Source: Pseudonocardia alni (GTDB lineage Bacteria > Actinomycetota > Actinomycetes > Mycobacteriales > Pseudonocardiaceae). From it: a DNA stretch of 64,000 nt. Numbering within the stretch: position 1 is the stretch's first letter; the number at the start of each line of letters is the position of its first letter. Shown piece after piece: positions 1-64,000 of this stretch. A program made the position numbers and the translations under genes. The stretch covers positions 1,674,001-1,738,000 of the forward strand of contig NZ_PHUJ01000003.1 of NCBI RefSeq assembly GCF_002813375.1. Direction: 5' to 3'. A model generated the notes under the pieces. That model saw only the letters and a program-made list of their open reading frames with translations, was not told the DNA's origin and made no database searches.

Positions 1-83
1 GCCGGCACTGTCGCGATGCTGTCCGGTCCCTGTGCGCGGTCTGTGAGCGATGAGTTCCGGGCGCGACGCCGGTCACGCCTCAC

Positions 84-776
84 ATGACCGAGCCGATCAC
101 CGCCGCCCTGCCACCCGTCGTCGACACCGCCACCTGGGAGCGCGAGCTCGCCGCGCTGCGCGTCCGGGAGAAGGCCGCCACCCGCGAGCTGGACGCCATC
201 GCCGCCGCCCGTCGCCGGCTGCCGATGGTCGAGATGCCCGACTACGTCCTGCGCGGCGAGAACGGCCCCGTCCGCCTCGCCGAGATCTTCGACGGCCACC
301 CGCAGCTGATCGTCTACAGCCACATGTGGCACGACGGCGCCGTCTGGCAGTGCGGCGGGTGCACGGGGTTCACCTCGCAGTTCACCCGGCTCGCCGGCCT
401 GGAGAAGTTCGACGCCCGCTTCGTGGTCGTCACCCAGGGCCCGATCGACGAGGCGCTGGCCTACCGGCGTCGCGTCGGCAACACCATGGCCTGGTACTCG
501 ACGGCCGACAGCAGCTTCGGCACCGACGTCGGCGCCCCGCCCGGGGGCGGCTTCGCGGTCAACGTGTTCCTGCGCGACGGCGACCGCGTCTTCCGCACCT
601 GGCACACCGACGGCCGCGGCACCGAGCAGCTGTCCTACCTGTTCCCGCTGGTCGACGTGCTGCCCTACGGCCGCCAGGAGGTCTGGCAGGACTCGCCGGA
701 GGGCTGGCCGCAGGGCCCCACCTACAGCCGGTGGGCCGGGCCGCAGGAGATCGCCGCCGCCTACGGCGAGGGCTGA
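84..776 (+). CDS. DUF899 family thioredoxin-like protein
   Basis: A 230-residue cytosolic protein of the DUF899 type, a thioredoxin-fold family of unproven function. The family signature is visible at residues 78-96: YSHMW, an acidic residue, then CGGC at 90-93 followed by TGF, the equivalent of a CxxC redox centre. The N-terminal helix with REKAATRELDAIAAARRRLP is also typical. No signal peptide or membrane segment. The gene runs convergently into the TetR gene and their 3' ends overlap by 16 nt. No strong ribosome binding site is visible before the ATG. A redox or peroxide-related role is a guess from the fold. Confidence 0.85.
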   Translation: MTEPITAALPPVVDTATWERELAALRVREKAATRELDAIAAARRRLPMVEMPDYVLRGENGPVRLAEIFDGHPQLIVYSHMWHDGAVWQCGGCTGFTSQFTRLAGLEKFDARFVVVTQGPIDEALAYRRRVGNTMAWYSTADSSFGTDVGAPPGGGFAVNVFLRDGDRVFRTWHTDGRGTEQLSYLFPLVDVLPYGRQEVWQDSPEGWPQGPTYSRWAGPQEIAAAYGEG

Positions 777-1408
777 GCCCGCGCCCGTACCCCGGCCAGG
801 ACGGTGTCGACGACCGCCGCCGCGTAACCCCGGGCGTCGTCGCGGGCGGCGAGGTGCGCGGGGGTGGTCGCGACGTGGTTGCGCACCGCCCCCGCGACCA
901 GGTCCGCGACCAGCGCCACCGACGTCCCGGCGGGCAGTTCACCGCGCTCGATGCCGCGGCGCACCATCGTGCGCGCCCCGCGGACGTGCTCGGGGTAGGC
1001 GTCGTCGGCGAGCGCGCCCGCGATATCCGGGACCCGGTGGGAGTCGACGAGCAGCCGTTCGACCAGCCGGCCGTCGTCGCTCGTGGCGAACGCCGTCCAC
1101 AGCTCGGCGAAGGTCACCAGGTCCTCGCGCAGCGAGCCGGTGTCGATGTCGGCGACGAAGCGGGCCCGGTCACGCACCGCCGCCACCAGCAGCGCCGCCC
1201 GGGTCGGCCAGCGCAGGTACAGCGACCCCTTCCCGATCGAGGACCGGCGGGCCACCTCCTCGAGCGACAGCCCGGACCAGCCTCGCTCGCCGTAGACCTC
1301 GCGGGCGGCGGCGAGGGCGCGACGGTCGACGTCCGGGTCGCGCGGACGTCCGCTGCGGCGCGACGGCGGGGGCACGGCGGCGATCCTGCCAGACGGTGCT
1401 GTGACCAC
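761..1408 (-). CDS. TetR family transcriptional regulator
   Basis: A 215-residue TetR-type repressor starting at GTG. The N-terminal helix-turn-helix lies at about residues 26-72, with the family pattern LSLEEVARRSSIGKGSLYLRW and the preceding GRPRDPDVDRRALAAA helix. The rest is a helical ligand-binding domain. The gene is divergent from the nitronate monooxygenase and thiolase-like pair, so it probably represses that pair. A 6-3-6 inverted repeat lies between the two starts at 1421-1435. The ligand is unknown. The 3' end overlaps the convergent DUF899 gene. Confidence 0.9.
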   Translation of the reverse strand: MVTAPSGRIAAVPPPSRRSGRPRDPDVDRRALAAAREVYGERGWSGLSLEEVARRSSIGKGSLYLRWPTRAALLVAAVRDRARFVADIDTGSLREDLVTFAELWTAFATSDDGRLVERLLVDSHRVPDIAGALADDAYPEHVRGARTMVRRGIERGELPAGTSVALVADLVAGAVRNHVATTPAHLAARDDARGYAAAVVDTVLAGVRARAQPSP

Positions 1409-1420
1409 CGACCCACTTCT

Positions 1421-1435
1421 GGACGGTGTCCGTCC
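1421..1435. promoter_or_regulatory. Inverted repeat, candidate TetR operator
   Basis: GGACGG-TGT-CCGTCC is a perfect 6-3-6 dyad between the divergent TetR and nitronate monooxygenase genes. It sits just upstream of a possible extended -10 element TAATAC (1437-1442), where a bound repressor would block transcription toward the monooxygenase. Half-site-like ACGGTG also occurs at about 1393. Assignment to this TetR protein is inference from position. Confidence 0.55.
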
Positions 1436-1452
1436 GTAATACGCTCACCGGT

Positions 1453-2580
1453 GTGATCAGGACAGCGCTGACCGATCTGCTGGGCGTCGAGCACCCGATC
1501 GTCGGGTTCAACCGGTCCCCCGCGGTGGTGACCGAGGTGAGCCGCGCCGGCGGGTTCGGGGTACTCGCCGCGGTCTCCTACACCGCCGAGGAGCTCGATG
1601 CGCAGCTGACCTGGATCGAGGAGCAGCTCGACGGGCGGCCCTACGGGGTCGACCTGCTCGTCCCGGAGAAGACCGCCGACACCGGGGCCGACCGGGAGGA
1701 CCTCGTCGCCGCGTTGCGTGCGCAGCTCCCGGCCGAGCACCTCGCCTTCATCGACGACCTGCTCGACCGCTACGGCATCCCGCGGGTGCCGGTCGACCCC
1801 GGGCGCGACGCGATCGCGGCGGGGATGAGCCGGCGCGGCGCCGAGGCCCAGCTCGACGCGGTGTTCGCCCACCGGCCCGCGCTCGTCGCGAACGCGCTCG
1901 GTACCGCGCCGCCGCACCTCGTGGAGCGCGCGCACGACGCCGGGATGGCCGTCGCCGCGCTGGTCGGGACCCGCCGGCACGCCGAGCGGCAGCTCGCGGC
2001 CGGGGTCGACGTGCTCGTCGCGCAGGGCACCGAGGCCGGTGGGCACACCGGCACGATCGCGACGACGGTGCTCACCCCGGAGATCGTCGATGTCGCCGGG
2101 GACCGTCCGGTGCTGGCCGCGGGCGGCATCGCCTCGGGCGACCAGATGGCCGCCGCGCTCGCGCTCGGCGCGGCCGGGGTGTGGTGCGGCTCGGTGTGGC
2201 TGTGCAGTGTCGAGGACGTGGCGCCGGAGTCGGTGAAGCGCAAGTTCCTCGCCGCGGGCAGCGGCGACACCGTCCGCTCCCCCGCCCGGACCGGCAAGCC
2301 CGCCCGGCAGCTGCGCAGCGCCTACCACGACGCGTGGTCCGCACCCGGCGCGCCGGCGCCGCTGCCGATGCCGCTGCAGCCGCTGCTGACCCTGCAGGCC
2401 TGGTCGAGCATCGACGCCGCAGCCGACGCCGGGAACCCCGGCGCCCAGGAGCTGCAGTCGTTCTTCGTCGGGCAGGTCGTCGGCGCGTTCACCGAGCTGC
2501 GCGGCGCGGGCGAGATCACCCGGGAGATGGCGCGCGACTGCGAGCAGCGTATCGCCGCGCTCGCGGGGCTGGTCCGATGA
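1453..2580 (+). CDS. Nitronate monooxygenase family flavoprotein
   Basis: A 375-residue TIM-barrel FMN enzyme of the nitronate monooxygenase/2-nitropropane dioxygenase family. Nitronates are oxidised to carbonyl compounds and nitrite. Visible motifs are the N-terminal HPIVGFNRSP and AGGFGVLAAV strands, the FMN phosphate loop AQGTEAGGHTGT near residue 195, and AAGGIASGDQ near 225. I chose the GTG at 1453 (MIRTALTDLLG, where family homology begins) over the in-frame GTG at 1426, because the earlier start lies in the operator and -10 region. The mRNA may then be nearly leaderless. The stop overlaps the start of the thiolase-like gene (ATGA), so they are coupled. Many relatives act on CoA thioesters or lipids, so the substrate is open. 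Confidence 0.85.
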   Translation: MIRTALTDLLGVEHPIVGFNRSPAVVTEVSRAGGFGVLAAVSYTAEELDAQLTWIEEQLDGRPYGVDLLVPEKTADTGADREDLVAALRAQLPAEHLAFIDDLLDRYGIPRVPVDPGRDAIAAGMSRRGAEAQLDAVFAHRPALVANALGTAPPHLVERAHDAGMAVAALVGTRRHAERQLAAGVDVLVAQGTEAGGHTGTIATTVLTPEIVDVAGDRPVLAAGGIASGDQMAAALALGAAGVWCGSVWLCSVEDVAPESVKRKFLAAGSGDTVRSPARTGKPARQLRSAYHDAWSAPGAPAPLPMPLQPLLTLQAWSSIDAAADAGNPGAQELQSFFVGQVVGAFTELRGAGEITREMARDCEQRIAALAGLVR

Positions 2581-4112
2581 GCCTCGACCCGCGGACACCC
2601 GTCGTCGTCGGGGTCGGGGAGGCCTCCGAGCGGATCGGCGAGCCCGGCTACGCCGCCCTGTCACCGGTCGGGCTCGGTGCCGCCGCGGCGGCCGCGGCGC
2701 TCGCCGACACCGGCGCCGACCCGGCCGCGGTCGCGGCGGCGCTGACCGTCGTCGCCGGGGTGCGGCAGTTCGAGATGTCGGTGCCCGGGGCGGTCGCGCC
2801 GCTGGGCCGGGCGGACAACTACCCGCGTGCGGTCGCCCGCCGCGTCGGCGCCGACCCGCGGCGGGCGGTGCTCGACGTCGTCGGCGGGCAGTCCCCGCAA
2901 CGGCTCGTCAGCGAGTTCGCCGGCGCGATCGCCCGCGGGGAGGCCGGGGCGGTGCTGCTCGTCGGGGCCGAGGCGATGTCGACCGTGCGGGACTTGATGT
3001 CGCGTCCCGAGGCCGAGCGGCCCGACCACGGCGAACACGTCGGCGGCACGCTGGAGGACCGCGGGTACGGCTCGGAGCTGCGCAGCCCGGCCGCCGAGGC
3101 GCACGGTGTGCTCTCCCCCGCCGCCTACTACGCGCTGTGCGAGAACGCCCGCCGCGCCCGGCTCGGCCTCGCACGGGACGCCTACGCCCACGGGATGGGC
3201 GAGCTGTTCGCGCCGTTCACCCGGGTCGCCGCCGGGCACCCGCACGCCGCCGCACCGCGGGTCCGAGAGCCCGACGAGCTCGTCACGACCGACGACCGCA
3301 ACCGGATGATCACCGACCCCTACCCGCGGTTCCTCGTCTCGCGCGACCAGGTCAACCAGGGCGCCGCGGTCGTCCTCACCTCGGTCGGCACCGCACACGA
3401 CCTGGGGATCGACCCGCAGCGGTGGGTGTTCCTGCACGGCCACGCCGACCTCACCGAGCACGCCGTGCTCGACCGCCCCGACCTGGGCGCCTACCCGGCC
3501 GCCGAGGCCGCCGTCCGGCACGCCCTGGACCGCGCCGGGACCGGCGTGGACGACCTCGCCGCGATCGACCTGTACTCCTGCTTCCCGATCGCGGTGTCCT
3601 CGGTCGCCGACCCCCTCGGGCTGGCCGCCGACGACCCGCGCGGGCTCACCGTCACCGGTGGGCTGCCGTTCTTCGGCGGGCCGGGGAACGACTACTCGAT
3701 GCACGCGGTCGCCGAGGTCGTGCGACGCCTGCGGGCCGACCCGGGTACGTACGGCCTGGTCGGCGCGAACGGCGGGTTCCTGTCCAAGTACTCCGCCGGG
3801 GTCTACTCCACCCGCCCCGCCCCCTGGCGCGACGACGACAGCGCCGCGCTCCAGGCCCGGCTCGACGCCGTTCCCACCGTCCCGACGACGACCGCCGCCG
3901 ACGGCGCGGCGACCGTCGAGACCTGGACGGTGCGCCACGACCGCGACGGCAGCCGGCACGCGGTCGTCGTCGGCCGGCTCGACGACGGCGGTGCGCGGTT
4001 CGTCGGGTGCGGTCGCGACGACGAGCTGCCGGAGCTGCTCGCCGGCGACCCGGCCGGGGCGGCGGTACGGGTCCGGCCAGACGGGAAGCTGACGATCGTC
4101 ACGCCGCGCTGA
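2577..4112 (+). CDS. Thiolase-like protein (SCP2/TLP1-type acetyl-CoA acetyltransferase)
   Basis: A 511-residue thiolase-superfamily protein. It starts RTPVVVGVGEASERIGEPGY and continues through the thiolase fold, with IDLYSCFPIAVSS near residue 335 and GGLPFFGGPGNDYSMHAV near 365. The C-terminal ~80 residues match the extra OB-like domain of type 1 thiolase-like proteins. Such proteins often lack one or more classical catalytic cysteines and may bind acyl-CoA or lipids rather than condense acetyl-CoA. It is translationally coupled to the nitronate monooxygenase and presumably under the divergent TetR regulator. Confidence 0.8.
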   Translation: MSLDPRTPVVVGVGEASERIGEPGYAALSPVGLGAAAAAAALADTGADPAAVAAALTVVAGVRQFEMSVPGAVAPLGRADNYPRAVARRVGADPRRAVLDVVGGQSPQRLVSEFAGAIARGEAGAVLLVGAEAMSTVRDLMSRPEAERPDHGEHVGGTLEDRGYGSELRSPAAEAHGVLSPAAYYALCENARRARLGLARDAYAHGMGELFAPFTRVAAGHPHAAAPRVREPDELVTTDDRNRMITDPYPRFLVSRDQVNQGAAVVLTSVGTAHDLGIDPQRWVFLHGHADLTEHAVLDRPDLGAYPAAEAAVRHALDRAGTGVDDLAAIDLYSCFPIAVSSVADPLGLAADDPRGLTVTGGLPFFGGPGNDYSMHAVAEVVRRLRADPGTYGLVGANGGFLSKYSAGVYSTRPAPWRDDDSAALQARLDAVPTVPTTTAADGAATVETWTVRHDRDGSRHAVVVGRLDDGGARFVGCGRDDELPELLAGDPAGAAVRVRPDGKLTIVTPR

Positions 4113-4130
4113 CGGGTGTCCGGACCCCGT
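4112..4130. terminator. Weak inverted repeat between convergent genes
   Basis: ACGGG and CCCGT flank TGTCCGGAC, forming a short dyad just after the thiolase-like stop and before the convergent aminotransferase-family gene. There is no T-tract. It may be a bidirectional terminator, but the stem is short. Confidence 0.3.
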
Positions 4131-4157
4131 GACCGCGAGGTCGCCGAGCGCGAGCCG

Positions 4158-5835
<1,678 letters not shown>

Positions 5836-5845
5836 GGCGCCAGCA

Positions 5846-7045
5846 TCACCGATCGCCGGGATCCGTGCGACCGGCGGACAGCACGACCAGGCACAGCGCC
5901 GCGTCGCGGGGCCGGGTCAGGTCCAGCCCGGTGAGCGCGCGGAAACGGCGCATCCGGTTCAGAACGGTATTGCGGTGGCAGTACAGCGCGGACGCGACCC
6001 GGGTGACGCTGCCGTGCTCCAGCCAGGCCCGCGCGGTCGCGCGCAGGACCGCCGTCTCCTCCGGCGGGGCCGCGGCCAGACCGGCCAGCACCCGGGCGGG
6101 CAGGCCACCGTGCTCGTCGAGGGCGGCGCGGGCGACCCGCGGCCACATGTCGTGCGGGTCGTGCGGGCGAGCGGCGTCGCCGGGCAGCAGGTGGGCCATG
6201 GCCACCGCGGCCGACGCCGCGGCCGGGACGGCGGCGAGCCCGCCGACCGCCGGGATGATCACGCACGCGACGCCGTCGGTGAGGCGGGCCAGCACCCGGC
6301 CGTCGTCGGGGGCGGCGGGACGGAACACCACGACGCCCAGCTCCGCGTCGCGCAGGAACAGGCCGGTCGGGCCGCCGTCGAGGCGGGCCGCGCGCCCGCG
6401 GAGGGTGGCGGCGGCATCGCCGAGCCCGGCGCAGACGTCGAAGGTGTCCCCGGCGGCGACCCGCAGCCCGGCGGCCACCCGCGCGAGGACCTCCGGTGGG
6501 CGCGGGCCCGCGGCGAAGAGCACGTCGAGCAGCTGGCGGCGCTCGTCGCGGTGCTGCTCGGCCAGCAGCGCCCGCTCGGACAGGAACGCGACGTGCACCC
6601 GGCGGACGTAGGCGTCCACGACCGCCCACAGCCGGTCGGCGCGCCGGGCCGCGACCTCGACCGCCCCGGGCTCGCCGGCCGCCTCGGCCAGCAGCGCCGA
6701 CCACACGACGGGGAAGTCGAGCCGCACGGCCCGCACGAGGTTGTCCGGGTCGACGCCCTGGCGGGCCCGCCGCCGCCCGAGCCGCTCGGCCTGGCCGGCG
6801 GGGTCGGCGGGACGGCCCGGGTCGGCGAGCCGGTCCAGCAGCAGGGCCAGCGCCTCCTCCGCGGTCTCGCGCAGGTCCGGGGCGGTGACCGGCTCGGCGC
6901 GGTAGTGACCGCCGTCGTCGAGCAGCCGCAGGAAGTGCTCGGCGAGGTCCGGGACCCGGCTCCGGACGCGCGCCACCAGCCGCAGCCAGACGGCCTCGTC
7001 CGCGGCGTCGGTCGCGTGTCCGGTGACGGGCGGCGCGGTGTCCAC
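5846..7045 (-). CDS. PucR family transcriptional regulator
   Basis: A 399-residue regulator starting at GTG. The C-terminal ~60 residues carry the PucR/CdaR helix-turn-helix: TARAWLEHGSVTRVASAL, then YCHRNTVLNRMRRF, then LTGLDLTRPRDAALCLV. The N-terminal half is a helical sensory region (RVPDLAEHFLRLLDD and later). PucR-type proteins control purine, ureide and amino acid catabolism in Gram-positive bacteria. It lies 22 nt downstream of the M20 amidohydrolase and upstream of dgdA, so it is probably the local regulator of that operon and of the divergent MHS transporter. Confidence 0.88.
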   Translation of the reverse strand: MDTAPPVTGHATDAADEAVWLRLVARVRSRVPDLAEHFLRLLDDGGHYRAEPVTAPDLRETAEEALALLLDRLADPGRPADPAGQAERLGRRRARQGVDPDNLVRAVRLDFPVVWSALLAEAAGEPGAVEVAARRADRLWAVVDAYVRRVHVAFLSERALLAEQHRDERRQLLDVLFAAGPRPPEVLARVAAGLRVAAGDTFDVCAGLGDAAATLRGRAARLDGGPTGLFLRDAELGVVVFRPAAPDDGRVLARLTDGVACVIIPAVGGLAAVPAAASAAVAMAHLLPGDAARPHDPHDMWPRVARAALDEHGGLPARVLAGLAAAPPEETAVLRATARAWLEHGSVTRVASALYCHRNTVLNRMRRFRALTGLDLTRPRDAALCLVVLSAGRTDPGDR

Positions 7046-7067
7046 GGGGCGAGCCTGCCAGCTCCGC

Positions 7068-8318
7068 TCACCCCACGGGCACGCCGTCGACGAGCCGGTC
7101 GAGCACCTCGGTGAGCAGGTCGATCCCGGCGTCGGCGTCGGCGTCGTGGGTGAGCTCGCCCTCGTTGTGGGTGACCCCGCCGACGCTGGGCACGAACAGC
7201 AGCACCGTGGGGACGACGCCGTTCATCGGGATCGCGTCGTGTCCGGCGAGGGTCATCATCCGGCGGTGGCTCAGCCCGAGCCGGTCCGCGCACCCGGCGG
7301 CCAGGTCCACCCCGGCGGCGGGCAGCGGCCGCACACCCCAGTGGTGGGTGCGGACGACCCGGATGCCGACCCGCGCCGCGTCCTCGATGCCGGGCACGCG
7401 CTCGGCCAGCAGCGCCGACGCCCGCTCCAGCACGGTCTCGTCGGGCGAGCGCAGGTCCAGGTGCAGGCGCACCTCGCGGGCGACCGTGACGGGGCTGTTC
7501 GGCTCCACCGTCAGCTGCGAGACCGAGGTGTGCAGCGGCACCTCCGGGGTGGAGAGCCGGTCGGACAGCTCGCGGGCCAGCACGGTCAGGTGCGCGGCGC
7601 CCAGCAGCGCGTCGCGGCGCTCGTGCATCCGGGTGGCCCCGGTGTGGGACTGCTCCCCCTCGACGGTGACGGCGAACTTGTGCGCCGCCCACGTCGCCTC
7701 GACCAGGCCGATCGTCGTCCCGGTCTCCTCCAGGATCCGGCCCTGCTCGACGTGGATCTCGGCGTAGGCGGCGACGTCGGACACCGCCGGCGCACCGGTG
7801 CCCGGGCCGCCGAGCCGGTGCTGGGCGGCCAGCAGGTCCCCGGCGCGCGCCCCGGCGAGGTCGCGGGCGTCCAGGGCGGTCGCGGCGTCGAGCAGCCCGG
7901 CGTGCACCGAGCTGCCCATCAGGCTCGGGGTGAACCGCGACCCCTCCTCGTTGAACCAGCTCACGACGGCGATGTTGTGCCGCGGCGGCGGGCCGCCCGC
8001 ACGGCGCCGCGCCACCCGCAGCGCGGCGTGCCCGGCGGCGAGCACGCCGTAGGCGCCGTCCCAGCGGCCGCCGCGGGGCTGGCTGTCCAGGTGCGACCCG
8101 AGCAGCACGTACGGCGCCCCGGGCGTCGTCTCGAGCAGCCCGAACTGGTTCCCGGCGCCGTCGTGGACGACGCGGAAGCCGTACGCGGTCAGCCGTCCGG
8201 CCCACCACTCGTGGGCGGCGGCGTCGGCGTCGGAGGCCGCCTCGCGGTGCACCCCGCCGCCGGCGGTGGCACCGATCGCGGACAGGGCGGTGAAGTCCTC
8301 GGCGAAGCTCGTCACCAC
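7068..8318 (-). CDS. M20 family Zn-dependent amidohydrolase (N-carbamoyl-L-amino acid hydrolase / allantoate amidohydrolase type)
   Basis: A 416-residue metallohydrolase of the hydantoinase/carbamoylase branch of M20. Metal-ligand motifs are in order: GSHLDSQPRGGRWDGAYG, then SWFNEEGSRF, EIHVEQG (catalytic and dimerisation region), and VTHNEGEL near the C terminus. It should hydrolyse N-carbamoyl amino acids or related ureides, giving the amino acid, CO2 and ammonia. I take the start at GTG 8318 (MVTSFAEDFTALSAIG), where homology begins; an in-frame start at 8396 adds a basic tail with no family resemblance. It heads the operon with the PucR regulator and dialkylglycine decarboxylase, opposite an MHS importer. 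That context favours carbamoyl amino acids over allantoate. Confidence 0.82.
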   Translation of the reverse strand: MVTSFAEDFTALSAIGATAGGGVHREAASDADAAAHEWWAGRLTAYGFRVVHDGAGNQFGLLETTPGAPYVLLGSHLDSQPRGGRWDGAYGVLAAGHAALRVARRRAGGPPPRHNIAVVSWFNEEGSRFTPSLMGSSVHAGLLDAATALDARDLAGARAGDLLAAQHRLGGPGTGAPAVSDVAAYAEIHVEQGRILEETGTTIGLVEATWAAHKFAVTVEGEQSHTGATRMHERRDALLGAAHLTVLARELSDRLSTPEVPLHTSVSQLTVEPNSPVTVAREVRLHLDLRSPDETVLERASALLAERVPGIEDAARVGIRVVRTHHWGVRPLPAAGVDLAAGCADRLGLSHRRMMTLAGHDAIPMNGVVPTVLLFVPSVGGVTHNEGELTHDADADAGIDLLTEVLDRLVDGVPVG

Positions 8319-8500
8319 CCGAGCCCACCACGCACGGCGGCGCCGCGGCAGCCCCCGGACGCCGCGTGTTCCGAACCCCGAGGTGTGCATCTGCACAACG
8401 ATCGCGGCGCAACGCGCGACGTCCGGCTGTTCACAGACGCGCGTGGGTTGCGGATGCTGTGCGGAACTCCTGTCCCCGCCCGCGCAGCGAGAGGCCGCCC

Positions 8501-9814
8501 ATGACCGACCGCCCCGCCACGCCCACCGTGACCGACGCGGACGCCCGCCGGGTCGCCTTCGGTGCGTTCGTCGGCACCGCGCTCGAGTGGTACGACTTCT
8601 TCCTCTACGGCACCGCGGCGTCGCTGGTGTTCAACCGGCTCTTCTTCGCCACCGGCGACCCGGTCGTCGCGACGCTGGCCGCGTTCGCGTCGTTCGCGGT
8701 CGGGTTCGCCGCGCGCCCGGTCGGGGCGGTGATCTTCGGCCACCTCGGCGACCGGATCGGCCGGCGCCGCTGCCTGATCGTCACGGTGACGATGATCGGG
8801 ATCGTCACCGGGCTGATCGGCCTGCTGCCCACCTACCTGTCGATCGGGCTGGCGGCCCCGCTGCTGCTGACCCTGTTCCGGCTGCTGCAGGGCGTCGCGG
8901 TCGGCGGCGAGTGGGGCGGCGCGGTCACCCTCGCCGTCGAGCACGCGCCGCCGGAGCGCCGCGGCCGCTACGCGGCGATGCCGCAGGTCGGCGCCCCCGT
9001 CGGCACCCTGCTGTCCTCCGGCGCGTTCCTCGCGGTGGCGACGCTCCCCCCGGAGAGCTTCGACTCCTGGGGCTGGCGGCTGCCGTTCCTCGCGGCGTTC
9101 CCGCTGCTGGGGATCGCGCTGTGGCTGCGACGCCGGGTCGAGGAGTCGCCGCTGTTCGCGACGATGCTCGAGACCGACGAGCGCGCGTCGTCGCCGGTGC
9201 GCGAGGTCGTGACGCGGGCATCGCCGCAGCTGGCGGTCGGCGCCGGGTCGGCGTTCCTGGGGGTCGGCGGCTTCTACCTGATCACCACGTTCGCGATCAG
9301 CTACGGCACCGCGACACTCGGCCTGCCACGCTCGCTGATGCTGGGCGCGACGCTGGTCGCCGCGGTCGTCGAGATCGGGGTCGTCGTGCTCGGCGGCCGT
9401 CTCGCGGAGCGCCACGGCGCGTGGCGGGTCACCGTCGCCGGCGGCATCGCGTCCGCGGTCGCGGCGTTCCCGGCGTTCTGGCTGCTGGACTCGCGCTCGC
9501 CGGTCCTGGTCGTCCTCGGCGTCACGGTGGCCACCGCGCTGCTGTCGGTGCCCTACGCCGTCTCGGGGGCGTTGCTCACCGAGCTGTTCCCGGCGCACCT
9601 GCGCTACTCGGGGGTCGCGCTGTCGTCGAACCTGGCCGGTGTGGTGTCCGGGTTCGTGCCCCTGGCCGCGACGGCGCTGCTGGCCGCGGGCGGGGGCTCC
9701 TCGGCCATGCCCGCCCTGCTGCTCGTCGGGATCTCGCTCGTCACCGCCGGTTCCGGGGCGCTCGCGCCGCGCCTGTTCGCCGAGCGGGACCGGGTGGTCG
9801 CCGCGGACCGCTGA
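8501..9814 (+). CDS. MHS family MFS metabolite:H+ symporter
   Basis: A 437-residue, 12-segment transporter of the metabolite:H+ symporter branch. Signatures: FGAFVGTALEWYDFFLYGTAA in TM1, GHLGDRIGRRRCLI between TM2 and TM3, RLLQGVAVGGEWGGA, and RRRVEESPLF after TM6. I chose the ATG at 8501 with GAGAGG upstream; the in-frame sequence before it is Arg-rich and unlike the family. It is divergent from the M20/PucR/dgdA operon and likely imports the substrate of that pathway (an organic acid, amino acid or ureide). Confidence 0.88.
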   Translation: MTDRPATPTVTDADARRVAFGAFVGTALEWYDFFLYGTAASLVFNRLFFATGDPVVATLAAFASFAVGFAARPVGAVIFGHLGDRIGRRRCLIVTVTMIGIVTGLIGLLPTYLSIGLAAPLLLTLFRLLQGVAVGGEWGGAVTLAVEHAPPERRGRYAAMPQVGAPVGTLLSSGAFLAVATLPPESFDSWGWRLPFLAAFPLLGIALWLRRRVEESPLFATMLETDERASSPVREVVTRASPQLAVGAGSAFLGVGGFYLITTFAISYGTATLGLPRSLMLGATLVAAVVEIGVVVLGGRLAERHGAWRVTVAGGIASAVAAFPAFWLLDSRSPVLVVLGVTVATALLSVPYAVSGALLTELFPAHLRYSGVALSSNLAGVVSGFVPLAATALLAAGGGSSAMPALLLVGISLVTAGSGALAPRLFAERDRVVAADR

Positions 9815-9820
9815 GCCACC

Positions 9821-9853
9821 CCGTGCCGCACGCCCGCCCCGGATACGGCACGG
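9821..9853. promoter_or_regulatory. Inverted repeat upstream of MerR gene 1
   Basis: CCGTGCCG (9821-9828) and CGGCACGG (9846-9853) form an 8-bp perfect dyad with a 17-nt gap, between the MHS transporter stop and the MerR gene at 9889. It could be the terminator hairpin of the transporter gene. The core half-sites GTGCCG/CGGCAC are the same as those in the operators of the close MerR paralogue at 26667, though there they are only 3 nt apart. Confidence 0.45.
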
Positions 9854-9888
9854 TGGGCACAAGGCGGGAAACGGACGAGGGGGACGTC

Positions 9889-10623
9889 GTGACCTGGAGC
9901 ACCCGTGAGGTCGCCGAGCTGGCAGGGACCAGCCTGCGGGCGGTGCGGCACTACCACGAGATCGGGCTGCTGGCCGAGCCCGAGCGGCGCACGAACGGTT
10001 ACAAGCAGTACGGGGTCGCGCACCTGGTGCGGCTGCTGCGGATCAAGCGGCTCGTCGACCTGGGGTTCTCGCTGGCCCAGATCTCCGACATGAACGACGC
10101 CGACGCCCACCCGGAGGAGGCCGCCCGCGCGCTCGACGCCGAGCTGGCCGCCACCATCGAGCGGCTGCAGCAGGCCCGCACCGAGCTGGCCCTGATCCTG
10201 GACGGTGCCGCGCCCACCGACCTGCCCACCGAGTTCGCCGCGGCCGCCGACCAGCCGATGTCCGAGGCCGACCGGTCGCTCACCCTCGTCCTTCCGCGGG
10301 TGCTGGGCTCGGAGCGGCTGCAGGCCGTCGCGGACATGCTGGCCGACGCCCGCCCGGACCCGACGCAGAACCGGTTCGACACGCTCCCGGCCGACGCCGA
10401 CGAGGCCACCCGCCAGGAGCTCGCCGACCGGATGGTGCCCTACATGCGCGCGCTCTACGAGACCCATCCCGGCCTGGTCGCGCCGAACACCGACGCACCC
10501 GTCGGTGAGCAGCGGGCGGAGCAGACCCTGGGCCGGGCGATGCGGGAGTTGTACAACCGCGCCCAGCTCGACGTGCTCGTGCGCGCCGGGAAGGCCCTCG
10601 CCGCGGAGAGTGGGGACGGCTGA
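9889..10623 (+). CDS. MerR family transcriptional regulator (paralogue 1)
   Basis: A 244-residue activator. The N-terminal MerR winged helix begins at the first residues (STREVAELAGTSLRAVRHYHEIG, with the wing NGYKQYGVAHLVRLLRIKRL) and is followed by a coiled dimerisation helix. The ~150-residue C-terminal effector domain ends MRELYNRAQLDVL. It is not TipA-like in an obvious way and has no cysteine cluster for metals. The GTG at 9889 has GAGGGGG upstream and matches the start of two paralogues in this window (12424-13134 and 26667-27392). The recognition region is nearly identical to that of the 26667 paralogue. Target genes are unknown; the MHS gene upstream is separated by a dyad. Confidence 0.88.
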   Translation: MTWSTREVAELAGTSLRAVRHYHEIGLLAEPERRTNGYKQYGVAHLVRLLRIKRLVDLGFSLAQISDMNDADAHPEEAARALDAELAATIERLQQARTELALILDGAAPTDLPTEFAAAADQPMSEADRSLTLVLPRVLGSERLQAVADMLADARPDPTQNRFDTLPADADEATRQELADRMVPYMRALYETHPGLVAPNTDAPVGEQRAEQTLGRAMRELYNRAQLDVLVRAGKALAAESGDG

Positions 10624-10763
10624 ACCGGGCCCACCGCCGGCGATCATCAGTAGTGGGGATCGGCCCGGCCGACCGATAACGCCCCCGTCCGTTCCGCGAT
10701 GCGCCGTGTGCACCGTCGGATCGGTCCGATGCGCGCAGTCGCGCACGGGAACAGGGGTGGGTC

Positions 10764-11873
10764 GTGCTCGGGAAGATGATCGCCGCGGTGGTCGCGGTCA
10801 CCGCGACCGTCGCGGGTGTGGGGCTCGTGACGAGCGGCGGGTCGGACCAGGCCGTCGTGACCCGCATCGTCGACGGCGACACGTTCGAGGCGACCCTGGA
10901 CGGCCGCAGCACCACGGTCCGGCTGCTCAACATCGACACCCCGGAGACCGTCGATCCCGACTCCACCGTCCAGTGCCTCGGCCCGGAGGCGGCCGCCCGG
11001 CTCGCCGCGCTCATCCCGGTCGGCAGCACCGTCGACCTGTCCTACGACGACGAGCGCGTCGACGGCTGGGGCCGCACCCTGGCCGGGGTGCACGACACCG
11101 GGGGCCGGCTGGTCAACGCCGAGCTCGCCCGGGAGGGACTCGGCACCGCGATGGTGGTCGGCGGCAACGATCGCTACCTCGACGAGGTCACCGAGGCCCA
11201 GGAGGAGGCGCGCGCAGCGGGCCGCGGGCTGTACGCGACGACGGTGTCCTGCACCGTCCCCGCGCAGGTGGAGCGGGCCCGCGGCACCGTCGCGGGGCTG
11301 GCACAGCGGTCGTCGTCGCCGTCGTCGGACCCGGCGCAGCTCGACGCCGCCGGCCGGGAGGCCGTCGACGCGCTGACCGTGCTGGCGGGGCTGGACGCCG
11401 ACTTCCGGGCACACCGGGCGGGTGTGGCCTGGGCGGTGCTGTCCGAACTCGACCGCGCCCGTCTGACCGGGGTCCTCGACACCGCCTCCGACGACGCCCG
11501 GACACTGCAGGTCCGCTTCTCCGAGCAGGCGTCGACGGCACGGGAGTCCCAGCGCCTGGCCGCCGAGCAGGCCGAGCGCGACCGCGTCGCCCGGGAGGAG
11601 GCCGCCCGCGCCGAGGCCGCCGCCGAGCAGGCGGCCCGCGACGCCGCCGCCGAGCAGCGTCGTCCCGCCGCCGCGCCCGCCCCGGCCCCGGTCGCCCCGG
11701 CGGCCGCTCCGGCGGGCGGGGGCTGCGACCCGAACTACACCCCCTGCGTGCCGCTCTCGGCGACCGACCTCGACTGCGGGGACCTGTCCGGCGGGCCGTT
11801 CCGGGTCGTGGGGACCGACCGGCACCGCCTGGACGCGGACTCCGACGGGATCGGTTGCGAGTCGCAGGGCTGA
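10764..11873 (+). CDS. Secreted or anchored SNase-like thermonuclease with excalibur domain
   Basis: A 369-residue protein beginning with a hydrophobic stretch (IAAVVAVTATVAGVGLV), a probable signal peptide or anchor. A staphylococcal nuclease-like domain follows at about residues 30-155: RIVDGDTFEATLDG, RLLNIDTPET, then an AAARL helix and DGWGRTLAGV, with catalytic-type Asp, Arg and Glu positions present. A helical Ala/Glu/Arg-rich coiled region spans ~245-310. The C terminus is an excalibur Ca-binding motif, with Cys pairs and DADSDGIGCE. It probably degrades extracellular nucleic acid. GGGTGG lies before the GTG start. Confidence 0.87.
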   Translation: MLGKMIAAVVAVTATVAGVGLVTSGGSDQAVVTRIVDGDTFEATLDGRSTTVRLLNIDTPETVDPDSTVQCLGPEAAARLAALIPVGSTVDLSYDDERVDGWGRTLAGVHDTGGRLVNAELAREGLGTAMVVGGNDRYLDEVTEAQEEARAAGRGLYATTVSCTVPAQVERARGTVAGLAQRSSSPSSDPAQLDAAGREAVDALTVLAGLDADFRAHRAGVAWAVLSELDRARLTGVLDTASDDARTLQVRFSEQASTARESQRLAAEQAERDRVAREEAARAEAAAEQAARDAAAEQRRPAAAPAPAPVAPAAAPAGGGCDPNYTPCVPLSATDLDCGDLSGGPFRVVGTDRHRLDADSDGIGCESQG

Positions 11874-11892
11874 TCAGCTCAGCCGATCAGCC
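11868..11892. terminator. Bidirectional hairpin between nuclease and Rieske genes
   Basis: GGCTGATC, a 9-nt loop and GATCAGCC form a perfect 8-bp stem between two convergent genes. The left arm contains the nuclease TGA stop; the right arm contains the Rieske-gene stop (TCA on the plus strand). No T-tract follows, as is usual in actinobacteria. Confidence 0.7.
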
Positions 11893-12264
11893 TGCAGCGT
11901 CGCCCAGCCTGTGGGCCCCGACCGCACGCCGGCGCATGGCCGCCTCGGCGAGCTCGTCGTCGACGCCGACCCAGATGTGGCCCTCCTCCTCCCGGACCGG
12001 GAAGACGGTGATGGGCCGGGTCGCCGGCGGGCACAGCGGCTCGCCGGAGGTGTAGTCGAAGACGCTGCCGTGACACGAGCACAGCAGTCCCGCGTCGGTG
12101 ACCTTGCCGCTGGACAGCAGGCAGTCGAGGTGGCTGCAGTGGTTCGAGGTGGCGTGCACCTCGCCGTCGGAACGGGAGACGGCGACCTCGACCTCTCCGG
12201 CGAAGAAGCGGCGGACGACCCCCTCGGGGGCCTGACCGGAACGGGCGATCTTCTGGCAGTCCAC
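11887..12264 (-). CDS. Rieske-type 2Fe-2S ferredoxin-like protein
   Basis: A 125-residue Rieske protein with the CxH and CxxH cluster ligands C43, H45, C62 and H65 (HCSHLDCLL and LLCSCHGSVFD). The surrounding GEPLCPPATRPITVFPV and HIWVGVDDEL are typical of stand-alone Rieske ferredoxins such as dioxygenase or nitrite-reductase small-subunit types. It starts at a GTG directly after an in-frame stop, and homology begins there, so the protein looks complete although its 5' end abuts a PucR gene fragment on the other strand. No partner oxygenase is adjacent. It probably transfers electrons to an enzyme encoded elsewhere. Confidence 0.85.
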   Translation of the reverse strand: MDCQKIARSGQAPEGVVRRFFAGEVEVAVSRSDGEVHATSNHCSHLDCLLSSGKVTDAGLLCSCHGSVFDYTSGEPLCPPATRPITVFPVREEEGHIWVGVDDELAEAAMRRRAVGAHRLGDAAG

Positions 12265-12412
12265 GCGCTACAAGCTGGACCGGGTCTCGCGGGCGATCGG
12301 GATGGACATCCGGTCCTCCGACACCCAGTTCATGGTGTGGCTGGCCCACCACGTGGACACGCTCGCGAGCGTCGACGAGGGTCTCGACGCGGAGCTCGTC
12401 CCGCCCCCGTGA
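12236..12412 (+). pseudogene. C-terminal fragment of a PucR-family regulator
   Basis: This open segment reads FWQSTRYKLDRVSRAIGMDI, then RSSDTQFMVWLAHHVDTL, ending at TGA 12410-12412. It matches the second half of the PucR C-terminal helix-turn-helix (the part after HRNT) and has no N-terminal portion: a stop lies just upstream and the Rieske gene occupies the opposite strand. It is a gene relic, probably left by a deletion that brought the Rieske gene next to it. Confidence 0.6.
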
Positions 12413-12423
12413 ACACCGTCGCC

Positions 12424-13134
12424 CTAGCCCCGCCGGAACAGCACGGCCACCCGGCGCAGGACGTCGAGCTGGGCCGGGTTGTAGAGCTCCTGCGAGACCT
12501 GCTCCACGGTCCGGTGGAAGCGCCGGGGATCCGACGAGCCCAGGGTGAAGGCGCCGGGGTGGTCCGCACGCAGCGTCCTCAGGCGCGCGGTCATCCGCAC
12601 GGCGAGATCCTGCCGGGCGGCGTCCCCCGCATCGGCGGCGAGGTGCTCGAAGTCGTCGTCGACGTCGCTGCGGGAGTCGGAGGCCAGCAGGTCCGCGTAG
12701 GCCCGACGTTCGTCGCGGTCGAGCAGCCGCCCCAGGACCGACGTCAGACGCCGGTCGGCGTCGGACATCGGCACGGCCGTGGTCACGGCGAACTCCGGCG
12801 GCAGGTCCGTGGCGAGCTGCTCGCTCAGCATCGTGGCGATCTCGGCGCGTGCGCCGGCCAACCGGTCCATCTGCTCCACGAGCTCGGCGTCCAGCGCCCG
12901 TAGCGCCTCGACCGGATGCTCGTCGTCGCCGAGCTGCGCGACGGTGTGCAGACCGACCCCGAGCTGGGCGAGCCGCGTGATCCGGAGCAGCCGGACCAGG
13001 TGGGTCACGCCGTACTGCTTGTAGCCGTTGCTCCGCCGCTCCGGCTCGGGCAGCAGCCCGATCTGGTGGTAGTGACGGACCGTGCGTGCCGTCGTGCCCG
13101 CCAGCTCGGCGAGCTCCCTGGTGCTCCAGGCCAT
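12424..13134 (-). CDS. MerR family transcriptional regulator (paralogue 2)
   Basis: A 236-residue MerR regulator, MAWSTRELAELAGTTARTVR at the start, with the wing NGYKQYGVTHLVRLLRITRL and a C-terminal effector domain ending QELYNPAQLDVLRR. It is paralogous to the regulators at 9889 and 26667, but its recognition helix differs (TTARTVRHYHQ against TSLRAVRHYHE). A GTG at 13140 is also possible; the ATG at 13134 matches the paralogues. It is divergent from the CPBP protease gene, whose promoter carries a MerR-type dyad at 13161-13173, so it likely controls that gene. Confidence 0.87.
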   Translation of the reverse strand: MAWSTRELAELAGTTARTVRHYHQIGLLPEPERRSNGYKQYGVTHLVRLLRITRLAQLGVGLHTVAQLGDDEHPVEALRALDAELVEQMDRLAGARAEIATMLSEQLATDLPPEFAVTTAVPMSDADRRLTSVLGRLLDRDERRAYADLLASDSRSDVDDDFEHLAADAGDAARQDLAVRMTARLRTLRADHPGAFTLGSSDPRRFHRTVEQVSQELYNPAQLDVLRRVAVLFRRG

Positions 13135-13153
13135 CTGCACCCCCTGCCGGGTC

Positions 13154-13184
13154 TTGAGTGTGACGTCGCGTCAACGTGTGCACT
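13154..13184 (+). promoter_or_regulatory. MerR-type promoter of the CPBP protease gene
   Basis: TTGAGT (13154-13159), a 19-bp spacer and TGCACT (13179-13184). The spacer carries the dyad TGACG-TCG-CGTCA (13161-13173), centred on spacer position 8. A 19-bp spacer with an internal dyad is the hallmark of promoters activated by MerR proteins through DNA untwisting. The divergent MerR gene 2 is the obvious regulator. The predicted start of transcription is near 13191. Confidence 0.65.
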
Positions 13185-13235
13185 CGCTCGCGGCGCCGGA
13201 TGCGCGCCACCGGCACCGGAGGACGGGAGAACAGC

Positions 13236-14171
13236 ATGGCAGGCGACACCGTGGCAGCGCGGGCGGTCCGTTCCGCGCGGACCGGCGCCGAACACCCGGA
13301 GGACGTTCCCTACCACCGGGCTCTGGTCGGCGACCGTCGTCAGGTCGGGCGGGGGATCGCGGCCATCACGCTCGTGGTCGTCGGGCTGTTCGGGGCCGGA
13401 TCCGCCATCACGTGGCTGGCGGCCCGGATCGACCTGGCCATGGGGCGGGTCAACCCGACGCTGGGCGGGGACGACGTCACGATCGCCTTCCAGGCCGCCG
13501 GGGCGGCCTCGGTCGCGGTGCTCATCCCCTGGAGCATGGTCGTGCAGCGCCTGCTCTACGGCGTGCGGGGGCGTTCGCTGGTCTCGGTCGTCTCCCGGTT
13601 CCGGTTCGACGAGTTCGGACGGGCACTGGTGTTCGCCGGCCCGCTCTCGGTCCTCTGCATCACCGCGGTCTCGCTCGTGACCCCGGTCGAGCCCGCGCGG
13701 TTCTCCACCGTGGACCTGGTGGGTCTGCTCGCCGTCACCCTGCTGCTGACCCCGCTGCAGGCGGCGGGCGAGGAGTTCGGGTTCCGGGGGCTCGTCCTGC
13801 GTGTCGCGAGCAGCTGGAGCCGGGACCCGCGCACGTCGCTGGTTCTCGGCGTGGTGGTGTCGGCGGTGCTGTTCGCCGCGATCCACGTCCAGGGCAACCC
13901 GTGGCTCAACATCCACTACCTCACCCTCGGCGTCGGCGCGGCGCTGATCACCTGCCACACGGGCGGACTCGAGACGGCCGTGGTCCTGCACGCCCTGAAC
14001 AACACCGTCGGCTTCGCCTTCGCGCTGGTGGTCCACACCGACCTGCTCGGCGGCACGGGTGCCCCTGTGCTGCTGCTCCTCGCCGTGCCCACGGTCGCCA
14101 CGACAGCCGCGGTCCTGCTGTCCCGCCGACACCGCCCCACGGCCGAGGGAGTCCGGGCGAGCACGGCCTGA
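13236..14171 (+). CDS. CPBP family intramembrane metalloprotease
   Basis: A 311-residue multi-pass membrane protein with the Abi/CPBP signature: AAGEEFGFRGLVLR (EExxxR), then LFAAIHVQGNPW and a terminal HALNNT, the glutamates and histidines thought to form the metalloprotease site. Roughly eight hydrophobic segments surround these. I start it at ATG 13236, with a GGGAGA box; the in-frame sequence before it is Arg-rich and lies in the promoter. It is divergent from MerR gene 2 and has a MerR-type promoter, suggesting induction by a small-molecule or envelope stress. The substrate is unknown. Confidence 0.85.
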   Translation: MAGDTVAARAVRSARTGAEHPEDVPYHRALVGDRRQVGRGIAAITLVVVGLFGAGSAITWLAARIDLAMGRVNPTLGGDDVTIAFQAAGAASVAVLIPWSMVVQRLLYGVRGRSLVSVVSRFRFDEFGRALVFAGPLSVLCITAVSLVTPVEPARFSTVDLVGLLAVTLLLTPLQAAGEEFGFRGLVLRVASSWSRDPRTSLVLGVVVSAVLFAAIHVQGNPWLNIHYLTLGVGAALITCHTGGLETAVVLHALNNTVGFAFALVVHTDLLGGTGAPVLLLLAVPTVATTAAVLLSRRHRPTAEGVRASTA

Positions 14172-14202
14172 GCGGACGCGGCCGGGGCCTCGGCGTGCCG
14201 GG

Positions 14203-16710
14203 TCACGCGTGCCGGACGCACGACCGCCCGACGCTGCGTGCCGGCCCGCGCACCGGTGTGGCACCGGTCGGCGCCGCGGCCGCACGGGTGGCCCCGTGCC
14301 GCACCGCGCCGGGCACGACGCCGGGTGCGGTGCCGTCGTCCAGCACCACGTCGGCCAGCACCGTCCCCGGTCCGAGCGCCACGTGCCCGCCGTACGGCGC
14401 GGTCCCGGCCGCCACCGGAGCGGCGACCAGCAGGTGGGTCCCGGCGCCGACGTGCACGGCGAAGGACCCGTCGTCGGCGGTGGTGACCCGGTCGAGCTGG
14501 CGGCCGGCGACGTCGACCACGGTGACCGCCGCCGCGACCGGCACACCGCCGGGCCCGCGGACCCGCCCGACCGCGGGCGCGTCCGCGGGGTCGTCGGACC
14601 GGGCACCTTCGAGCAGGGTGGGCAGCTCGGCGGCGAGCAACCCGGCCTCGCGGGCGAGCACGGCGGTCCGGCCGCTGCCCGCGGCGGCGCCGACCAGCAG
14701 GTCCACCACGGCGTCACAGCTGCCCGGGGGCACCGGTCGCCCCGCGACGGCGGCCGCGGTCAGCTGCGCGAGCCGCGCGCAGGCCCCGGTCACCGCCGGT
14801 GTCCCGGCGCCGGGCCGGGCGGAGCGGGCGAGCCGCCGGGCGTGCGCGGCGACGGCGGTGCAGGCCGCCAGCCACCGCGCGACGTCACGGTCGGTGGCCC
14901 CGAGCCAGGTCCGGGTGAGCGGGCGGCCGAGCAGCAGCGTCTGGTGTACCGCCGCGTCGAGAGCGCGGGCCGCGGCCCACAGGTCGTCGCCGGCGCCCGG
15001 GTGGCGCAGGGTGCGGTCGACCGACTCCAGGAGCCCGGTCAACGCGTCGAGCAGCCCGCGGTGCGCCTCGCCGGCCGCGGAGCGGGTGCGCGTGGGCAAC
15101 ACCAGCACCGACACCGCGCAGCCCACGACCCCGCCGACGACGGTCTCCTCCAGCCGCAGCACCATCAGGTCGACCGAGAACGTGCCCAGCAACGCGTACA
15201 GCTCACCCAGCATCAGCGTGATGAAGAAGATCATCAGTACGTAGGAGAGCCGGAACAGGTAGAGCGCGCCGAAGATGCTGACCAGGATCACCGGCAGCAC
15301 GACTGCGACGTCCGGCCCGAGCACCGGCACCAGTGCGATCGCCCCGACCAGCCCGATCATGGTGCCGAGGATGCGGTGCACGGCCTTGCGGACCGTCTCC
15401 GCGACGGTCGCGGTGCCGGTGAACGCGATGAACGCGGCCAGCACCGCCCAGTAGTAGCGCTGGTGCGACAGCGCGTCCCCGACGGCGATCGCGACGGCGG
15501 TGGCGACCGCGACCTGCACGGCCTGCCGGGTGGTCAGCGACAGCCGCGACGCGGGCCGGGTCCCGTCGGGTGGGCGGTGCAGCCGGGTGACCGTCCCCGC
15601 GGACCCGGGCAAGCCACCGCCGAACAGCTGGACGGCCGGGCTGAACGCACCCGCCTCCTCCACCGTCGGGGCACCCGGGCCGGTGGGGGTGGCGGCGAGG
15701 GCCCCGGCCCACTCCGCGCGGGCCCCGGCGAGCACCGCGACGTCGAGCAGGAGCCGGCGCGGGCCGGGGGCCGCCATCCGGTCCGCCGCTGCCGGCGCCT
15801 GCTGCGCGACCGCGTCCCAGCGCCCCCGGTGCAGCATCGCGAGGAGCGCGCGCGGCGACCCTGCGGTGCCGGTGTCCCGCTCGGTCCCGGGGCCGAGCAG
15901 GTCCGGGCCGGTCCGGGCCGAGGCGGCGACGGCCAGCTCCGCGTCCAGGACGGCGCGGCGGACGTCACGGGCGGCGGCGTCGTCGGCGACGGCGCCGGGG
16001 GCCCCGAGCTGACCGTCGATGACCAGGGCCGCCTCGGTGACCCGCTCCAGCAGGCTCGCCAGCCGGGCCTCGGCCCGCTGCCGCTCCGCGGTACCGGGCG
16101 TCAGGTCGGCGACGAGCAGCACGGTCCCCGCGATCCCGGCCAGGCGCGCCTCGAACGAGCGCAGCATCCGGCGCAGCACCCGGTCGTTGCGGATCGGGAG
16201 CAGGACCAGGGTCAGCAGCATCACCCAGACGACCGCCACCGCGACCATTGCGGCCACCCCGGCCAGCATCTCGGGGCGCAGGTTCAGGAACAGGGCGAAG
16301 AAATAGCCCATGAACCCGCCCATCCCGCAGACGAACCAGCGCAGCCCGAAACGGCGGACCCACACCGCGACGAACACCACGACGACGAACGCCGCCAGCG
16401 ACGCGAGCCGGTTGCGGTCGACGAGCAGCGCCACCCCCATCCCGCCGAGCATCGACACCGCGAGGCAGCACAGCGTGACCGCCTGCCCGCCGCGGGTCGC
16501 GTCGGCGATCCCGAACGAGGCCAGCATCGCCACCACCGCCCCGATCATCATCGGCAGCAGCGGAGGGGTGCCGGTCGCGGCCGCGACCAGGTACTCGACG
16601 CCCAGCGCGGTGCCGATGGCCAGCACCGCCCGCAGCGCGGACACCAGGCGCACCAGCCCCGGGTCGGAGGCGACGAACCGGTCACGGGCCCGCAGGAGGC
16701 GTTCGGGCAC
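14203..16710 (-). CDS. FUSC family membrane transporter with C-terminal carboxypeptidase-regulatory-like domain
   Basis: A protein of about 835 residues of the fusaric acid resistance/aromatic acid exporter type. It has two membrane blocks, each of about five to six segments (about residues 20-170 and 395-520, with SLTTRQAVQVAVATAVAIAVGD opening the second), separated and followed by helical cytosolic regions. The last ~120 residues contain GVPVAAAVTVVDVAG, then TTADDGSFAVHVGAGTHLLV, a beta-sandwich resembling the carboxypeptidase regulatory (transthyretin-like) domain. That is unusual for FUSC proteins. The in-frame ATG at 16731 overlaps the ribosome-binding sequence AAAGGAG, so the GTG at 16710, ten bases after it, is the better start. 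It is probably an efflux pump; the substrate is unknown. Confidence 0.78.
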   Translation of the reverse strand: MPERLLRARDRFVASDPGLVRLVSALRAVLAIGTALGVEYLVAAATGTPPLLPMMIGAVVAMLASFGIADATRGGQAVTLCCLAVSMLGGMGVALLVDRNRLASLAAFVVVVFVAVWVRRFGLRWFVCGMGGFMGYFFALFLNLRPEMLAGVAAMVAVAVVWVMLLTLVLLPIRNDRVLRRMLRSFEARLAGIAGTVLLVADLTPGTAERQRAEARLASLLERVTEAALVIDGQLGAPGAVADDAAARDVRRAVLDAELAVAASARTGPDLLGPGTERDTGTAGSPRALLAMLHRGRWDAVAQQAPAAADRMAAPGPRRLLLDVAVLAGARAEWAGALAATPTGPGAPTVEEAGAFSPAVQLFGGGLPGSAGTVTRLHRPPDGTRPASRLSLTTRQAVQVAVATAVAIAVGDALSHQRYYWAVLAAFIAFTGTATVAETVRKAVHRILGTMIGLVGAIALVPVLGPDVAVVLPVILVSIFGALYLFRLSYVLMIFFITLMLGELYALLGTFSVDLMVLRLEETVVGGVVGCAVSVLVLPTRTRSAAGEAHRGLLDALTGLLESVDRTLRHPGAGDDLWAAARALDAAVHQTLLLGRPLTRTWLGATDRDVARWLAACTAVAAHARRLARSARPGAGTPAVTGACARLAQLTAAAVAGRPVPPGSCDAVVDLLVGAAAGSGRTAVLAREAGLLAAELPTLLEGARSDDPADAPAVGRVRGPGGVPVAAAVTVVDVAGRQLDRVTTADDGSFAVHVGAGTHLLVAAPVAAGTAPYGGHVALGPGTVLADVVLDDGTAPGVVPGAVRHGATRAAAAPTGATPVRGPARSVGRSCVRHA

Positions 16711-16724
16711 GGTCGTCACACTCC

Positions 16725-16738
16725 TTTGCATATGCTAA
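16725..16738. promoter_or_regulatory. AT-rich palindrome, candidate operator
   Basis: TTTGCATATGCTAA is a 14-bp near-perfect palindrome (TTnGCATATGCnAA) in the short region between the divergent FUSC and oxidoreductase genes. It is followed by ACGATATA, a rare AT-rich patch here that could hold the -10 of the FUSC promoter (TATATC on the minus strand). No regulator gene is adjacent, so the binding protein is unknown. Confidence 0.45.
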
Positions 16739-16821
16739 CGATATACCGGATCGTGATCTTCGCGCATCCCGCCCGGTGGTCGTAGCGTGAGCGGCCGGTG
16801 TGCGACCAGGGAGGTGCGCGG

Positions 16822-17721
16822 ATGCGCGGGTACGGGTTCGTGCGGGCGGGTGGCCCGGAACAGCAGACGTTCGTCGAGGTCCCCGAACCGCGGCCGGGGC
16901 CGGGTGAGCTGCTGGTGGCCGTCCGCGCGGCCGGGGTCAACCCGGGCGACCGGCGGATGCGCGACGGCGACTACGGCGTCACCGGTCCCGCGGTGCTCGG
17001 CCGCGAGGTCGCCGGGACCGTGCTGGAGGTCGGCGACGGCGTCACCGGGTTCGCCCCCGGCGACGAGGTGTTCGGCGGCTGCCCGGACATGCAGGGCGGC
17101 TGGGCGCCGCGGGCGCGCGTCACCGCCGGGTTCGCCGCGCACCGCCCGCCGGAGGTCTCGCCCGAGCAGGCGGCGGCGCTGCCGGTCGCCGCGGGCACCG
17201 CCTGGGACACCCTCACGAACCTCGACCTGCCCGCCGGGGCGACGCTGCTGGTCAACGGGGCGGGCGGCGGGGTCGGCCTGCCTCTGGTGCAGCTGGCCCG
17301 CCGCCGCGGGCTGACGGTCGTCGGCACGGCGAGCCCCGGCAAACACTCCCTGCTCGCCGGGTTCGGCGCCGTCCCGGTGGCCTACGGCGACGGCGTCGCC
17401 GACCGGATCCGCGCGGCCGCGCCCGGCGGTGTCGACGGCGCCCTGGACCTGGTCGGCGGCGACGCGCTGCGCGCGGTGGCCGGGCTCGTCCCGCCCGCGG
17501 CGCTGTACTCGATCGCGGACAAGCCGCTGGTCGCGCAGCTGGGCGGCCGCGACGTCACCCGCGACCGCAGCACCGCGGTGCTCGACGCGCTCGCCGCACT
17601 CGTCGCGGCCGGGGAGCTCGACCCGCTGGTGCGCGAGGTCCGGCCGCTGGCCGAGGCCGGGGCGGCGCTCGCCCTGGTCGAACAGGGTCACGTGACCGGC
17701 AAGGTCGTCCTGGTGCTCTAG
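16822..17721 (+). CDS. Zinc-independent quinone oxidoreductase-like MDR dehydrogenase
   Basis: A 299-residue NADP-dependent medium-chain dehydrogenase without zinc-ligand cysteines. The N-terminal GroES-like fold includes PGPGELLVAVRAAGVNPGDRR and VLGREVAGTVLEVGDGV. The Rossmann half has LVNGAGGGVGLPLVQLARRRG and VVGTASPGKH. The C-terminal VEQGHVTGKVVL is typical of this family. GGGAGG precedes the ATG. It probably reduces quinones or alpha,beta-unsaturated carbonyls. It is divergent from the FUSC exporter and its stop overlaps the convergent EgtD-like gene by 4 nt. Confidence 0.85.
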   Translation: MRGYGFVRAGGPEQQTFVEVPEPRPGPGELLVAVRAAGVNPGDRRMRDGDYGVTGPAVLGREVAGTVLEVGDGVTGFAPGDEVFGGCPDMQGGWAPRARVTAGFAAHRPPEVSPEQAAALPVAAGTAWDTLTNLDLPAGATLLVNGAGGGVGLPLVQLARRRGLTVVGTASPGKHSLLAGFGAVPVAYGDGVADRIRAAAPGGVDGALDLVGGDALRAVAGLVPPAALYSIADKPLVAQLGGRDVTRDRSTAVLDALAALVAAGELDPLVREVRPLAEAGAALALVEQGHVTGKVVLVL

Positions 17722-18686
17722 TCCCGACGGAACAGGAACAGCCCGTAGCGGTGCTCGTCGTCGACCCACTCGGCCTCGGCCCGCAACCCGTGCCGAGCCA
17801 CGTCGGTGCGCAGCCGGTCGGGCTCGAACTTCGCCGAGAACCCGACGTTGACGCTGTCGCCGCGACGCAGCTCCAGCGTCCGGTCCAGGCCGGGCAGCAC
17901 CACGGTCTGGTCCCGGCGCGCCCACAGCCGCCCGTCGACGACGTCGGCGGCGGCGTCGTAGTGCGCCGCCGGGTGCACCGCGTCGAGGGCGACGCTCCCG
18001 CCGAACCGGCGTGCCAGGTGGTCGAGGTGGTTGAGCCGGAACCGGGCGAAGGCGTCGTACCCGGGCGGGTCGTTGTAGCAGGTCTCGAACACCTCCGGCG
18101 GCTTGACCAGGTCCGCCGAGAGCAGCAGCGCGTCACCGGGGCGCAGGGTGGCACCGATCCGGGCCAGCAGGGCGGCGCGCTCGTCGACGGTGGTGTTGCC
18201 GATGTTCGCACCGAGGAACAGCACGGCCACCGGGGCGCCGCCGTCGTCGCGCAGCCGGTCGAGACCGGCCTCGTACCGCCCCCACAGCCCGGTCACGCTC
18301 AGCCCGGGCAGGTCCGCCATGCGTTCGGCGCTGAGCACGAGCATCTCGCGGCTCACGTCGATCGGCAGGTAGGTCGTCGGCCGGGCCGCCGAGCAGTGTT
18401 CGAGCAGCAGCCGCGTCTTCTTCGCGCTCCCGGACCCGAGCTCGGCGACGCGTGGGCAGCCCAACCGGGCCGCGATGTCGGTGCCGTACCGCTCCAGGAG
18501 CGCCCGCTCGCACCGGGTCAGGTAGTAGGTCGGCAGCTCGGTGATCTGTTCGAACAGCTCCGAGCCGAGCGCGTCGTAGCCGAACCAGGGCGGGATCCGC
18601 GGCAGCGGCTCGGCGAGGCGGGCGCGCAGCTCGTCGGTGTCGTCCCAGAAGGAGCCCTGTTCCAGCTCGACCGGGGCGGCGGTCAC
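17718..18686 (-). CDS. EgtD-like SAM-dependent amino acid N-methyltransferase
   Basis: A 322-residue protein of the EgtD/DUF2260 family, the same size as mycobacterial EgtD (about 321), which trimethylates histidine in ergothioneine synthesis. Visible elements: LPTYYLTRCERALLERYG at 51-68, the SAM loop AELGSGSAKKTR at 81-92, GANIGN at 159-164 and VGFSAKFEPDRLR at 281-293. The position expected to hold the imidazole-binding glutamate (E282 in M. smegmatis EgtD) is Gly in VNVGFSAKF, while the nearby Ser is kept. The substrate may therefore not be histidine. It is the last gene of a tightly overlapping block with a heme-oxygenase-like diiron protein, a CDGSH protein and an MTQ2-like methyltransferase; no egtA, egtB or egtC is nearby. 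Confidence 0.82.
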   Translation of the reverse strand: MTAAPVELEQGSFWDDTDELRARLAEPLPRIPPWFGYDALGSELFEQITELPTYYLTRCERALLERYGTDIAARLGCPRVAELGSGSAKKTRLLLEHCSAARPTTYLPIDVSREMLVLSAERMADLPGLSVTGLWGRYEAGLDRLRDDGGAPVAVLFLGANIGNTTVDERAALLARIGATLRPGDALLLSADLVKPPEVFETCYNDPPGYDAFARFRLNHLDHLARRFGGSVALDAVHPAAHYDAAADVVDGRLWARRDQTVVLPGLDRTLELRRGDSVNVGFSAKFEPDRLRTDVARHGLRAEAEWVDDEHRYGLFLFRRD

Positions 18687-19705
18687 CGGCCCGGCCCGTC
18701 GTCGAGCGGGCGGCGCAGGCTCGACTCCCCCGCCGCCCAGCGGGCCAGCACGTGCCCGCCGAGCCGGTCGCCGAGCAGCCCGGCGGCCCGGATGCCGAAC
18801 ACGACGTCGGCGGCCAGGCCGGGCTCGGTACGCAGCAGCGGGGCGAGGACGTCGCGACGCACGACCTGCTCGTGCACGGCGTCGGCCTCCACGTGCTCGT
18901 CGTAGAAGCGGATCGCGGCGGGGCCGCAGCCGAGCCGGCGCATCGCGCGGACCAGGCGCTCCGATCCGGGCGAGGAGGTCAGCTCGACCAGCGCGAACTG
19001 CCCGACCAGCGCGCCGCGCAGGCTGCGCCGCAGCCCGCACAGCGACATGAAGTTGACCTCGGCGAGGGTCTCGGCGCCGACGGTGTCGACGTGCGCGCCG
19101 TAGGCCTCGGACAGTCCGAGGTCGCGCATCATGTCGGCGAACAGCACGGCGTGCATGCCCGCGGCGTCGCCCGCGCCGTACTCGTCGTGCTCGACGGTGA
19201 CCAGGCCCGCCTTGGCGGCCGGGGGCAGCCGCGGGATCACCCAGGCCTGCGGGTCGGCCTCCTTCAGGTGGTAGATCGAGCGGTGCACGACGTACTCGCG
19301 CAGCTGCCACAGCTCGCCGCGGCGCAGCAGGTGGTGGGTCACGCCGGTCTCCGCGCCCGGCCCGACCGGCTCGACGAGCAGCTCGGCGACGGTCGCGTCG
19401 ACGTCGTCGCCGGGCGGGACCGCACCACGGAGGGCGGCCAGGAACCGCTCCTCCAGCGCCACGCGCAACCCGAGCAGGGCCACCTCCCACTCGTGCTCGT
19501 CGCCGACCCCGGCGAAGCCGCGGTAGTGCAGCTCGTAGCAGCAGTGCAGGGCCAGGTGCAGGTCCTCGCCCCACGGGTCGGCGTCGCCCGCGGCGGGCAG
19601 CGCGGCGGGATCGCCGCCCAGCCGGGCCAGGACGGCGCCGGACAGCGGGCCGCGCGCCGCCGGCAGCGGCGCGGTCCCGGTGCCCGGGTGCGGGGGTGCG
19701 GTCAC
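18683..19705 (-). CDS. Iron-containing redox enzyme family protein (heme-oxygenase-like diiron fold)
   Basis: A 340-residue helical protein of the iron-containing redox enzyme/HDO type. Candidate iron ligands are in the CYELHYRGF helix, VEHDEYGAGDAAGMHAVLFAD, and the C-terminal FYDEHVEADAVHEQV, which has the family spacing of E/H/D/H residues. Relatives include oxidative decarboxylases, N-oxygenases and C-C lyases acting on amino acids or fatty acids. I chose the GTG at 19705, preceded by AGGAGG at a good spacing. Its stop overlaps the EgtD-like start and its start overlaps the CDGSH stop, so the three are coupled. The reaction is unknown. Confidence 0.78.
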   Translation of the reverse strand: MTAPPHPGTGTAPLPAARGPLSGAVLARLGGDPAALPAAGDADPWGEDLHLALHCCYELHYRGFAGVGDEHEWEVALLGLRVALEERFLAALRGAVPPGDDVDATVAELLVEPVGPGAETGVTHHLLRRGELWQLREYVVHRSIYHLKEADPQAWVIPRLPPAAKAGLVTVEHDEYGAGDAAGMHAVLFADMMRDLGLSEAYGAHVDTVGAETLAEVNFMSLCGLRRSLRGALVGQFALVELTSSPGSERLVRAMRRLGCGPAAIRFYDEHVEADAVHEQVVRRDVLAPLLRTEPGLAADVVFGIRAAGLLGDRLGGHVLARWAAGESSLRRPLDDGPGR

Positions 19706-19917
19706 GTCGGGTCCTCCTGTCGCACGCGGGTGCGGTGGCTGGTGTCGCAGAACGGCGGGCGGCGGGTGCGCCGGCAGGTGCACAGCGCGGTGACCGGGCG
19801 CCGCGAGGTCACCCGGGTGCCGTCGGGCAGCTCGACCTCCACCGGGCCGGTCACCAGGACCGGGCCGTCGTCGGTGAGCCGCACCCGCGTGGGCCCGGCG
19901 CCGGTCTCACGACCCAC
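19702..19917 (-). CDS. CDGSH-type iron-sulfur protein
   Basis: A 71-residue protein with a CDGSH-type cluster motif: ALCTCRRTRRPPFCDTSHRTR, giving ligands C46, C48, C57 and H61. These proteins carry a redox-active, labile 2Fe-2S cluster. It sits between the methyltransferase (11-nt overlap) and the diiron protein (4-nt overlap), and may supply electrons or iron-sulfur chemistry to that enzyme. The usual glycine of CDGSH is Thr here, seen in other small actinobacterial members. Confidence 0.85.
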   Translation of the reverse strand: MGRETGAGPTRVRLTDDGPVLVTGPVEVELPDGTRVTSRRPVTALCTCRRTRRPPFCDTSHRTRVRQEDPT

Positions 19918-20557
19918 GGACGGCCTCGATCACCACGAGCTCCTCGTCGGCGGCGCCGGGTTCGACCAGGCCGCGGGCCTCGTGCAGCGCGGTGCGGGCC
20001 CGCATCACCGGGCCGAGCGGGATCCGGGACCGGTCGGCGACCCGCACGGTGAGCCCGGCCGCGGCGAGCCGGTCCAGCGAGGCCTGCACCCCGGAGACGG
20101 CGCTGTGCACCATGAGCAGCGCGCCGCCCGGTCCGAGATGGGCGGCGACGCCGTCGCAGATGCGGTCGATCACGGCGCGGCCGTCGCGGCCGCCGTCCCA
20201 GCTGCGGGCCCGGCGGTGGCGGACGAGCCGGTCGGTGTGCGACGGCACGTACGGCGGGTTGGCGGTGACGAGGTCGAACCGCCGGCCGTCGACGGGGCCG
20301 AACAGGTCACCGCGGTGCACGGTCAGCGCGGTGCGGTGCAGCCGGGCGTTGACCCGTGCCGCGAGCACGGCGCGCCGTGACAGGTCGACCGCCGTGACCG
20401 CGCCGGCACCGCAGCGGGCCGCGGCGAGCGCCACGGTCCCGGTGCCGGTGCCCAGGTCGAGCACGGCCCCGCGGGCCCGCCCGGAGACGGCGACGGCGCG
20501 GGCCAGCATCTGCGAGTCCGACTGCGGCCGGTAGACCCCGGGCGGGGTCAGGAGCAT
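19907..20557 (-). CDS. HemK2/MTQ2-like class I SAM methyltransferase
   Basis: A 216-residue methyltransferase with the SAM loop VLDLGTGTGTVALAAARCG and the NPPY catalytic motif in DLVTANPPYVPSHTD, which marks N-methylation of glutamine, adenine or another planar amide. The family methylates release factor glutamine or tRNA adenine. The start at ATG 20557 gives MLLTPPGVYRPQSDSQML, the usual beginning; a GTG three codons earlier is possible. It is packed between the DUF8129-like gene and the CDGSH gene, and may act on a small molecule or protein linked to that operon. Confidence 0.82.
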   Translation of the reverse strand: MLLTPPGVYRPQSDSQMLARAVAVSGRARGAVLDLGTGTGTVALAAARCGAGAVTAVDLSRRAVLAARVNARLHRTALTVHRGDLFGPVDGRRFDLVTANPPYVPSHTDRLVRHRRARSWDGGRDGRAVIDRICDGVAAHLGPGGALLMVHSAVSGVQASLDRLAAAGLTVRVADRSRIPLGPVMRARTALHEARGLVEPGAADEELVVIEAVRGS

Positions 20558-20567
20558 GGGCGCCACG

Positions 20568-21530
20568 TCAGTGCGCGACCGTCTCGCGGGCCACCTCGGC
20601 GTGCCGGGTGCGGGCCGCGGTGAGCACGCCCGCCCGGTTCTTGTGCTGCTCCTCGTAGCGCAGCACGGCCTGCACGTCCTCGGGCGCGTCGAGCTCGCGG
20701 ACAGCGCGAACCGCGTCGGGGACGGACAGATCGTCGTAGCCGTCGACCGGGAGTTCGCCGGCGCCGAGCGCGCCGCGGGACCGGCGGGTGTCGTGCAGGG
20801 CCCGGGCGGCGTCGCCGGCCCGCTCGCGGCGGGCGATGTCCTCGGCACGCTCCAGGGCGGCGTCCAGCCCGGAGCCGAGGACGTCGGCGGCGTCGCGCCC
20901 GGCGCGGTCGGCGCCGTCGCCGAGTGCCGACGCGGTGCGCCGCACCCGTTCCCCGGCCCGGGTCAGCTCGTGCCCGGCCCGGTTCAGGCCGACGGCGCCG
21001 AGGCGGGCCGGGAGCCGGACGGCGTCGGTGACGGCGCCGCGCGCGATCTGCAGCGGGGTGGCCCGCAGCGGCGCGGGACCGCCGACGGCCTCCTCGGCGA
21101 GCACCGTGGTCAGCCACTCGACGGTCTCGCTGTGGGCCTCGACGAGCTCACCGGCGAGGCGGTGCACCCGTTCCGGCCCGGACGCGGTCAGCGCCTGCAG
21201 GTAGCGGGCGCGGTCCTGCAGCTGCCGCTCCAGCGCGAGGTCCCCGAGCAGCGCCTCGTCGAAGCGCTGGGCCTGCTCGACCTGGCTCTTCACGAACGCG
21301 AGGATCCGGCCGCCGACGGCGCCGACCAGGTCGGGTACGGCGTCGAGCTCACGCAGGGCGTCCTGGATGCGGCCGAGCCGGTCCTCGGCGCGGCGGGCGT
21401 TGTCGGTGAGCTCGCGGCGGGTCTCGTCGGTGCGGGCCTGCACGGTGCGCAGGCGCGCGATCCGGTTCTCGGTGCGGGTCAGCTGCTCCAGCACACGGAG
21501 CTGGGCGACCACGGCGGCGGTATCGGTCAC
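20568..21530 (-). CDS. Uncharacterised helical protein with C-terminal DUF8129-like motif
   Basis: A 320-residue, almost entirely helical protein. Residues 1-150 form charged helices (TRTENRIARLRTVQARTDETR and following) with a ferritin-like look. The last ~50 residues read DDLSVPDAVRAVRELDAPED then VLRYEEQHKNRAGVLTAAR, the YE-xx-HKxR signature of the DUF8129 C-terminal motif found in actinobacterial lipid-droplet or membrane-linked proteins. The GTG at 21530 follows an AGAGGA box. It begins the tight minus-strand block ending with the EgtD-like gene. Function unknown. Confidence 0.65.
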   Translation of the reverse strand: MTDTAAVVAQLRVLEQLTRTENRIARLRTVQARTDETRRELTDNARRAEDRLGRIQDALRELDAVPDLVGAVGGRILAFVKSQVEQAQRFDEALLGDLALERQLQDRARYLQALTASGPERVHRLAGELVEAHSETVEWLTTVLAEEAVGGPAPLRATPLQIARGAVTDAVRLPARLGAVGLNRAGHELTRAGERVRRTASALGDGADRAGRDAADVLGSGLDAALERAEDIARRERAGDAARALHDTRRSRGALGAGELPVDGYDDLSVPDAVRAVRELDAPEDVQAVLRYEEQHKNRAGVLTAARTRHAEVARETVAH

Positions 21531-21617
21531 GAACACGTCCTCTTGCGGCGGCGACAGGGTCGCACCGCGGCTACCCGCGATCCGCGGTCCCACTCCTGCC
21601 GACCGGTGCCGCTCCGG

Positions 21618-22076
21618 TCAGATCACCGGCATGTTCAGCTCGGTGCGCAGGTCGGCGGGGTCCATGTCCGGCGACGGCTCGGTCAGGTAGACCTCCCAGA
21701 ACACGTCGCCGCCGCGCAGGCCCTGCGCGGCGACCCACTCCCCCAGCCGCTGCCAGGCGGCGCCGAGCCCGTCGAAGGAACCGGCGTGGACGACGCGCGC
21801 CACCCGGCAGGCGGGGAGCGAGCCGGCGACGACGTCGCCGTCCGGGACGACCTCCCGGTCGGTGGGGAACCCCGTCTCGAGGTCGGCGGTCGCCGTCAGC
21901 GGCCCCCGGTACAGCGCGAACGCCGGTCCGGTCACCGTCACCCCCTGCCCCGAGACGGTCCCGGGGAGGACGGAGTAGGCGCGGTCGAAGAACGCGGGCA
22001 GGTCGGTCGCCGGGACCGTGCCGCGGACGACGGCGGTGGGGCGGGCGGTGACCTCGAGGAGCTCGGGGGTGGTCAT
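21618..22076 (-). CDS. GyrI-like small-molecule-binding domain protein
   Basis: A 152-residue single-domain protein of the GyrI/AraC effector-binding fold. It has the opening ARPTAVVRGTVPATDLPAFF, a central FALYRGP strand and the late VVHAGSFDGLGAAWQRLGEWV plus FWEVYLTEP, typical of this fold. It would bind cationic or hydrophobic drugs. It lies downstream of the MFS/peptidase operon, 60 nt after the S9 peptidase gene, consistent with a drug-response unit. No DNA-binding domain is present. Confidence 0.82.
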   Translation of the reverse strand: MTTPELLEVTARPTAVVRGTVPATDLPAFFDRAYSVLPGTVSGQGVTVTGPAFALYRGPLTATADLETGFPTDREVVPDGDVVAGSLPACRVARVVHAGSFDGLGAAWQRLGEWVAAQGLRGGDVFWEVYLTEPSPDMDPADLRTELNMPVI

Positions 22077-22136
22077 GGACGGGTCCTTCCGGCGGGTGGG
22101 TGGTCCACCGGGGTGGACCGCTCCGGGCGGGCGGAC

Positions 22137-23999
22137 TCATCGGTCCGCGCGGGGCGCGAGGTGGGTGGCGAGGAAGCGGTCGGCGGCCTCGAACATGGTG
22201 GCCAGGTTCTCCGGGTTGACGATGGCGTGCCCCTCGTCGTCGAACACCAGGTAGTCGACGTCGACCCCGCGTCCGCGCAGCGCCGCGACGAGGTTGTCGG
22301 ACTCGGCGCGCACCACCCGGACGTCGTTGGCGCCCTGCACCACCATCAGCGGGGTGCGGATGTCGTCGACCCGGGTGATCGGCGAGCGGGCCAGCATGTC
22401 CGCCTCCTGCCCCGGGTCGGCCGGGTCGCCGACGTAGCGGAACCAGTTGTTGACCAGCCCGGGCCGGGTGAACTCCGGCACGGTGCGCAGGAAGTCCGCC
22501 AGGTTCGAGATGCCGACGTACTCCACCGCCGCGGCGAACCGGCCCGGGGTGAACGCGACCCCGACCAGGGTGGCGTAACCGCCGTAGGAGCCGCCGAACA
22601 TCGCGACCCGGTCCGGGTCGGCGTACCCGCGGGCGACGGCCCAGTCGACGGCGTCGATCAGGTCGTCGTGCATGGCGCCGGCGAACTCCCCGACCGCGGC
22701 CTCCATGTGGGCGCGACCGAACCCGTAGGACCCCCGGAACTGCGGCTGCAGCACCGCGTAGCCGCGGTTCGCCCACAGCTGCACGCTCGCGTCGAAGCCC
22801 CACCAGTCCCGCGACCACGGCCCGCCGTGCGGCATCAGCACCAGCGGCAGGCCCTCGGGTGCGACGCCGACGGGCAGCGTCAGGTAGGCGAGCATGTCCC
22901 GGCCGTCGCGGACGGTGACCGTGACCGCCTCCATCGGCGCCATCGCGGCCGGGTCGAGGTCGGCGCGCGGGCGGAACAGCAGCCGCGACTCCCCCGTGGC
23001 GCGGTCGTGGAACCAGGTCTGCGGGTCGCGGTCGTGGGCGAACGTCGCCACCCAGCGGCGCCCGTCGACGTCGCCGGAGACCCCGGACAGGTCCCCGTCG
23101 CACAGGCCGCGCAGCGCGACGAGCACCTCGGCGAAGTCCGGGTCGACGGCCCGGATCTCCTGGCGCGCACCGAGGTAGCGGACGCCGAGCAGTTCCCCGG
23201 TACCGCGGTGCCGGATCAGCGCCGACGGGAGGCTGGGGAAGATCTGGGCGCGGATGTCGATGTCGTGCTCGGGGTGCCGGTCGACCTCGGTGACCTCGCC
23301 GGTCCTGGTGTCGAGCCGGCCGAGGTGCAGCCGGTCGCCGTCGCCGTAGGTGCCGATCCAGATGCCGGTGCCGTCCGGGGTCGGCTCGTAGGGGTACACG
23401 CCGATCGGGTGGGCATCACCGTCGAAGGTCGCGACCAGCTCCTCGCCGCGCCACACCTGCGCGACGCCGTCCGCGGTGAGGGTCTCGCGCAGCAGCTCGT
23501 CGCCGACGAGGGTCCAGCCGTCGCCACCGCCGGGGCTCTGCGCGAGCACCGTCATCTCCCCGGTCGCGACGTCCAGCTCGCACAGGTCGAACTCGACGGG
23601 GTTGCGGGCGTTGCTCTGCAGCAGCAGCTTCCCGGGGCGTTCCGGGCGCTGCTCGACGCCGAACGTCGTCGCCCCCTCGAACGGGGTGAGGTCGACCGCG
23701 GGTGCCTCCGGCGCGGTCAGGTCGACGCGGAACACGTGCCAGTTCTCGTCGCCGCCGGTGTCCTGCAGGTAGAGCAGGTAGCGGGGATCGTCGGTCCAGT
23801 GGTAGCGGAGCACGGTGCGGGTCTCGTCGGCGGTGACACAGCGCTCGCCGCTGCCATCCACATCGGACACCCACACGTTCAGGCGTCCGTTCCACGGGGC
23901 CAGGAAGGCGATGCGGGTGCCGTCCGGGGAGATCGTGGCAGCGGTGCGGTCGGGCATCCGCAGCAGGTCACGGGCGGGGATCGGGTCGGGCAGGGCCAT
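22137..23999 (-). CDS. S9 family prolyl oligopeptidase-like serine peptidase
   Basis: A 620-residue protein with an N-terminal beta-propeller (about residues 10-360, [20 protein letters not shown] and repeats) and a C-terminal alpha/beta-hydrolase domain. The catalytic elements are the serine in [13 protein letters not shown], Asp in [10 protein letters not shown] and His in FDDEGHAIV; the oxyanion region is LMPHGGPW. It is cytosolic, with no signal peptide. The ATG at 23999 has GGAG six bases upstream; a GTG at 24023 overlapping the previous stop is an alternative. It follows a membrane protein and an MFS exporter in an operon behind a MerR-type promoter. Confidence 0.88.
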
Positions 24000-24019
24000 G
24001 GTGGTCTCCGGGGTCGGGG

Positions 24020-24619
24020 TCACAGCGCGGTCCAGATCGTCTCGGCGTCGACGACGCGGTGGCGGCGCCAGGTGAGGGCGCGTTCGGCCGCGGCGATCAC
24101 GCCCGCGACCAGCAGGCCCGTGTTCAGCCAGCCGGGCAGGGCGACCGGTGAGATGAACGTCCCGAACCGGGCGGCGACGGCGTCGATGCCGGTGAGCAGC
24201 TCCAGCGCCACCGGGACGGCCAGGACGAGGTTGACGAGCAGCACGACGACGGCGACCGTCGCGATCGTGCGGCTCACCGCCGGTGAGCGGCGGGCCAGCC
24301 GCGCGCGGCGGTACTCCAGCGTGCCGGGCACCGGGGGCAGCCTGCGTTCCCCGCCGTCGTCGGTGACCAGGTGCATCCGGGTGATGCCGTAGAGGCCGGC
24401 GTCGACCTCGATCCGGCCGCCCGGCACCGGCAGCGACGCCGGCATCTCCGCCCGCGCGACCTGCTCGCCGTCCCGGTACAGGCGTGCGTCCCAGTCCCGC
24501 GCCTGGTCGACCTCGACGGTCCACATCGCGCCGGGCCCGCCGGGCTCGGGGAGAGGGGCCGCGTACAGCGAGCGGGTCAGGATCTGGTGGCGGCGCAGCG
24601 GCCGCAGCCGCCGGCTCAC
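24020..24619 (-). CDS. Uncharacterised two-segment membrane protein
   Basis: A 199-residue protein with a soluble N-terminal half (MWTVEVDQARDWDARLY..., a small beta-rich region) and two hydrophobic segments in the second half (TIATVAVVVLLVNLVLAV and GWLNTGLLVAGVIAAA), so probably anchored with the N-terminal domain in the cytoplasm. I do not recognise a family. Its start overlaps the MFS stop and its stop is 20 nt from the peptidase ATG, so it is part of that operon. Confidence 0.7.
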   Translation of the reverse strand: MSRRLRPLRRHQILTRSLYAAPLPEPGGPGAMWTVEVDQARDWDARLYRDGEQVARAEMPASLPVPGGRIEVDAGLYGITRMHLVTDDGGERRLPPVPGTLEYRRARLARRSPAVSRTIATVAVVVLLVNLVLAVPVALELLTGIDAVAARFGTFISPVALPGWLNTGLLVAGVIAAAERALTWRRHRVVDAETIWTAL

Positions 24620-25896
24620 CGGGCACCCGCCGTCGCCGGGGCCGGCGCGGCGGCGTCGGCCGTACCCGGTTCGCCGAGGTCACGGAACGCGGGCGCCACC
24701 AGCGCGACGAGTGCGGTGCCGACCGCGACCGCGGCGAGCGCGATCCCGGCGGCGCCGAGGCCGACCGCGGAGGCCAGCGCCGCGACCGGCGCCGCGGTCA
24801 GTGCGGGCGCGGCGAGCAGCAGGGTGTTCTGCGCCCCGAGGACGCGGCCGCGCAGGGCGTCCGGGGTGGCCTCGATGGTCAGCACACCGAGCACCGCGCC
24901 GACCGGGGCGTTGGTGAACCCCACGAGCGCGGCGGCGCCGAGCACCACCCACGGCGAGGCCAGACTCCCGACCAGCGCGAAGCCGGCGCCGAAGCCGAGC
25001 ATCCCGACCACGAACCAGGTCCGGCGCCGCACCCGGTTCACCAGCGCCGCGTACAGCACGGAGCCGGCCAGCCCGCCCGCGGCGAGCGCGCTCAGCGTCA
25101 GCCCGGCGAGCGCGGGCAGGTCCAGCGCCGTGAAGTAGGCGGGCATCAGCGTCGTCTGCAGGGCCGCGATGACGGCGACCAGTACCGCCGACACCAGCGT
25201 CGCCCCGAGCACCAGCCGCTGCCCGGCGAGGAACACCCACGACGCCGCGAGATCCCGCACGGCCCTGCGCACCGCACCCCCCGGAGCGGTGCGCAGAACC
25301 CCCTCGACCCGTCCGGCCCGCGGGTCCAGCAGCGCCGCGGTCAGCGCCGCGAGCAGGCTCGTCGACGCGGTCACCACCAGCACCGTCGACGCCGGGCCGG
25401 CCAGCGCGACCAGCAGACCGCCGATCGCCGGGCCGGCCAGCAGCAGCACGTTGGCCAGGTTCTCCCGCAGCGCGATCAGCCGGTCGAGGCGGCCCGGCCG
25501 CGGGTCGAGCCGGACCAGCGCCGGGAGCAGGACCTCCTGCGCGGTCATCGCGGGCACCCGCACGACCGCGCCCAGCACCCCGAGCACCAGGAAGGCGGTC
25601 ATGCCCAGCCCCCACAGCGCGTCGACGACCGGCAGCGCCGCGACCACCGCGGCCCCCAGGACCCCGGCGACGACGGTCACCAGCCTGCGGTCGACGCGGT
25701 CGACGACCAGCCCCGAGACCAGCCCGGTCAGCGCGGACGCCGTGGTCGTCACCGTCGCCAGCACGCCCGCGGCCAGCACGTCCCCGGTGCGCTGCAGGAC
25801 CAGCAGCGGCAGGACCGCCGCCATGATCCCGCCGCCGAGCAGGGTCAGCCCGTAGGCGGCGAGCCACAGCGCCGGGCTGCGTCGCAGCGTGCTCAC
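24616..25896 (-). CDS. MFS exporter (enterobactin/drug efflux type)
   Basis: A 426-residue, 12-segment major facilitator. Typical features are WLAAYGLTLLGGGIMAAVLPL in TM1, SGLVVDRVDRRLVT in loop 2-3, and QEVLLPALVRLDPRPGRLDRL and DALRGRVLGAQN later on, as in drug and siderophore exporters. The GTG start overlaps the DUF3159 stop by 4 nt. Position behind a MerR-controlled promoter suggests inducible drug efflux. Confidence 0.82.
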   Translation of the reverse strand: MSTLRRSPALWLAAYGLTLLGGGIMAAVLPLLVLQRTGDVLAAGVLATVTTTASALTGLVSGLVVDRVDRRLVTVVAGVLGAAVVAALPVVDALWGLGMTAFLVLGVLGAVVRVPAMTAQEVLLPALVRLDPRPGRLDRLIALRENLANVLLLAGPAIGGLLVALAGPASTVLVVTASTSLLAALTAALLDPRAGRVEGVLRTAPGGAVRRAVRDLAASWVFLAGQRLVLGATLVSAVLVAVIAALQTTLMPAYFTALDLPALAGLTLSALAAGGLAGSVLYAALVNRVRRRTWFVVGMLGFGAGFALVGSLASPWVVLGAAALVGFTNAPVGAVLGVLTIEATPDALRGRVLGAQNTLLLAAPALTAAPVAALASAVGLGAAGIALAAVAVGTALVALVAPAFRDLGEPGTADAAAPAPATAGAR

Positions 25897-26528
25897 CGGA
25901 CCAGGGCCTTGGTGCTGCGCCGGAACGCCCAGACGACCACCAGCGCGGCCAGCACGGTCAGCGGGGTGCCCATGGCGACCCGGGCGATGCCCAGCCCGCC
26001 GGTCGCCTCGGCGACGTAGAGCCACTGCTGGATCCCGAACCGCGCGCCGAGCACCAGAGCCGCGGCACCGGTGGCGAGGTCGTGGGCGCGCAGGACCGCG
26101 GGCGTCGAGCGCCAGGGGTGCGTGCCCCCGTGGACGGCGTTCCAGATCACGCCGGTGATCGGCCGGCGGGCCAGCAGCGACCCGGCCGTGACGACGAACC
26201 CGGCCAGGGAGGCCCAGATGCCGATCACGAAGAAGTCGCGCGCCGACCCGGTCCAGGCGACGATCCCGGCCGCCAGCGCGACGCCGAGCAGGCTGCCGAC
26301 CGCCGAGCTGAACTTCTCCCGCTGCAGCAGCCGGTACCCGAACAGGGCCAGCCCGGTCGCGACGGCGATGCCGATGGTCAGCGGCAGGGACAGGAAGGCG
26401 TTCGCCGTCACGAACACGATCACCGGGATCGTCGAGTAGACGAACCCCGCGGTCCCGCCCATCTGGTCGAGCAGGCTCGGGGTGGCGCGGTCGCGGGTCC
26501 GGTCGTGCTGCGGCTCGGTCATGGTCAT
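25893..26528 (-). CDS. DUF3159 family membrane protein
   Basis: A 211-residue actinobacterial DUF3159 protein with five to six hydrophobic segments (FVYSTIPVIVFVTANAFLSL, then LTIGIAVATGLALFGYRLLQ, and others). Function is unknown. I chose the ATG at 26528 after AGGGAGG. It is the first gene of the minus-strand operon DUF3159-MFS-membrane protein-S9 peptidase, transcribed from a MerR-type promoter at 26561-26591 that is divergent from MerR gene 3. Confidence 0.82.
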   Translation of the reverse strand: MTMTEPQHDRTRDRATPSLLDQMGGTAGFVYSTIPVIVFVTANAFLSLPLTIGIAVATGLALFGYRLLQREKFSSAVGSLLGVALAAGIVAWTGSARDFFVIGIWASLAGFVVTAGSLLARRPITGVIWNAVHGGTHPWRSTPAVLRAHDLATGAAALVLGARFGIQQWLYVAEATGGLGIARVAMGTPLTVLAALVVVWAFRRSTKALVR

Positions 26529-26560
26529 GCCGTCCTCCCTCGTCGTGATGTGCTGCAACG

Positions 26561-26591
26561 AGGGAAGGCCGTGCCGCCACGGCACACTCAA
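26561..26591 (-). promoter_or_regulatory. MerR-type promoter of the DUF3159/MFS/peptidase operon
   Basis: On the minus strand: TTGAGT (26591-26586), a 19-bp spacer and a weak -10 TTCCCT (26566-26561). The spacer begins with the perfect dyad GTGCCG-TGG-CGGCAC (26585-26571), centred at spacer position 8. A second copy of the same dyad, in the same geometry, drives the divergent MerR gene. Confidence 0.7.
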
Positions 26592-26629
26592 GCCCGAGGG
26601 CCCGTCGTGTGGTCCAGGTCACTGTCGGC

Positions 26630-26660
26630 TTGACCGTGCCGCGACGGCACGGTGTGGGCT
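26630..26660 (+). promoter_or_regulatory. MerR-type autoregulated promoter of MerR gene 3
   Basis: TTGACC (26630-26635), a 19-bp spacer and TGGGCT (26655-26660). The spacer starts with GTGCCG-CGA-CGGCAC (26636-26650), a perfect 6-3-6 dyad centred at spacer position 8. Transcription would start at about 26667, the A of the ATG, so the mRNA is probably leaderless; indeed no ribosome binding site precedes the ATG. Confidence 0.7.
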
Positions 26661-26666
26661 CGCCCC

Positions 26667-27392
26667 ATGACGTGGAGCACCCGGGAGATCGCCGAGCTGG
26701 CCGGCACCAGCCTGCGGGCGGTGCGGCACTACCACGAGGTGGGGCTGCTCGCCGAGCCCGCACGACGGGCGAACGGGTACAAGCAGTACGGGGTCGAGCA
26801 CCTCGTGCGGCTGCTGCGGATCAAGCGGCTGGCCGACCTCGGGTTCTCGCTGCCTCAGATCGCCGACACCCTCGACGACCGCAACCACCCCGAGCAGGCG
26901 CTGCGCACGCTCGACGCCGAGCTCGCCGCCACGATCGAACGGCTGCAGCGGGCCCGCCTCGAGCTCGCCACGATCATCGACCGACGTGCTCCGGCGGACC
27001 TGCCGGTGGCCATGGCGCCGGCGCAGGCGGCCGCGCTGACCGAGTCCGACCGGTCGGTGATGCTGCTCATGAGCCGGTTCATGGGGCCGCGCAAGCTGAC
27101 CGCCTACGGCGAGCTGCTGCGTGACCTGCCGGCCGACCCGACCGACGGCGAGTTCGACCGCCTGCCCGCCGACTCCGGTGAGGAGGTCCGCGCCGGCCTC
27201 GCCGAGCGGATGGCACCGCACGTGCGCCGGATACGGGAGGCCCATCCGGGCCTGGTCGGCCCGGACGACGACGCCCCGCGCGGAGCACAGGTCCTCGCGG
27301 AGACGACGAGCGCGGCGATGCGGGAGCTCTACAACCCGGCCCAGGTGGACGTCCTCGTCCGCCTCGCAGCGCTGCTGCGGGCCCCCCACTGA
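26667..27392 (+). CDS. MerR family transcriptional regulator (paralogue 3)
   Basis: A 241-residue MerR activator. It begins MTWSTREIAELAGTSLRAVR and has the wing NGYKQYGVEHLVRLLRIKRL, a long dimerisation helix and a C-terminal effector domain ending MRELYNPAQVDVLVR. Two dyad operators of the form GTGCCG-N3-CGGCAC lie in the divergent promoters between it and the DUF3159/MFS operon, so it likely activates both itself and that operon on binding a drug-like ligand. The ATG at 26667 coincides with the expected transcription start. Confidence 0.9.
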   Translation: MTWSTREIAELAGTSLRAVRHYHEVGLLAEPARRANGYKQYGVEHLVRLLRIKRLADLGFSLPQIADTLDDRNHPEQALRTLDAELAATIERLQRARLELATIIDRRAPADLPVAMAPAQAAALTESDRSVMLLMSRFMGPRKLTAYGELLRDLPADPTDGEFDRLPADSGEEVRAGLAERMAPHVRRIREAHPGLVGPDDDAPRGAQVLAETTSAAMRELYNPAQVDVLVRLAALLRAPH

Positions 27393-27419
27393 CCACCCGT
27401 TCACGGAGAGGAACGACCG

Positions 27420-27602
27420 ATGTTCGAACACAAGGTGCTGCAGTACAAGCTCGGCTGGAAGGGCTTCGACTACCCGGGGATGGAGAAGGAGCTCAACGAG
27501 CTCGGCGCGCAGGGGTGGGAGACGGTCGGCACGATCGTGCCCGCGGTCGGTGCGGGCCAGACCATCGAGATCGGGGTGATCCTCAAGCGGGCGCGAGGGT
27601 GA
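27420..27602 (+). CDS. DUF4177 small protein
   Basis: A 60-residue protein typical of DUF4177: EHKVLQYKLGWKGFDYPGM, then LNELGAQGWETVGTIVP and IEIGVILKR. Family function is unknown. A GGAGAGGA box precedes the ATG. It follows MerR gene 3 by 27 nt and its stop overlaps the start of the DUF1990 gene, so the three are probably co-transcribed. Confidence 0.85.
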   Translation: MFEHKVLQYKLGWKGFDYPGMEKELNELGAQGWETVGTIVPAVGAGQTIEIGVILKRARG

Positions 27603-28840
27603 CCTCGCGGCCCGCGTCGATCCGCGCGCACCGGGTACCCGCGGGCGTGCCCGACTTCGCCGCGTCGCCACGACGCCACCCGTTCGACCTCGACCCGCGC
27701 TTCGGCGCGGTGCTGCTGCCGTTCGGGGTGTGCGATCCCACCGACGCCCACGTCGACCTCGACGACGACGGCCTACGGGTCCGCTTCGGCCACTTCTCGC
27801 TGGTCACGCCGGTCCGCAACCTCGCGGGCGCCCAGGTCACCGGCCCGTTCCGGGCGGCGAAGGCCCTCGGTGCGCGGCTGTCGCTCGCCGACCGGGGCGT
27901 GACCTTCGGCAGCACCACCGAGCGTGGGGCGTGCATCCGGTTCCACCGCCCCGTCCCGGCGCTCGACCCCCTCGGTGCGCTGCGCCACCCCGGGGTCACC
28001 GTGACCGTCGCCGAGCCGGAGCGGCTGGTCGATGCGGTGGAGCACTACGCCACGCAGACCCGGCTCACCACCGCGCGGCGCTCGGAGCCGACCCCCCAGC
28101 CGGGCCCGGTGGCCCGCGCCGGGGCCGTACTCCGCTACCCCGCGGGCCTCGCACTCACCGCCACCCGCTACCTGCGACGCCTCCCGCACGTCGACCGCGC
28201 CGAGGACACCGGTGACGCCTCCGATCTCCCGCCGGCACTGCCGGAGGAGTTCGTCGACGCGCACCTCAAGACCGTCGGCGAGGGCTCGGGTCCCCTGCTG
28301 CACCGCATCTTCACCGTCGACGTCCGGGACAGCGGCCTCGACGCCGCCGCGCTGATGGACCGGGTGTGCGCCGATCTCGACCGTGCCGCCCCGTCGGAGG
28401 TGGTGACCTTCCGCAAGAAGCGCGGGCGGCTCGGCGAGGTCGCGGTCGGTGACGAGTACGTCGTGCACATGCCGGCGCCGTGGAACGGGCCGGTACGGGT
28501 GGTGCACCGCGACGCGACCTCGTTCCGGTTCGCGACGCTGGCCGGGCACCTGGAGGCCGGGCAGATCGAGTTCTCCGCCCACGACACCGGTCGGGGCGTC
28601 GCGTTCCGGATCGAGACGTGGTCGCGGCCCGGGGACCGGCCCTCGGCGCTGGTGTTCGACGTGCTGCGGGTCGGGAAGGAGGTCCAGCTGCACATGTGGA
28701 CCCACTTCTGCCTGCGCGCGGGGGACCTGTCGGGCGGCCGGGTCACCGGCGGGGTGCGGGTGCGGACGCGGCGGGCGTCGTGGCCGGTGCGGGTGGGCGG
28801 CGGGACCGGCGCGCGGGCCGGGGAAGGGACGGCGGGATGA
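27599..28840 (+). CDS. DUF1990 protein with an N-terminal PH-like domain
   Basis: A 413-residue protein starting at a GTG that overlaps the DUF4177 stop. The N-terminal ~150 residues (FDLDPRFGAVLLPFGVCDPT, then VRFGHFSLVTPVRNLAGAQV) look like the actinobacterial PH-like beta-sandwich. The C-terminal ~170 residues match DUF1990: RIFTVDVRDSG, TFRKKRGRLGEVAVGDEYVV, GHLEAGQIEFSAH and HMWTHFCLRAGDLS. Both domains are of unknown function. Linked to MerR gene 3, so perhaps part of a lipid or membrane stress response. Confidence 0.75.
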   Translation: MTSRPASIRAHRVPAGVPDFAASPRRHPFDLDPRFGAVLLPFGVCDPTDAHVDLDDDGLRVRFGHFSLVTPVRNLAGAQVTGPFRAAKALGARLSLADRGVTFGSTTERGACIRFHRPVPALDPLGALRHPGVTVTVAEPERLVDAVEHYATQTRLTTARRSEPTPQPGPVARAGAVLRYPAGLALTATRYLRRLPHVDRAEDTGDASDLPPALPEEFVDAHLKTVGEGSGPLLHRIFTVDVRDSGLDAAALMDRVCADLDRAAPSEVVTFRKKRGRLGEVAVGDEYVVHMPAPWNGPVRVVHRDATSFRFATLAGHLEAGQIEFSAHDTGRGVAFRIETWSRPGDRPSALVFDVLRVGKEVQLHMWTHFCLRAGDLSGGRVTGGVRVRTRRASWPVRVGGGTGARAGEGTAG

Positions 28841-28909
28841 CACGCCGGCTGGCCGGCGACAATGCGCGACGGCCGCGTGTCCGCCGGGGTCACCCGGCAC
28901 GCTGACGGC

Positions 28910-31900
28910 GTGAGCGAACCCCTGCGCGCCGGGGCGCACGAACGTCTGCGCACCGCCCGGCTCGACACCGCCCTCGCCGCCGTCGGCGACCTGACCCCGC
29001 GCTGGGACGAGGTGGAGGAGGCGACCCAGCCGCGGGTGCTGTCCCGGCACGTGGCCGGGGTCGTCGAGCAGGCGCTGGCCGACCGGGATCCGGAGCAGCG
29101 GGTCGCGCTGGTCAACCGGCTGCTCGCCCAGGTCGAGCGCGAGGAACAGCTCTCCGCCGACCTGCAGCAGCTCATCGCGCTCACCCGGGAGATCGCACCC
29201 GGGGTGCACGAGGTCCGGCGTCCCCTGACCCCGCTGTCGGACGCGGCGCTGTTCACCAACGCCGCCGGCGAACCGAAGCTGCACACCGCGCTGCAGTCCG
29301 AGCTGTCCAGCGCCGACCGGGTCGACCTGCTCTGCGCGTTCATCCGCTGGCACGGCATCCGGCTCCTGGAGACCGAGCTCGACGTCCTGCACGAGCGTGG
29401 CGTCCCGTTCCGGGTCATCACCACCACCTACATGGGCGCCACCGAGCAGCGGGCGGTCGACGAACTCGTCCGGCGGCACGGCGCCGAGATGAGGGTCACC
29501 TACGCGAGCGCGACCACCCGGCTGCACGCGAAGGCGTGGCTGTTCCGCCGGGACTCCGGCTTCGACACCGCGTTCGTCGGGAGCTCGAACCTGTCGCGGT
29601 CCGCCCTGGTCGACGGTCTGGAGTGGAACGTCCGGCTGTCCTCGGTGGCCACGCCGGAGCTGATCCGCAAGTTCACCTCGACGTTCGACTCCTACTGGGC
29701 TGCGCCCGACTTCGTCTCCTACGACCCGGACCTGCCCGCCGACTCCCAGCGTCTCGCCGACGCCCTGGGCCGTCACCAGGACGACACCACCCCGTTGTCC
29801 GGGCTGGAGGTCCGCCCGTTCCCGCACCAGGAGCAGATCCTCGAAGCCCTCGCGACCGAGCGCGAGGTGCACGACCGGCACCGCAACCTCGTCATCGCCG
29901 CGACCGGGACCGGCAAGACCGTCGTCGCGGCGCTGGACTACGCGCGGCTGCGCCACGCGCACCCGAGGCTGCTGTTCGTCGCGCACCGCAAGGAGATCCT
30001 CGACCAGTCCCGGCGCACCTACCGCAACGTGCTCGCCGACGGCGCCTTCGGCGAGACCTACGTCGGTGGAGACCGCCCGCAGCGCTGGAACCACGTGTTC
30101 GCCTCGGTGCAGTCACTGGCGTCCTACGGGGTGGAGAACATCCCGTCCGACCACTTCGACGTCGTCGTGATCGACGAGTTCCACCACGCGGCCTCGCCCA
30201 CCTACCGCGCGTTGCTCGACCACCTGCGGCCCGCCGAGTTCCTGGGTCTGACGGCGACCCCCGAACGCTCCGACGGCGTCGACGTCCGTGACCTGTTCTT
30301 CGAGGGGCGTACCGCCGCCGAACTGCGCCTGTGGGATGCGTTGTCGGCGGACCTGCTGGTGCCCTTCCACTACTTCGGGGTCGCCGACGACGTCGACCTC
30401 ACCGGGATCGAGTGGAAGCGCGGCAGCTACGACACCACCTCCCTCGACGGCCTCTACACCGGTAACGACGCCCGCGCCGCCAAGGTCGTCCGCGAGACCC
30501 GCGCCAAGGTCACCGACGTGACCGCGATGCGGGCGCTCGGGTTCTGTGTCTCGGTCGCGCACGCCGAGTACATGGCGCGGGTGTTCACCGCGGCCGGCAT
30601 CCCCAGTGAGGCGGTCACCGGGCAGACCGCCCGCGACGACCGTGACGGCGCCCTGCGGCGGCTGCGAGACCGTCGGGTGAACTGCCTGTTCGCCGTCGAC
30701 GTGTTCAACGAGGGGCTCGACGTGCCGCAGGTCGACACCGTCCTGCTGCTGCGCCCCACCCAGAGCGCGACCGTGTTCCTCCAGCAGCTCGGCCGCGGGC
30801 TGCGACGCGCTCCGGACAAGGCGGTGCTCACCGTCCTGGACTTCATCGGCCAGCACCGCCGCGAGTTCCGGTTCGACCTGCGCTTCCGCGCACTGACCGG
30901 CAGCAGCCGGGCCGGGGTCGTCCGCGACGTCGAGGAGGGCTTCCCGTTCCTGCCGTCCGGCTCGGCGATGGTGCTGGACCCGGTCGCCCGCGACATCGTG
31001 CTGGCCAACGTGCGCAGCCGGCTCCGCCTGTCCCGCAGGGACCTCATCGCCGACGTCCGTTCGCACGGCGAGTCGGCCCTGGCCCGCTACCTGCACGAGT
31101 CCGGCGGCGAGCTGGCCGACGTCTACCGCGGCAAGGGTTCCTGGACGATGCTGCGTCGCGATGCCGGACTCACCGTCGCCGGTCCCGGCCCGGACGAGAC
31201 CGTGCTGCTGCGCCGGCTCGCCGCACTCACCCATGTCGACGACCCGGAGCGGGCCGCGGTCTACGCGCGGGTCGCGGACCCGGCGGGCCCTGCGTACGCC
31301 GAGCTGACCGCCCGCGAACGGTGGCTGGCGCGGATGCTGTTCTTCCAGCTCTGGCCCGATCGAGGGGGCTTCGACAGCTACCAGGCCGGGATCGACCACC
31401 TCCGCCGCCACCCGGCGGTGTGCGCCGAGATCGGCGAGCTGACCGCGTTCACCCTCGATCAGGCCCGGCACCTGCCGCGCTCGCTCGGCGAGGGACTGCA
31501 GCACGTGCCGCTGCACAGCCACGCCCACTACCGGCGGGAGGAGATCCTCGCCGCGCTGGACTGGGCGTCGATGACGCGCAAGGCATCGGGGCACGCCACC
31601 GGGGTGGTGTGGGCCGAGCAGACCCGGGTCGACGCGCTGCTGGTCAACCTGCACAAGACCGAACGCGACTTCTCACCCACCACGATGTACCGCGACTTCG
31701 CGCTGCAGCCGGACCTCTTCCACTGGGAGTCGCAGAACGCGGCCTCCCCGGAGACGGGGATGGGCCGGCGCTACCTGACCCACGCCGAGCAGGGCAGCCA
31801 CGTGGTGCTGTTCGTCCGGGACTCCCCCGGCGACGACATCGGCCCGGGCGCGCCGTTCCTGTGCCTCGGCGCCTGCCGGTACGTCTCCCACCAGGGCAGC

Positions 31901-31981
31901 AAGCCGATCGCGATCACCTGGAAGCTGCGCCGCCCCATGCCGGGTGAGACGTTCCGGGCGGCGAGCGTCGTGGCGTCCTGA
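28910..31981 (+). CDS. PLD-like/SF2 helicase/DUF3427 protein
   Basis: A protein of about 1023 residues. The N-terminal part has a phospholipase D-like domain with LHAKAWLFRR (HxK near 204) and GSSNLSRSALV. An SF2 helicase core follows: Walker A IAATGTGKTVVAA near 330, DEFHHA near 421, LTATPERSD near 447 and QQLGRGLRRAP near 625. The C-terminal ~330 residues are DUF3427-like (YRREEILAALDW and following). The start at GTG 28910 is where homology begins. Such proteins occur singly in many bacterial chromosomes; DNA repair or anti-phage roles have been suggested but it has no defence neighbours here. The PLD histidine and lysine are present, though the following Asp position is weak (RRDSGFDT). 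Confidence 0.85.
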   Translation: MSEPLRAGAHERLRTARLDTALAAVGDLTPRWDEVEEATQPRVLSRHVAGVVEQALADRDPEQRVALVNRLLAQVEREEQLSADLQQLIALTREIAPGVHEVRRPLTPLSDAALFTNAAGEPKLHTALQSELSSADRVDLLCAFIRWHGIRLLETELDVLHERGVPFRVITTTYMGATEQRAVDELVRRHGAEMRVTYASATTRLHAKAWLFRRDSGFDTAFVGSSNLSRSALVDGLEWNVRLSSVATPELIRKFTSTFDSYWAAPDFVSYDPDLPADSQRLADALGRHQDDTTPLSGLEVRPFPHQEQILEALATEREVHDRHRNLVIAATGTGKTVVAALDYARLRHAHPRLLFVAHRKEILDQSRRTYRNVLADGAFGETYVGGDRPQRWNHVFASVQSLASYGVENIPSDHFDVVVIDEFHHAASPTYRALLDHLRPAEFLGLTATPERSDGVDVRDLFFEGRTAAELRLWDALSADLLVPFHYFGVADDVDLTGIEWKRGSYDTTSLDGLYTGNDARAAKVVRETRAKVTDVTAMRALGFCVSVAHAEYMARVFTAAGIPSEAVTGQTARDDRDGALRRLRDRRVNCLFAVDVFNEGLDVPQVDTVLLLRPTQSATVFLQQLGRGLRRAPDKAVLTVLDFIGQHRREFRFDLRFRALTGSSRAGVVRDVEEGFPFLPSGSAMVLDPVARDIVLANVRSRLRLSRRDLIADVRSHGESALARYLHESGGELADVYRGKGSWTMLRRDAGLTVAGPGPDETVLLRRLAALTHVDDPERAAVYARVADPAGPAYAELTARERWLARMLFFQLWPDRGGFDSYQAGIDHLRRHPAVCAEIGELTAFTLDQARHLPRSLGEGLQHVPLHSHAHYRREEILAALDWASMTRKASGHATGVVWAEQTRVDALLVNLHKTERDFSPTTMYRDFALQPDLFHWESQNAASPETGMGRRYLTHAEQGSHVVLFVRDSPGDDIGPGAPFLCLGACRYVSHQGSKPIAITWKLRRPMPGETFRAASVVAS

Positions 31982-32054
31982 CCCGGAGCGGGCATCGTGC
32001 CGGAGGCGGCACCGCCGGCCGGGGACAGATCCGTCCGGAGACTCCCCCACCGGT

Positions 32055-32603
32055 TCAGCCTCCCCCACTCGACGCGGCGGCCGCGTTCTGCTGCTCCCAC
32101 ACCGAGAGCACGACCGCGACGACGAACAGCTGCGCCGGCAGGCTCAGACCCGGCAAGGCCGCTTCGGCCCCGCCGCGCCACCAGCTCGACTTCCGGATCG
32201 TCCCGGCGGTCCGGTCGCCCTCGACGAGGTGCTGCTCGGAGCTCCACACCGAGGCCCGGCGGAAGCGGTAGGACCGGCCGTCGGCGGTGACGGTCCAGTG
32301 CTTGCGACCAGCCCGCTCCGCCGTGGCGACGACGGTCCCTGCGGAGTCGGTCATCGTGTAGGTCCTGCCCCAGACGGTCGATCCGATCTGGTACTCGCGG
32401 CCCTCGACCTGGATCTGCCCGCCGGAGCGCCACCAGTGCGAGCTGAAGGTGCTGACCGGCGCGCCGTCCAGTGTGAACTCGTAGTCGCGGCGCCATACGC
32501 TCGTCCGCTCGGCACGCAGCATGGGGTGATCGAACCATCCGAGTCCTCCGCACACCGCGCAGGCCGGGTGGGCGGGGACTCGGCCGGGCGGCGAGCTGAT
32601 CAT
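32055..32603 (-). CDS. Uncharacterised beta-rich protein with C-terminal membrane segment
   Basis: A protein of about 182 residues. It has an N-terminal CAVC pair, a middle region of short repeated beta strands rich in Trp and Arg (SSHWWRSGGQIQVEGREYQI, then TVWGRTYTMTDSAGTVVATA), suggestive of the LURP-one/tubby-like barrel, and a C-terminal hydrophobic segment LPAQLFVVAVVLSVWEQQN. The start is uncertain: an internal ATG at 32522 (MLRAERTSVWRRDYEF) may be the true one. Convergent with the helicase and divergent from DUF1275. No function assigned. Confidence 0.6.
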   Translation of the reverse strand: MISSPPGRVPAHPACAVCGGLGWFDHPMLRAERTSVWRRDYEFTLDGAPVSTFSSHWWRSGGQIQVEGREYQIGSTVWGRTYTMTDSAGTVVATAERAGRKHWTVTADGRSYRFRRASVWSSEQHLVEGDRTAGTIRKSSWWRGGAEAALPGLSLPAQLFVVAVVLSVWEQQNAAAASSGGG

Positions 32604-32652
32604 TGCCCACCGCTTAGCGTCGCCTTAGGCCGAACGGCCGAATGCTGCCGCC

Positions 32653-33405
32653 GTGCTCGCCACAGATCATGACAAGCAGACGGCCCGGATCTTCGCGGCG
32701 GTGCCGCTACTGCTGGCCGCGGCGGCGGGCGCCCTGGACGGGGCCTCGTTCACGGCGTTCCACGACGTGGTCGTCAGCGCCATGACCGGTAGCTTCGTCG
32801 CGCTCGGCCGGGGGCTGGGGTCGGTCGGGGCGCTCGCCCCCGCGGCCTGGGCGCTGGGCGGCTACGTGCTGGGCCTGGTCGCCGGCACCGTGACGGCGGG
32901 TCTGGCCGAGCGGAGACTGCCGGCCCGGGGCGCCGTGGGTGTCACGCTCGGCCTGGAGCTCGCGGTCCTGTCCGCGTTCGGCCTCGCGTGGCTGCTCGGC
33001 GGGCCGGGACACGCCTTCCCCGTGGAGCCGATGATCGGGACGGCGACGCTGGCGATGGGACTGCAGGGGGCGGCGCTGCGCCGGATCGGTCCGGCCGGCA
33101 CCCCCACCAACTACTTCACCGGGGTCGTCACCAACTGGGTGTCGGGCATGGTCGACCCGGCCGGGCGCAGCTGGAACCCCGGCGCCGGCGCCCGCATCGC
33201 GGTCTTCGTGCTCGCCGTCGCCGCGACGGGCTCGCTGCACCGGGTCCTCCCGGTCGGAGTGGTCGCGGTGCCGGTGGCCCTGGTCGCGGCCGCGACGGTG
33301 CTCGCCGTGGCCACGGTGCGCTCCCGGCGCGCCGTCGGGCTGCGCCCGGCCGACCACACCGCGGACCGGACCCGGTCGATGGTGGTGGCCCCGACCGGGG
33401 CGTGA
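32653..33405 (+). CDS. DUF1275/YoaK family membrane protein
   Basis: A 250-residue protein with six to seven hydrophobic segments. Family features are AAGALDGASFTAFHDVVVSA followed by MTGSFVALG, and later TNYFTGVVTNWVSGMVD. Start is GTG at 32653. Function unknown (a transporter-like fold). A short dyad GGCCG-AA-CGGCC at 32628-32639 and two CTTAG repeats lie just upstream. A strong hairpin follows at 33448. Confidence 0.82.
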   Translation: MLATDHDKQTARIFAAVPLLLAAAAGALDGASFTAFHDVVVSAMTGSFVALGRGLGSVGALAPAAWALGGYVLGLVAGTVTAGLAERRLPARGAVGVTLGLELAVLSAFGLAWLLGGPGHAFPVEPMIGTATLAMGLQGAALRRIGPAGTPTNYFTGVVTNWVSGMVDPAGRSWNPGAGARIAVFVLAVAATGSLHRVLPVGVVAVPVALVAAATVLAVATVRSRRAVGLRPADHTADRTRSMVVAPTGA

Positions 33406-33447
33406 GCCGTGGACGGTGACGGATTCGTCCCCGTCGGGCAGTCTGAC

Positions 33448-33477
33448 CGGCGTGGCCGCAACGGTGCGGCCACGCCG
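33448..33477. terminator. Strong 13-bp hairpin between DUF1275 and MFS genes
   Basis: CGGCGTGGCCGCA, a 4-nt loop (ACGG) and TGCGGCCACGCCG form a perfect 13-bp stem. It is 42 nt after the DUF1275 stop and ends 15 nt before the MFS ATG, so it may terminate DUF1275 mRNA or act in the MFS leader. Confidence 0.65.
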
Positions 33478-33492
33478 AGACCGGGGGGTCAC

Positions 33493-34845
33493 ATGACGAC
33501 CGAACGGGAACGCTTCCTGCCCACCGAGCAGGGCGAACAGGCCCCCAACGCCGGCCGGGTGCTGGCGCTGCTGTTCGCCGCCAACACGTTCAACTTCTAC
33601 GACCGGGCCGTACCGGCGATCGTCGCCGAGCCCGTCAAACTCGAGTTCGGGCTCTCCGACCTGCAGATCGGCGTCCTGGCCGCCGCGTTCACCGTCGTCT
33701 ACGCCCTGTGCGGGCTCCCCCTCGGGCGCCTCGCCGATCACCGCTCGCGGGCCCGGATCATGGGGTGGGGCATCGTCGCGTGGAGCCTGCTGACGGCCGC
33801 GAGCGGCGCGGCCTGGAACTACGTCTCGCTGCTGCTGATGCGGGTCGGCGTCGGTATCGGTGAGGCCAGCTACGCGCCCGCCGCGAACTCCACGATCGCC
33901 GACCTCTACCCGGCGGGGAGGCGGGCGCGGGCGTTCGGGCTGTTCCAGCTCGGGCTGCCGGTCGGGCTCGTGCTCGCCTACTTCTCGGTCGGTGCGATCG
34001 CCGAGGCGTTCGGGACGTGGCGGGCCCCGTTCGTGCTGGCCGCGATCCCCGGGCTGCTCATCGCGGCCGGGTTCTTCCTGGTGCGCGAGCCCCGCCGCGG
34101 GGCGTCCGAACCGGCGTCGACGACCACGGTCGAGGCGACGCCGGCTCCGGTCGACCGGCCGTTCCGGCGGATCCTGGCCGTCCCGACGATGTGGTTCCTG
34201 ATCGTCGCCGGGATCGGCGCGAACCTCGCCGCCTACTCGGTCAACACGTTCACCGTGCCGCTGTTCCAGCGCTACTTCGGTGCGTCCCTGACCGGGGCGG
34301 CGGTGCTGACCGGCGTCGTCGTCGGCGTGACGGGGCTGGCCGGGTTGCTCGTCGGCGGCTGGGTGTCGGACCGGGCGGCCCGCCGCTCGACGGGTGCGCG
34401 GGTGCTGGTCGGTGCGGTGGCGACGCTGGTGTCGGTCCCCCTGACCTGGTTCGCGCTGTCCGTGGGACCGGAGGCGACGGGCACGTTCGTCGTGTTGTTC
34501 GGCGCCGGCTGGCTGCTGCAGTACCTCTACTACACCTCGGCCTACCCGGCCGTCGCCGACGTCGTCGGGCCGCGGCTGCGGTCGACGGCGACGGCGGTGT
34601 TCTTCGCCGCGTTCTACCTGCTGGGCGGCGCGGTCGGGCCGGTGATCGCCGGTGCCCTGTCGGACGCGTTCGCCGCGGACGCCCTCGCCGCGGGCGCGAG
34701 CCCGGCCGACGCCGCGGCGAACGGGCTGCGGCAGGCCCTCGCCGTGATCGTGCCGCTGTCGATGGCGATCGCGTCGGCCGGGCTGTTCCTCGCCGCCCGC
34801 ACGGTGCGCCGGGACAACGAGCGGATGACCGCGGCCGCCGGCTGA
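33493..34845 (+). CDS. Spinster-like MFS transporter
   Basis: A 450-residue, 12-segment MFS protein of the Spinster/sugar-acid branch: LLFAANTFNFYDRAVPAIVAE in TM1, DLQIGVLAAAFTVVYALCG, LPLGRLADHRSRARIM, and GVGIGEASYAPAANSTIADL with the acidic residue typical of this group. GGGG precedes the ATG. Downstream is a convergent small gene. Substrate unknown. Confidence 0.83.
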   Translation: MTTERERFLPTEQGEQAPNAGRVLALLFAANTFNFYDRAVPAIVAEPVKLEFGLSDLQIGVLAAAFTVVYALCGLPLGRLADHRSRARIMGWGIVAWSLLTAASGAAWNYVSLLLMRVGVGIGEASYAPAANSTIADLYPAGRRARAFGLFQLGLPVGLVLAYFSVGAIAEAFGTWRAPFVLAAIPGLLIAAGFFLVREPRRGASEPASTTTVEATPAPVDRPFRRILAVPTMWFLIVAGIGANLAAYSVNTFTVPLFQRYFGASLTGAAVLTGVVVGVTGLAGLLVGGWVSDRAARRSTGARVLVGAVATLVSVPLTWFALSVGPEATGTFVVLFGAGWLLQYLYYTSAYPAVADVVGPRLRSTATAVFFAAFYLLGGAVGPVIAGALSDAFAADALAAGASPADAAANGLRQALAVIVPLSMAIASAGLFLAARTVRRDNERMTAAAG

Positions 34846-34862
34846 CCCGGGCTCTCAGCCGG
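34838..34862. terminator. Bidirectional hairpin carrying both stop codons
   Basis: CCGGCTGA, a 9-nt loop and TCAGCCGG, between the convergent MFS gene and the uncharacterised gene at 34855. The MFS TGA is in the left arm, and the other gene's stop (TCA on the plus strand) in the right arm. Same size and layout as the hairpin at 11868-11892. Confidence 0.7.
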
Positions 34863-35451
34863 GCAGCCGGGTCCAGTCGCGGTCGTCGACGTCGGTGCCG
34901 AACGCGTCGAGCGTCACCGTCGTCGAGTCCTGGCGCTGCTCGGGCAGCCGGATCCGGCGCACGTGAGCGCCGTCGAGCCACACCTCGCCCGGCTCACCGT
35001 CGCCGGTGGTGACGGTCAGCCGTCGCCACCGCTCGCCGCGGTCGGCGACGACGCCGTGGTCGTGGGCCTCGGTGACGTCGGCGAGCCGGTCGAAGGCCGC
35101 CAGCGGGGTGACGATCCGGCCGGGATCGGTGAGGCCCAGCCGGTCGAGCCGACGGCCCGGCCGGCCGCTCCAGACCCGGTCCTCGATCTGCACGAACGCG
35201 ATGTGGTCGTGGCCCACCATGGCGCGGCGCCGGGTGAGGTCGAGGACTCCGCTGGTGACGACCTCCCGCGGCACCCGGCGCAGGACGGCCCGCGCCAGGG
35301 CCGGGAGCGGGCGCCGCCGCCGCGGGAGCGCCTCGCCCACGGCGCGGGTCCCGGACATGTCCATCAGCAGGGTGGCACGGGCGGTGCCGGCCGCGACGGT
35401 GCGGCCGACGGCGTCGCGCAGGCGGACCATGGCCGGGCTCTCGGTGGTCAT
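34855..35451 (-). CDS. Uncharacterised cytosolic protein
   Basis: A 198-residue protein without membrane segments. It contains ATLLMDMSGTRAVGEALPRR, then EVVTSGVLDLTRRRAMVGHD, HIAFVQIEDRVWSGRPG, and TTGDGEPGEVWLDGAHVRR near the C terminus. The pattern (a G-V-L-D-L strand, mutation of lipid-type pocket, WLD strand) recalls LolA/LppX-like lipid-binding folds, but no signal peptide or lipobox is present. I do not recognise it with confidence. It lies 116 nt downstream of the MarR gene on the same strand. Confidence 0.6.
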   Translation of the reverse strand: MTTESPAMVRLRDAVGRTVAAGTARATLLMDMSGTRAVGEALPRRRRPLPALARAVLRRVPREVVTSGVLDLTRRRAMVGHDHIAFVQIEDRVWSGRPGRRLDRLGLTDPGRIVTPLAAFDRLADVTEAHDHGVVADRGERWRRLTVTTGDGEPGEVWLDGAHVRRIRLPEQRQDSTTVTLDAFGTDVDDRDWTRLPG

Positions 35452-35567
35452 CGTGGGGCCTTTCGCCGGTGGCTCGGGGACGGACACCTGCGAGCCTGCC
35501 CGTCGGCGCGGCCCGGCGAATCGGTCCGGAGGACGATCCGTGTCTCCATCGCAGGGAGGAGGCGGGG

Positions 35568-36002
35568 TCAGCCGGCGTCGAGCGCGCCGGTCAGCCGGGC
35601 CAGTACAGGAGCGGCGGCGGCCAGGGCGGCGCGCTCGGCGGGGGCGAGGCGGTCGAGCGCCGCACCGAGCAGGGCCTCGGCCGCCGCGTCGTAGCGTTCC
35701 AGCGCCCCGGCCGCGCGCGCGGAGACGGCGACGACCACCGTCCGCTGGTTCGCCCCCGCCCGCCGCTCGACGAATCCGGCGGCGGTCAGCGTGCGCAGCA
35801 GGTTGCTCACCGTGGACCGTGCCAGATGCAGCGCCGCCGCCAGTTCGCTCGGCGCGAGCGGCCCTTCCGCCGCCAGCGTGCGGAGCAGCTCGATCTGGGC
35901 CTCGGACAGGTCCGGCAGATCGGCGGCGATACGGGTGCGGCGCAGCAGGGTCCGGCGCAGCGGGCCGAGCTCGCGGCCGATCAGCGCGGCGGTCGTCGTC
36001 AC
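35568..36002 (-). CDS. MarR family transcriptional regulator
   Basis: A 144-residue winged-helix regulator: DLSEAQIELLRTLAAEGPLA, then LHLARSTVSNLLRTLTAAG and the wing ERRAGANQRTVVVAVSARA. It is divergent from the phenolic acid decarboxylase gene, and the short region between has an AT-rich 21-bp dyad. In other bacteria PadR represses padC; here a MarR protein sits in that place and would respond to hydroxycinnamates. The start is taken at GTG 36002 (MTTTAALIGRELGPL); GTG 36032 is possible. Confidence 0.85.
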   Translation of the reverse strand: MTTTAALIGRELGPLRRTLLRRTRIAADLPDLSEAQIELLRTLAAEGPLAPSELAAALHLARSTVSNLLRTLTAAGFVERRAGANQRTVVVAVSARAAGALERYDAAAEALLGAALDRLAPAERAALAAAAPVLARLTGALDAG

Positions 36003-36035
36003 CGGGGCAGTGTCGCACGACGCATTGCTCACAAA

Positions 36036-36056
36036 ATAGTTTTGTTGCAATACTAT
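36036..36056. promoter_or_regulatory. MarR-type operator between marR and padC
   Basis: A 21-bp AT-rich dyad: ATAGT-n-TTG-nnn-CAA-n-ACTAT. It lies between the divergent MarR and phenolic acid decarboxylase genes and overlaps the -10-like TACTAT (36051-36056) just before the padC ATG, so bound repressor would shut both. Such AT-rich DNA is very rare in this window. Confidence 0.7.
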
Positions 36057-36060
36057 CGCC

Positions 36061-36582
36061 ATGGACGAAGAGGATCTGACCGCCGTCGTCGGGCACCGGT
36101 TCATCTACACCTACGACACCGGCTGGCAGTACGAGATGTACGTCAAGAACGACCACACCATCGACTACCGGATCCACAGTGGTCACGTCGGCGGGCGTTG
36201 GGTGCGCGACCAGGAGGTGGACCTGGTCCGGCTCGACGAGGGCGTCTACAAGCTGTCCTGGAACGAGCCGACCGGCACCTCGGTCGTGGTCTGCGTGATG
36301 CCGGCCCGGCGGCGTCTGCACGGCACCATCTTCTTCCCGCGCTGGATCGCCGACGACGGCACGGAGACCGTCTGCTTCCAGAACGACCACCTCGACCGCA
36401 TGCGGGAGCTGCGCGACGCGGGGCCGACCCACCCGATCGAGACGATCCCCGAGTTCGCCGAGATCACCCTGTTCGAGTTCGTCGGCGTCGACGACGAGAC
36501 CGTGATCGCCGTCGGCCCCGACGAGCTGCCCCCCGGCTTCGCCGCGCGCACCGATCCCGGATCCGACCGGGTGCACGCGTGA
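36061..36582 (+). CDS. padC: Phenolic acid decarboxylase
   Basis: A 173-residue phenolic acid decarboxylase, which turns p-coumarate, ferulate or caffeate into 4-vinylphenols and CO2. The match is strong throughout: [57 protein letters not shown] then EPTGTSV, and [10 protein letters not shown] with QNDHLDRM. The usual size is about 160-180. The active-site Tyr, Arg and Glu positions in the YxxR and EPTG regions are kept. The gene is divergent from a MarR regulator and overlaps an esterase gene, a hydroxycinnamate module. Confidence 0.93.
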
Positions 36583-37454
36583 ATCCGCTGCTGGTGCGGG
36601 CCGCGATCGGACTGCTCCGCCACGCGCCCGGTGGACCACGGTCGCGGGTCGCGCCCGCCGGGACCCGCACGCTGAGCGCGCCCACCCGGCACGGTGCGGC
36701 TCCGGTGACGGTGTACCCCGGCGGGGACGGGAGCCCGGTGCACGTCAACCTGCACGGTGGCGGCTACGTCCTGCCCGGCCGTCACCAGGACCAGGAATGG
36801 TGCCGGACACTCGCCGCGACCGGAGTGACCGTGCTGGACGTCGAGTACGTCCTCGCTCCCGAGCATCCGTTCCCGGCTGCGGTCGAGCAGACGCTCGACG
36901 TCCTGGCCTGGGCCGCAGCCCCGGAGACGGCGCACGGCGGCGACGGAGGCCGCCTGACGGTCGGCGGACAGAGCGCGGGCGGCGGTCTGGCCGCCGCGGC
37001 CGCACGCCACGTCCTCGCCACGGGCCGCGGACCCCGGATCGCACTGCAGGTGCTGCACTACCCGCCCCTCGACCTCGCCGGCGAGCCCGGGACGAAGCGG
37101 GCGCGGACCGCGAAGCCCCTCATCGGACCGCGGATCTCCCGGCTGTTCAACGCCGCCTACCTCCCGGCGCCGGAGGCGGCCCGCAACCCGCTGGCCTCCC
37201 CGGCCGCTCCGGGCGACGACGCCGACCTCACCGGAATCACGCCGGCCGTCGTCGTCACCGCCGAGCTGGACACACTGCGCGACGAGGCCGTCCGGTACGC
37301 GAACCGTCTCCGGGCGGCCGGTGCGCTGGTCGAACACATCGACGTCCCCGGCGCCGACCACGCCTACGACCTGCGCGGTGGCCCTCCGGGCGTCGTGGCG
37401 GACGTCCGGGCCCGGCTGGCAGCGCACATCCGGGGGGCGCACCAGGGCGCCTAG
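36579..37454 (+). CDS. Alpha/beta hydrolase (HSL-type esterase)
   Basis: A 291-residue hormone-sensitive-lipase-type esterase. It has [11 protein letters not shown] (oxyanion HGGG), [20 protein letters not shown], the nucleophile in [14 protein letters not shown], Asp in [13 protein letters not shown] and His in [10 protein letters not shown]. The GTG start overlaps the padC stop by 4 nt, so translation is coupled. It could release hydroxycinnamic acid from esters for padC (inference from context); generic carboxylesterase is the safe call. Confidence 0.85.
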
Positions 37455-37463
37455 GCTCGTCCC

Positions 37464-37907
37464 ATGATGGAGGACGCGGTCCTGTTCCGGGACGTGGTGG
37501 CCGACCTCATCGACGGACGGGCGAACCGGGACACCGCGGTGGCCCGGTTCGCCGCGCCGTTCCGGGCCCACCGGGACGGCCCGGCAGACCGTCTGGAGGA
37601 GCTGGCCTGGGCCGGGTTCGGCGAGGTCGCCGCCGCGGCCCGCACCGTCGCCGTCCACGACGCCCTCGTCGCGCTGCTCACCGGGGTCCGTGATCTCGGC
37701 CCCCTGACCGGTGCCGACGACGCCGTGCGCACCGTGTGGACGCGACGACTGTTCACCGACCTGCCGTGCCTGGGGCCGCAGCTGCGCGAGTCCCTGGACG
37801 TGTACCCGGACGACTGCCCGGCGCTGTTCGCCTTCGCCCGACGGTTGACCCGGGCCGGGCTCGGCGACTTCTCCGCATGGGAGTCGTGGGAGCCGAATCG
37901 CCCCTGA
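37464..37907 (+). CDS. Uncharacterised small protein
   Basis: A 147-residue cytosolic, helical protein (MMEDAVLFRDVVADLIDGRA, then EELAWAGFGEVAAAARTVAV and a Cys-containing TDLPCLGPQ). No family recognised. It starts 9 nt after the esterase stop and may belong to that operon; a 92-nt gap separates it from ppa. Confidence 0.55.
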   Translation: MMEDAVLFRDVVADLIDGRANRDTAVARFAAPFRAHRDGPADRLEELAWAGFGEVAAAARTVAVHDALVALLTGVRDLGPLTGADDAVRTVWTRRLFTDLPCLGPQLRESLDVYPDDCPALFAFARRLTRAGLGDFSAWESWEPNRP

Positions 37908-37999
37908 CCCGGCCGTCCGGCGCGCCGGGACGTGCATCGGGGCGGCCGACCGTGTACTGACTGGACCTGCCGTTCCGCTGCCGCGTCGAGGAGGACCCT

Positions 38000-38491
38000 G
38001 TGGAGTTCGACATGCTGGTCGAGGTGCCGAAGGGCAGCCGCAACAAGTACGAGGTGGACCACGAGTCCGGGCGCATCCGGCTCGACCGGACACTGTTCAC
38101 CGCGACCCAGTACCCGGGCGACTACGGCTTCGTCGAGGACACCCTCGGGGAGGACGGCGACCCGCTCGACGCCCTGCTCGTCACCACCGGCGAGCCGCTG
38201 TTCCCCGGCGTCCTCGTGCTCGTGCGCACCATCGGCATGTTCCGGATGACCGACGAGGCGGGCGGCGACGACAAGCTGCTCTGCGTCCCGGCCCACGACC
38301 CCCGTCTGGAGAACCTGCGCGACATCCACCACCTGCCCGAGTTCCACCGCCGGGAGATCCAGCACTTCTTCGAGATCTACAAGGACCTGGAGCCGGGCAA
38401 GAGCGTCGAGGGCGCCGACTGGGCGAACCGGGCGGCGGCCGAGGCGGAGCTGGAGGCGTCGCGGAAGCGGTTCCGGGATACGCCGCACTGA
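38000..38491 (+). CDS. ppa: Inorganic pyrophosphatase (family I)
   Basis: A 163-residue family I soluble pyrophosphatase starting at GTG. It has [40 protein letters not shown], and the metal-binding [10 protein letters not shown], followed by [12 protein letters not shown] with further Asp ligands and [14 protein letters not shown]. It hydrolyses pyrophosphate to drive biosynthesis. Preceded by GAGGA. This is a housekeeping gene and suggests the region is core chromosome. A hairpin terminator follows. Confidence 0.95.
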
Positions 38492-38502
38492 GCACTCCGG
38501 GA

Positions 38503-38525
38503 CGGGCGGCCCCGGTGACCGCCCG
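38503..38525. terminator. Hairpin between ppa and MmpS-like gene
   Basis: CGGGCGG, a 9-nt loop and CCGCCCG, located between the convergent ppa and MmpS-like stops. No T-tract; probably bidirectional. Confidence 0.6.
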
Positions 38526-38528
38526 CCG

Positions 38529-39794
38529 TCAGCGGCGTCCGTTGCAGGAGACCGCGGAGTAGTCGCCGTCGGCCGACTCCTCGGAGATCACGGCGCCGTC
38601 GACGAGGATCCGGCAGGAGAGCTCACCGGACCCGCCTGCGGCGGTGACCGAGTAGTCGGTGGGCTCGCCGGCGGCCGGGGCGGTGCGCTCCCACGGCAGA
38701 TCCGTGCCGGAGACCTGGGCGACCGAGGTGCCGCGGCCGAACGTGATCGTGACCCCCGAGCCGGACCCGGTGACCTCGTAGGTGATCTGGGCCGCCGCGG
38801 GTGCCGTGGGTGCCGTGGGTGCCGCGGACACCTCGGTGGCCGGGACGACGCCGGGCTGGCCGCCACCGGTCGACGCACCGAACGCGACCGAGCCCTCGCG
38901 CCACGCCGCCGGGGTCTCGTCCCCGGTGCCACCGAACACCGCGAGACCGATCGGCACGGCCGCGGCAGCCGCCGCGGCGACGCCGACGACCCACGGCCAT
39001 CGGCGTCGACGGGGGTCCTCCTGCGCGGCGCGGCGGCGCCCACGGCGCGGCGGGTCCTCGACGACGTCGTCGGGACCGGGGGCCGGGTCGGGTTCCGCTC
39101 CGTCCCCGTCGGGAGCGAGGTCGAGGTCGAGGTCGCGCGGGTCGTACCCGAGATCGTGCGGGTCCACCGGCCGGGCCCGGCCGTCGCGGGGGTCGGGGCC
39201 CGGTCCGGCCTCCGGGCCGTCCCACGGGGCGGTGGTGTCGCCGGGTCCGGCGACCGCGAACCCGTCCACGCCGTACGGCCCGGCGTCGCGGTCCTCGGCC
39301 CGACGCCGTCCGCCGTGCCGGGGACGACCGCCGTGGTCGTACCCGGGCGGCGACGCGACCGCCGGCGGCCGGCGCACCGGGAGCGGCCGGGGCGGAGTCG
39401 TCGCGCTCGGGCGCGGCTCCCCGGCATACGGACCCCCGGGGTGCCGATCGGTCGAGAGCGCGTCCGGTCCGGGAGTCTCCGGAACGCGGCGACGCCCGCG
39501 CCGGGAGCCGTGGTCGGCCCGGTCCGCTCCTGGCCGGGCCAGATCGTCACGCTCCGTGATCGACCGGGGACGGCCACGGGGCGCGGCCGGCCGGGGCTCG
39601 GGCTCCCGGGCGGACGGGAAGACGATCCCGGCGACGAGGTCCTCGGGTGAGAGGTCCCGGGCCGACGCCTCGACGACGTCGTCCGACCGGTCCATCACCT
39701 CGACCGATCGGCGACGTCCACGTCGGGGCGCCGGGGACGACTCGTCCCCGAGCACCCAGCGACCCGAGTCCGGGTCCCATCTCGGTCCTGGCAC
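38529..39794 (-). CDS. Membrane-anchored protein with long disordered N-terminus and MmpS-like C-terminal domain
   Basis: A 421-residue protein. Residues 1-270 are Pro/Asp/Arg/Gly-rich and disordered, with a run of basic patches before one transmembrane segment (WVVGVAAAAAAAVPIGLAVF). Outside is a domain of about 90 residues: ITYEVTGSGSGVTITFG, then VAQVSGTDLPWERTAPA and SCRILVDGAVISEESADG, ending in Cys-Asn. This matches the MmpS beta-sandwich, which in mycobacteria assists MmpL transporters. No mmpL gene is adjacent. Convergent with ppa. Confidence 0.78.
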   Translation of the reverse strand: MPGPRWDPDSGRWVLGDESSPAPRRGRRRSVEVMDRSDDVVEASARDLSPEDLVAGIVFPSAREPEPRPAAPRGRPRSITERDDLARPGADRADHGSRRGRRRVPETPGPDALSTDRHPGGPYAGEPRPSATTPPRPLPVRRPPAVASPPGYDHGGRPRHGGRRRAEDRDAGPYGVDGFAVAGPGDTTAPWDGPEAGPGPDPRDGRARPVDPHDLGYDPRDLDLDLAPDGDGAEPDPAPGPDDVVEDPPRRGRRRAAQEDPRRRRWPWVVGVAAAAAAAVPIGLAVFGGTGDETPAAWREGSVAFGASTGGGQPGVVPATEVSAAPTAPTAPAAAQITYEVTGSGSGVTITFGRGTSVAQVSGTDLPWERTAPAAGEPTDYSVTAAGGSGELSCRILVDGAVISEESADGDYSAVSCNGRR

Positions 39795-39962
39795 GACGCC
39801 CCCCTTTGGTAGCCGTGCCGGTTCAACGATTCGGACGCGCGCCGGTTACGGAGCGCGGTCACGGTCACAGAGCGGGGGCCCCGTTCGGCCCTTCCGCCGC
39901 CCCGTTCGGACGCGCCGGACCCCCCGCTGGCACCGGGCCCGGTCCGGACGAGAGTGGGCACC

Positions 39963-40460
39963 ATGTCGATCGACCCGCAGTTCCTCCTGGGCCGCCGTAC
40001 CAGCGCCGACCTCGCCGACGACCTCGGCGACGCCGTCCACTCCTGCGACGTCCAGTTCCGCTCCTTCGGCGCACACTCCCGCTTCGGCGGTCCCGTGCGG
40101 ACCGTGCGGTGCGAGAACGACCACGCCCTGCTCCGCGCCACGCTCGACGGCCCCGGTGACGGGGCGGTCCTGGTCGTCGACGGCGGCGGTTCGACCCACT
40201 GCGCGCTCATCGGCGATGTCATCGCCGGCCTGGCGGTGGCCAACGGCTGGGCCGGGATCGTCGTCAACGGGGTCGTCCGCGACAGCGTGGCACTCGCCGC
40301 GCTCCCCCTCGGCCTCAAGGCGCTGGGCACGAATCCCCGCAGGAGCAGCAGGACCGGGGCCGGGGAGGTCGACGGCACCGTGACGTTCGGCGGGGTCGAC
40401 TTCACCCCGGGCGGGATCCTCTACTCCGACGAGGACGGGATCGTCGTCGTCGCGCGGTGA
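39963..40460 (+). CDS. rraA: RraA family protein (RNase E regulator / HMG aldolase-like)
   Basis: A 165-residue RraA-family protein: [20 protein letters not shown], then [20 protein letters not shown], then [29 protein letters not shown] and [17 protein letters not shown]. The family includes RNase E inhibitors and 4-hydroxy-4-methyl-2-oxoglutarate aldolases, which share the G...RD metal site (GVVRDSVAL). Size and the short C-terminus fit RraA. A hairpin follows immediately after the stop. Confidence 0.88.
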
Positions 40461-40481
40461 GGTGCCGGCTGTCCCGGCACC
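40461..40481 (+). terminator. Hairpin after rraA
   Basis: GGTGCCGG-CTGTC-CCGGCACC, an 8-bp stem with a 5-nt loop starting at the base after the rraA stop. No T-tract, but size and place fit an actinobacterial terminator. Confidence 0.65.
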
Positions 40482-40506
40482 GGCCGCCGACATCATCAGA
40501 GTTAAT

Positions 40507-40522
40507 GAGACTTCGCAGTCTC
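40507..40522. promoter_or_regulatory. Small hairpin in the rraA/membrane protein gap
   Basis: GAGACT-TCGC-AGTCTC, a 6-bp stem with a tight TCGC loop after GTTAAT. It lies between the rraA terminator and the next gene. Role unknown; it may be a leader structure or a second terminator. Confidence 0.35.
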
Positions 40523-40608
40523 GTGCGGAATCACGGCCCGGCGCCCGCCAAGATCGGCCTTGCGACGCCCCCAGGCGCCGCATGAGGCGCGGCGGTGAGG
40601 CGAATGCA

Positions 40609-41553
40609 GTGACGATGCACCCTCGGGAACGAGCATGGTGGTCAGAGGACATTCCTGAGCGGGAGACGGTCCCCTTCTTCCCCTCTATCGCGCATTTCCG
40701 CACCCCCGGGAACCAGCGCGGTTGGTTCGTGGTGGCGGATCCGACGCTCGGTCTCGGCGTACGGTCCGACGGAACGGCCACTCTTCCCCCGTATCGGACC
40801 GGCGTCGCGGAACGGGCCGCGGTGGCTCTCGGATGGATCGCACTAATCGGTGTCGTCCTGGTGATGATCACAGGGACGGGACCGGGTCCGTTCCTCTTCG
40901 GCGTGGTCGTCCTCCTGATCGCAGTGCCGTTGCTGATGCGCCCCAGCATTCGCGCAATCCACCGGATAGCCGACCAGCGCGCCCTCGCACAAACCAGACG
41001 GCTACGTGAGCCGCGGTCGTATGTCGTGACACCCGACGACGCCGCGGCGTGGCGGCTGTGCGTCCTTGCCGGGAAGATCGCGGTGACCACGCCGTGGCAG
41101 GACCGGACGATCGACACCGCCCGACAGCTGCCTGTCCTGCTCTGGTCGGGCGCCGGACGCTGCCTCACAGTGGATCGGCGGCGTCGCGATGCCGAGGCCG
41201 CACTGGGACACGAGGCGTTGCAGGACATCGCCAGAACGACGCTGGCCGATCTCGCGGACGAGACACGGCGCCTCGACGCCGTCGAAGGCCACCTGACCGA
41301 GGTCCTCGACGCATCAGCGCGGCTGACGCAGCACCGGGAGCGGATGGCTGCGGAGGACGCTATCGAGAAGAGCCGCCGGGCGGAGGAGCGACGGTTGCGG
41401 CAGAAGTTGCTCCACGACGCCCCGACCGGCCGCGACCCGGGAGCAGACGACGAGGTGGACCGCACCGCCGGTCTCTCCGCCGAGGTCACCGCGGTGGCGG
41501 ATCTCCTCACCGCTTCCGAGATCGCTCTGCGCCGTACCTCCACTCGCGACTGA
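40609..41553 (+). CDS. Uncharacterised membrane protein with coiled C-terminal half
   Basis: A protein of about 314 residues. Two adjacent hydrophobic segments lie at about residues 69-110 (ERAAVALGWIALIGVVLVMI, then FLFGVVVLLIAVPLLM). The N-terminal part is soluble, and the C-terminal 180 residues are charged helices with a probable coiled coil (RAEERRLRQKLLHDAP, EDAIEKSRRAE). No family recognised. I chose GTG 40609 after GAGG; ATG 40582 and 40615 are alternatives. Codon use looks less GC-biased than that of its neighbours, consistent with acquired DNA. Confidence 0.6.
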   Translation: MTMHPRERAWWSEDIPERETVPFFPSIAHFRTPGNQRGWFVVADPTLGLGVRSDGTATLPPYRTGVAERAAVALGWIALIGVVLVMITGTGPGPFLFGVVVLLIAVPLLMRPSIRAIHRIADQRALAQTRRLREPRSYVVTPDDAAAWRLCVLAGKIAVTTPWQDRTIDTARQLPVLLWSGAGRCLTVDRRRRDAEAALGHEALQDIARTTLADLADETRRLDAVEGHLTEVLDASARLTQHRERMAAEDAIEKSRRAEERRLRQKLLHDAPTGRDPGADDEVDRTAGLSAEVTAVADLLTASEIALRRTSTRD

Positions 41554-41760
41554 GGTGTTCCGCCCAGGTCCCGACGCGCCGAGCCAGTGGCCTGTGCCCG
41601 TGACCACCGCTGGGCTACCGCCGGAAGGTCCCGTCCGATCTACTACGCGCATGGTGAGGTGGGACGCCGTCGAGGCGCACCGGGCCCGGATCGCGGGGAC
41701 AAACCGTGGCAGCAACGGAGCCACGGGCGCGAGAGCGCGGCATGCGCGCCGGACGACGGC

Positions 41761-41778
41761 GTAGGCGTAGGCGTAGGC
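41761..41778. repeat. Short GTAGGC tandem repeat
   Basis: Three perfect copies of the hexanucleotide GTAGGC, at the 5' edge of the broken SDR gene. This could mark a slippage or recombination junction. Confidence 0.7.
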
Positions 41779-42315
41779 GTGGTCGAGCGCCCCGGTCCGC
41801 AGCTGCCACCGGTCGCCCAGGCGGTGCTGCCCCATCTCCGCGCCCGCGGAGCGGGACACATCATCCAGATCTCCACGACCGGCGCGGTGGGTGCCATGCC
41901 GACCCTCGGCCTCTACAACGCGGGCGAGTGGGGGCTGGAGGGCTTCTCGCAGGCGCTCGCCGGTGAGGTGGCCCGGTTCGGTGTCCGCGTCTCCGTGGCC
42001 CAGCTCGGCGGGTTCGACACGGACTGGGCCGGCGCGGGGATGCACTTCGCGACCCCGTCCGCCGTCTACGACGACCTGCGGCGCGAGCTCTTCGGGACGG
42101 CCGAGGTGCCGTGGCGGGCCGAGGGGCCGCTCGGGGCGCCCGTCGCGGAGGCGGTCGACGCCCTGCGCCGGCACGTCCAGGCGCCCGACGGCCCGTTCCG
42201 GCTCCTGGTCGGGGCGGACGCCCCCGGCCAGGTCACCGCGGCGCTGCGGGTCCGGTGCGAGGACTACGCCGAGGACGACCGCGTCGTCTGGCCGGCTCCG
42301 GCCGCCACGCCCTGA
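41779..42315 (+). pseudogene. Truncated short-chain dehydrogenase relic
   Basis: This open segment matches the second two-thirds of SDR oxidoreductases: AVLPHLRARGAGHIIQISTT, then LGLYNAGEWGLEGFSQALAG and EVARFGVRVSVAQLGGFDTD. The N-terminal Rossmann part with TGxxxGxG (about 90 residues) is missing, and the catalytic YxxxK reads YNAGE, so the lysine is lost. Upstream 41554-41760 holds nothing I recognise. It is a non-functional relic. Confidence 0.7.
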
Positions 42316-42559
42316 CCCACCGGGGCGGGCCTCCTGCCGGTCGTCGACAAATCGTCCGGCCGGGACCTGCTCGCCCGGTGGATCCCGCACGGCGGTCCCG
42401 CCGGGATGCGGGGCCTGCACCCGCACCCGGTGGTCGGGACCTGGCCGGACGACTATCGCTGGCATAGCCAGCTGCGCATCGTCGGGCGGCGCTCTGCCGC
42501 GCAGACTCGGGGCACACCGCGCCAGCGGGTGGAGAGCCGAGGGTAGAGAAGAGGCAACG
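42316..42559 (+). other. Intergenic region upstream of the P450 operon
   Basis: No recognisable gene. It contains a perfect 6-3-6 dyad GCTGGC-ATA-GCCAGC at 42458-42472, about 88 nt before the P450 start, which could be an operator (the LysR regulator of this cluster is a candidate). GAAGAGG lies just before the P450 GTG. Confidence 0.5.
42458..42472. promoter_or_regulatory. Inverted repeat upstream of P450 operon
   Basis: GCTGGC-ATA-GCCAGC is a perfect 15-bp dyad upstream of the P450-MHS-SDR-ubiD-ubiX operon. It falls where a regulator would bind. LysR proteins often use T-N11-A dyads; this one is GC-rich and only partly fits, so the regulator is uncertain. Confidence 0.45.
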
Positions 42560-43741
42560 GTGCCCGACAACAGTCCGCGCGAGGTCCTCCCGCACTTCGA
42601 TCCGCACGATCCCGGTCTGTCTCCCGAGCGCGCCTACGCGACCTACGCGCAGCTGCGCCGACATTGCCCGGTCTCGCACGGCGAGCGCCACGGCGGCTAC
42701 TGGTCGATCGCGCGGTACGCCGACGTCCGCGACGCCGCTACCGACCACACGACCTATTCCTCGACCGGCGGCGTCTACCTGCCCCCGGTGTCCGGGAGCC
42801 GGTTCCCCCCGATCGACCACGACCCGCCCGAACACGCCGGGTTCCGCGAGCTCATCGCGCCGCTGACGAGCGGCGCCGCAGCGAAGACGATGGAACCGGC
42901 GGTCCGCGCCATCGCCGAACGCCTCGTCGACGGGTTCACCGGACGGGGCCGCGCCGAGCTCGCTGCCGAGCTCGCCACTCCGCTACCGCTGGAGGTCATC
43001 ACCCGGCTCTATGACCTGGGTCCAGAGGACACAGAGGAGATCCGCGGCTACTCCGAGGAGTTCCTGACCCACGCCTCCGGCTCCCGCGGCCCAGAGATCA
43101 TCGACCGGGTGTGCCGGTACTGGGTCGGTCTGTTCGCCGACCGGCGCGAGAACCCACGCGAGGACTTCCTCACCGGACTCGTCGAGGCCAACCGCGAACT
43201 CGGGGCGACCGACGACGAGCTCGCCAACATGATGTTCATCCTGACCTACGCCGGGCACGACTCCACGGCGCTCGGTCTGGGCAACACGCTGTTGTACCTG
43301 GCCGAGCATCCGGATGTGCAGCAGCGGCTGCTCGACGAGCCGAAGCTGATCCCTTCCATGATCGACGAGATGCTGCGCCACGAGACCCCGCTGCACTGGT
43401 TCCCGCGACAGCTCACGGCCGACACCTGCCTGCACGGTCAGCAGATGAAGGCGGGTGAACGAGTGCTGCTGCTGTTCGCCTCGGCCAACCGCGATCCCGA
43501 GGTCTTCGACCGCGCCGACGAGATCGTCATCGACCGGCGGCCGAACCGGCACCTCGCGTTCGGCGCCGGGATCCACACCTGCCCCGGGATGGCCCTGGCC
43601 AAGCTCGAGATCCGCACGGCGGTCCAGGTCGTGCTGGAGCGCATCCCCGGGTTCCGGGTGGACGGCGACGTCGAGCGGACCGACCCGCTCGAGGGCGGAG
43701 GGCGTCACCTCGGCGTCCGGCGGCTGCCGGTGACCTGGTGA
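42560..43741 (+). CDS. Cytochrome P450
   Basis: A 393-residue soluble bacterial P450. I-helix TYAGHDSTALGLGN near residue 232 has the oxygen-activating AGxDST. K-helix IDEMLRHETP supplies ExxR. The heme loop AFGAGIHTCPGMALAKLE has the Cys ligand near 341. HDPPEHAGFRELIAP is the usual C-helix. Start is GTG 42560 with GAAGAGG. It is the first gene of a five-gene overlapping operon with an importer, an SDR, UbiD and UbiX, so it probably hydroxylates or oxidises the operon substrate, such as an aromatic or furan acid or its alkyl group. A redox partner is not in the operon. Confidence 0.92.
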   Translation: MPDNSPREVLPHFDPHDPGLSPERAYATYAQLRRHCPVSHGERHGGYWSIARYADVRDAATDHTTYSSTGGVYLPPVSGSRFPPIDHDPPEHAGFRELIAPLTSGAAAKTMEPAVRAIAERLVDGFTGRGRAELAAELATPLPLEVITRLYDLGPEDTEEIRGYSEEFLTHASGSRGPEIIDRVCRYWVGLFADRRENPREDFLTGLVEANRELGATDDELANMMFILTYAGHDSTALGLGNTLLYLAEHPDVQQRLLDEPKLIPSMIDEMLRHETPLHWFPRQLTADTCLHGQQMKAGERVLLLFASANRDPEVFDRADEIVIDRRPNRHLAFGAGIHTCPGMALAKLEIRTAVQVVLERIPGFRVDGDVERTDPLEGGGRHLGVRRLPVTW

Positions 43742-45153
43742 GCGCCGCCGTGCCCGGCCCGGCCCCGGCCCCCGCGCCGACGACCCGTCAGATGGTCACC
43801 GCGGGCACCGCGTCCACGGTCGGTTTCGCGTTCGATCTGTTCGACCTGTTCATCCTGCTCTACGTGGCCTCCACGGTGGGCCCCCTGTTCTTCCCCACCG
43901 ACAGCCCCACACTCACGCTCGCGGCCACGTTCGCCTCGTTCGGGGTGAGCCTGGTGATGCGCCCGCTGGGCGGCGCGGTGTTCGGCCGCTACGCCGACCG
44001 GCACGGCCGCAAGCAGACCATGCTGGTCACCGTGGGCGGCGTCGGTCTGGCCACCGCCCTGATGGGAACGCTGCCGACCTACGCCGCGATCGGTGTCGCC
44101 GCACCGCTGGTGTTCGTCGCGCTCCGTCTGGTGCAGGGCCTGCTCGTCGGCGGCGTCGTCGCCTCGACCCACACCCTCGGCACCGAGACGGTGCCCCAGC
44201 GCTGGCGCGGCCTGGTCTCCGGACTGGTCGCCGGCGGCGGGCCCGGGCTCGGCGCCGTGATCGCGTCGGTGGTGTTCCTGGCCGTGTCCTCGGCGTTCCC
44301 CGGACCCGCGTTCGACGCGTGGGGCTGGCGGGTCATGTTCTTCACCGGCCTGGTGGCCTCGCTGGCGAGCCTCGCGTTCTTCCGGCTGCTCGAGGAGTCC
44401 CCGGTGTGGTCCGCCGCGCGGGCGCGGGCCGCCGGTGCGGTGCCGGAGCCGCCGGCCAGGGCCCGGGACCTGCCGACCGCGGTACGGCCGCGGACGCTGG
44501 TCGCGGCCGCCGCGCTGGTGACCGGCGCGGGCGCGCAGTACTACCTCACCTCGGGCTACCTGCCCACGTTCCTGGACGAGATCAACCAGCTTCCGGCGGG
44601 CGCGCGTGGGCTGCTGCTGGTCTGGACGAGCCTGGCCATCCTGCCGATCGCGTTGCTGGCCGGGCACGCCTCAGAACGGTTCGGCCGTCGCCCGGTGTTC
44701 CTGGCCACCGGCATCGTGAACCTGGTGGCACTGCCGCTGCTCGCGCTGGCCATGGGTGGGCTGGGGCCGGAGGACACCGGGGCGCTGCTCGGCTACGGCC
44801 TGATGATCACGATGCTGGCCAACGCCCCCATCGCCGCGGTGCCGATCTTCCTGAACGAGCTGTTCCCGACCCGGTTGCGTGCGACCGCGACCGCTTTGAT
44901 CTGGAACGGCGGGTTCGCCATCGGCGGGCTGACCACCACGTTCGTCAGCCTGGCCAGCCCGACCGTGCCGGACATCCCCAGCCGGCTGGCGCTGTTCCTG
45001 GCCGTGGTCGTCGCGCTGTTCCTGCTCGGGGCGGCGTTCGTCCCCGAGACGCGCGGCGCGCTCGACCGGGAGGACCCACGCGACGCCGTTCCCAGTCCGT
45101 CACCCACCGCCACGGCCGACCGGCCGGAGCCCCTCCCGGGAGGATCACAATGA
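43738..45153 (+). CDS. MHS/AAHS-type MFS aromatic acid importer
   Basis: A 471-residue MFS transporter starting at a GTG overlapping the P450 stop. It has TVGFAFDLFDLFILLYVAST in TM1 with the conserved Asp, GRYADRHGRKQTML, RLVQGLLVGGVVASTHTL and FRLLEESPVW after TM6; the end is a Pro/Ser tail. These are hallmarks of the metabolite:H+ symporters for organic and aromatic acids. It likely imports the acid degraded by the operon. Confidence 0.87.
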   Translation: MSAAVPGPAPAPAPTTRQMVTAGTASTVGFAFDLFDLFILLYVASTVGPLFFPTDSPTLTLAATFASFGVSLVMRPLGGAVFGRYADRHGRKQTMLVTVGGVGLATALMGTLPTYAAIGVAAPLVFVALRLVQGLLVGGVVASTHTLGTETVPQRWRGLVSGLVAGGGPGLGAVIASVVFLAVSSAFPGPAFDAWGWRVMFFTGLVASLASLAFFRLLEESPVWSAARARAAGAVPEPPARARDLPTAVRPRTLVAAAALVTGAGAQYYLTSGYLPTFLDEINQLPAGARGLLLVWTSLAILPIALLAGHASERFGRRPVFLATGIVNLVALPLLALAMGGLGPEDTGALLGYGLMITMLANAPIAAVPIFLNELFPTRLRATATALIWNGGFAIGGLTTTFVSLASPTVPDIPSRLALFLAVVVALFLLGAAFVPETRGALDREDPRDAVPSPSPTATADRPEPLPGGSQ

Positions 45154-45941
45154 GCACGAACGAGAAGCGCAGCGGCGAGCACCTGGGCCGCACCGTCCTC
45201 GTCACCGGCGCCGGCGGCGGGATCGGCGGCGATTACGTCGCCGCGTTCGCGGCGGCGGGCGCGAACGTCGTGGCCACCGACGTCGCCGGGGCCGCCGACG
45301 CGGGGCTCGCCCTGGCCGACGAGGTGAGCTCCGCCGGCGCGGGGAAGGTCGTGTTCGTGACGGCCGACGTCACCTCCGACGCCGACTGGGAGACCGTCGT
45401 CGCCACCGCGGGCGCCGAGTTCGGCGGGATCGACGCGCTGGTCAACAACGCCGCGATCTATCAGGGCCTGGGCACCAAGTCGCACCTGACCGAGCTCACC
45501 ACCGAGGCCTGGGACCGGGTGCTGACGGTCAACGTGCGCGGCACCTGGCAGGCGATCAAAGCGGTGACCCCGGCCATGCGCGCCCGCGGCGGCGGACGGA
45601 TCGTCAACATCTCCTCCACCGTGGCGCGGATGGGTGCGCCCGGGTTCGCGCACTACGTGGCCTCCAAGGCGGCCGTGGACGGGCTCACACGGGCCGCCGC
45701 ACGTGAGCTCGGATCCGACGCGATCACCGTCAACGGCGTCGCGCCCGGCCTCGTCAGCGACGCCGCCAGCCGGACACTCAACACCGGCGACTACATCGCC
45801 GCGGCGGCGAAGGGGCGGGCGCTGGGCCGCGAGATGACCCCGGGCGACCTCGTCGGCGCCGTCATGTGGCTGGCGTCGCCGTCGTCCGGGTTCGTCACCG
45901 GCCAGACCGTCGTCGTCGACGGCGGTGGGGTGTTCACATGA
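45150..45941 (+). CDS. SDR family NAD(P)-dependent oxidoreductase
   Basis: A 263-residue classical SDR: TVLVTGAGGGIGGDYVAAFA, ALVNNAAIYQG, INISSTVARM-type Ser region (RIVNISSTV), and YVASKAAVDGL with the catalytic Tyr and Lys, then VDGGGVFT at the end. The ATG follows GGAGGA and overlaps the transporter stop. It may oxidise an alcohol or aldehyde intermediate of the pathway, for example a hydroxymethyl side chain made by the P450. Confidence 0.9.
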   Translation: MSTNEKRSGEHLGRTVLVTGAGGGIGGDYVAAFAAAGANVVATDVAGAADAGLALADEVSSAGAGKVVFVTADVTSDADWETVVATAGAEFGGIDALVNNAAIYQGLGTKSHLTELTTEAWDRVLTVNVRGTWQAIKAVTPAMRARGGGRIVNISSTVARMGAPGFAHYVASKAAVDGLTRAAARELGSDAITVNGVAPGLVSDAASRTLNTGDYIAAAAKGRALGREMTPGDLVGAVMWLASPSSGFVTGQTVVVDGGGVFT

Positions 45942-47293
45942 GCTCCGACCTGCGTTCCTGGCTCGACGTGCTCGACGGCCGCGGCGAGCTCGCCCGGCTG
46001 AGGTCCCCGATCGACCCGGACCAGGACGTCGCCGCGGTACTGACTCGTGCCGACGGACGGCGCGCCGTGCGGTTCGGCGACGTGATCGGCGCGGAGTTCC
46101 CGCTGGTGGGGAACACCGTTCCGAGCCGGACGCACCTCGGCCTGGTACTGGGCTGCGAACCGGCCGGGGTGGCCGACCGCTTCGCCGCCGCCCTGGACGC
46201 CCCGGAGCGCTGCCCGGAGGTGGAGGCGTCCGGGGCCCCGGTGCTGGCGAACCGCATGCACGGCGACCGGATGCTCTCGGCGCTGCCGCTGACCCGTCAG
46301 CACTCCGAGGACGGCGGCAGGTACCTGACCTCGGCGCTGCTGGCGGTCCGCGACCCGGTCAGCGGGCGGATGAACCTCTCGATCAACCGGCTGTTGGCCG
46401 CGGGCGAGCGGGAGCTGCGTGCGCTGCTGCTGCCCGGGCGGCTGCGGAGGATCTTCACCGAGGCCGAGGCGGCGGGGCGCGACCTCGATGTCGCCCTGGT
46501 GGTCGGGGTGCACCCGGCGCTCGTTCTCGCCAGCCAGTCCCCCGCCGACCGCGAGCTCGACGACTACGCCGTGGCCAACGCGCTGGCCCCTCCGGTCGAG
46601 CTGGTCGCCGCCCCGACCGTGGACGCGCTGGTGCCGGCCCGGGCGGAGTTCGTGCTGGAGGGCCGATTCCGGGCCGGACGCCGCGAGGCCGAGGGGCCGT
46701 TCGGGGAGTATCCGCGCACCTACGGTCCCGGCGGCCCCGCCCCGGTGATCGAGCTGGTGGACGGCTGGCACCGTGACGACGCGGTGTTCCAGACGATCCT
46801 CTCCGGCGGCCGCGAGCACTTCTACGCCGGCGGCGTACCGCGCGAGGCGGCCTGCCTGCGGGCCCTGCGCCGGGCCGGGCTGGACGTGGCGGCGCTGCGG
46901 CTACCCGAGTCCGGCTCGTGCCGGCTCACCGCCGTCGTGGCGCTCCGCGGGCCCACGCCGGGAGCGCCGACCACCGCGATGATGACGCTGTTCCTCACCG
47001 CGTCCACGATCAAGCAGGTCACCGTCGTCGACGACGACGTGGACATCACCGACGACGAGCAGGTGGCCTGGGCGGTGGCCACCCGGACCCAACCCGACCG
47101 GGACCTGCTGGTGGTGCCGAAGGCGAAGGGCAGCAGCCTGGATCCCTCGGCCGAGCAGGGGCTCACCGCGAAGCTGGGCCTCGACGCCACCGTCCCGGCC
47201 GCCGACCGGGACCGCTACCGGCAGATGACGGTGGCCCCGGCCGACCCGTCGGCTCTCGAGCGCCATCTCGCGGAGCTGGGGGACCTCCGATGA
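45938..47293 (+). CDS. UbiD family prFMN-dependent decarboxylase (HmfF-like candidate)
   Basis: A 451-residue UbiD-type reversible decarboxylase needing prenylated FMN. Features include LGLVLGCEPAG, NRMHGDRMLSALPLTRQHSE, MNLSINRLL and EAEGPFGEYPRTYGPGG with the conserved active-site Glu/Arg region, and the C-terminal VAPADPSALERHL. Its ATG overlaps the SDR stop and its stop overlaps the UbiX start, so it is made with its cofactor enzyme. The family decarboxylates aromatic and heteroaromatic acids, including 2,5-furandicarboxylate (HmfF) and pyrrole-2-carboxylate. Context with the adjacent molybdenum-hydroxylase operon favours a furan acid. Confidence 0.87.
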   Translation: MSSDLRSWLDVLDGRGELARLRSPIDPDQDVAAVLTRADGRRAVRFGDVIGAEFPLVGNTVPSRTHLGLVLGCEPAGVADRFAAALDAPERCPEVEASGAPVLANRMHGDRMLSALPLTRQHSEDGGRYLTSALLAVRDPVSGRMNLSINRLLAAGERELRALLLPGRLRRIFTEAEAAGRDLDVALVVGVHPALVLASQSPADRELDDYAVANALAPPVELVAAPTVDALVPARAEFVLEGRFRAGRREAEGPFGEYPRTYGPGGPAPVIELVDGWHRDDAVFQTILSGGREHFYAGGVPREAACLRALRRAGLDVAALRLPESGSCRLTAVVALRGPTPGAPTTAMMTLFLTASTIKQVTVVDDDVDITDDEQVAWAVATRTQPDRDLLVVPKAKGSSLDPSAEQGLTAKLGLDATVPAADRDRYRQMTVAPADPSALERHLAELGDLR

Positions 47294-47883
47294 GACGCAT
47301 CATCGTCGCGCTCACCGGGGCGTCCGGGGCGGTGTACGGGATCCGCGCGCTGGAGCTGCTGCGCGAGGTGCCCGACGTCGAGACGCACCTCGTGCTGACG
47401 AAGGCGGCGCGGGCGACGATCGGCTACGAGACGGACCACAGCGTCGCCGACGTGCGCGCACTCGCCGACGTCGTGCACTCCGACGGCGACCTGGGCGCGC
47501 CGATCTCCTCCGGCTCGTTCCGCACGGCCGGGATGCTGGTGGCGCCCTGCAGCGTGAAGACGCTGTCCGGGATCGCCGCCAGCTACGACGAGTCGCTCGT
47601 GGTGCGGGCCGCGGACGTGGTGCTCAAGGAGCGCAGGCGCCTGGTGCTCCTGTTGCGGGAGACCCCGTTGCACGCAGGCCACCTACGGCTGATGTCCGAG
47701 GTCACCGCCTCCGGCGCGATCGTGATGCCGCCGGTGCCCGCCTTCTACGCACACCCGCACAGCGTCGCCGACATCGTCGAGCACACCACCGGTCGGGCGC
47801 TCGACCTCCTGGACGTCGACACCGACGCGGTCGCCCGCTGGACCGGCGAGCGGGACGGACGAGCTGTCGTGCACCGGTCGTAG
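47290..47883 (+). CDS. ubiX: Flavin prenyltransferase UbiX/Pad1
   Basis: A 197-residue UbiX-type enzyme that attaches a prenyl group to FMN to make the UbiD cofactor. Motifs: RIIVALTGASGAVYGIRALE, SSGSFRTAGMLVAPCSVKTL, LVVRAADVVLKERRRLVLLL, RETPLHAGHLRLM and MPPVPAFYAHP. Length and phosphate-binding residues are normal. The ATG overlaps the ubiD stop. It is the last gene of the operon and is convergent with the LysR gene. Confidence 0.95.
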   Translation: MRRIIVALTGASGAVYGIRALELLREVPDVETHLVLTKAARATIGYETDHSVADVRALADVVHSDGDLGAPISSGSFRTAGMLVAPCSVKTLSGIAASYDESLVVRAADVVLKERRRLVLLLRETPLHAGHLRLMSEVTASGAIVMPPVPAFYAHPHSVADIVEHTTGRALDLLDVDTDAVARWTGERDGRAVVHRS

Positions 47884-47904
47884 ACGTGCGGCCGAGCTCC
47901 GCGC

Positions 47905-48777
47905 TCATTCGCGCGCCGTGCGCAGCAGCAACCGGCGGAACGCCTGTACCGGCGGGGACACGTGCGCGCTGGCCCGCGACACCACGCCCAGCTCACGGAA
48001 CGCACAGGAGTCGGCGATCGGGACCGTGGGGCCGTTGCCCGCGGCCATCCTCGGCAGCAGCGCGACCCCCATGCCGGCGGCCACCATCCCGTGCACGATC
48101 GCCAACTGTCCGGTCTCCAGTACCACCCGCGGACGGACGTCGGCCTCGGCCAGCAACTGATCGGCGAGGTCGCGCAGCCCGTACCCGGTACGCATCCCGA
48201 CGAGATCCTCGCCGGCCAGCTCGGCGAGCGCGACCTCCGCACGGCAGGCCAGCCGGTGCGCGGCGGGAACCAGCACGAGCACCGGCTCGCGGACCAGCAC
48301 GTCGACGCACAGCCCGCTCAGGGTCAGCGGCATCCGGGTCATCGCCAGGTCCAGTTCCCCGGAGCGCACGAGCTGCTCGAACTCCCGGGAGATGTCGTGC
48401 TCGACGATCCGCACCCCGACCAGCGGGTGCGCGCGCCGGAACCGGGCCAGCACCTCGGGCAGCATCCGCGCGCCGATGCTGGGCAACACACCCACCCGGA
48501 CCTCACCTTCGCGCAGACCGCTGACCTCGGCCACCCGTTCCCGGCCGCGCTCGAGTTCGGCGAGCGCGATCTCCGTGTGCTCGAGCAGCGCGGATCCGGC
48601 CGCGGTCAGCACGATGTGCCGGCCGGTCCGCTCGAACAGCCGAGCACCGACGTCCTGCTCCAGCTTGCGGATCTGCACCGACAACGACGGCTGGGACAGA
48701 TACAGACGGGCGGCCGCGGAGGTGAAACTCCCCTCGTGCGCGATCGTCACGATGTACCGAAGTTGATGAAGCTCCAC
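47905..48777 (-). CDS. LysR family transcriptional regulator
   Basis: A 290-residue LysR regulator. The N-terminal winged helix MELHQLRYIVTIAHEGSFTS, then AARLYLSQPSLSVQIRKLEQ is classic. The effector domain includes VRVGVLPSIGARMLPEVLARF and GLRDLADQLLAEADVRPRVV. It lies 55 nt downstream of the BenE gene and convergent to ubiX, between the two catabolic operons, and probably activates one or both with the pathway acid as inducer. LysR regulators also serve the hmf gene clusters of furan degraders. Confidence 0.92.
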   Translation of the reverse strand: MELHQLRYIVTIAHEGSFTSAAARLYLSQPSLSVQIRKLEQDVGARLFERTGRHIVLTAAGSALLEHTEIALAELERGRERVAEVSGLREGEVRVGVLPSIGARMLPEVLARFRRAHPLVGVRIVEHDISREFEQLVRSGELDLAMTRMPLTLSGLCVDVLVREPVLVLVPAAHRLACRAEVALAELAGEDLVGMRTGYGLRDLADQLLAEADVRPRVVLETGQLAIVHGMVAAGMGVALLPRMAAGNGPTVPIADSCAFRELGVVSRASAHVSPPVQAFRRLLLRTARE

Positions 48778-48832
48778 AGATCACCCCGGACCATCTGTTC
48801 CATACCGTGTCACCGTGCCGGCGCGCACGCGT

Positions 48833-50143
48833 TCATCCGGCCTCGGACCGCACCCTGAAGTCACCCGGCTCGACCACCGCGGAGATCGCGACCCCCGCGA
48901 CGAGCGCCCAGAACGGGCTGGAGATCCCCAGCGGCGCGACCCCGCTCATCGCCACCACCAGGGCCGTCAGCGCACCGGTCCGGAACCGGCCGTCGCCGAA
49001 CGCGCCGCGGAACGACGACACCAGCACCCCGATCATGGCGAGCCCCGCGACCACCGCCACCAGCTCGGTCGGCAGCGCCGTGACCGCGGTGACCGCGATC
49101 CCGGCGAGGGCGCCGAACGCGATGAACAGCACGCCGTTGACCACGCTCGCGGCGTAGCGGGCATCGGGGTCCGGCCCGGCCTGCGGACCCGAGCAGATCG
49201 CGGTCATGGGGCCCGCGACGTTGGCGTTGTGGCCGCCGGTCAGCGGGGCCAGCAGCCCGCCCACGCCGCTCGCGACCGTCATCGCGTTGATCGGGGGCCG
49301 GTAGCCCTGGCTGAGCAGCACGCCGTAGGCCTGGGCGTTCTCCGCGGCGATCACCAGGACCGCCAGCGGGATCCCGACGGCCAGGATCGCGGCGAGGTCG
49401 AACGTCGGTGCCACGAGCACCGGCGCCGTCCAGCCGTCGACGGCGGTGGCCTGCGGGGCGAACCCGCCCGTGACCGCGGCCGCGACCAGCCCGGCGACCA
49501 GCGCACCGAGCGCGCCGGGCACCGCCGGGACGAACCGGGACAGCAGCAGGAACCCGGCCACCGCGGCCGCGACGATCCACGGCGCGGACTCGGCCGCGGT
49601 CACCACCCCGGTGCCGAACCGGATCAGCGCCCCGGCGATCATCGCCATCACGATCTGCTGCGGCAGCCACCGGGACACGGTGCCGATCAGGCCGGACAGC
49701 CCGAGCACGAGCACGAGCAGTCCCGCGACGAGGAACGCGCCGACGACGGCGGAGAACGGGAACGTCCCCAGCGCCCCCACCACCAGGACGGCCCCCGGGA
49801 TGGAGAAGGCGCCGACGACCGGCATCCGGTAGCGCAGGGCGAGGAACAGCGAGATCAGGCCGCCGAACACGTAGATCCCGAAGATCCACGACGCGATCAC
49901 CCGGCTGTCCAGGCCGTTCGCGGCGGCACCGTCGATCACGATCAGCGCCGGCCCGGTGCAGCCGAACACGGCCGCGACCACCCCGGCTCCGACCGTTGCG
50001 GGGTTCAGCCGCCGGGGCAGGCCGCGCAGCCCGGACCGGATCCCCGGGCCGGGTTCGATGCGGCGGGTCGGCCGCGGCTCGGCCGGCGGGGTGGGCGGTG
50101 CGGCGGCCGGGCCCTCGGCGGGCTCGTCGGTCGATGCGGTCAT
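48833..50143 (-). CDS. BenE-type benzoate/aromatic acid:H+ symporter
   Basis: A 436-residue, about 12-segment transporter of the BenE family: GAGVVAAVFGCTGPALIVID, then NGLDSRVIASWIFGIYVFGG, PGAVLVVGALGTFPFSAVVG, and GGHNANVAGPMTAICSG in the second half. It lies 44 nt after the 2Fe-2S/CoxG gene with AAGGAGG before its ATG, so it is part of the minus-strand operon. It presumably imports the acid that the ligase activates. Benzoate is the family substrate; a furan acid is possible here. Confidence 0.87.
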   Translation of the reverse strand: MTASTDEPAEGPAAAPPTPPAEPRPTRRIEPGPGIRSGLRGLPRRLNPATVGAGVVAAVFGCTGPALIVIDGAAANGLDSRVIASWIFGIYVFGGLISLFLALRYRMPVVGAFSIPGAVLVVGALGTFPFSAVVGAFLVAGLLVLVLGLSGLIGTVSRWLPQQIVMAMIAGALIRFGTGVVTAAESAPWIVAAAVAGFLLLSRFVPAVPGALGALVAGLVAAAVTGGFAPQATAVDGWTAPVLVAPTFDLAAILAVGIPLAVLVIAAENAQAYGVLLSQGYRPPINAMTVASGVGGLLAPLTGGHNANVAGPMTAICSGPQAGPDPDARYAASVVNGVLFIAFGALAGIAVTAVTALPTELVAVVAGLAMIGVLVSSFRGAFGDGRFRTGALTALVVAMSGVAPLGISSPFWALVAGVAISAVVEPGDFRVRSEAG

Positions 50144-50187
50144 GGTGTCGCCTCCTTGCGATCACTCACCGGGCAGGGAGCGGGCGG

Positions 50188-51429
50188 CTACCGGCGCCGC
50201 AGTGTGCGGACGCGGGTGAGGCCCCGGCGGACGAGCGCGCCGACGGTGTCCCGGACGGTCCCCAGCACCAGGCGGAGCTGCGCACCGCGGCCGGGCTCGG
50301 TGACCGACCCGGTCTCGGCGGCCTCGTCGACGCTCGTCGCGAACTGCTCGAACAGCCGCCGCGAGACGTCCCCGGCCAACGCCCGGCCGAACTGGGCGAC
50401 GCGGCCGGTGAGGTGGACGTCGGCGTGCGCGGTCAGGACCGTGCCGCCGTCCGGTCCGGCCTCGGCGGCCAGCACGACGTCGGCCTGGGTGGCGCTGCCG
50501 CCGGCGTCGGCGCCCTGGGCGTGGAACCGCAGCCGGTGCGCGGCCGGGTCCCGCTCGACGACCTGGGCCAGACCGTCGAAGGACAGCTTCACCGGGCCGA
50601 GCGCGACGACGGCCCGGCCCCGGTAGCGGTCGCCGTCGAGCACCTCGGTCAGCCGGGCGCCGGGCAGGCAGCGGGCGAGCAGGTCGAAGTCGTCGAGCAC
50701 CGCCCAGACCCGCTCGACCGGCTGCCGGAGCGCGCTGGTGACGTCGACGACCGCGGACGGCGGACCGGAGGGCAGCCGCACCTCCTGCGCGAGCGCCGCC
50801 GCCGGCACCTCCTCGGCGGGGGCTCCGGCGCCGCTGCCGCCACCGGTCCCCCGCCCGACCAGGGTCCGCGCGCCGCACGCCCGGGGCCCGGGGACGCCGT
50901 CCGGGTGGCTCTGCCGCACGTCGTCGACGGCCGCGAGGATCCCGCGGTAGCCGGTGCACCGGCAGAGCACGCCGGACATCTGCTCGGGCAGCTCCTCGCT
51001 CTCCACCTCCGGGGTGTTGCTGAGCAGGTCGTAGCTGCTCATGAGCATCCCGGGGGTGCAGAACCCGCACTGCAGCGCGTGGTGGGCGGAGAACGCCTGC
51101 TGCAGCGGGTGCTGGTCCTCGGGGGTGCCCAGGCCCTCCACGGTCACGATCTCCGCGCCCTCGCACTGCACCGCGAACAGCAGGCAGGCGCGGGCGGCCT
51201 CGCCGTCGACGAGCACGGTGCACATGCCGCAGACGCCGTGCTCGCAGCCCAGGTGGGTGCCGGTGAGGCCGAGCTGCTCGCGCAGCACGTCACCGAGGTG
51301 GGCGCGGGGCGGCACGGTGACGGTCGTCTCGGTGCCGTTCACCGTCATCCTGATCCCGACGGTCTCGTCGGCGGCGACGCGGTCCCGCGGCTCCGCAGTA
51401 CCTGTTCGCCTCGGCTCCACCGTGGTCAT
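50188..51429 (-). CDS. Fused 2Fe-2S subunit and CoxG-like domain of a molybdenum hydroxylase
   Basis: A 413-residue fusion. Residues 25-175 are the small xanthine-dehydrogenase-family subunit with two 2Fe-2S sites: plant-type cysteines in GCEHGVCGMC (62, 67, 70, plus 82) and the C-terminal pair set QCGFCTPG and GVLCRCTGYRGIL (121, 124, 156, 158). After a Gly/Ala linker, residues ~222-380 form a START/SRPBCC domain of the CoxG type (VDVTSALRQPVERVWAVLDD, then DLLARCLPGARLTEVL). CoxG helps membrane association or maturation in CO dehydrogenase. Fusion of the two on one chain is unusual. The ATG overlaps the FAD subunit stop. Confidence 0.88.
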   Translation of the reverse strand: MTTVEPRRTGTAEPRDRVAADETVGIRMTVNGTETTVTVPPRAHLGDVLREQLGLTGTHLGCEHGVCGMCTVLVDGEAARACLLFAVQCEGAEIVTVEGLGTPEDQHPLQQAFSAHHALQCGFCTPGMLMSSYDLLSNTPEVESEELPEQMSGVLCRCTGYRGILAAVDDVRQSHPDGVPGPRACGARTLVGRGTGGGSGAGAPAEEVPAAALAQEVRLPSGPPSAVVDVTSALRQPVERVWAVLDDFDLLARCLPGARLTEVLDGDRYRGRAVVALGPVKLSFDGLAQVVERDPAAHRLRFHAQGADAGGSATQADVVLAAEAGPDGGTVLTAHADVHLTGRVAQFGRALAGDVSRRLFEQFATSVDEAAETGSVTEPGRGAQLRLVLGTVRDTVGALVRRGLTRVRTLRRR

Positions 51430-52292
51430 GAACGCTCCTTCCGGTCCCGGGCGCGGTGCAGCGCACGGGACAGCTCGCGGGCGGCGAGCACCCCGAACAA
51501 CCGGCGCCGGTAGCCGGTGGATCCGTGGGTGTCCCCGCCGGTGTCGACGACCTCGTCGGCCAGTGCGGCGGTGGCCGGGCGCAGGTCGTCCTCGTGCTCG
51601 GTGAGCAGCGGTGTCACGTCGCGGGTCACGGCGCGGTCGGAGATCCCGAACCCGGTCAGCCGGGCCTCGGTCACCGCGCCGTCGTCGCCGACCCGCACCC
51701 GGGTGACCACCCCGGCGAGCGCGAAGTCGCCGTGCCGGCGGGCGATCTCGGCGAACCCGAAGCCCTCCCCCGGCCGGGCGTGCGGGAACGTCACCGCGAC
51801 GACGACGTCCTCCGGCCCGGCCGCGGTGGTCATCGCGCCGGTCACGAACTCCTCGGCGGGCATCCTCCGCCGCCCGGCCGGGCCGGCCAGCTCGACCGTC
51901 GCCTGCGCGCAGCAGGCGACGGCGGGCAGCTCGGCGGCCGGGTCGGCGTGGGCGAGGCTGCCGCAGACGGTGCCCCGGCTGCGCAGCTCCCGGTGCCCGA
52001 CGAAGGGCATGGCCATCCCGATCAGCGGGACCGCGCGGGCGGACCGGTCGTGCTCGACCGCGCGCTGCCGCACCGCCGCGCCGATCCGGTACCCGTCCTG
52101 CTCCGGTCCCGCTGCCGTCAGCTCGGGCACGGCGGTGATGTCGACCAGGGTGCCGGGGCGGCCCAGGCGCATCGCGAGGACCGGCACCAGGGACTGGCCG
52201 CCGGCCAGCACCTTGCCGTCGCCGCCGGCGAGCTCGCCGAGCACGTCGTCGAGCCGGCCGGGGCGGACGTAGGCGAACGGTGCGGCCTTCAT
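51426..52292 (-). CDS. FAD-binding medium subunit of a molybdenum hydroxylase
   Basis: A 288-residue FAD subunit of the CoxM/HmfB/xanthine dehydrogenase medium type: APFAYVRPGRLDDVLGELAG, then KVLAGGQSLVPVLAMRL with the FAD loop, VGHRELRSRGTVCGSLAHAD (second FAD motif) and SDRAVTRDVTPLL. It overlaps both neighbours in the operon (ATGA junctions). It passes electrons from the 2Fe-2S clusters to the final acceptor. Confidence 0.93.
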   Translation of the reverse strand: MKAAPFAYVRPGRLDDVLGELAGGDGKVLAGGQSLVPVLAMRLGRPGTLVDITAVPELTAAGPEQDGYRIGAAVRQRAVEHDRSARAVPLIGMAMPFVGHRELRSRGTVCGSLAHADPAAELPAVACCAQATVELAGPAGRRRMPAEEFVTGAMTTAAGPEDVVVAVTFPHARPGEGFGFAEIARRHGDFALAGVVTRVRVGDDGAVTEARLTGFGISDRAVTRDVTPLLTEHEDDLRPATAALADEVVDTGGDTHGSTGYRRRLFGVLAARELSRALHRARDRKERS

Positions 52293-53071
52293 CAGCGGCC
52301 CGTGAAGTTCGGGGTGCGCTTCTCCCCGAAGGCCTTCACGCCCTCGGCGAAGTCCTCGGTCGCCCGCAGCATCGAGTAGGCCTTCCGCTCCAGCTCGATG
52401 CCGGTGTAGAGCGGGCCGTCGACGCCGCGGTCGAGGACCTCCTTGGCGGTGCGCAGCGCGGCCGGGGAGAAGCCGGCCATCTTCAGCGCCAGCGCGTCGA
52501 CCTCGGCGTAGAGCGCGTCGCGGTCGTCGTACAGGCCGGCCAGGATGCCCCAGTCGAGCGCCTGCTGGGCCTGGATCCGGGTCGCGGTCATGATGTGGAA
52601 CTTCGCCCGGGACAGGCCGATCAGCCGGGCCAGGCGCTGGGTGCCGCCGGAGCCCGGGATCATGCCGAGGTTCATCTCGGGCAGCGCGAGCTGGGTGCGG
52701 CCGGTGCCGAGCCGGATGTCGCAGGACAGCGCCATCTCCAGCCCGACGCCGAAGCAGTAGCCGTCGATCGCGGCGATGACCGGCTTGGTGCTGCGGGCCG
52801 GGGCGGTGACGTCCTGGCCGAGGTCGGTGAGGTCGATCGGGTCGACCTCCATGAACCCGGCGATGTCGCCGCCGGAGGTGAAGTGCTGGCCGTCGGAGCG
52901 GATCACCACGACGCGGACCTGCGGGTCCCGGTCGATCTCGGCGAAGCGCTCGGCGACCAGCCGGCGCATCTCCATCGTGACGACCGTGTACTTGCCGTGG
53001 GACAGGGTCAGGTACGCGACCCGCCCGTCGTGTGCGCGCTCCAGGACGACGTCGCCGCCGGTGAGTGCCAT
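52292..53071 (-). CDS. Enoyl-CoA hydratase/isomerase family protein (HmfE-like candidate)
   Basis: A 259-residue crotonase-fold protein. It has the oxyanion region FTSGGDIAGFM and IDGYCFGVGLEMALSCDIRL with the first catalytic Glu (GLEM), then LPEMNLGMIPGSGGTQRL with the second. Both acid/base glutamates are therefore present. It lies between the molybdopterin and FAD subunit genes. In furoate clusters a crotonase-family protein (HmfE) opens and hydrolyses the ring after hydroxylation to give 2-oxoglutarate. A classical enoyl-CoA hydratase role remains possible. Confidence 0.88.
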   Translation of the reverse strand: MALTGGDVVLERAHDGRVAYLTLSHGKYTVVTMEMRRLVAERFAEIDRDPQVRVVVIRSDGQHFTSGGDIAGFMEVDPIDLTDLGQDVTAPARSTKPVIAAIDGYCFGVGLEMALSCDIRLGTGRTQLALPEMNLGMIPGSGGTQRLARLIGLSRAKFHIMTATRIQAQQALDWGILAGLYDDRDALYAEVDALALKMAGFSPAALRTAKEVLDRGVDGPLYTGIELERKAYSMLRATEDFAEGVKAFGEKRTPNFTGR

Positions 53072-53072
53072 G

Positions 53073-55502
53073 TCAGGAGTTCTCCTTCTCGGTGAGCAGT
53101 CGGTGCAGTACCTCGCCGTGCAGCGGCAGGCGGGTGATCTCGATCCCGTGGGGGGCCAGCGCGTCGGCGACGGCGTTGGCGTAGGCCACCGGGAAGCTCA
53201 TGGACGACCCCTCGCCGCAGCCCTTGGCGCCGAGCGGGGTCAGCGGTGACGGGGTCACCACGTGGTCGGTTCGCAGGTCGAACCCGGCCTCGGCGCTGGT
53301 CGGGCACAGGTAGTCGAGGAACGTCGCCGCCGTCGGCTGCCCGGAGTCGGCGTGGGTGAACTCCTCGTAGGCGGCACCGCCGAGGCCGTGCACGAGCGCG
53401 CCGTAGACCTGGCCGTCGAGCAGGGTCTGGTCGAGGACGGTCCCGGCGTCGTGCACCGAGGACACCCGGTCGACCTCGATCTCCAGGGTGTCCGGGTCGA
53501 TCCGCACCGCGACGATCTCGGCGACGAAGCCGTAGCAGAGCGAGGAGTTGATCCGGTCGTCCGCCGTGGCCGCGCGGGTCTCCCGCGGGGAGAACTCGGC
53601 CTCGGCGTAGAGCCGGGCGGGGACACCGTCGGGCAGCGACGCCGGGTCCCAGTGCACGACACCGGCGGCGTGCCGGAAGGCGACCGAACGACCGTCCGGG
53701 TGGACGACCTTCCCGTCGAGCAGGGTGAGCTCGCCCGGGTCGGCCCCCTCCAGCAGCGTGGCCCCGGCCGCCTTCACCGTGGCGGCGATGGTGTCCGCGG
53801 CGGCGACGACCGCGCTCGTGACGAGCGGCGCGAACCGCGACGAGTACGACCCGGACGTGACCGTCCACGGGGTCGTCGCGGTGTCCATGTCGACGACCGC
53901 CCGTACCTGCGCGATCGGCAGCCCGAGCCGCTGCGCCGCGACCTTCCGCGCCACGGTGGCGTGGCCCTGGCCCTGCGGAACCGACCCGAGCAGCACGGTG
54001 ACGATCCCCTGCAGGTCCACCGACATCCGGACGTGCTCGGTGGAGCCGGACTTGTCCCGGCCCGGCTTGCGGTCCTCGGCGGGGGTGGCCAGGCCGACGT
54101 AGCCGATGTTGGTGCCGGACGGGTCGACGACCAGTGCGGTGCCGATGCCGTAGAAGGCGCCCTCGGCCCGGGCCGCCTCGCGCCGGCGCTCCAGCTCGGC
54201 GAGGTCGGCGTTCTTCACGGCCAGATCCAGCGCCGCGGCGTAGTCGCCGGAGTCGTAGACGCCCCCGGTCGCCGTCTCGTGCGGGAACGTCGACACCAGG
54301 TTGCGCCGCCGCACCTCGACGACGTCGCGCCCGGTCGCCGCGGCGACCGCGTCCATCAGCCGTTCCAGCCCGAAGTAGAGCTGCTGGCCGCCGAAGCCCC
54401 GGTTCAGCCCGGTCGGCATGGTGTTCGTGACCACGGCGCGGGCCCGGATCTCGACGGCGTCGATGCGGTAGGGCCCGGTGATGTTGCCGTAGCAGCGGTA
54501 GAGCGTGGAGGGCTCCGGCGGGCGCAGGTAGGCGCCGACGTTGTCGATCAGGTCGGTGCGCAGGGCCGTCACGGTGCCGTCGGCGTCGACCGCGGCGGAG
54601 AAGGTCATCGCCCGGTCCGCACCGGTGGAGCTCGCCATCAGGTGCTCGACGCGGTCCTCGGCCCACCGCACCGGCGTGCCGGAGTGCTTGGAGGCCAGCG
54701 CCATCAGCACCACGTAGGGGTAGATGCCGGCCTTGATCCCGAAGCTGCCGCCGATGTCGGCGGGGACGTGCAGCCGCACCCGCGACGTCGGGATCCCGAG
54801 CGCGCCGGCCATGACCGGGACCATCGAGAACGGTCCGTGGAAGTTCGCCCAGGCCTCGACCGAGGGGCCGGCGTCGCCCTCGTTCCACTGCGCGATGACC
54901 GAGTAGCACTCCATCGGCACCGAGGAGTAGCGCGGGAAGTCGTAGCGGCCGGTCACCACGTGCGCGGCGTCGCGGAACCGCTCCTCCACCGGACCGAAGG
55001 AGAAGGTTCGGTCGGTGGCGACGTTGGACCCGGCGTCCTCGTGCAGCAGCGGCGCATCCGGCTCCAGCGCGGCGCGGGCCGCGGTGACCGCACCCAGGTC
55101 GTCGTACTCGACGGCGACGAGCTCGGCGGCGTCCTCGGCGACGTAGCGGTCCGAGGCGACGACGACGGCGATCGGCTCGCCGACGAAGCGCACCTTGTCC
55201 ACACCGGTGGGCAGGTAGGGCATCACCGCGCCGGTCGACAGGGGGAAGGGCCGCAGCGCGGCGCGCACCTCGTCGGGGCCGATCACCGCCGCCACCCCCG
55301 GATGGGCACGGGCCCGGCTCAGGTCGACCGAACGCAACCGGGCGTGCGGACGGGTGGAGCGCACGACGGTGGCGACCAGCGTGCCGGGCAGCGGGTCCAG
55401 GTCGTCGAGGAACGCGCCCCGGCCGGTGACCAGCGCGGCGTCCTCGTCCCGGCTGGGGACCCAGGTGCGGGCGGCCACAGACACATCGGACACATCAGAC
55501 AC
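53073..55502 (-). CDS. Molybdopterin-binding large subunit of a xanthine-dehydrogenase-family hydroxylase
   Basis: An 809-residue molybdenum subunit. It has RGAFLDDLDPLPGTLVATVV, EPIAVVVASDRYVAEDAAEL, ADIGGSFGIKAGIYPYVVLM, then NRGFGGQQLYFGLERLMD and GSVPQGQGHATVARKVAAQR, and near residue 760 GAKGCGEGSSM with the catalytic Glu. It lacks the AYRCSFR loop of CO dehydrogenase, so CO oxidation is unlikely. It would hydroxylate an acyl-CoA or heterocycle (2-furoyl-CoA dehydrogenase HmfA is the favoured match by gene order). Its start overlaps the ligase stop by 8 nt. Confidence 0.9.
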   Translation of the reverse strand: MSDVSDVSVAARTWVPSRDEDAALVTGRGAFLDDLDPLPGTLVATVVRSTRPHARLRSVDLSRARAHPGVAAVIGPDEVRAALRPFPLSTGAVMPYLPTGVDKVRFVGEPIAVVVASDRYVAEDAAELVAVEYDDLGAVTAARAALEPDAPLLHEDAGSNVATDRTFSFGPVEERFRDAAHVVTGRYDFPRYSSVPMECYSVIAQWNEGDAGPSVEAWANFHGPFSMVPVMAGALGIPTSRVRLHVPADIGGSFGIKAGIYPYVVLMALASKHSGTPVRWAEDRVEHLMASSTGADRAMTFSAAVDADGTVTALRTDLIDNVGAYLRPPEPSTLYRCYGNITGPYRIDAVEIRARAVVTNTMPTGLNRGFGGQQLYFGLERLMDAVAAATGRDVVEVRRRNLVSTFPHETATGGVYDSGDYAAALDLAVKNADLAELERRREAARAEGAFYGIGTALVVDPSGTNIGYVGLATPAEDRKPGRDKSGSTEHVRMSVDLQGIVTVLLGSVPQGQGHATVARKVAAQRLGLPIAQVRAVVDMDTATTPWTVTSGSYSSRFAPLVTSAVVAAADTIAATVKAAGATLLEGADPGELTLLDGKVVHPDGRSVAFRHAAGVVHWDPASLPDGVPARLYAEAEFSPRETRAATADDRINSSLCYGFVAEIVAVRIDPDTLEIEVDRVSSVHDAGTVLDQTLLDGQVYGALVHGLGGAAYEEFTHADSGQPTAATFLDYLCPTSAEAGFDLRTDHVVTPSPLTPLGAKGCGEGSSMSFPVAYANAVADALAPHGIEITRLPLHGEVLHRLLTEKENS

Positions 55503-57006
55503 GTGCTTCTCCCCTCATGTCGTACTCGCCCGCGGCGAGCGTGCGGCGCAGCGTCTTGCCGACCCCGGACCGCGGGATCGAGTCGACGGCGATCACCCGC
55601 TTCGGCCGCTTCAGCGACGGCAGTTGCTCCCGGGCCCAGGCCAGGGCCTGCTCGGCCGCGGCCAGCGGGTCGGTCCCGCGGGCGGGGACCACGAACGCGG
55701 TCACCGCGTGTCCCCAGCGCTCGTCGGGCAGTCCGACCACGCAGACGTCGTCGATGGCGGGACAGCGGGTCAGGACCGACTCGATCTCGTCCGGGTAGAT
55801 GTTCTCGCCACCGGAGTTGATCATGTCGTCGGTGCGGCCGGAGACCCAGAGGTCGCCGTCGGAGTCGGCGACGGCGAGGTCACCGGTGTGGTACCACCCG
55901 TCCCGGATGGCCTTGGCGTTCGCGTCCGGCCGGTTCCGGTAGCCGCCGAAGGCCTCGGGCGAGGCCATCGAGACGATCACCTGACCCTGCGTCCCGCGCG
56001 GGACCTCCTCGTCGACGGGGGCGCCCGCGTCGGGCGCGATCAACCGGACCCGGGAGAACAGCCCCGCCCGGCCGGCGCAGCCGGGCTTGGCGGCGACGTC
56101 GGGCCCGATGGTGAACGTGTAGATCTCGGTCGAGCCGAAGTGATTGACGAACGAGGTGGGCGCGACCTGGTCGACCAGCTTCTCGGCGAGCGACGGGGTC
56201 ATGGCGGCACCGGCGTAGGCGAGGTTGTCGAGCGCACGGGCGTCACCGAGCCGTCCGGTGCGCAGCAGCGACCAGTAGATCGTCGGCACCAGGTACAGGG
56301 AACCGACGTTCTCCTCGAGGATCAGCTGCATCGACTCGTCGGCGTCGAAGGCGGGCTGGCCCACCCACGTGCCGCCGACGACGACGGAGGCCAGCAGCGT
56401 GCGCAGGCCCATCGTGTGGAACAGCGGCATGACCCCGAGGGTCGCGACCCCCTGCCGCTGCCGGGTCTGCATCACGTGCGCGACCGCTGCCATGTGCTCC
56501 GCCCGGTGGGTACGCGGGACGCCCTTCGGCTTCCCGGTGGTCCCCGACGTGTAGAGCATGACGCTGAGGTCCGATTCGTCCGGGGCGACGCAGACGGGGC
56601 TGTCGAGACGCTCGGCGAGCTCGTCGACGGCTGCCACGTCCCGCAGCAGGTCCCCGAGGCCGGCGGCGGCGACCCGCTCGGCGTGCGCGGCGTCGGCGAC
56701 CACCAGGCGGACGTCGGCGTCGCCCAGGCAGTAGCCGAGCTCCTCGACCCCGAACCGGGTCGAGAGCGGCACCGAGACCGCGCCGAGCTTCTGCACGGCC
56801 AGGTGCAGGCTCGCGAGCTGCTCGCCGCCGTGCATCACCAGGCCCACCCGGGCCCCCCGCTCCACGCCGAGGCTCCGCAGGGCCCCGGCCAGCCGGTCGG
56901 TCCGCGCGTCCCACTCCCGGTAGGAGAGCCACCTGCCGGTTCCTCGTACCGCCGGCCGGTCGGGGTTGCGCTCGACCGCCCATCGCAGCGTCGTCACCAG
57001 GTCCAT
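55495..57006 (-). CDS. Acyl-CoA (aromatic/heteroaromatic acid) ligase
   Basis: A 503-residue AMP-forming acyl-CoA synthetase. Motifs: VMLYTSGTTGKPKGVPRTHR (ATP loop), NHFGSTEIY (A5), YHTGDLAVADSDGDLWVSGR and DDMINSGGENIYPDEIE, and near the end SIPRSGVGKTLRRTL with the catalytic Lys. It activates an acid to its CoA thioester with ATP. It is first in the operon that continues with the molybdenum hydroxylase, suggesting the hydroxylase acts on a CoA ester such as 2-furoyl-CoA (HmfD-like). The -10 region and a GTCTG dyad lie upstream. Confidence 0.9.
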   Translation of the reverse strand: MDLVTTLRWAVERNPDRPAVRGTGRWLSYREWDARTDRLAGALRSLGVERGARVGLVMHGGEQLASLHLAVQKLGAVSVPLSTRFGVEELGYCLGDADVRLVVADAAHAERVAAAGLGDLLRDVAAVDELAERLDSPVCVAPDESDLSVMLYTSGTTGKPKGVPRTHRAEHMAAVAHVMQTRQRQGVATLGVMPLFHTMGLRTLLASVVVGGTWVGQPAFDADESMQLILEENVGSLYLVPTIYWSLLRTGRLGDARALDNLAYAGAAMTPSLAEKLVDQVAPTSFVNHFGSTEIYTFTIGPDVAAKPGCAGRAGLFSRVRLIAPDAGAPVDEEVPRGTQGQVIVSMASPEAFGGYRNRPDANAKAIRDGWYHTGDLAVADSDGDLWVSGRTDDMINSGGENIYPDEIESVLTRCPAIDDVCVVGLPDERWGHAVTAFVVPARGTDPLAAAEQALAWAREQLPSLKRPKRVIAVDSIPRSGVGKTLRRTLAAGEYDMRGEARV

Positions 57007-57024
57007 CCGACCCCCTCGTCGTTA

Positions 57025-57037
57025 GTCTGTTTCAGAC
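57025..57037. promoter_or_regulatory. Inverted repeat upstream of the acyl-CoA ligase operon
   Basis: GTCTG-TTT-CAGAC, a 5-3-5 dyad 18 nt before the ligase start, in an AT-rich patch (57021-57054) that must hold the operon promoter. The divergent PadR gene or the LysR protein are candidate regulators. Confidence 0.5.
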
Positions 57038-57233
57038 CATACGGTTCATACTGTCAGAGGGGAAGCCCCGGATTCCACCGGCCTCGGGAGCGACCCCGTC
57101 CGGTGGCATCCGCCGGGAGGAGGGGCGGTCATCGGTGACGGGACGCACGTGCGAGGGTCGAGCCGCATCCGCGGATCGACGACCCGCCTCGTCTAGAGTC
57201 CGCGGAGCACCGGCCGGCACGAGAGGAGCGCGG

Positions 57234-57800
57234 ATGCGACTGTCCACGACGTCGTATCTGGTCCTGGGCATGATCGCGTTGCGCGGGCCCTCGACGCCGT
57301 ACGACCTGAAGCGGGCGGTCAGCCGCTCCGTCGGCTACTTCTGGCACTTCCCGCACGCGCAGCTGTACTCCGAGCCGGACCGGCTCGCCGACGCAGGCCT
57401 GCTCGCCCTCGACACCGAGGAGCACGGACGGCGGCGCAAGACCTACTCCCTGACCGACGAGGGCCGGGCGGCCCTGCGCGAGTGGCTGGCAGCACCCACC
57501 GCCGAGCACTTCCAGATGCGCGACATCGCCGAGCTCAAGCTGTTCTTCAACGAGGCGGGATCCTCCGACGACGTCGAGAAGCTCGCCCGCGAGCAGATCC
57601 GCCAGCACGAGAGCCGGATCGCCGACTACGAGGACATGGTCGCCCGGCACGGCCGCGAGGAGTGGGCCGAGCCGCGCATGATCACGATCGAGCTGGGCCT
57701 GGAGATGGAGCACGCCGCCCTGCGGTTCTGGAGCGCGCTGGCGAACGACGAACTCGACCGACTCCGTCGCGAGCGGGCCGAGCGCGACCCGCGCGGCTGA
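57234..57800 (+). CDS. PadR family transcriptional regulator
   Basis: A 188-residue PadR-type winged-helix repressor: TSYLVLGMIALRGPSTPYDLKR, then GYFWHFPHAQLYSEPDRLADAGLL and RKTYSLTDEGRAALREWLA, with a C-terminal dimerisation helix (ADYEDMVARHGREEW). AGGAG precedes the ATG. It is divergent from the acyl-CoA ligase operon with 227 nt between, so it probably regulates that operon; the inducer is unknown. Confidence 0.9.
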   Translation: MRLSTTSYLVLGMIALRGPSTPYDLKRAVSRSVGYFWHFPHAQLYSEPDRLADAGLLALDTEEHGRRRKTYSLTDEGRAALREWLAAPTAEHFQMRDIAELKLFFNEAGSSDDVEKLAREQIRQHESRIADYEDMVARHGREEWAEPRMITIELGLEMEHAALRFWSALANDELDRLRRERAERDPRG

Positions 57801-57822
57801 CCCGCCCGCCGGGCGACGGGCA

Positions 57823-57839
57823 CGCCGGCGCACCCGGCG
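57823..57839. terminator. Hairpin after the PadR gene
   Basis: CGCCGG-CGCAC-CCGGCG, a 6-bp stem between the PadR stop and the convergent Dabb relic. No T-tract. Confidence 0.4.
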
Positions 57840-57880
57840 CGCGCCACGACGGGTCGGCGCCGGAGCCCGGGCCGCCGAGG

Positions 57881-57939
57881 CTCAGTCCGGGTCGGCGGGG
57901 CTCAGTCCGGGTCGGCGGGGCTCAGTCCCGGGTCGGCGA
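57881..57939. repeat. 20-bp tandem repeat
   Basis: Two exact copies of CTCAGTCCGGGTCGGCGGGG (57881-57900 and 57901-57920) and a third copy with one extra C (57921-57939). The repeats overlap the 3' end of the Dabb relic, where they encode part of its C-terminal tail and its stop codon. Confidence 0.85.
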
Positions 57940-58215
57940 CGAGGAACTGGACGCTGTGCGCGGACCGGACGTGGCCCCGAGGCACCGCGAGATGGGCCGG
58001 GTGGGCGAGGTAGGTCCGGAAGTCCTCGACGCTCGCGAACTCGGAGACGACCGCATAGTCGGCGTTCGTCGGACGCTCACCGACGTCGCGACCCTGCCGG
58101 GTGCGCAGGGGACGCCGACCTGGCCGGGCAGCCGCGCAATCGCGTCCCGGAACGCCTCGACGTCCGCCGCGGTCGCGGACTCCGTGAACGTGAGCGTCAG
58201 GCAGTGCACCAGCAT
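57902..58215 (-). pseudogene. Frameshifted Dabb (stress-responsive A/B barrel) protein
   Basis: An ATG at 58215 follows AGGGAGG and starts a Dabb-type ferredoxin-like barrel: MLVHCLTLTFTESATAADVE, then FRDAIARLPGQVG. At about 58105-58120 the frame must change to continue the domain: PLRTRQGRDVGERPTNADYA, then VSEFASVEDFRTYLAHPAHL and SAHSVQFLVADPG. Only by changing frame does the sequence give one complete Dabb domain. It is either a true frameshift or a sequencing error. Its function, if active, is unknown; many are small cyclase-like or stress proteins. Confidence 0.7.
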
Positions 58216-58286
58216 GTCGACCTCCCTGTCGGACAAGTGAGCAGCGATAGACATTCGAGCATCGAAGACTGCTGAACGTGATGCTC

Positions 58287-58299
58287 GGCCATGTTGGCC
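58287..58299. promoter_or_regulatory. Inverted repeat in the Dabb/LLM gap
   Basis: GGCCA-TGT-TGGCC, a 5-3-5 dyad 12 nt upstream of the -35 box at 58312. Likely operator for the plus-strand operon; the regulator is unknown. Confidence 0.45.
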
Positions 58300-58311
58300 A
58301 GTTACCGATAA

Positions 58312-58341
58312 TTGACAAGCTATGTCCATCGGCCCTAACTT
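58312..58341 (+). promoter_or_regulatory. Near-consensus housekeeping promoter
   Basis: TTGACA (58312-58317), an 18-bp spacer and TAACTT (58336-58341). Predicted start near 58348, giving a ~29-nt leader with GGGAGA before the ATG at 58377. This is one of the best -35 boxes in the window and likely drives the LLM-to-SMP-30 operon. Confidence 0.65.
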
Positions 58342-58376
58342 CCAGCTCCCGACACCTTCGACCGGGAGACCCGACA

Positions 58377-59351
58377 ATGAAGCTGGGATGCTCGTTCGCC
58401 ACGTCGCTGGAGACTCCGGAGCACATCCGCATCGCGGAGGAGCTCGGCTACGAGAGGGCGCTGTGCTACGACTCGCCCGCGCTGTACCCGGACGTCTGGA
58501 TGGTCCTGAACCAGGCCGCGGAGCGGACCGACCGCATCGTGCTGGGGCCCGGAGTGCTGATCCCGAGCCTGCGCCACCCGATGGTCACCGCCTCGGCGAT
58601 CACCACGCTGGTGCACACGGCCGGGCCGGACCGCGTCCTGATCGGGATCGGAAGTGGCTTCACCGGCCGCCTCGCCATGGGCAGACCGCCGGTGCAGTGG
58701 GCCCGGGTCCAGCACTACACCGAGGTCGTGCGGGCCCTGCTGCGCGGTGAGCAGGTGGAGTGGGAGGGCGCGATCATGCAGCTCATCCAGCCCGACGAGC
58801 GCTTCGGCCCGGCTCTGCCGATCTCGGTCGCCTGGGGCGTCGCGGGCGAGGGTCCGAAGGGGACGCGTGTCGCGCGGGACCTCGGCGCGGAGCTGTTCCG
58901 GATCACCGCGCCCGAGCCGGACTTCGGGCCGCAGATGATGATGCTCATCGGCACCGTGCTCGACGAGGGCGAGGACCCGGGCTCCGAGCGTGTGATCGAC
59001 GCCGCGGGCCACGGCGCGGGGCTGTTCCTGCACTGGGCCGTCGAGCACGGCGTGATCGACGAGCTGCTCGGCGAGGGCGGCCACGCGTGGGCCGCGGCCT
59101 ACGACCACATCCCGGAGAACGTGCGCCACATCGCGCTGCACGACCGGCACGTGGTCGGGGTCAACGACGTCGACCGCCCCTTCGTCGACGGCGAGGTGAT
59201 GACCGCGGCCGGGCTCGCGCTCACCCGTGAGCAGTGGCGGGACCGGTTCGCCGAGCTGGAGAAGGCCGGGTGCGACTGGGTCCACTTCCAGCCCGCGGGC
59301 AGCGACGTCCCGCGCGAGCTCGAGGCGTTTGCCGCCGCCTACCACCGCTGA
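58377..59351 (+). CDS. LLM class F420/FMN-dependent monooxygenase
   Basis: A 324-residue luciferase-like TIM-barrel enzyme: KLGCSFATSLETPEHIRIAE, then DRIVLGPGVLIPSLRHPMVT, GPDRVLIGIGSGFTGRLAMG and PPVQWARVQHYTEVVRALLR, followed by VAWGVAGEGPKGTRVARDLG. Such enzymes use F420 or FMN to oxidise acyl or cyclic substrates. GGGAGA precedes the ATG. It leads the operon with enoyl-CoA hydratase, acyl-CoA dehydrogenase and ligase genes, so it probably acts on a CoA-linked or cyclic intermediate. Confidence 0.87.
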   Translation: MKLGCSFATSLETPEHIRIAEELGYERALCYDSPALYPDVWMVLNQAAERTDRIVLGPGVLIPSLRHPMVTASAITTLVHTAGPDRVLIGIGSGFTGRLAMGRPPVQWARVQHYTEVVRALLRGEQVEWEGAIMQLIQPDERFGPALPISVAWGVAGEGPKGTRVARDLGAELFRITAPEPDFGPQMMMLIGTVLDEGEDPGSERVIDAAGHGAGLFLHWAVEHGVIDELLGEGGHAWAAAYDHIPENVRHIALHDRHVVGVNDVDRPFVDGEVMTAAGLALTREQWRDRFAELEKAGCDWVHFQPAGSDVPRELEAFAAAYHR

Positions 59352-59365
59352 GCAGAGGAGACCAC

Positions 59366-60139
59366 ATGAGCAATCTGCAGTTCCTGAAGTGGGAGACCGA
59401 CGGACCGGTCGCCACCGTCTGGCTCGACCGACCGCCGGTGAACGCGGTCGACCAGCAGTTCTACCGCGAGCTCCGCGCGTTCTTCGGCGACGTCGAGCGT
59501 CACCTCCCCGAGGCACGCGTCGTCGTCCTCGCCGGGCGGGGCAGGCACTTCTGCGCCGGCAACGACCTCGCCGCCTTCCAGACCCTGGACCCGGACAACG
59601 CCCCGGAGCAGCTGGAGCAGGCCCGGGAGGCGTTCTGGGCGATCTACGACTCGCCCTACCCGGTCATCGCGGCGGTCCACGGGGCCGCTGTGGGGACGGG
59701 CCTGGCGATCGCGGCCTCGTGCGACCTCGTCGTCGCGGCGGAGGGGGCCCGGTTCGCCACCCCCGAGGTCACCGTCGGGGTGCTGGGCGGCGCGAAGCAC
59801 CTGTCCCGGCTCGTGCCGCAGGGCGTGGTCCGGCTGATGCACTACACCGGCGACCTCTACCCCGCCGAGACGCTGCTGCCCTACGGCGGCATCGTCGAGA
59901 TCGTCCCGGAGGAGCAGCTGCTCGGGAAGGCCCGGGAGCTGGCGCACTCCATCGCCCGGCACAGCCCCGTCACCCTGCGGCTGGCCAAGCGCAGCCTCAA
60001 CGGCATCGAGTACCGCGACCTCAAGTCCGGCTACGAGTTCGAGCAGGACCGGACCCGTGAGCTGTCCGGCTACGAGGACTCCAAGGAGGCCGTGAACGCG
60101 TTCCTCGAGCGCCGCGAACCGGTCTACACGGGACGGTGA
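59366..60139 (+). CDS. Enoyl-CoA hydratase/isomerase family protein
   Basis: A 257-residue crotonase-fold protein: VATVWLDRPPVNAVDQQFYR, HFCAGNDLAAFQTL, and VHGAAVGTGLAIAASCDLVV with ATPEVTVGVLGGAKHLSRLV. The glutamate in the first catalytic position is replaced (GTGLAIAA), while the second (PEVTVG) remains. It is therefore less likely to be a hydratase and more likely an isomerase, hydrolase or lyase of the family. AGAGGAG precedes the ATG. Its stop overlaps the following dehydrogenase start. Confidence 0.85.
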   Translation: MSNLQFLKWETDGPVATVWLDRPPVNAVDQQFYRELRAFFGDVERHLPEARVVVLAGRGRHFCAGNDLAAFQTLDPDNAPEQLEQAREAFWAIYDSPYPVIAAVHGAAVGTGLAIAASCDLVVAAEGARFATPEVTVGVLGGAKHLSRLVPQGVVRLMHYTGDLYPAETLLPYGGIVEIVPEEQLLGKARELAHSIARHSPVTLRLAKRSLNGIEYRDLKSGYEFEQDRTRELSGYEDSKEAVNAFLERREPVYTGR

Positions 60140-61281
60140 CCGTGGAATCCCTGAAGGACTTCCGGGCCAGGGCCCGGGCCTGGCTCGCCGCGAACGGCGC
60201 ACCCGATGTCCCAGTGGACCCCGACGCCCGGTTCGCCGTGCTGCGCCGCTGGCAGAGGACCCTGTCCGACGCCGGCTGGCTCGGTCTCGCCTGGTCGCGG
60301 GAGGCGGGCGGCGGCGGGCTCACCCACGCCCACCAGCTGGTGTTCGTCGAGGAGCTCGTGCGGGCCCGTGCCCCCCAGCCCGTCGGCCTGATCGGGCTCG
60401 AGGTCGTCGGCCCCTCGATCGACCGCTACGGCACCGACCGACAGCGCCGCGAGCTGCTTCCCCGCATGCTCTCCGGTGAGGACATCTGGTGCCAGGGCTT
60501 CTCCGAGCCCGACGCCGGGTCCGACCTCGCCTCCCTGCGTACCCGCGCGGTCGCCGACGGCGACGACTACGTGGTCACCGGCCAGAAGATCTGGACCAGC
60601 TGGGCGCACGAGGCGCAGTGGTGTGCGTTGCTGGTCCGCACCGACCCGGCCGTGCGCAAGCAGGCGGGCATCAGCTACCTGCTCGTCGACATGGCGAGCC
60701 CCGGGGTCACCGCCCGGCCCATCCGGCAGATGACCGGCGACCGGGAGTTCTGCGAGGTCTTCCTCGACGAGGTCCGGGTGCCACGGCGGAACCTGCTCGG
60801 GGCCGAGAACGACGGCTGGGCGATCGCCACCCACACCCTGGGCAGCGAACGCGGGGCCGCCACCCTACGCCGCCGGGTGGAGCTCGAGGTCGCGCTGGAG
60901 GACGCGATCGGCGAGCTCCGCGCGCACGGCGCCGTCGGTGACCGGGCCCGGGCCGCGGTCGGGCGGGCCCAGGTCGCCATGCGGGTCCTCGACGCGCAGA
61001 CCCGGCAGACCACCGCCCGGCTCGTCGCAGGCGCGGGCCCGACTCCGCTGGACTCGGTGGACAAGCTCGTGCTCAACGACGCCGAGCAGACCGTGTTCGC
61101 CGAGATCGCGGGGCTGCTGGGCGCCCTGCGTGCGGTGCCCGTCGCCCGGCCCGGCGGCCTGCGGTCCGACCGCTGGGCCCGTGAGCACCTGTACTCGCGG
61201 GCCGCCTCCATCTACGGCGGCTCCGCCCAGATCCAACGCACCATCGTGGCCGAACGACTCCTGGGGCTGCCCCGTGGCTGA
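60136..61281 (+). CDS. Acyl-CoA dehydrogenase (alpha type)
   Basis: A 381-residue acyl-CoA dehydrogenase. It has WCQGFSEPDAGSDLASLRTR, VTGQKIWTSWAHEAQW and the C-terminal SRAASIYGGSAQIQRTIVAE with the family flavin-binding residues. The GTG overlaps the preceding stop and its own stop overlaps the next dehydrogenase, so the two are probably subunits of one heteromeric enzyme, as in steroid and cyclic acid degradation by actinobacteria. Confidence 0.9.
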   Translation: MTVESLKDFRARARAWLAANGAPDVPVDPDARFAVLRRWQRTLSDAGWLGLAWSREAGGGGLTHAHQLVFVEELVRARAPQPVGLIGLEVVGPSIDRYGTDRQRRELLPRMLSGEDIWCQGFSEPDAGSDLASLRTRAVADGDDYVVTGQKIWTSWAHEAQWCALLVRTDPAVRKQAGISYLLVDMASPGVTARPIRQMTGDREFCEVFLDEVRVPRRNLLGAENDGWAIATHTLGSERGAATLRRRVELEVALEDAIGELRAHGAVGDRARAAVGRAQVAMRVLDAQTRQTTARLVAGAGPTPLDSVDKLVLNDAEQTVFAEIAGLLGALRAVPVARPGGLRSDRWAREHLYSRAASIYGGSAQIQRTIVAERLLGLPRG

Positions 61282-62307
61282 GCACGACGACTTCGTGTCC
61301 GCAGTGGACGACTACCTCACCCGGTCCTATGCGGGCGACCGCCGGCGCGACCTGCTGGACGGCGGCGGCTGGGACGCGGGCCTCGCGGCCGAGCTCGCCG
61401 AGCTCGGCTGGTACTCCCTGGCCGTGTCGCAGGACCGGGGCGGTCTCGGTGCCCCACCGGCCGGTCTCGGCCACGTGTTCCTGGAGTACGGGCGGCACCT
61501 GCTCATCGGGCCGCTGCTGGAGAACAGCCTGCTCCCGGCGCTGGTCGAGGGGATCGACCCGGACGCCGACGGGACACCGCCCGCGCTCGTCGATCCGGGG
61601 GCGTCCGTCCCGGGCGACCTGGGGTCGGTCGCGCTCACCGGGCGGGAGCTCGCCGGGTCCGTCTCCGCCGTCCGGTTCGCCGCGCAGGCGGGCGTGCTCG
61701 TCGTCCTCGCCGGTGCGACGGTGTGCCTGGTCGACCCCGGCGCGCCCGGAGTGCACATCGAGCCGCTGGCGAGTGCCGATCCGGGGGTCGCGTTCGCGTC
61801 CGTCTCCCTCGACGGCGCGGTGGCCCACACCCTGGTCACCGACGACGGGCTCGGGGACCGGATCCGGTCGTGGGCCCGGCTGCTGCTCGCCTGCGAGCTC
61901 AGCGGCCTCGCCCGCGGCGCACTGGACCGCACCGTGGCCCACGTCGGGCAGCGCGAGCAGTTCGGCCGGCCGATCGGCGGCTTCCAGGCCGTCCAGCACC
62001 TCGCCGCCGACATGTCCGCCCGGTCGACCGGCCTGCACAACCTCTGCCTGGCCGCCCTCGCCGACGCCCGCGGGGCGTCGCCGTCGGAGCTGGACTTGAT
62101 CACCTCGACGGCCAAGGCGCACGCGGCGGACGCCGCCGTCCGGGTCTGCGAGGACGCGATCCAGCTCCACGGCGGCATGGGCTTCACGACCGAGACCGAC
62201 GTCAGCTGGTACTACCGGCGCGCCCTGGCGCTGCGCGGCTGGTACGGCGACGAGACCGAGCTGCAGCACCACATCGGCGCAGCGCTCCTGGCCCCCGAGA
62301 GGCAGCC

Positions 62308-62311
<4 letters not shown>
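61274..62311 (+). CDS. Acyl-CoA dehydrogenase (beta type)
   Basis: A 345-residue acyl-CoA dehydrogenase family protein, shorter than its partner. The N-terminal half is typical (AAELAELGWYSLAVSQDRGG, LGHVFLEYGRHLLIGPLLEN). The C-terminal half has HVGQREQFGRPIGGFQAVQH and EDAIQLHGGMGFTTETDVSW. Its GTG overlaps the previous stop by 8 nt. Adjacent, unequal dehydrogenase pairs form alpha2beta2 enzymes; this is the likely form. The stop overlaps the ligase start. Confidence 0.9.
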
Positions 62312-63900
<1,589 letters not shown>

Positions 63901-63904
63901 CGCG

Positions 63905-64000
63905 ATGAAGCTGCACACCCCGACCGGGTTCGTCACCGGACACCAGTTCCTCGAAGGCCTGCGCTGGCACGACGGCGCCCTCTGGGCCAGCGACTTCTTC
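63905..64000 (+). CDS. SMP-30/gluconolactonase-like protein, partial (cut by the window end)
   Basis: The last 32 codons read MKLHTPTGFVTGHQFLEGLR, then WHDGALWASDFF, matching the first blade of SMP-30/gluconolactonase beta-propellers (GLRWHDG..LW.SD). The start follows the ligase stop by 4 nt. If complete, it would hydrolyse a lactone formed in this pathway. Most of the gene lies beyond the window. Confidence 0.65.
   Translation, partial: MKLHTPTGFVTGHQFLEGLRWHDGALWASDFF

Follow-up and report, generated by a model that had tools for sequence, protein, structure and literature searches.

Five tightly packed genes were found on the minus strand at positions 17718-21530 of the window, the 64,000-nucleotide stretch of Pseudonocardia alni DNA analysed here, and all five reading frames of the first-pass annotation are present. 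In the direction of transcription, these genes encode a helical protein (20568-21530), a HemK2/MTQ2-like class I methyltransferase (19907-20566, with an alternative ATG start at 20557), a CDGSH-type [2Fe-2S] protein (19702-19917), a heme-oxygenase-like diiron oxygenase, denoted here as HDO (18683-19705), and a Methyltransf_33 protein with a GTG start at 18686, denoted here as EgtD2 (17718-18686). The gene for the helical protein is separated from that of the MTQ2-like enzyme by 1 base, or by 10 if the latter starts at the ATG. The MTQ2-like/CDGSH, CDGSH/HDO, and HDO/EgtD2 pairs overlap by 11, 4, and 4 bases, respectively, and the overlap at these last three junctions suggests translational coupling. 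Pairwise dN/dS values across the five genes, determined for the window against the single near relative L085, were 0.16-0.38, in line with the expectation for working genes. The nearest named relative in the scan of named genomes is Pseudonocardia sp. ICBG1293, with a value of 93% for EgtD2.

HDO, previously annotated as an iron-containing redox enzyme of the heme-oxygenase-like diiron type, matches Haem_oxygenas_2 with 195 bits, which upholds that assignment. Together with the fold, it has a complete set of three histidine and four carboxylate ligands (predicted to be E149, E175, H185, E241, H271, D275, and H278), in keeping with the three histidines and three or four carboxylates of the HDO family. 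All of the diiron ligands of SznF are present in HDO at identical spacing, and in a structure comparison the HDO model was found to be closest to the N-oxygenases HrmI, SznF, and RohS. From the model and the ligands, HDO would be an N-oxygenase-type diiron enzyme, although the structural matches leave room for other chemistries. A Pfam scan of seven proteins found a cupin domain in none of them.

The CDGSH protein is 71 residues long and, as first annotated, belongs to its namesake family (zf-CDGSH, PF09360, 60 bits). Its motif, CTCRRTRRPPFCDTSH, reads CDTSH where the family has CDGSH, and the [2Fe-2S] ligand set of three cysteines and one histidine is complete; the ligands C46, C48, C57, and H61 are invariant in 23 of 23 aligned CDGSH rows. 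Judged from the sequences, this gene pair can fairly be read as a diiron oxygenase and a CDGSH partner of the [2Fe-2S] type. The MTQ2-like enzyme, first described as an N-methyltransferase with an NPPY motif, scores 117.6 bits against TIGR00537 (HemK2/MTQ2), above the cut-off of 87, and NPPYVP is found in 16 of 16 MTQ2-like rows. MTQ2 methylates a release-factor glutamine with the partner Trm112. PADLOC returned no convincing defence match, and the 69.5 bits that its mad2 model gave the MTQ2-like protein are put down to a methyltransferase domain common to both.

The EgtD2 subfamily and its pocket

EgtD2 matches Methyltransf_33 (PF10017) with 271.4 bits, above the gathering score of 23. EgtD is the L-histidine N-alpha-methyltransferase that opens ergothioneine synthesis. 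On the EgtD family model TIGR03438, EgtD2 scores 229.4 bits against a cut-off of 290.9, versus 367 bits for the other EgtD copy of the same genome. When aligned with the EgtD from Mycobacterium smegmatis, EgtD2 of the window has glycine at position 252 (codon 17933-17931) and at position 282 (codon 17843-17841). Both glycines had been pointed out in the first-pass annotation, and they are now found to be nearly fixed across the whole subfamily. The alignment used has 59 EgtD2 rows, among them some strains entered twice as well as L090, L091, L124, L125, and L140; position 282 is glycine in 58 rows and serine in one (L103), and position 252 is glycine in 51, alanine in 7, and valine in 1. The canonical EgtD rows have E282 and M252 in 17 of 17 cases.

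The residues that contact the head group were found to be conserved: Y56 in 58 of 58 EgtD2 rows (one further row is gapped), N166 and Y206 in 59 of 59, and S284 in 57 of 59. According to PMC8593015, these four are the ligands of the amino-acid head group (alpha-carboxylate and alpha-amine) in EgtD structures. Read from the alignment and the published EgtD contacts, the head-group site of EgtD2 is retained and the imidazole site is lost; the former being kept, alpha-amino acids should remain ligands of EgtD2, though ones that differ in the side chain. Four other changes, F38G, D141R, D207N, and N217R, are fixed in 43 of 43 EgtD2 rows (a comparison from which 13 rows, mostly repeat strains, were dropped and in which L124, L125, and L140 are absent), and two residues are inserted near T213 in the alignment with EgtD. 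A tree built from 61 rows has an EgtD2 group of 36 rows (34 EgtD2 proteins plus L124 and L125) with an SH-aLRT value of 99, and canonical EgtD stands apart from it with a support of 100. As far as alignment and tree can define it, EgtD2 is a distinct natural EgtD subfamily. The adjoining lineage (L128-L130 and L157) has aspartate at position 282.

Three groups of rows deserve separate mention. L124 and L125 fall inside the EgtD2 clade and lack the NVG motif, and no trio of HDO, CDGSH, and MTQ2 genes was found with them. The EgtD2 gene of L140 is frameshifted. The match coordinates of L090 and L091 agree exactly, and the two could be a single sequence.

Elsewhere in the genome of the window there is a complete EgtABCD set, each protein of which scores above its family cut-off, and EgtD2 is therefore probably not the histidine enzyme. 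A second, more distant EgtD match occurs in 14 of 14 genomes of the genus with an intact EgtD2 (residues and family score were checked for the copy from the window genome), and an EgtD copy above the family cut-off was found in 21 of the 22 named EgtD2 genomes tested, the exception being a metagenome bin. No egt family match was listed among the six neighbouring proteins scanned. EgtD2 was thus rejected as the cell's histidine enzyme on three counts: its score below the TIGR03438 cut-off, the loss of Glu282, and the canonical set elsewhere.

Co-occurrence of the four genes and the HDO-CDGSH core

The scan of named genomes (best 80 of 497 matches, repeat strains included) gave 44 EgtD2 loci, 34 of them with flanks of 4 kb or more on either side. 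L090, L091, L125, and L140 are counted in both numbers, and L124 is counted in the 44. HDO, CDGSH, and MTQ2 genes all lie within 4 kb of EgtD2 in 31 of the 34 loci. The three without this trio are L125 and two loci, L094 and L095, in which EgtD2 is located elsewhere in the genome, apart from HDO. The cassette spans three actinobacterial families and at least five gene orders: MTQ2-CDGSH-HDO-EgtD2, EgtD2-MTQ2-CDGSH-HDO, a divergent form (L109), a convergent form (L126), and EgtD2-MTQ2-CDGSH facing HDO, as found in Embleya hyalina and Streptomyces sp. NBC_01237. EgtD2, HDO, the CDGSH protein, and the MTQ2-like enzyme form a genuine four-gene cassette.

The Embleya EgtD2 groups with the EgtD2 proteins of the Pseudonocardiales (support 99), and the Embleya HDO and MTQ2 fall outside the Pseudonocardiaceae/Nocardiopsidaceae group in their trees. 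The best explanation for this mismatch of lineages is that EgtD2 joined a second trio already resident there, and this case is, as read from the gene trees, the strongest single argument for a functional link.

The first-pass annotation anticipated that five families would co-occur. The survey bore this out for the four genes of the cassette and not for the helical gene, which at 4 of the 44 loci lies no more than 4 kb from EgtD2 and was rejected as a fifth member for that reason. Within the genus, the helical gene is found near HDO in 16 of 34 loci, as a genus-level neighbour. The earlier description of its product as DUF8129-like was not confirmed, as Pfam gave no DUF8129 match at E values up to 10; the protein matches only DUF7491 and bHLH_STRA8, each below cut-off. 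Its relatives are weakly ferritin-like, with a DUF892 match above cut-off in L058 and a Ferritin match below cut-off in L052.

HDO itself is far more widespread than EgtD2. Among 394 genomes of the class, HDO was found in 198 (E <= 1e-40), about half of the sampled actinomycetes, and EgtD2 in 7 (E <= 1e-105), six of which belong to one genus; HDO adjoins EgtD2 in 7 of 7. The surroundings of HDO were inspected in 42 of the 198 genomes, namely, the best 30 matches (own genome included, 1.5 kb flanks) and 12 spread across families (stretches of about 13 kb), and a CDGSH gene was found in 41 and an MTQ2 gene in 28 of these. In eight genomes that belong to the order but to other genera, and whose HDO has 45% identity or more, the corresponding counts are 6 of 8 and 2 of 8. 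The genus sample has 36 genomes, own genome included, and 34 of them have HDO, which is split by frameshifts in G002 and G029. At the 34 HDO loci of the genus, CDGSH adjoins in every case and MTQ2 is present in 31; in G014, the MTQ2 gene has been lost save for what appear to be its last ten residues. An intact EgtD2 is present in 14 of the 36 genomes, and remnant-like pieces were found in three more, that of G032 being short and weak.

On a tree of 50 HDO proteins (L077, L078, and L084 excluded, and with no rows for G001 and G002), the presence of EgtD2 changes nine times, at least five of these changes being forced by starred branches, and nine is fewer than in any of 500 shuffles. HDO and CDGSH are thus the near-constant pair, and both methyltransferases look like add-ons. 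Our reading is that HDO and CDGSH form a widespread core that may act on an amino-acid side chain, and that the methyltransferases, including EgtD2, would tailor the product.

A search for a larger gene cluster, in which flanking genes from a crude home-made gene caller were clustered, turned up, beyond the cassette and over several taxa, just generic families (for example, named by eye, an ABC-transporter ATPase at 10 loci, an alcohol dehydrogenase at 7), and the larger cluster was rejected. GCS2 ligases were also seen in 4 loci. In a Kitasatospora locus, a GCS2 ligase and a dimethylargininase lie directly upstream of HDO; four more loci, two of which belong to the same genus, have GCS2-type genes near HDO, and the dimethylargininase was found in this one of 100 loci searched. 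The Kitasatospora pair is a weak hint at ligation of amino acids or at arginine chemistry.

Proposed chemistry and rival explanations

The association of the four genes points to an undescribed pathway for a modified amino acid. We tentatively propose that the cassette yields a modified, probably N-oxygenated, alpha-amino acid by the action of HDO, the CDGSH protein, the MTQ2-like enzyme, and EgtD2. HDO would oxidise a side-chain nitrogen of an amino acid, and the CDGSH [2Fe-2S] protein would be the electron source that re-reduces the diiron centre of HDO. To our knowledge, electron donation to an HDO is not a known role of the CDGSH family. The MTQ2-like enzyme would methylate a side-chain N or O, comparable to SznE ahead of SznF in the streptozotocin pathway, and EgtD2, afterwards or in parallel, would turn the same amino acid into a betaine by trimethylating its alpha-amine. 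The presumed substrate class is an alpha-amino acid whose side chain is not imidazole; because the head-group site is kept, the substrate of EgtD2, whatever else it may be, should still be an alpha-amino acid. The N-oxygenation, the electron transfer from CDGSH, the order of the steps, and the action of all four proteins on one molecule are likewise presumed. We consider it possible, but doubtful, that an N-oxygenase HDO with a dedicated CDGSH donor forms a product that is capped as a trimethyl betaine by a repurposed EgtD, and that the HDO-CDGSH pair is a nearly core system of the actinobacteria that has gone unrecognised.

The chief rival explanation, conceivable but on the unlikely side, is that HDO and CDGSH, perhaps with MTQ2, constitute a stress or redox core for iron/oxygen handling or protein modification, that EgtD2 makes a separate betaine (e.g., an osmolyte or antioxidant), and that the locus is shared for co-regulation. 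The presence of HDO in half of the class genomes (198 of 394) and in all but two of the 36 sampled from the genus would fit core physiology rather than sporadic natural-product biosynthesis, members of the MTQ2 family are named as protein methyltransferases, and HDO has a ferritin-like neighbour within the genus. Single loci are also found near SigB, STAS, CsbD, or gas-vesicle genes. However, the trios that accompany EgtD2 come from two or more lineages, the arrangement of the genes takes five or more forms, and HDO resembles small-molecule N-oxygenases.

An improbable variant of the pathway has EgtD2 acting first, on a free amino acid larger than histidine (tryptophan-like), with the betaine then oxidised by HDO and CDGSH as the donor. 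The losses of E282 and M252 mirror an engineered EgtD that binds tryptophan (title of entry 4pip), and the HDO enzymes AetD and SktA act on bromotryptophans, according to PMC13108848. Nevertheless, most genomes with HDO lack EgtD2, and the tree, with its nine changes, mixes HDO proteins that have an EgtD2 partner with others that have none, so that the substrate of HDO is unlikely to be the product of EgtD2 in general. Methylation followed by oxidation, as the first-pass annotation proposed, is unlikely as a rule, since most genomes with the HDO-CDGSH(-MTQ2) core have no EgtD2 (of the 394, 7 have EgtD2 and 198 have HDO). It is very improbable that EgtD2 serves the ergothioneine pathway as a redundant histidine methyltransferase: it shares its Pfam family and fold with EgtD (TM 0.92 to 4pio), but its TIGR03438 score is 229.4 versus 290.9 bits, the imidazole-site Glu is lost in 59 of 59 rows, a complete canonical EgtABCD set is found elsewhere in the genome, and the six neighbouring proteins scanned had no egt match listed.

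Comparison with known systems

The model of EgtD2 shares the Methyltransf_33 fold with the EgtD from M. smegmatis (4pio; 32% identity in the structural alignment, TM 0.92). It differs by the changes of E282 to G, M252 to G or A, F38 to G, and D141 to R, by the insertion near T213, by a TIGR03438 score below the cut-off, and in that no egt genes were found beside it. In the engineered EgtD-M252V,E282A, known in complex with tryptophan (4pip), ligand binding was changed; EgtD2 is reduced in size and charge at those same two positions, but it is a natural protein with still smaller residues (Gly/Gly) and further clade-specific changes. EgtD2 thus represents a natural EgtD subfamily altered at both of the residues changed in the engineered enzyme, and because its partner set points to a chemistry, the question of its substrate becomes testable.

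The streptozotocin pair SznE/SznF resembles the cassette in having a methyltransferase beside an HDO, with the diiron ligands (SznF: PMC11705231) at identical spacing. SznE, however, is an arginine-guanidino methyltransferase, in place of which the cassette has an MTQ2-like enzyme, and the C-terminal cupin of SznF rearranges the hydroxylated product, whereas the cassette proteins have no cupin and include a CDGSH partner and the additional EgtD2. HrmI and RohS are 16-20% identical to the HDO of the window; HrmI is described as having three histidines and three carboxylates in PMC13108848, and the HDO of the window adds Glu241.

We found no description of the widespread HDO in the open-access literature searched. 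The present analysis brings to light an HDO in about half of the sampled actinomycetes, nearly always with a CDGSH gene nearby in the genomes whose surroundings were inspected. The mangotoxin proteins MboA and MboB are similar in that an HDO is linked to a candidate [2Fe-2S] reductant, and PMC13185094 calls MboAB possibly the first dedicated pair of HDO and redox partner. The partner in that pair, MboB, belongs to the NAD(P)H flavin-[2Fe-2S] reductases, whereas the cassette has a CDGSH protein of 71 residues, which is a candidate electron donor for HDO enzymes.

Partial cassettes in Pseudonocardia

The cassette comprises EgtD2, an EgtD-like Methyltransf_33 protein with an altered histidine pocket, and a trio formed by a heme-oxygenase-like diiron oxygenase (HDO), a small [2Fe-2S] CDGSH protein, and an MTQ2-like methyltransferase. 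In three genomes of the genus sample, G001 (locus L048), G002 (L047), and G032 (L049), EgtD2 was found as a remnant with large internal deletions, and the remnant in G032 was recognized only as a short, weak match. The matches for HDO, CDGSH, and MTQ2 are uninterrupted in G001. Frameshifts also split several of the cassette genes in G002, and these may represent either decay or sequencing errors. In G014 (L034, ~8700-8735), the MTQ2-like gene is reduced to what appear to be its last ten residues, ahead of CDGSH-HDO-EgtD2, and this methyltransferase was apparently lost separately.

EgtD2 and its relatives outside the cassette

EgtD2 is located away from the trio at L094 and L095, where a LacI-type regulator (identified by eye) is directly upstream and an AMP-binding enzyme is close by. 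An EgtC-like gene that scored under the family cutoff is ~3 kb from EgtD2 at L094. The EgtD2-clade proteins of L124 and L125 have C-H-G-H-S at positions 280-284 (M. smegmatis EgtD numbering) versus N-V-G-F-S, and the trio was not found in the available flanks of their genes, of which that of L124 stops at the contig end. In a neighboring Methyltransf_33 lineage (L128, L129, L130, and L157), residue 282 is Asp and residue 252 is either Ala or Ser, and the HDO trio was not found in the available flanks of these genes.

Other neighbors of HDO

GCS2 (YbdK-type) carboxylate-amine ligases were found near HDO at L216 from Kitasatospora (4770-7897), L210 (7001-8323), L212 (582-1847), L202, and L203. 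A dimethylargininase gene is positioned between the ligase and HDO in the Kitasatospora locus. The gene for the helical protein (window 20568-21530) is near HDO in 16 of the 34 loci of Pseudonocardia. Relatives of this protein match ferritin-like models, namely DUF892 above the cutoff at L058 and Ferritin below the cutoff at L052.

Among the 42 HDO-bearing class genomes whose surroundings were inspected, the CDGSH proteins at MTQ2-bearing loci carry a CDTSH motif (for example, window 19702-19917), except that of L198, which carries CDGTH. Where MTQ2 is absent, most of the CDGSH proteins found close to HDOs from other families have CDGSH or CDGTH at this site.
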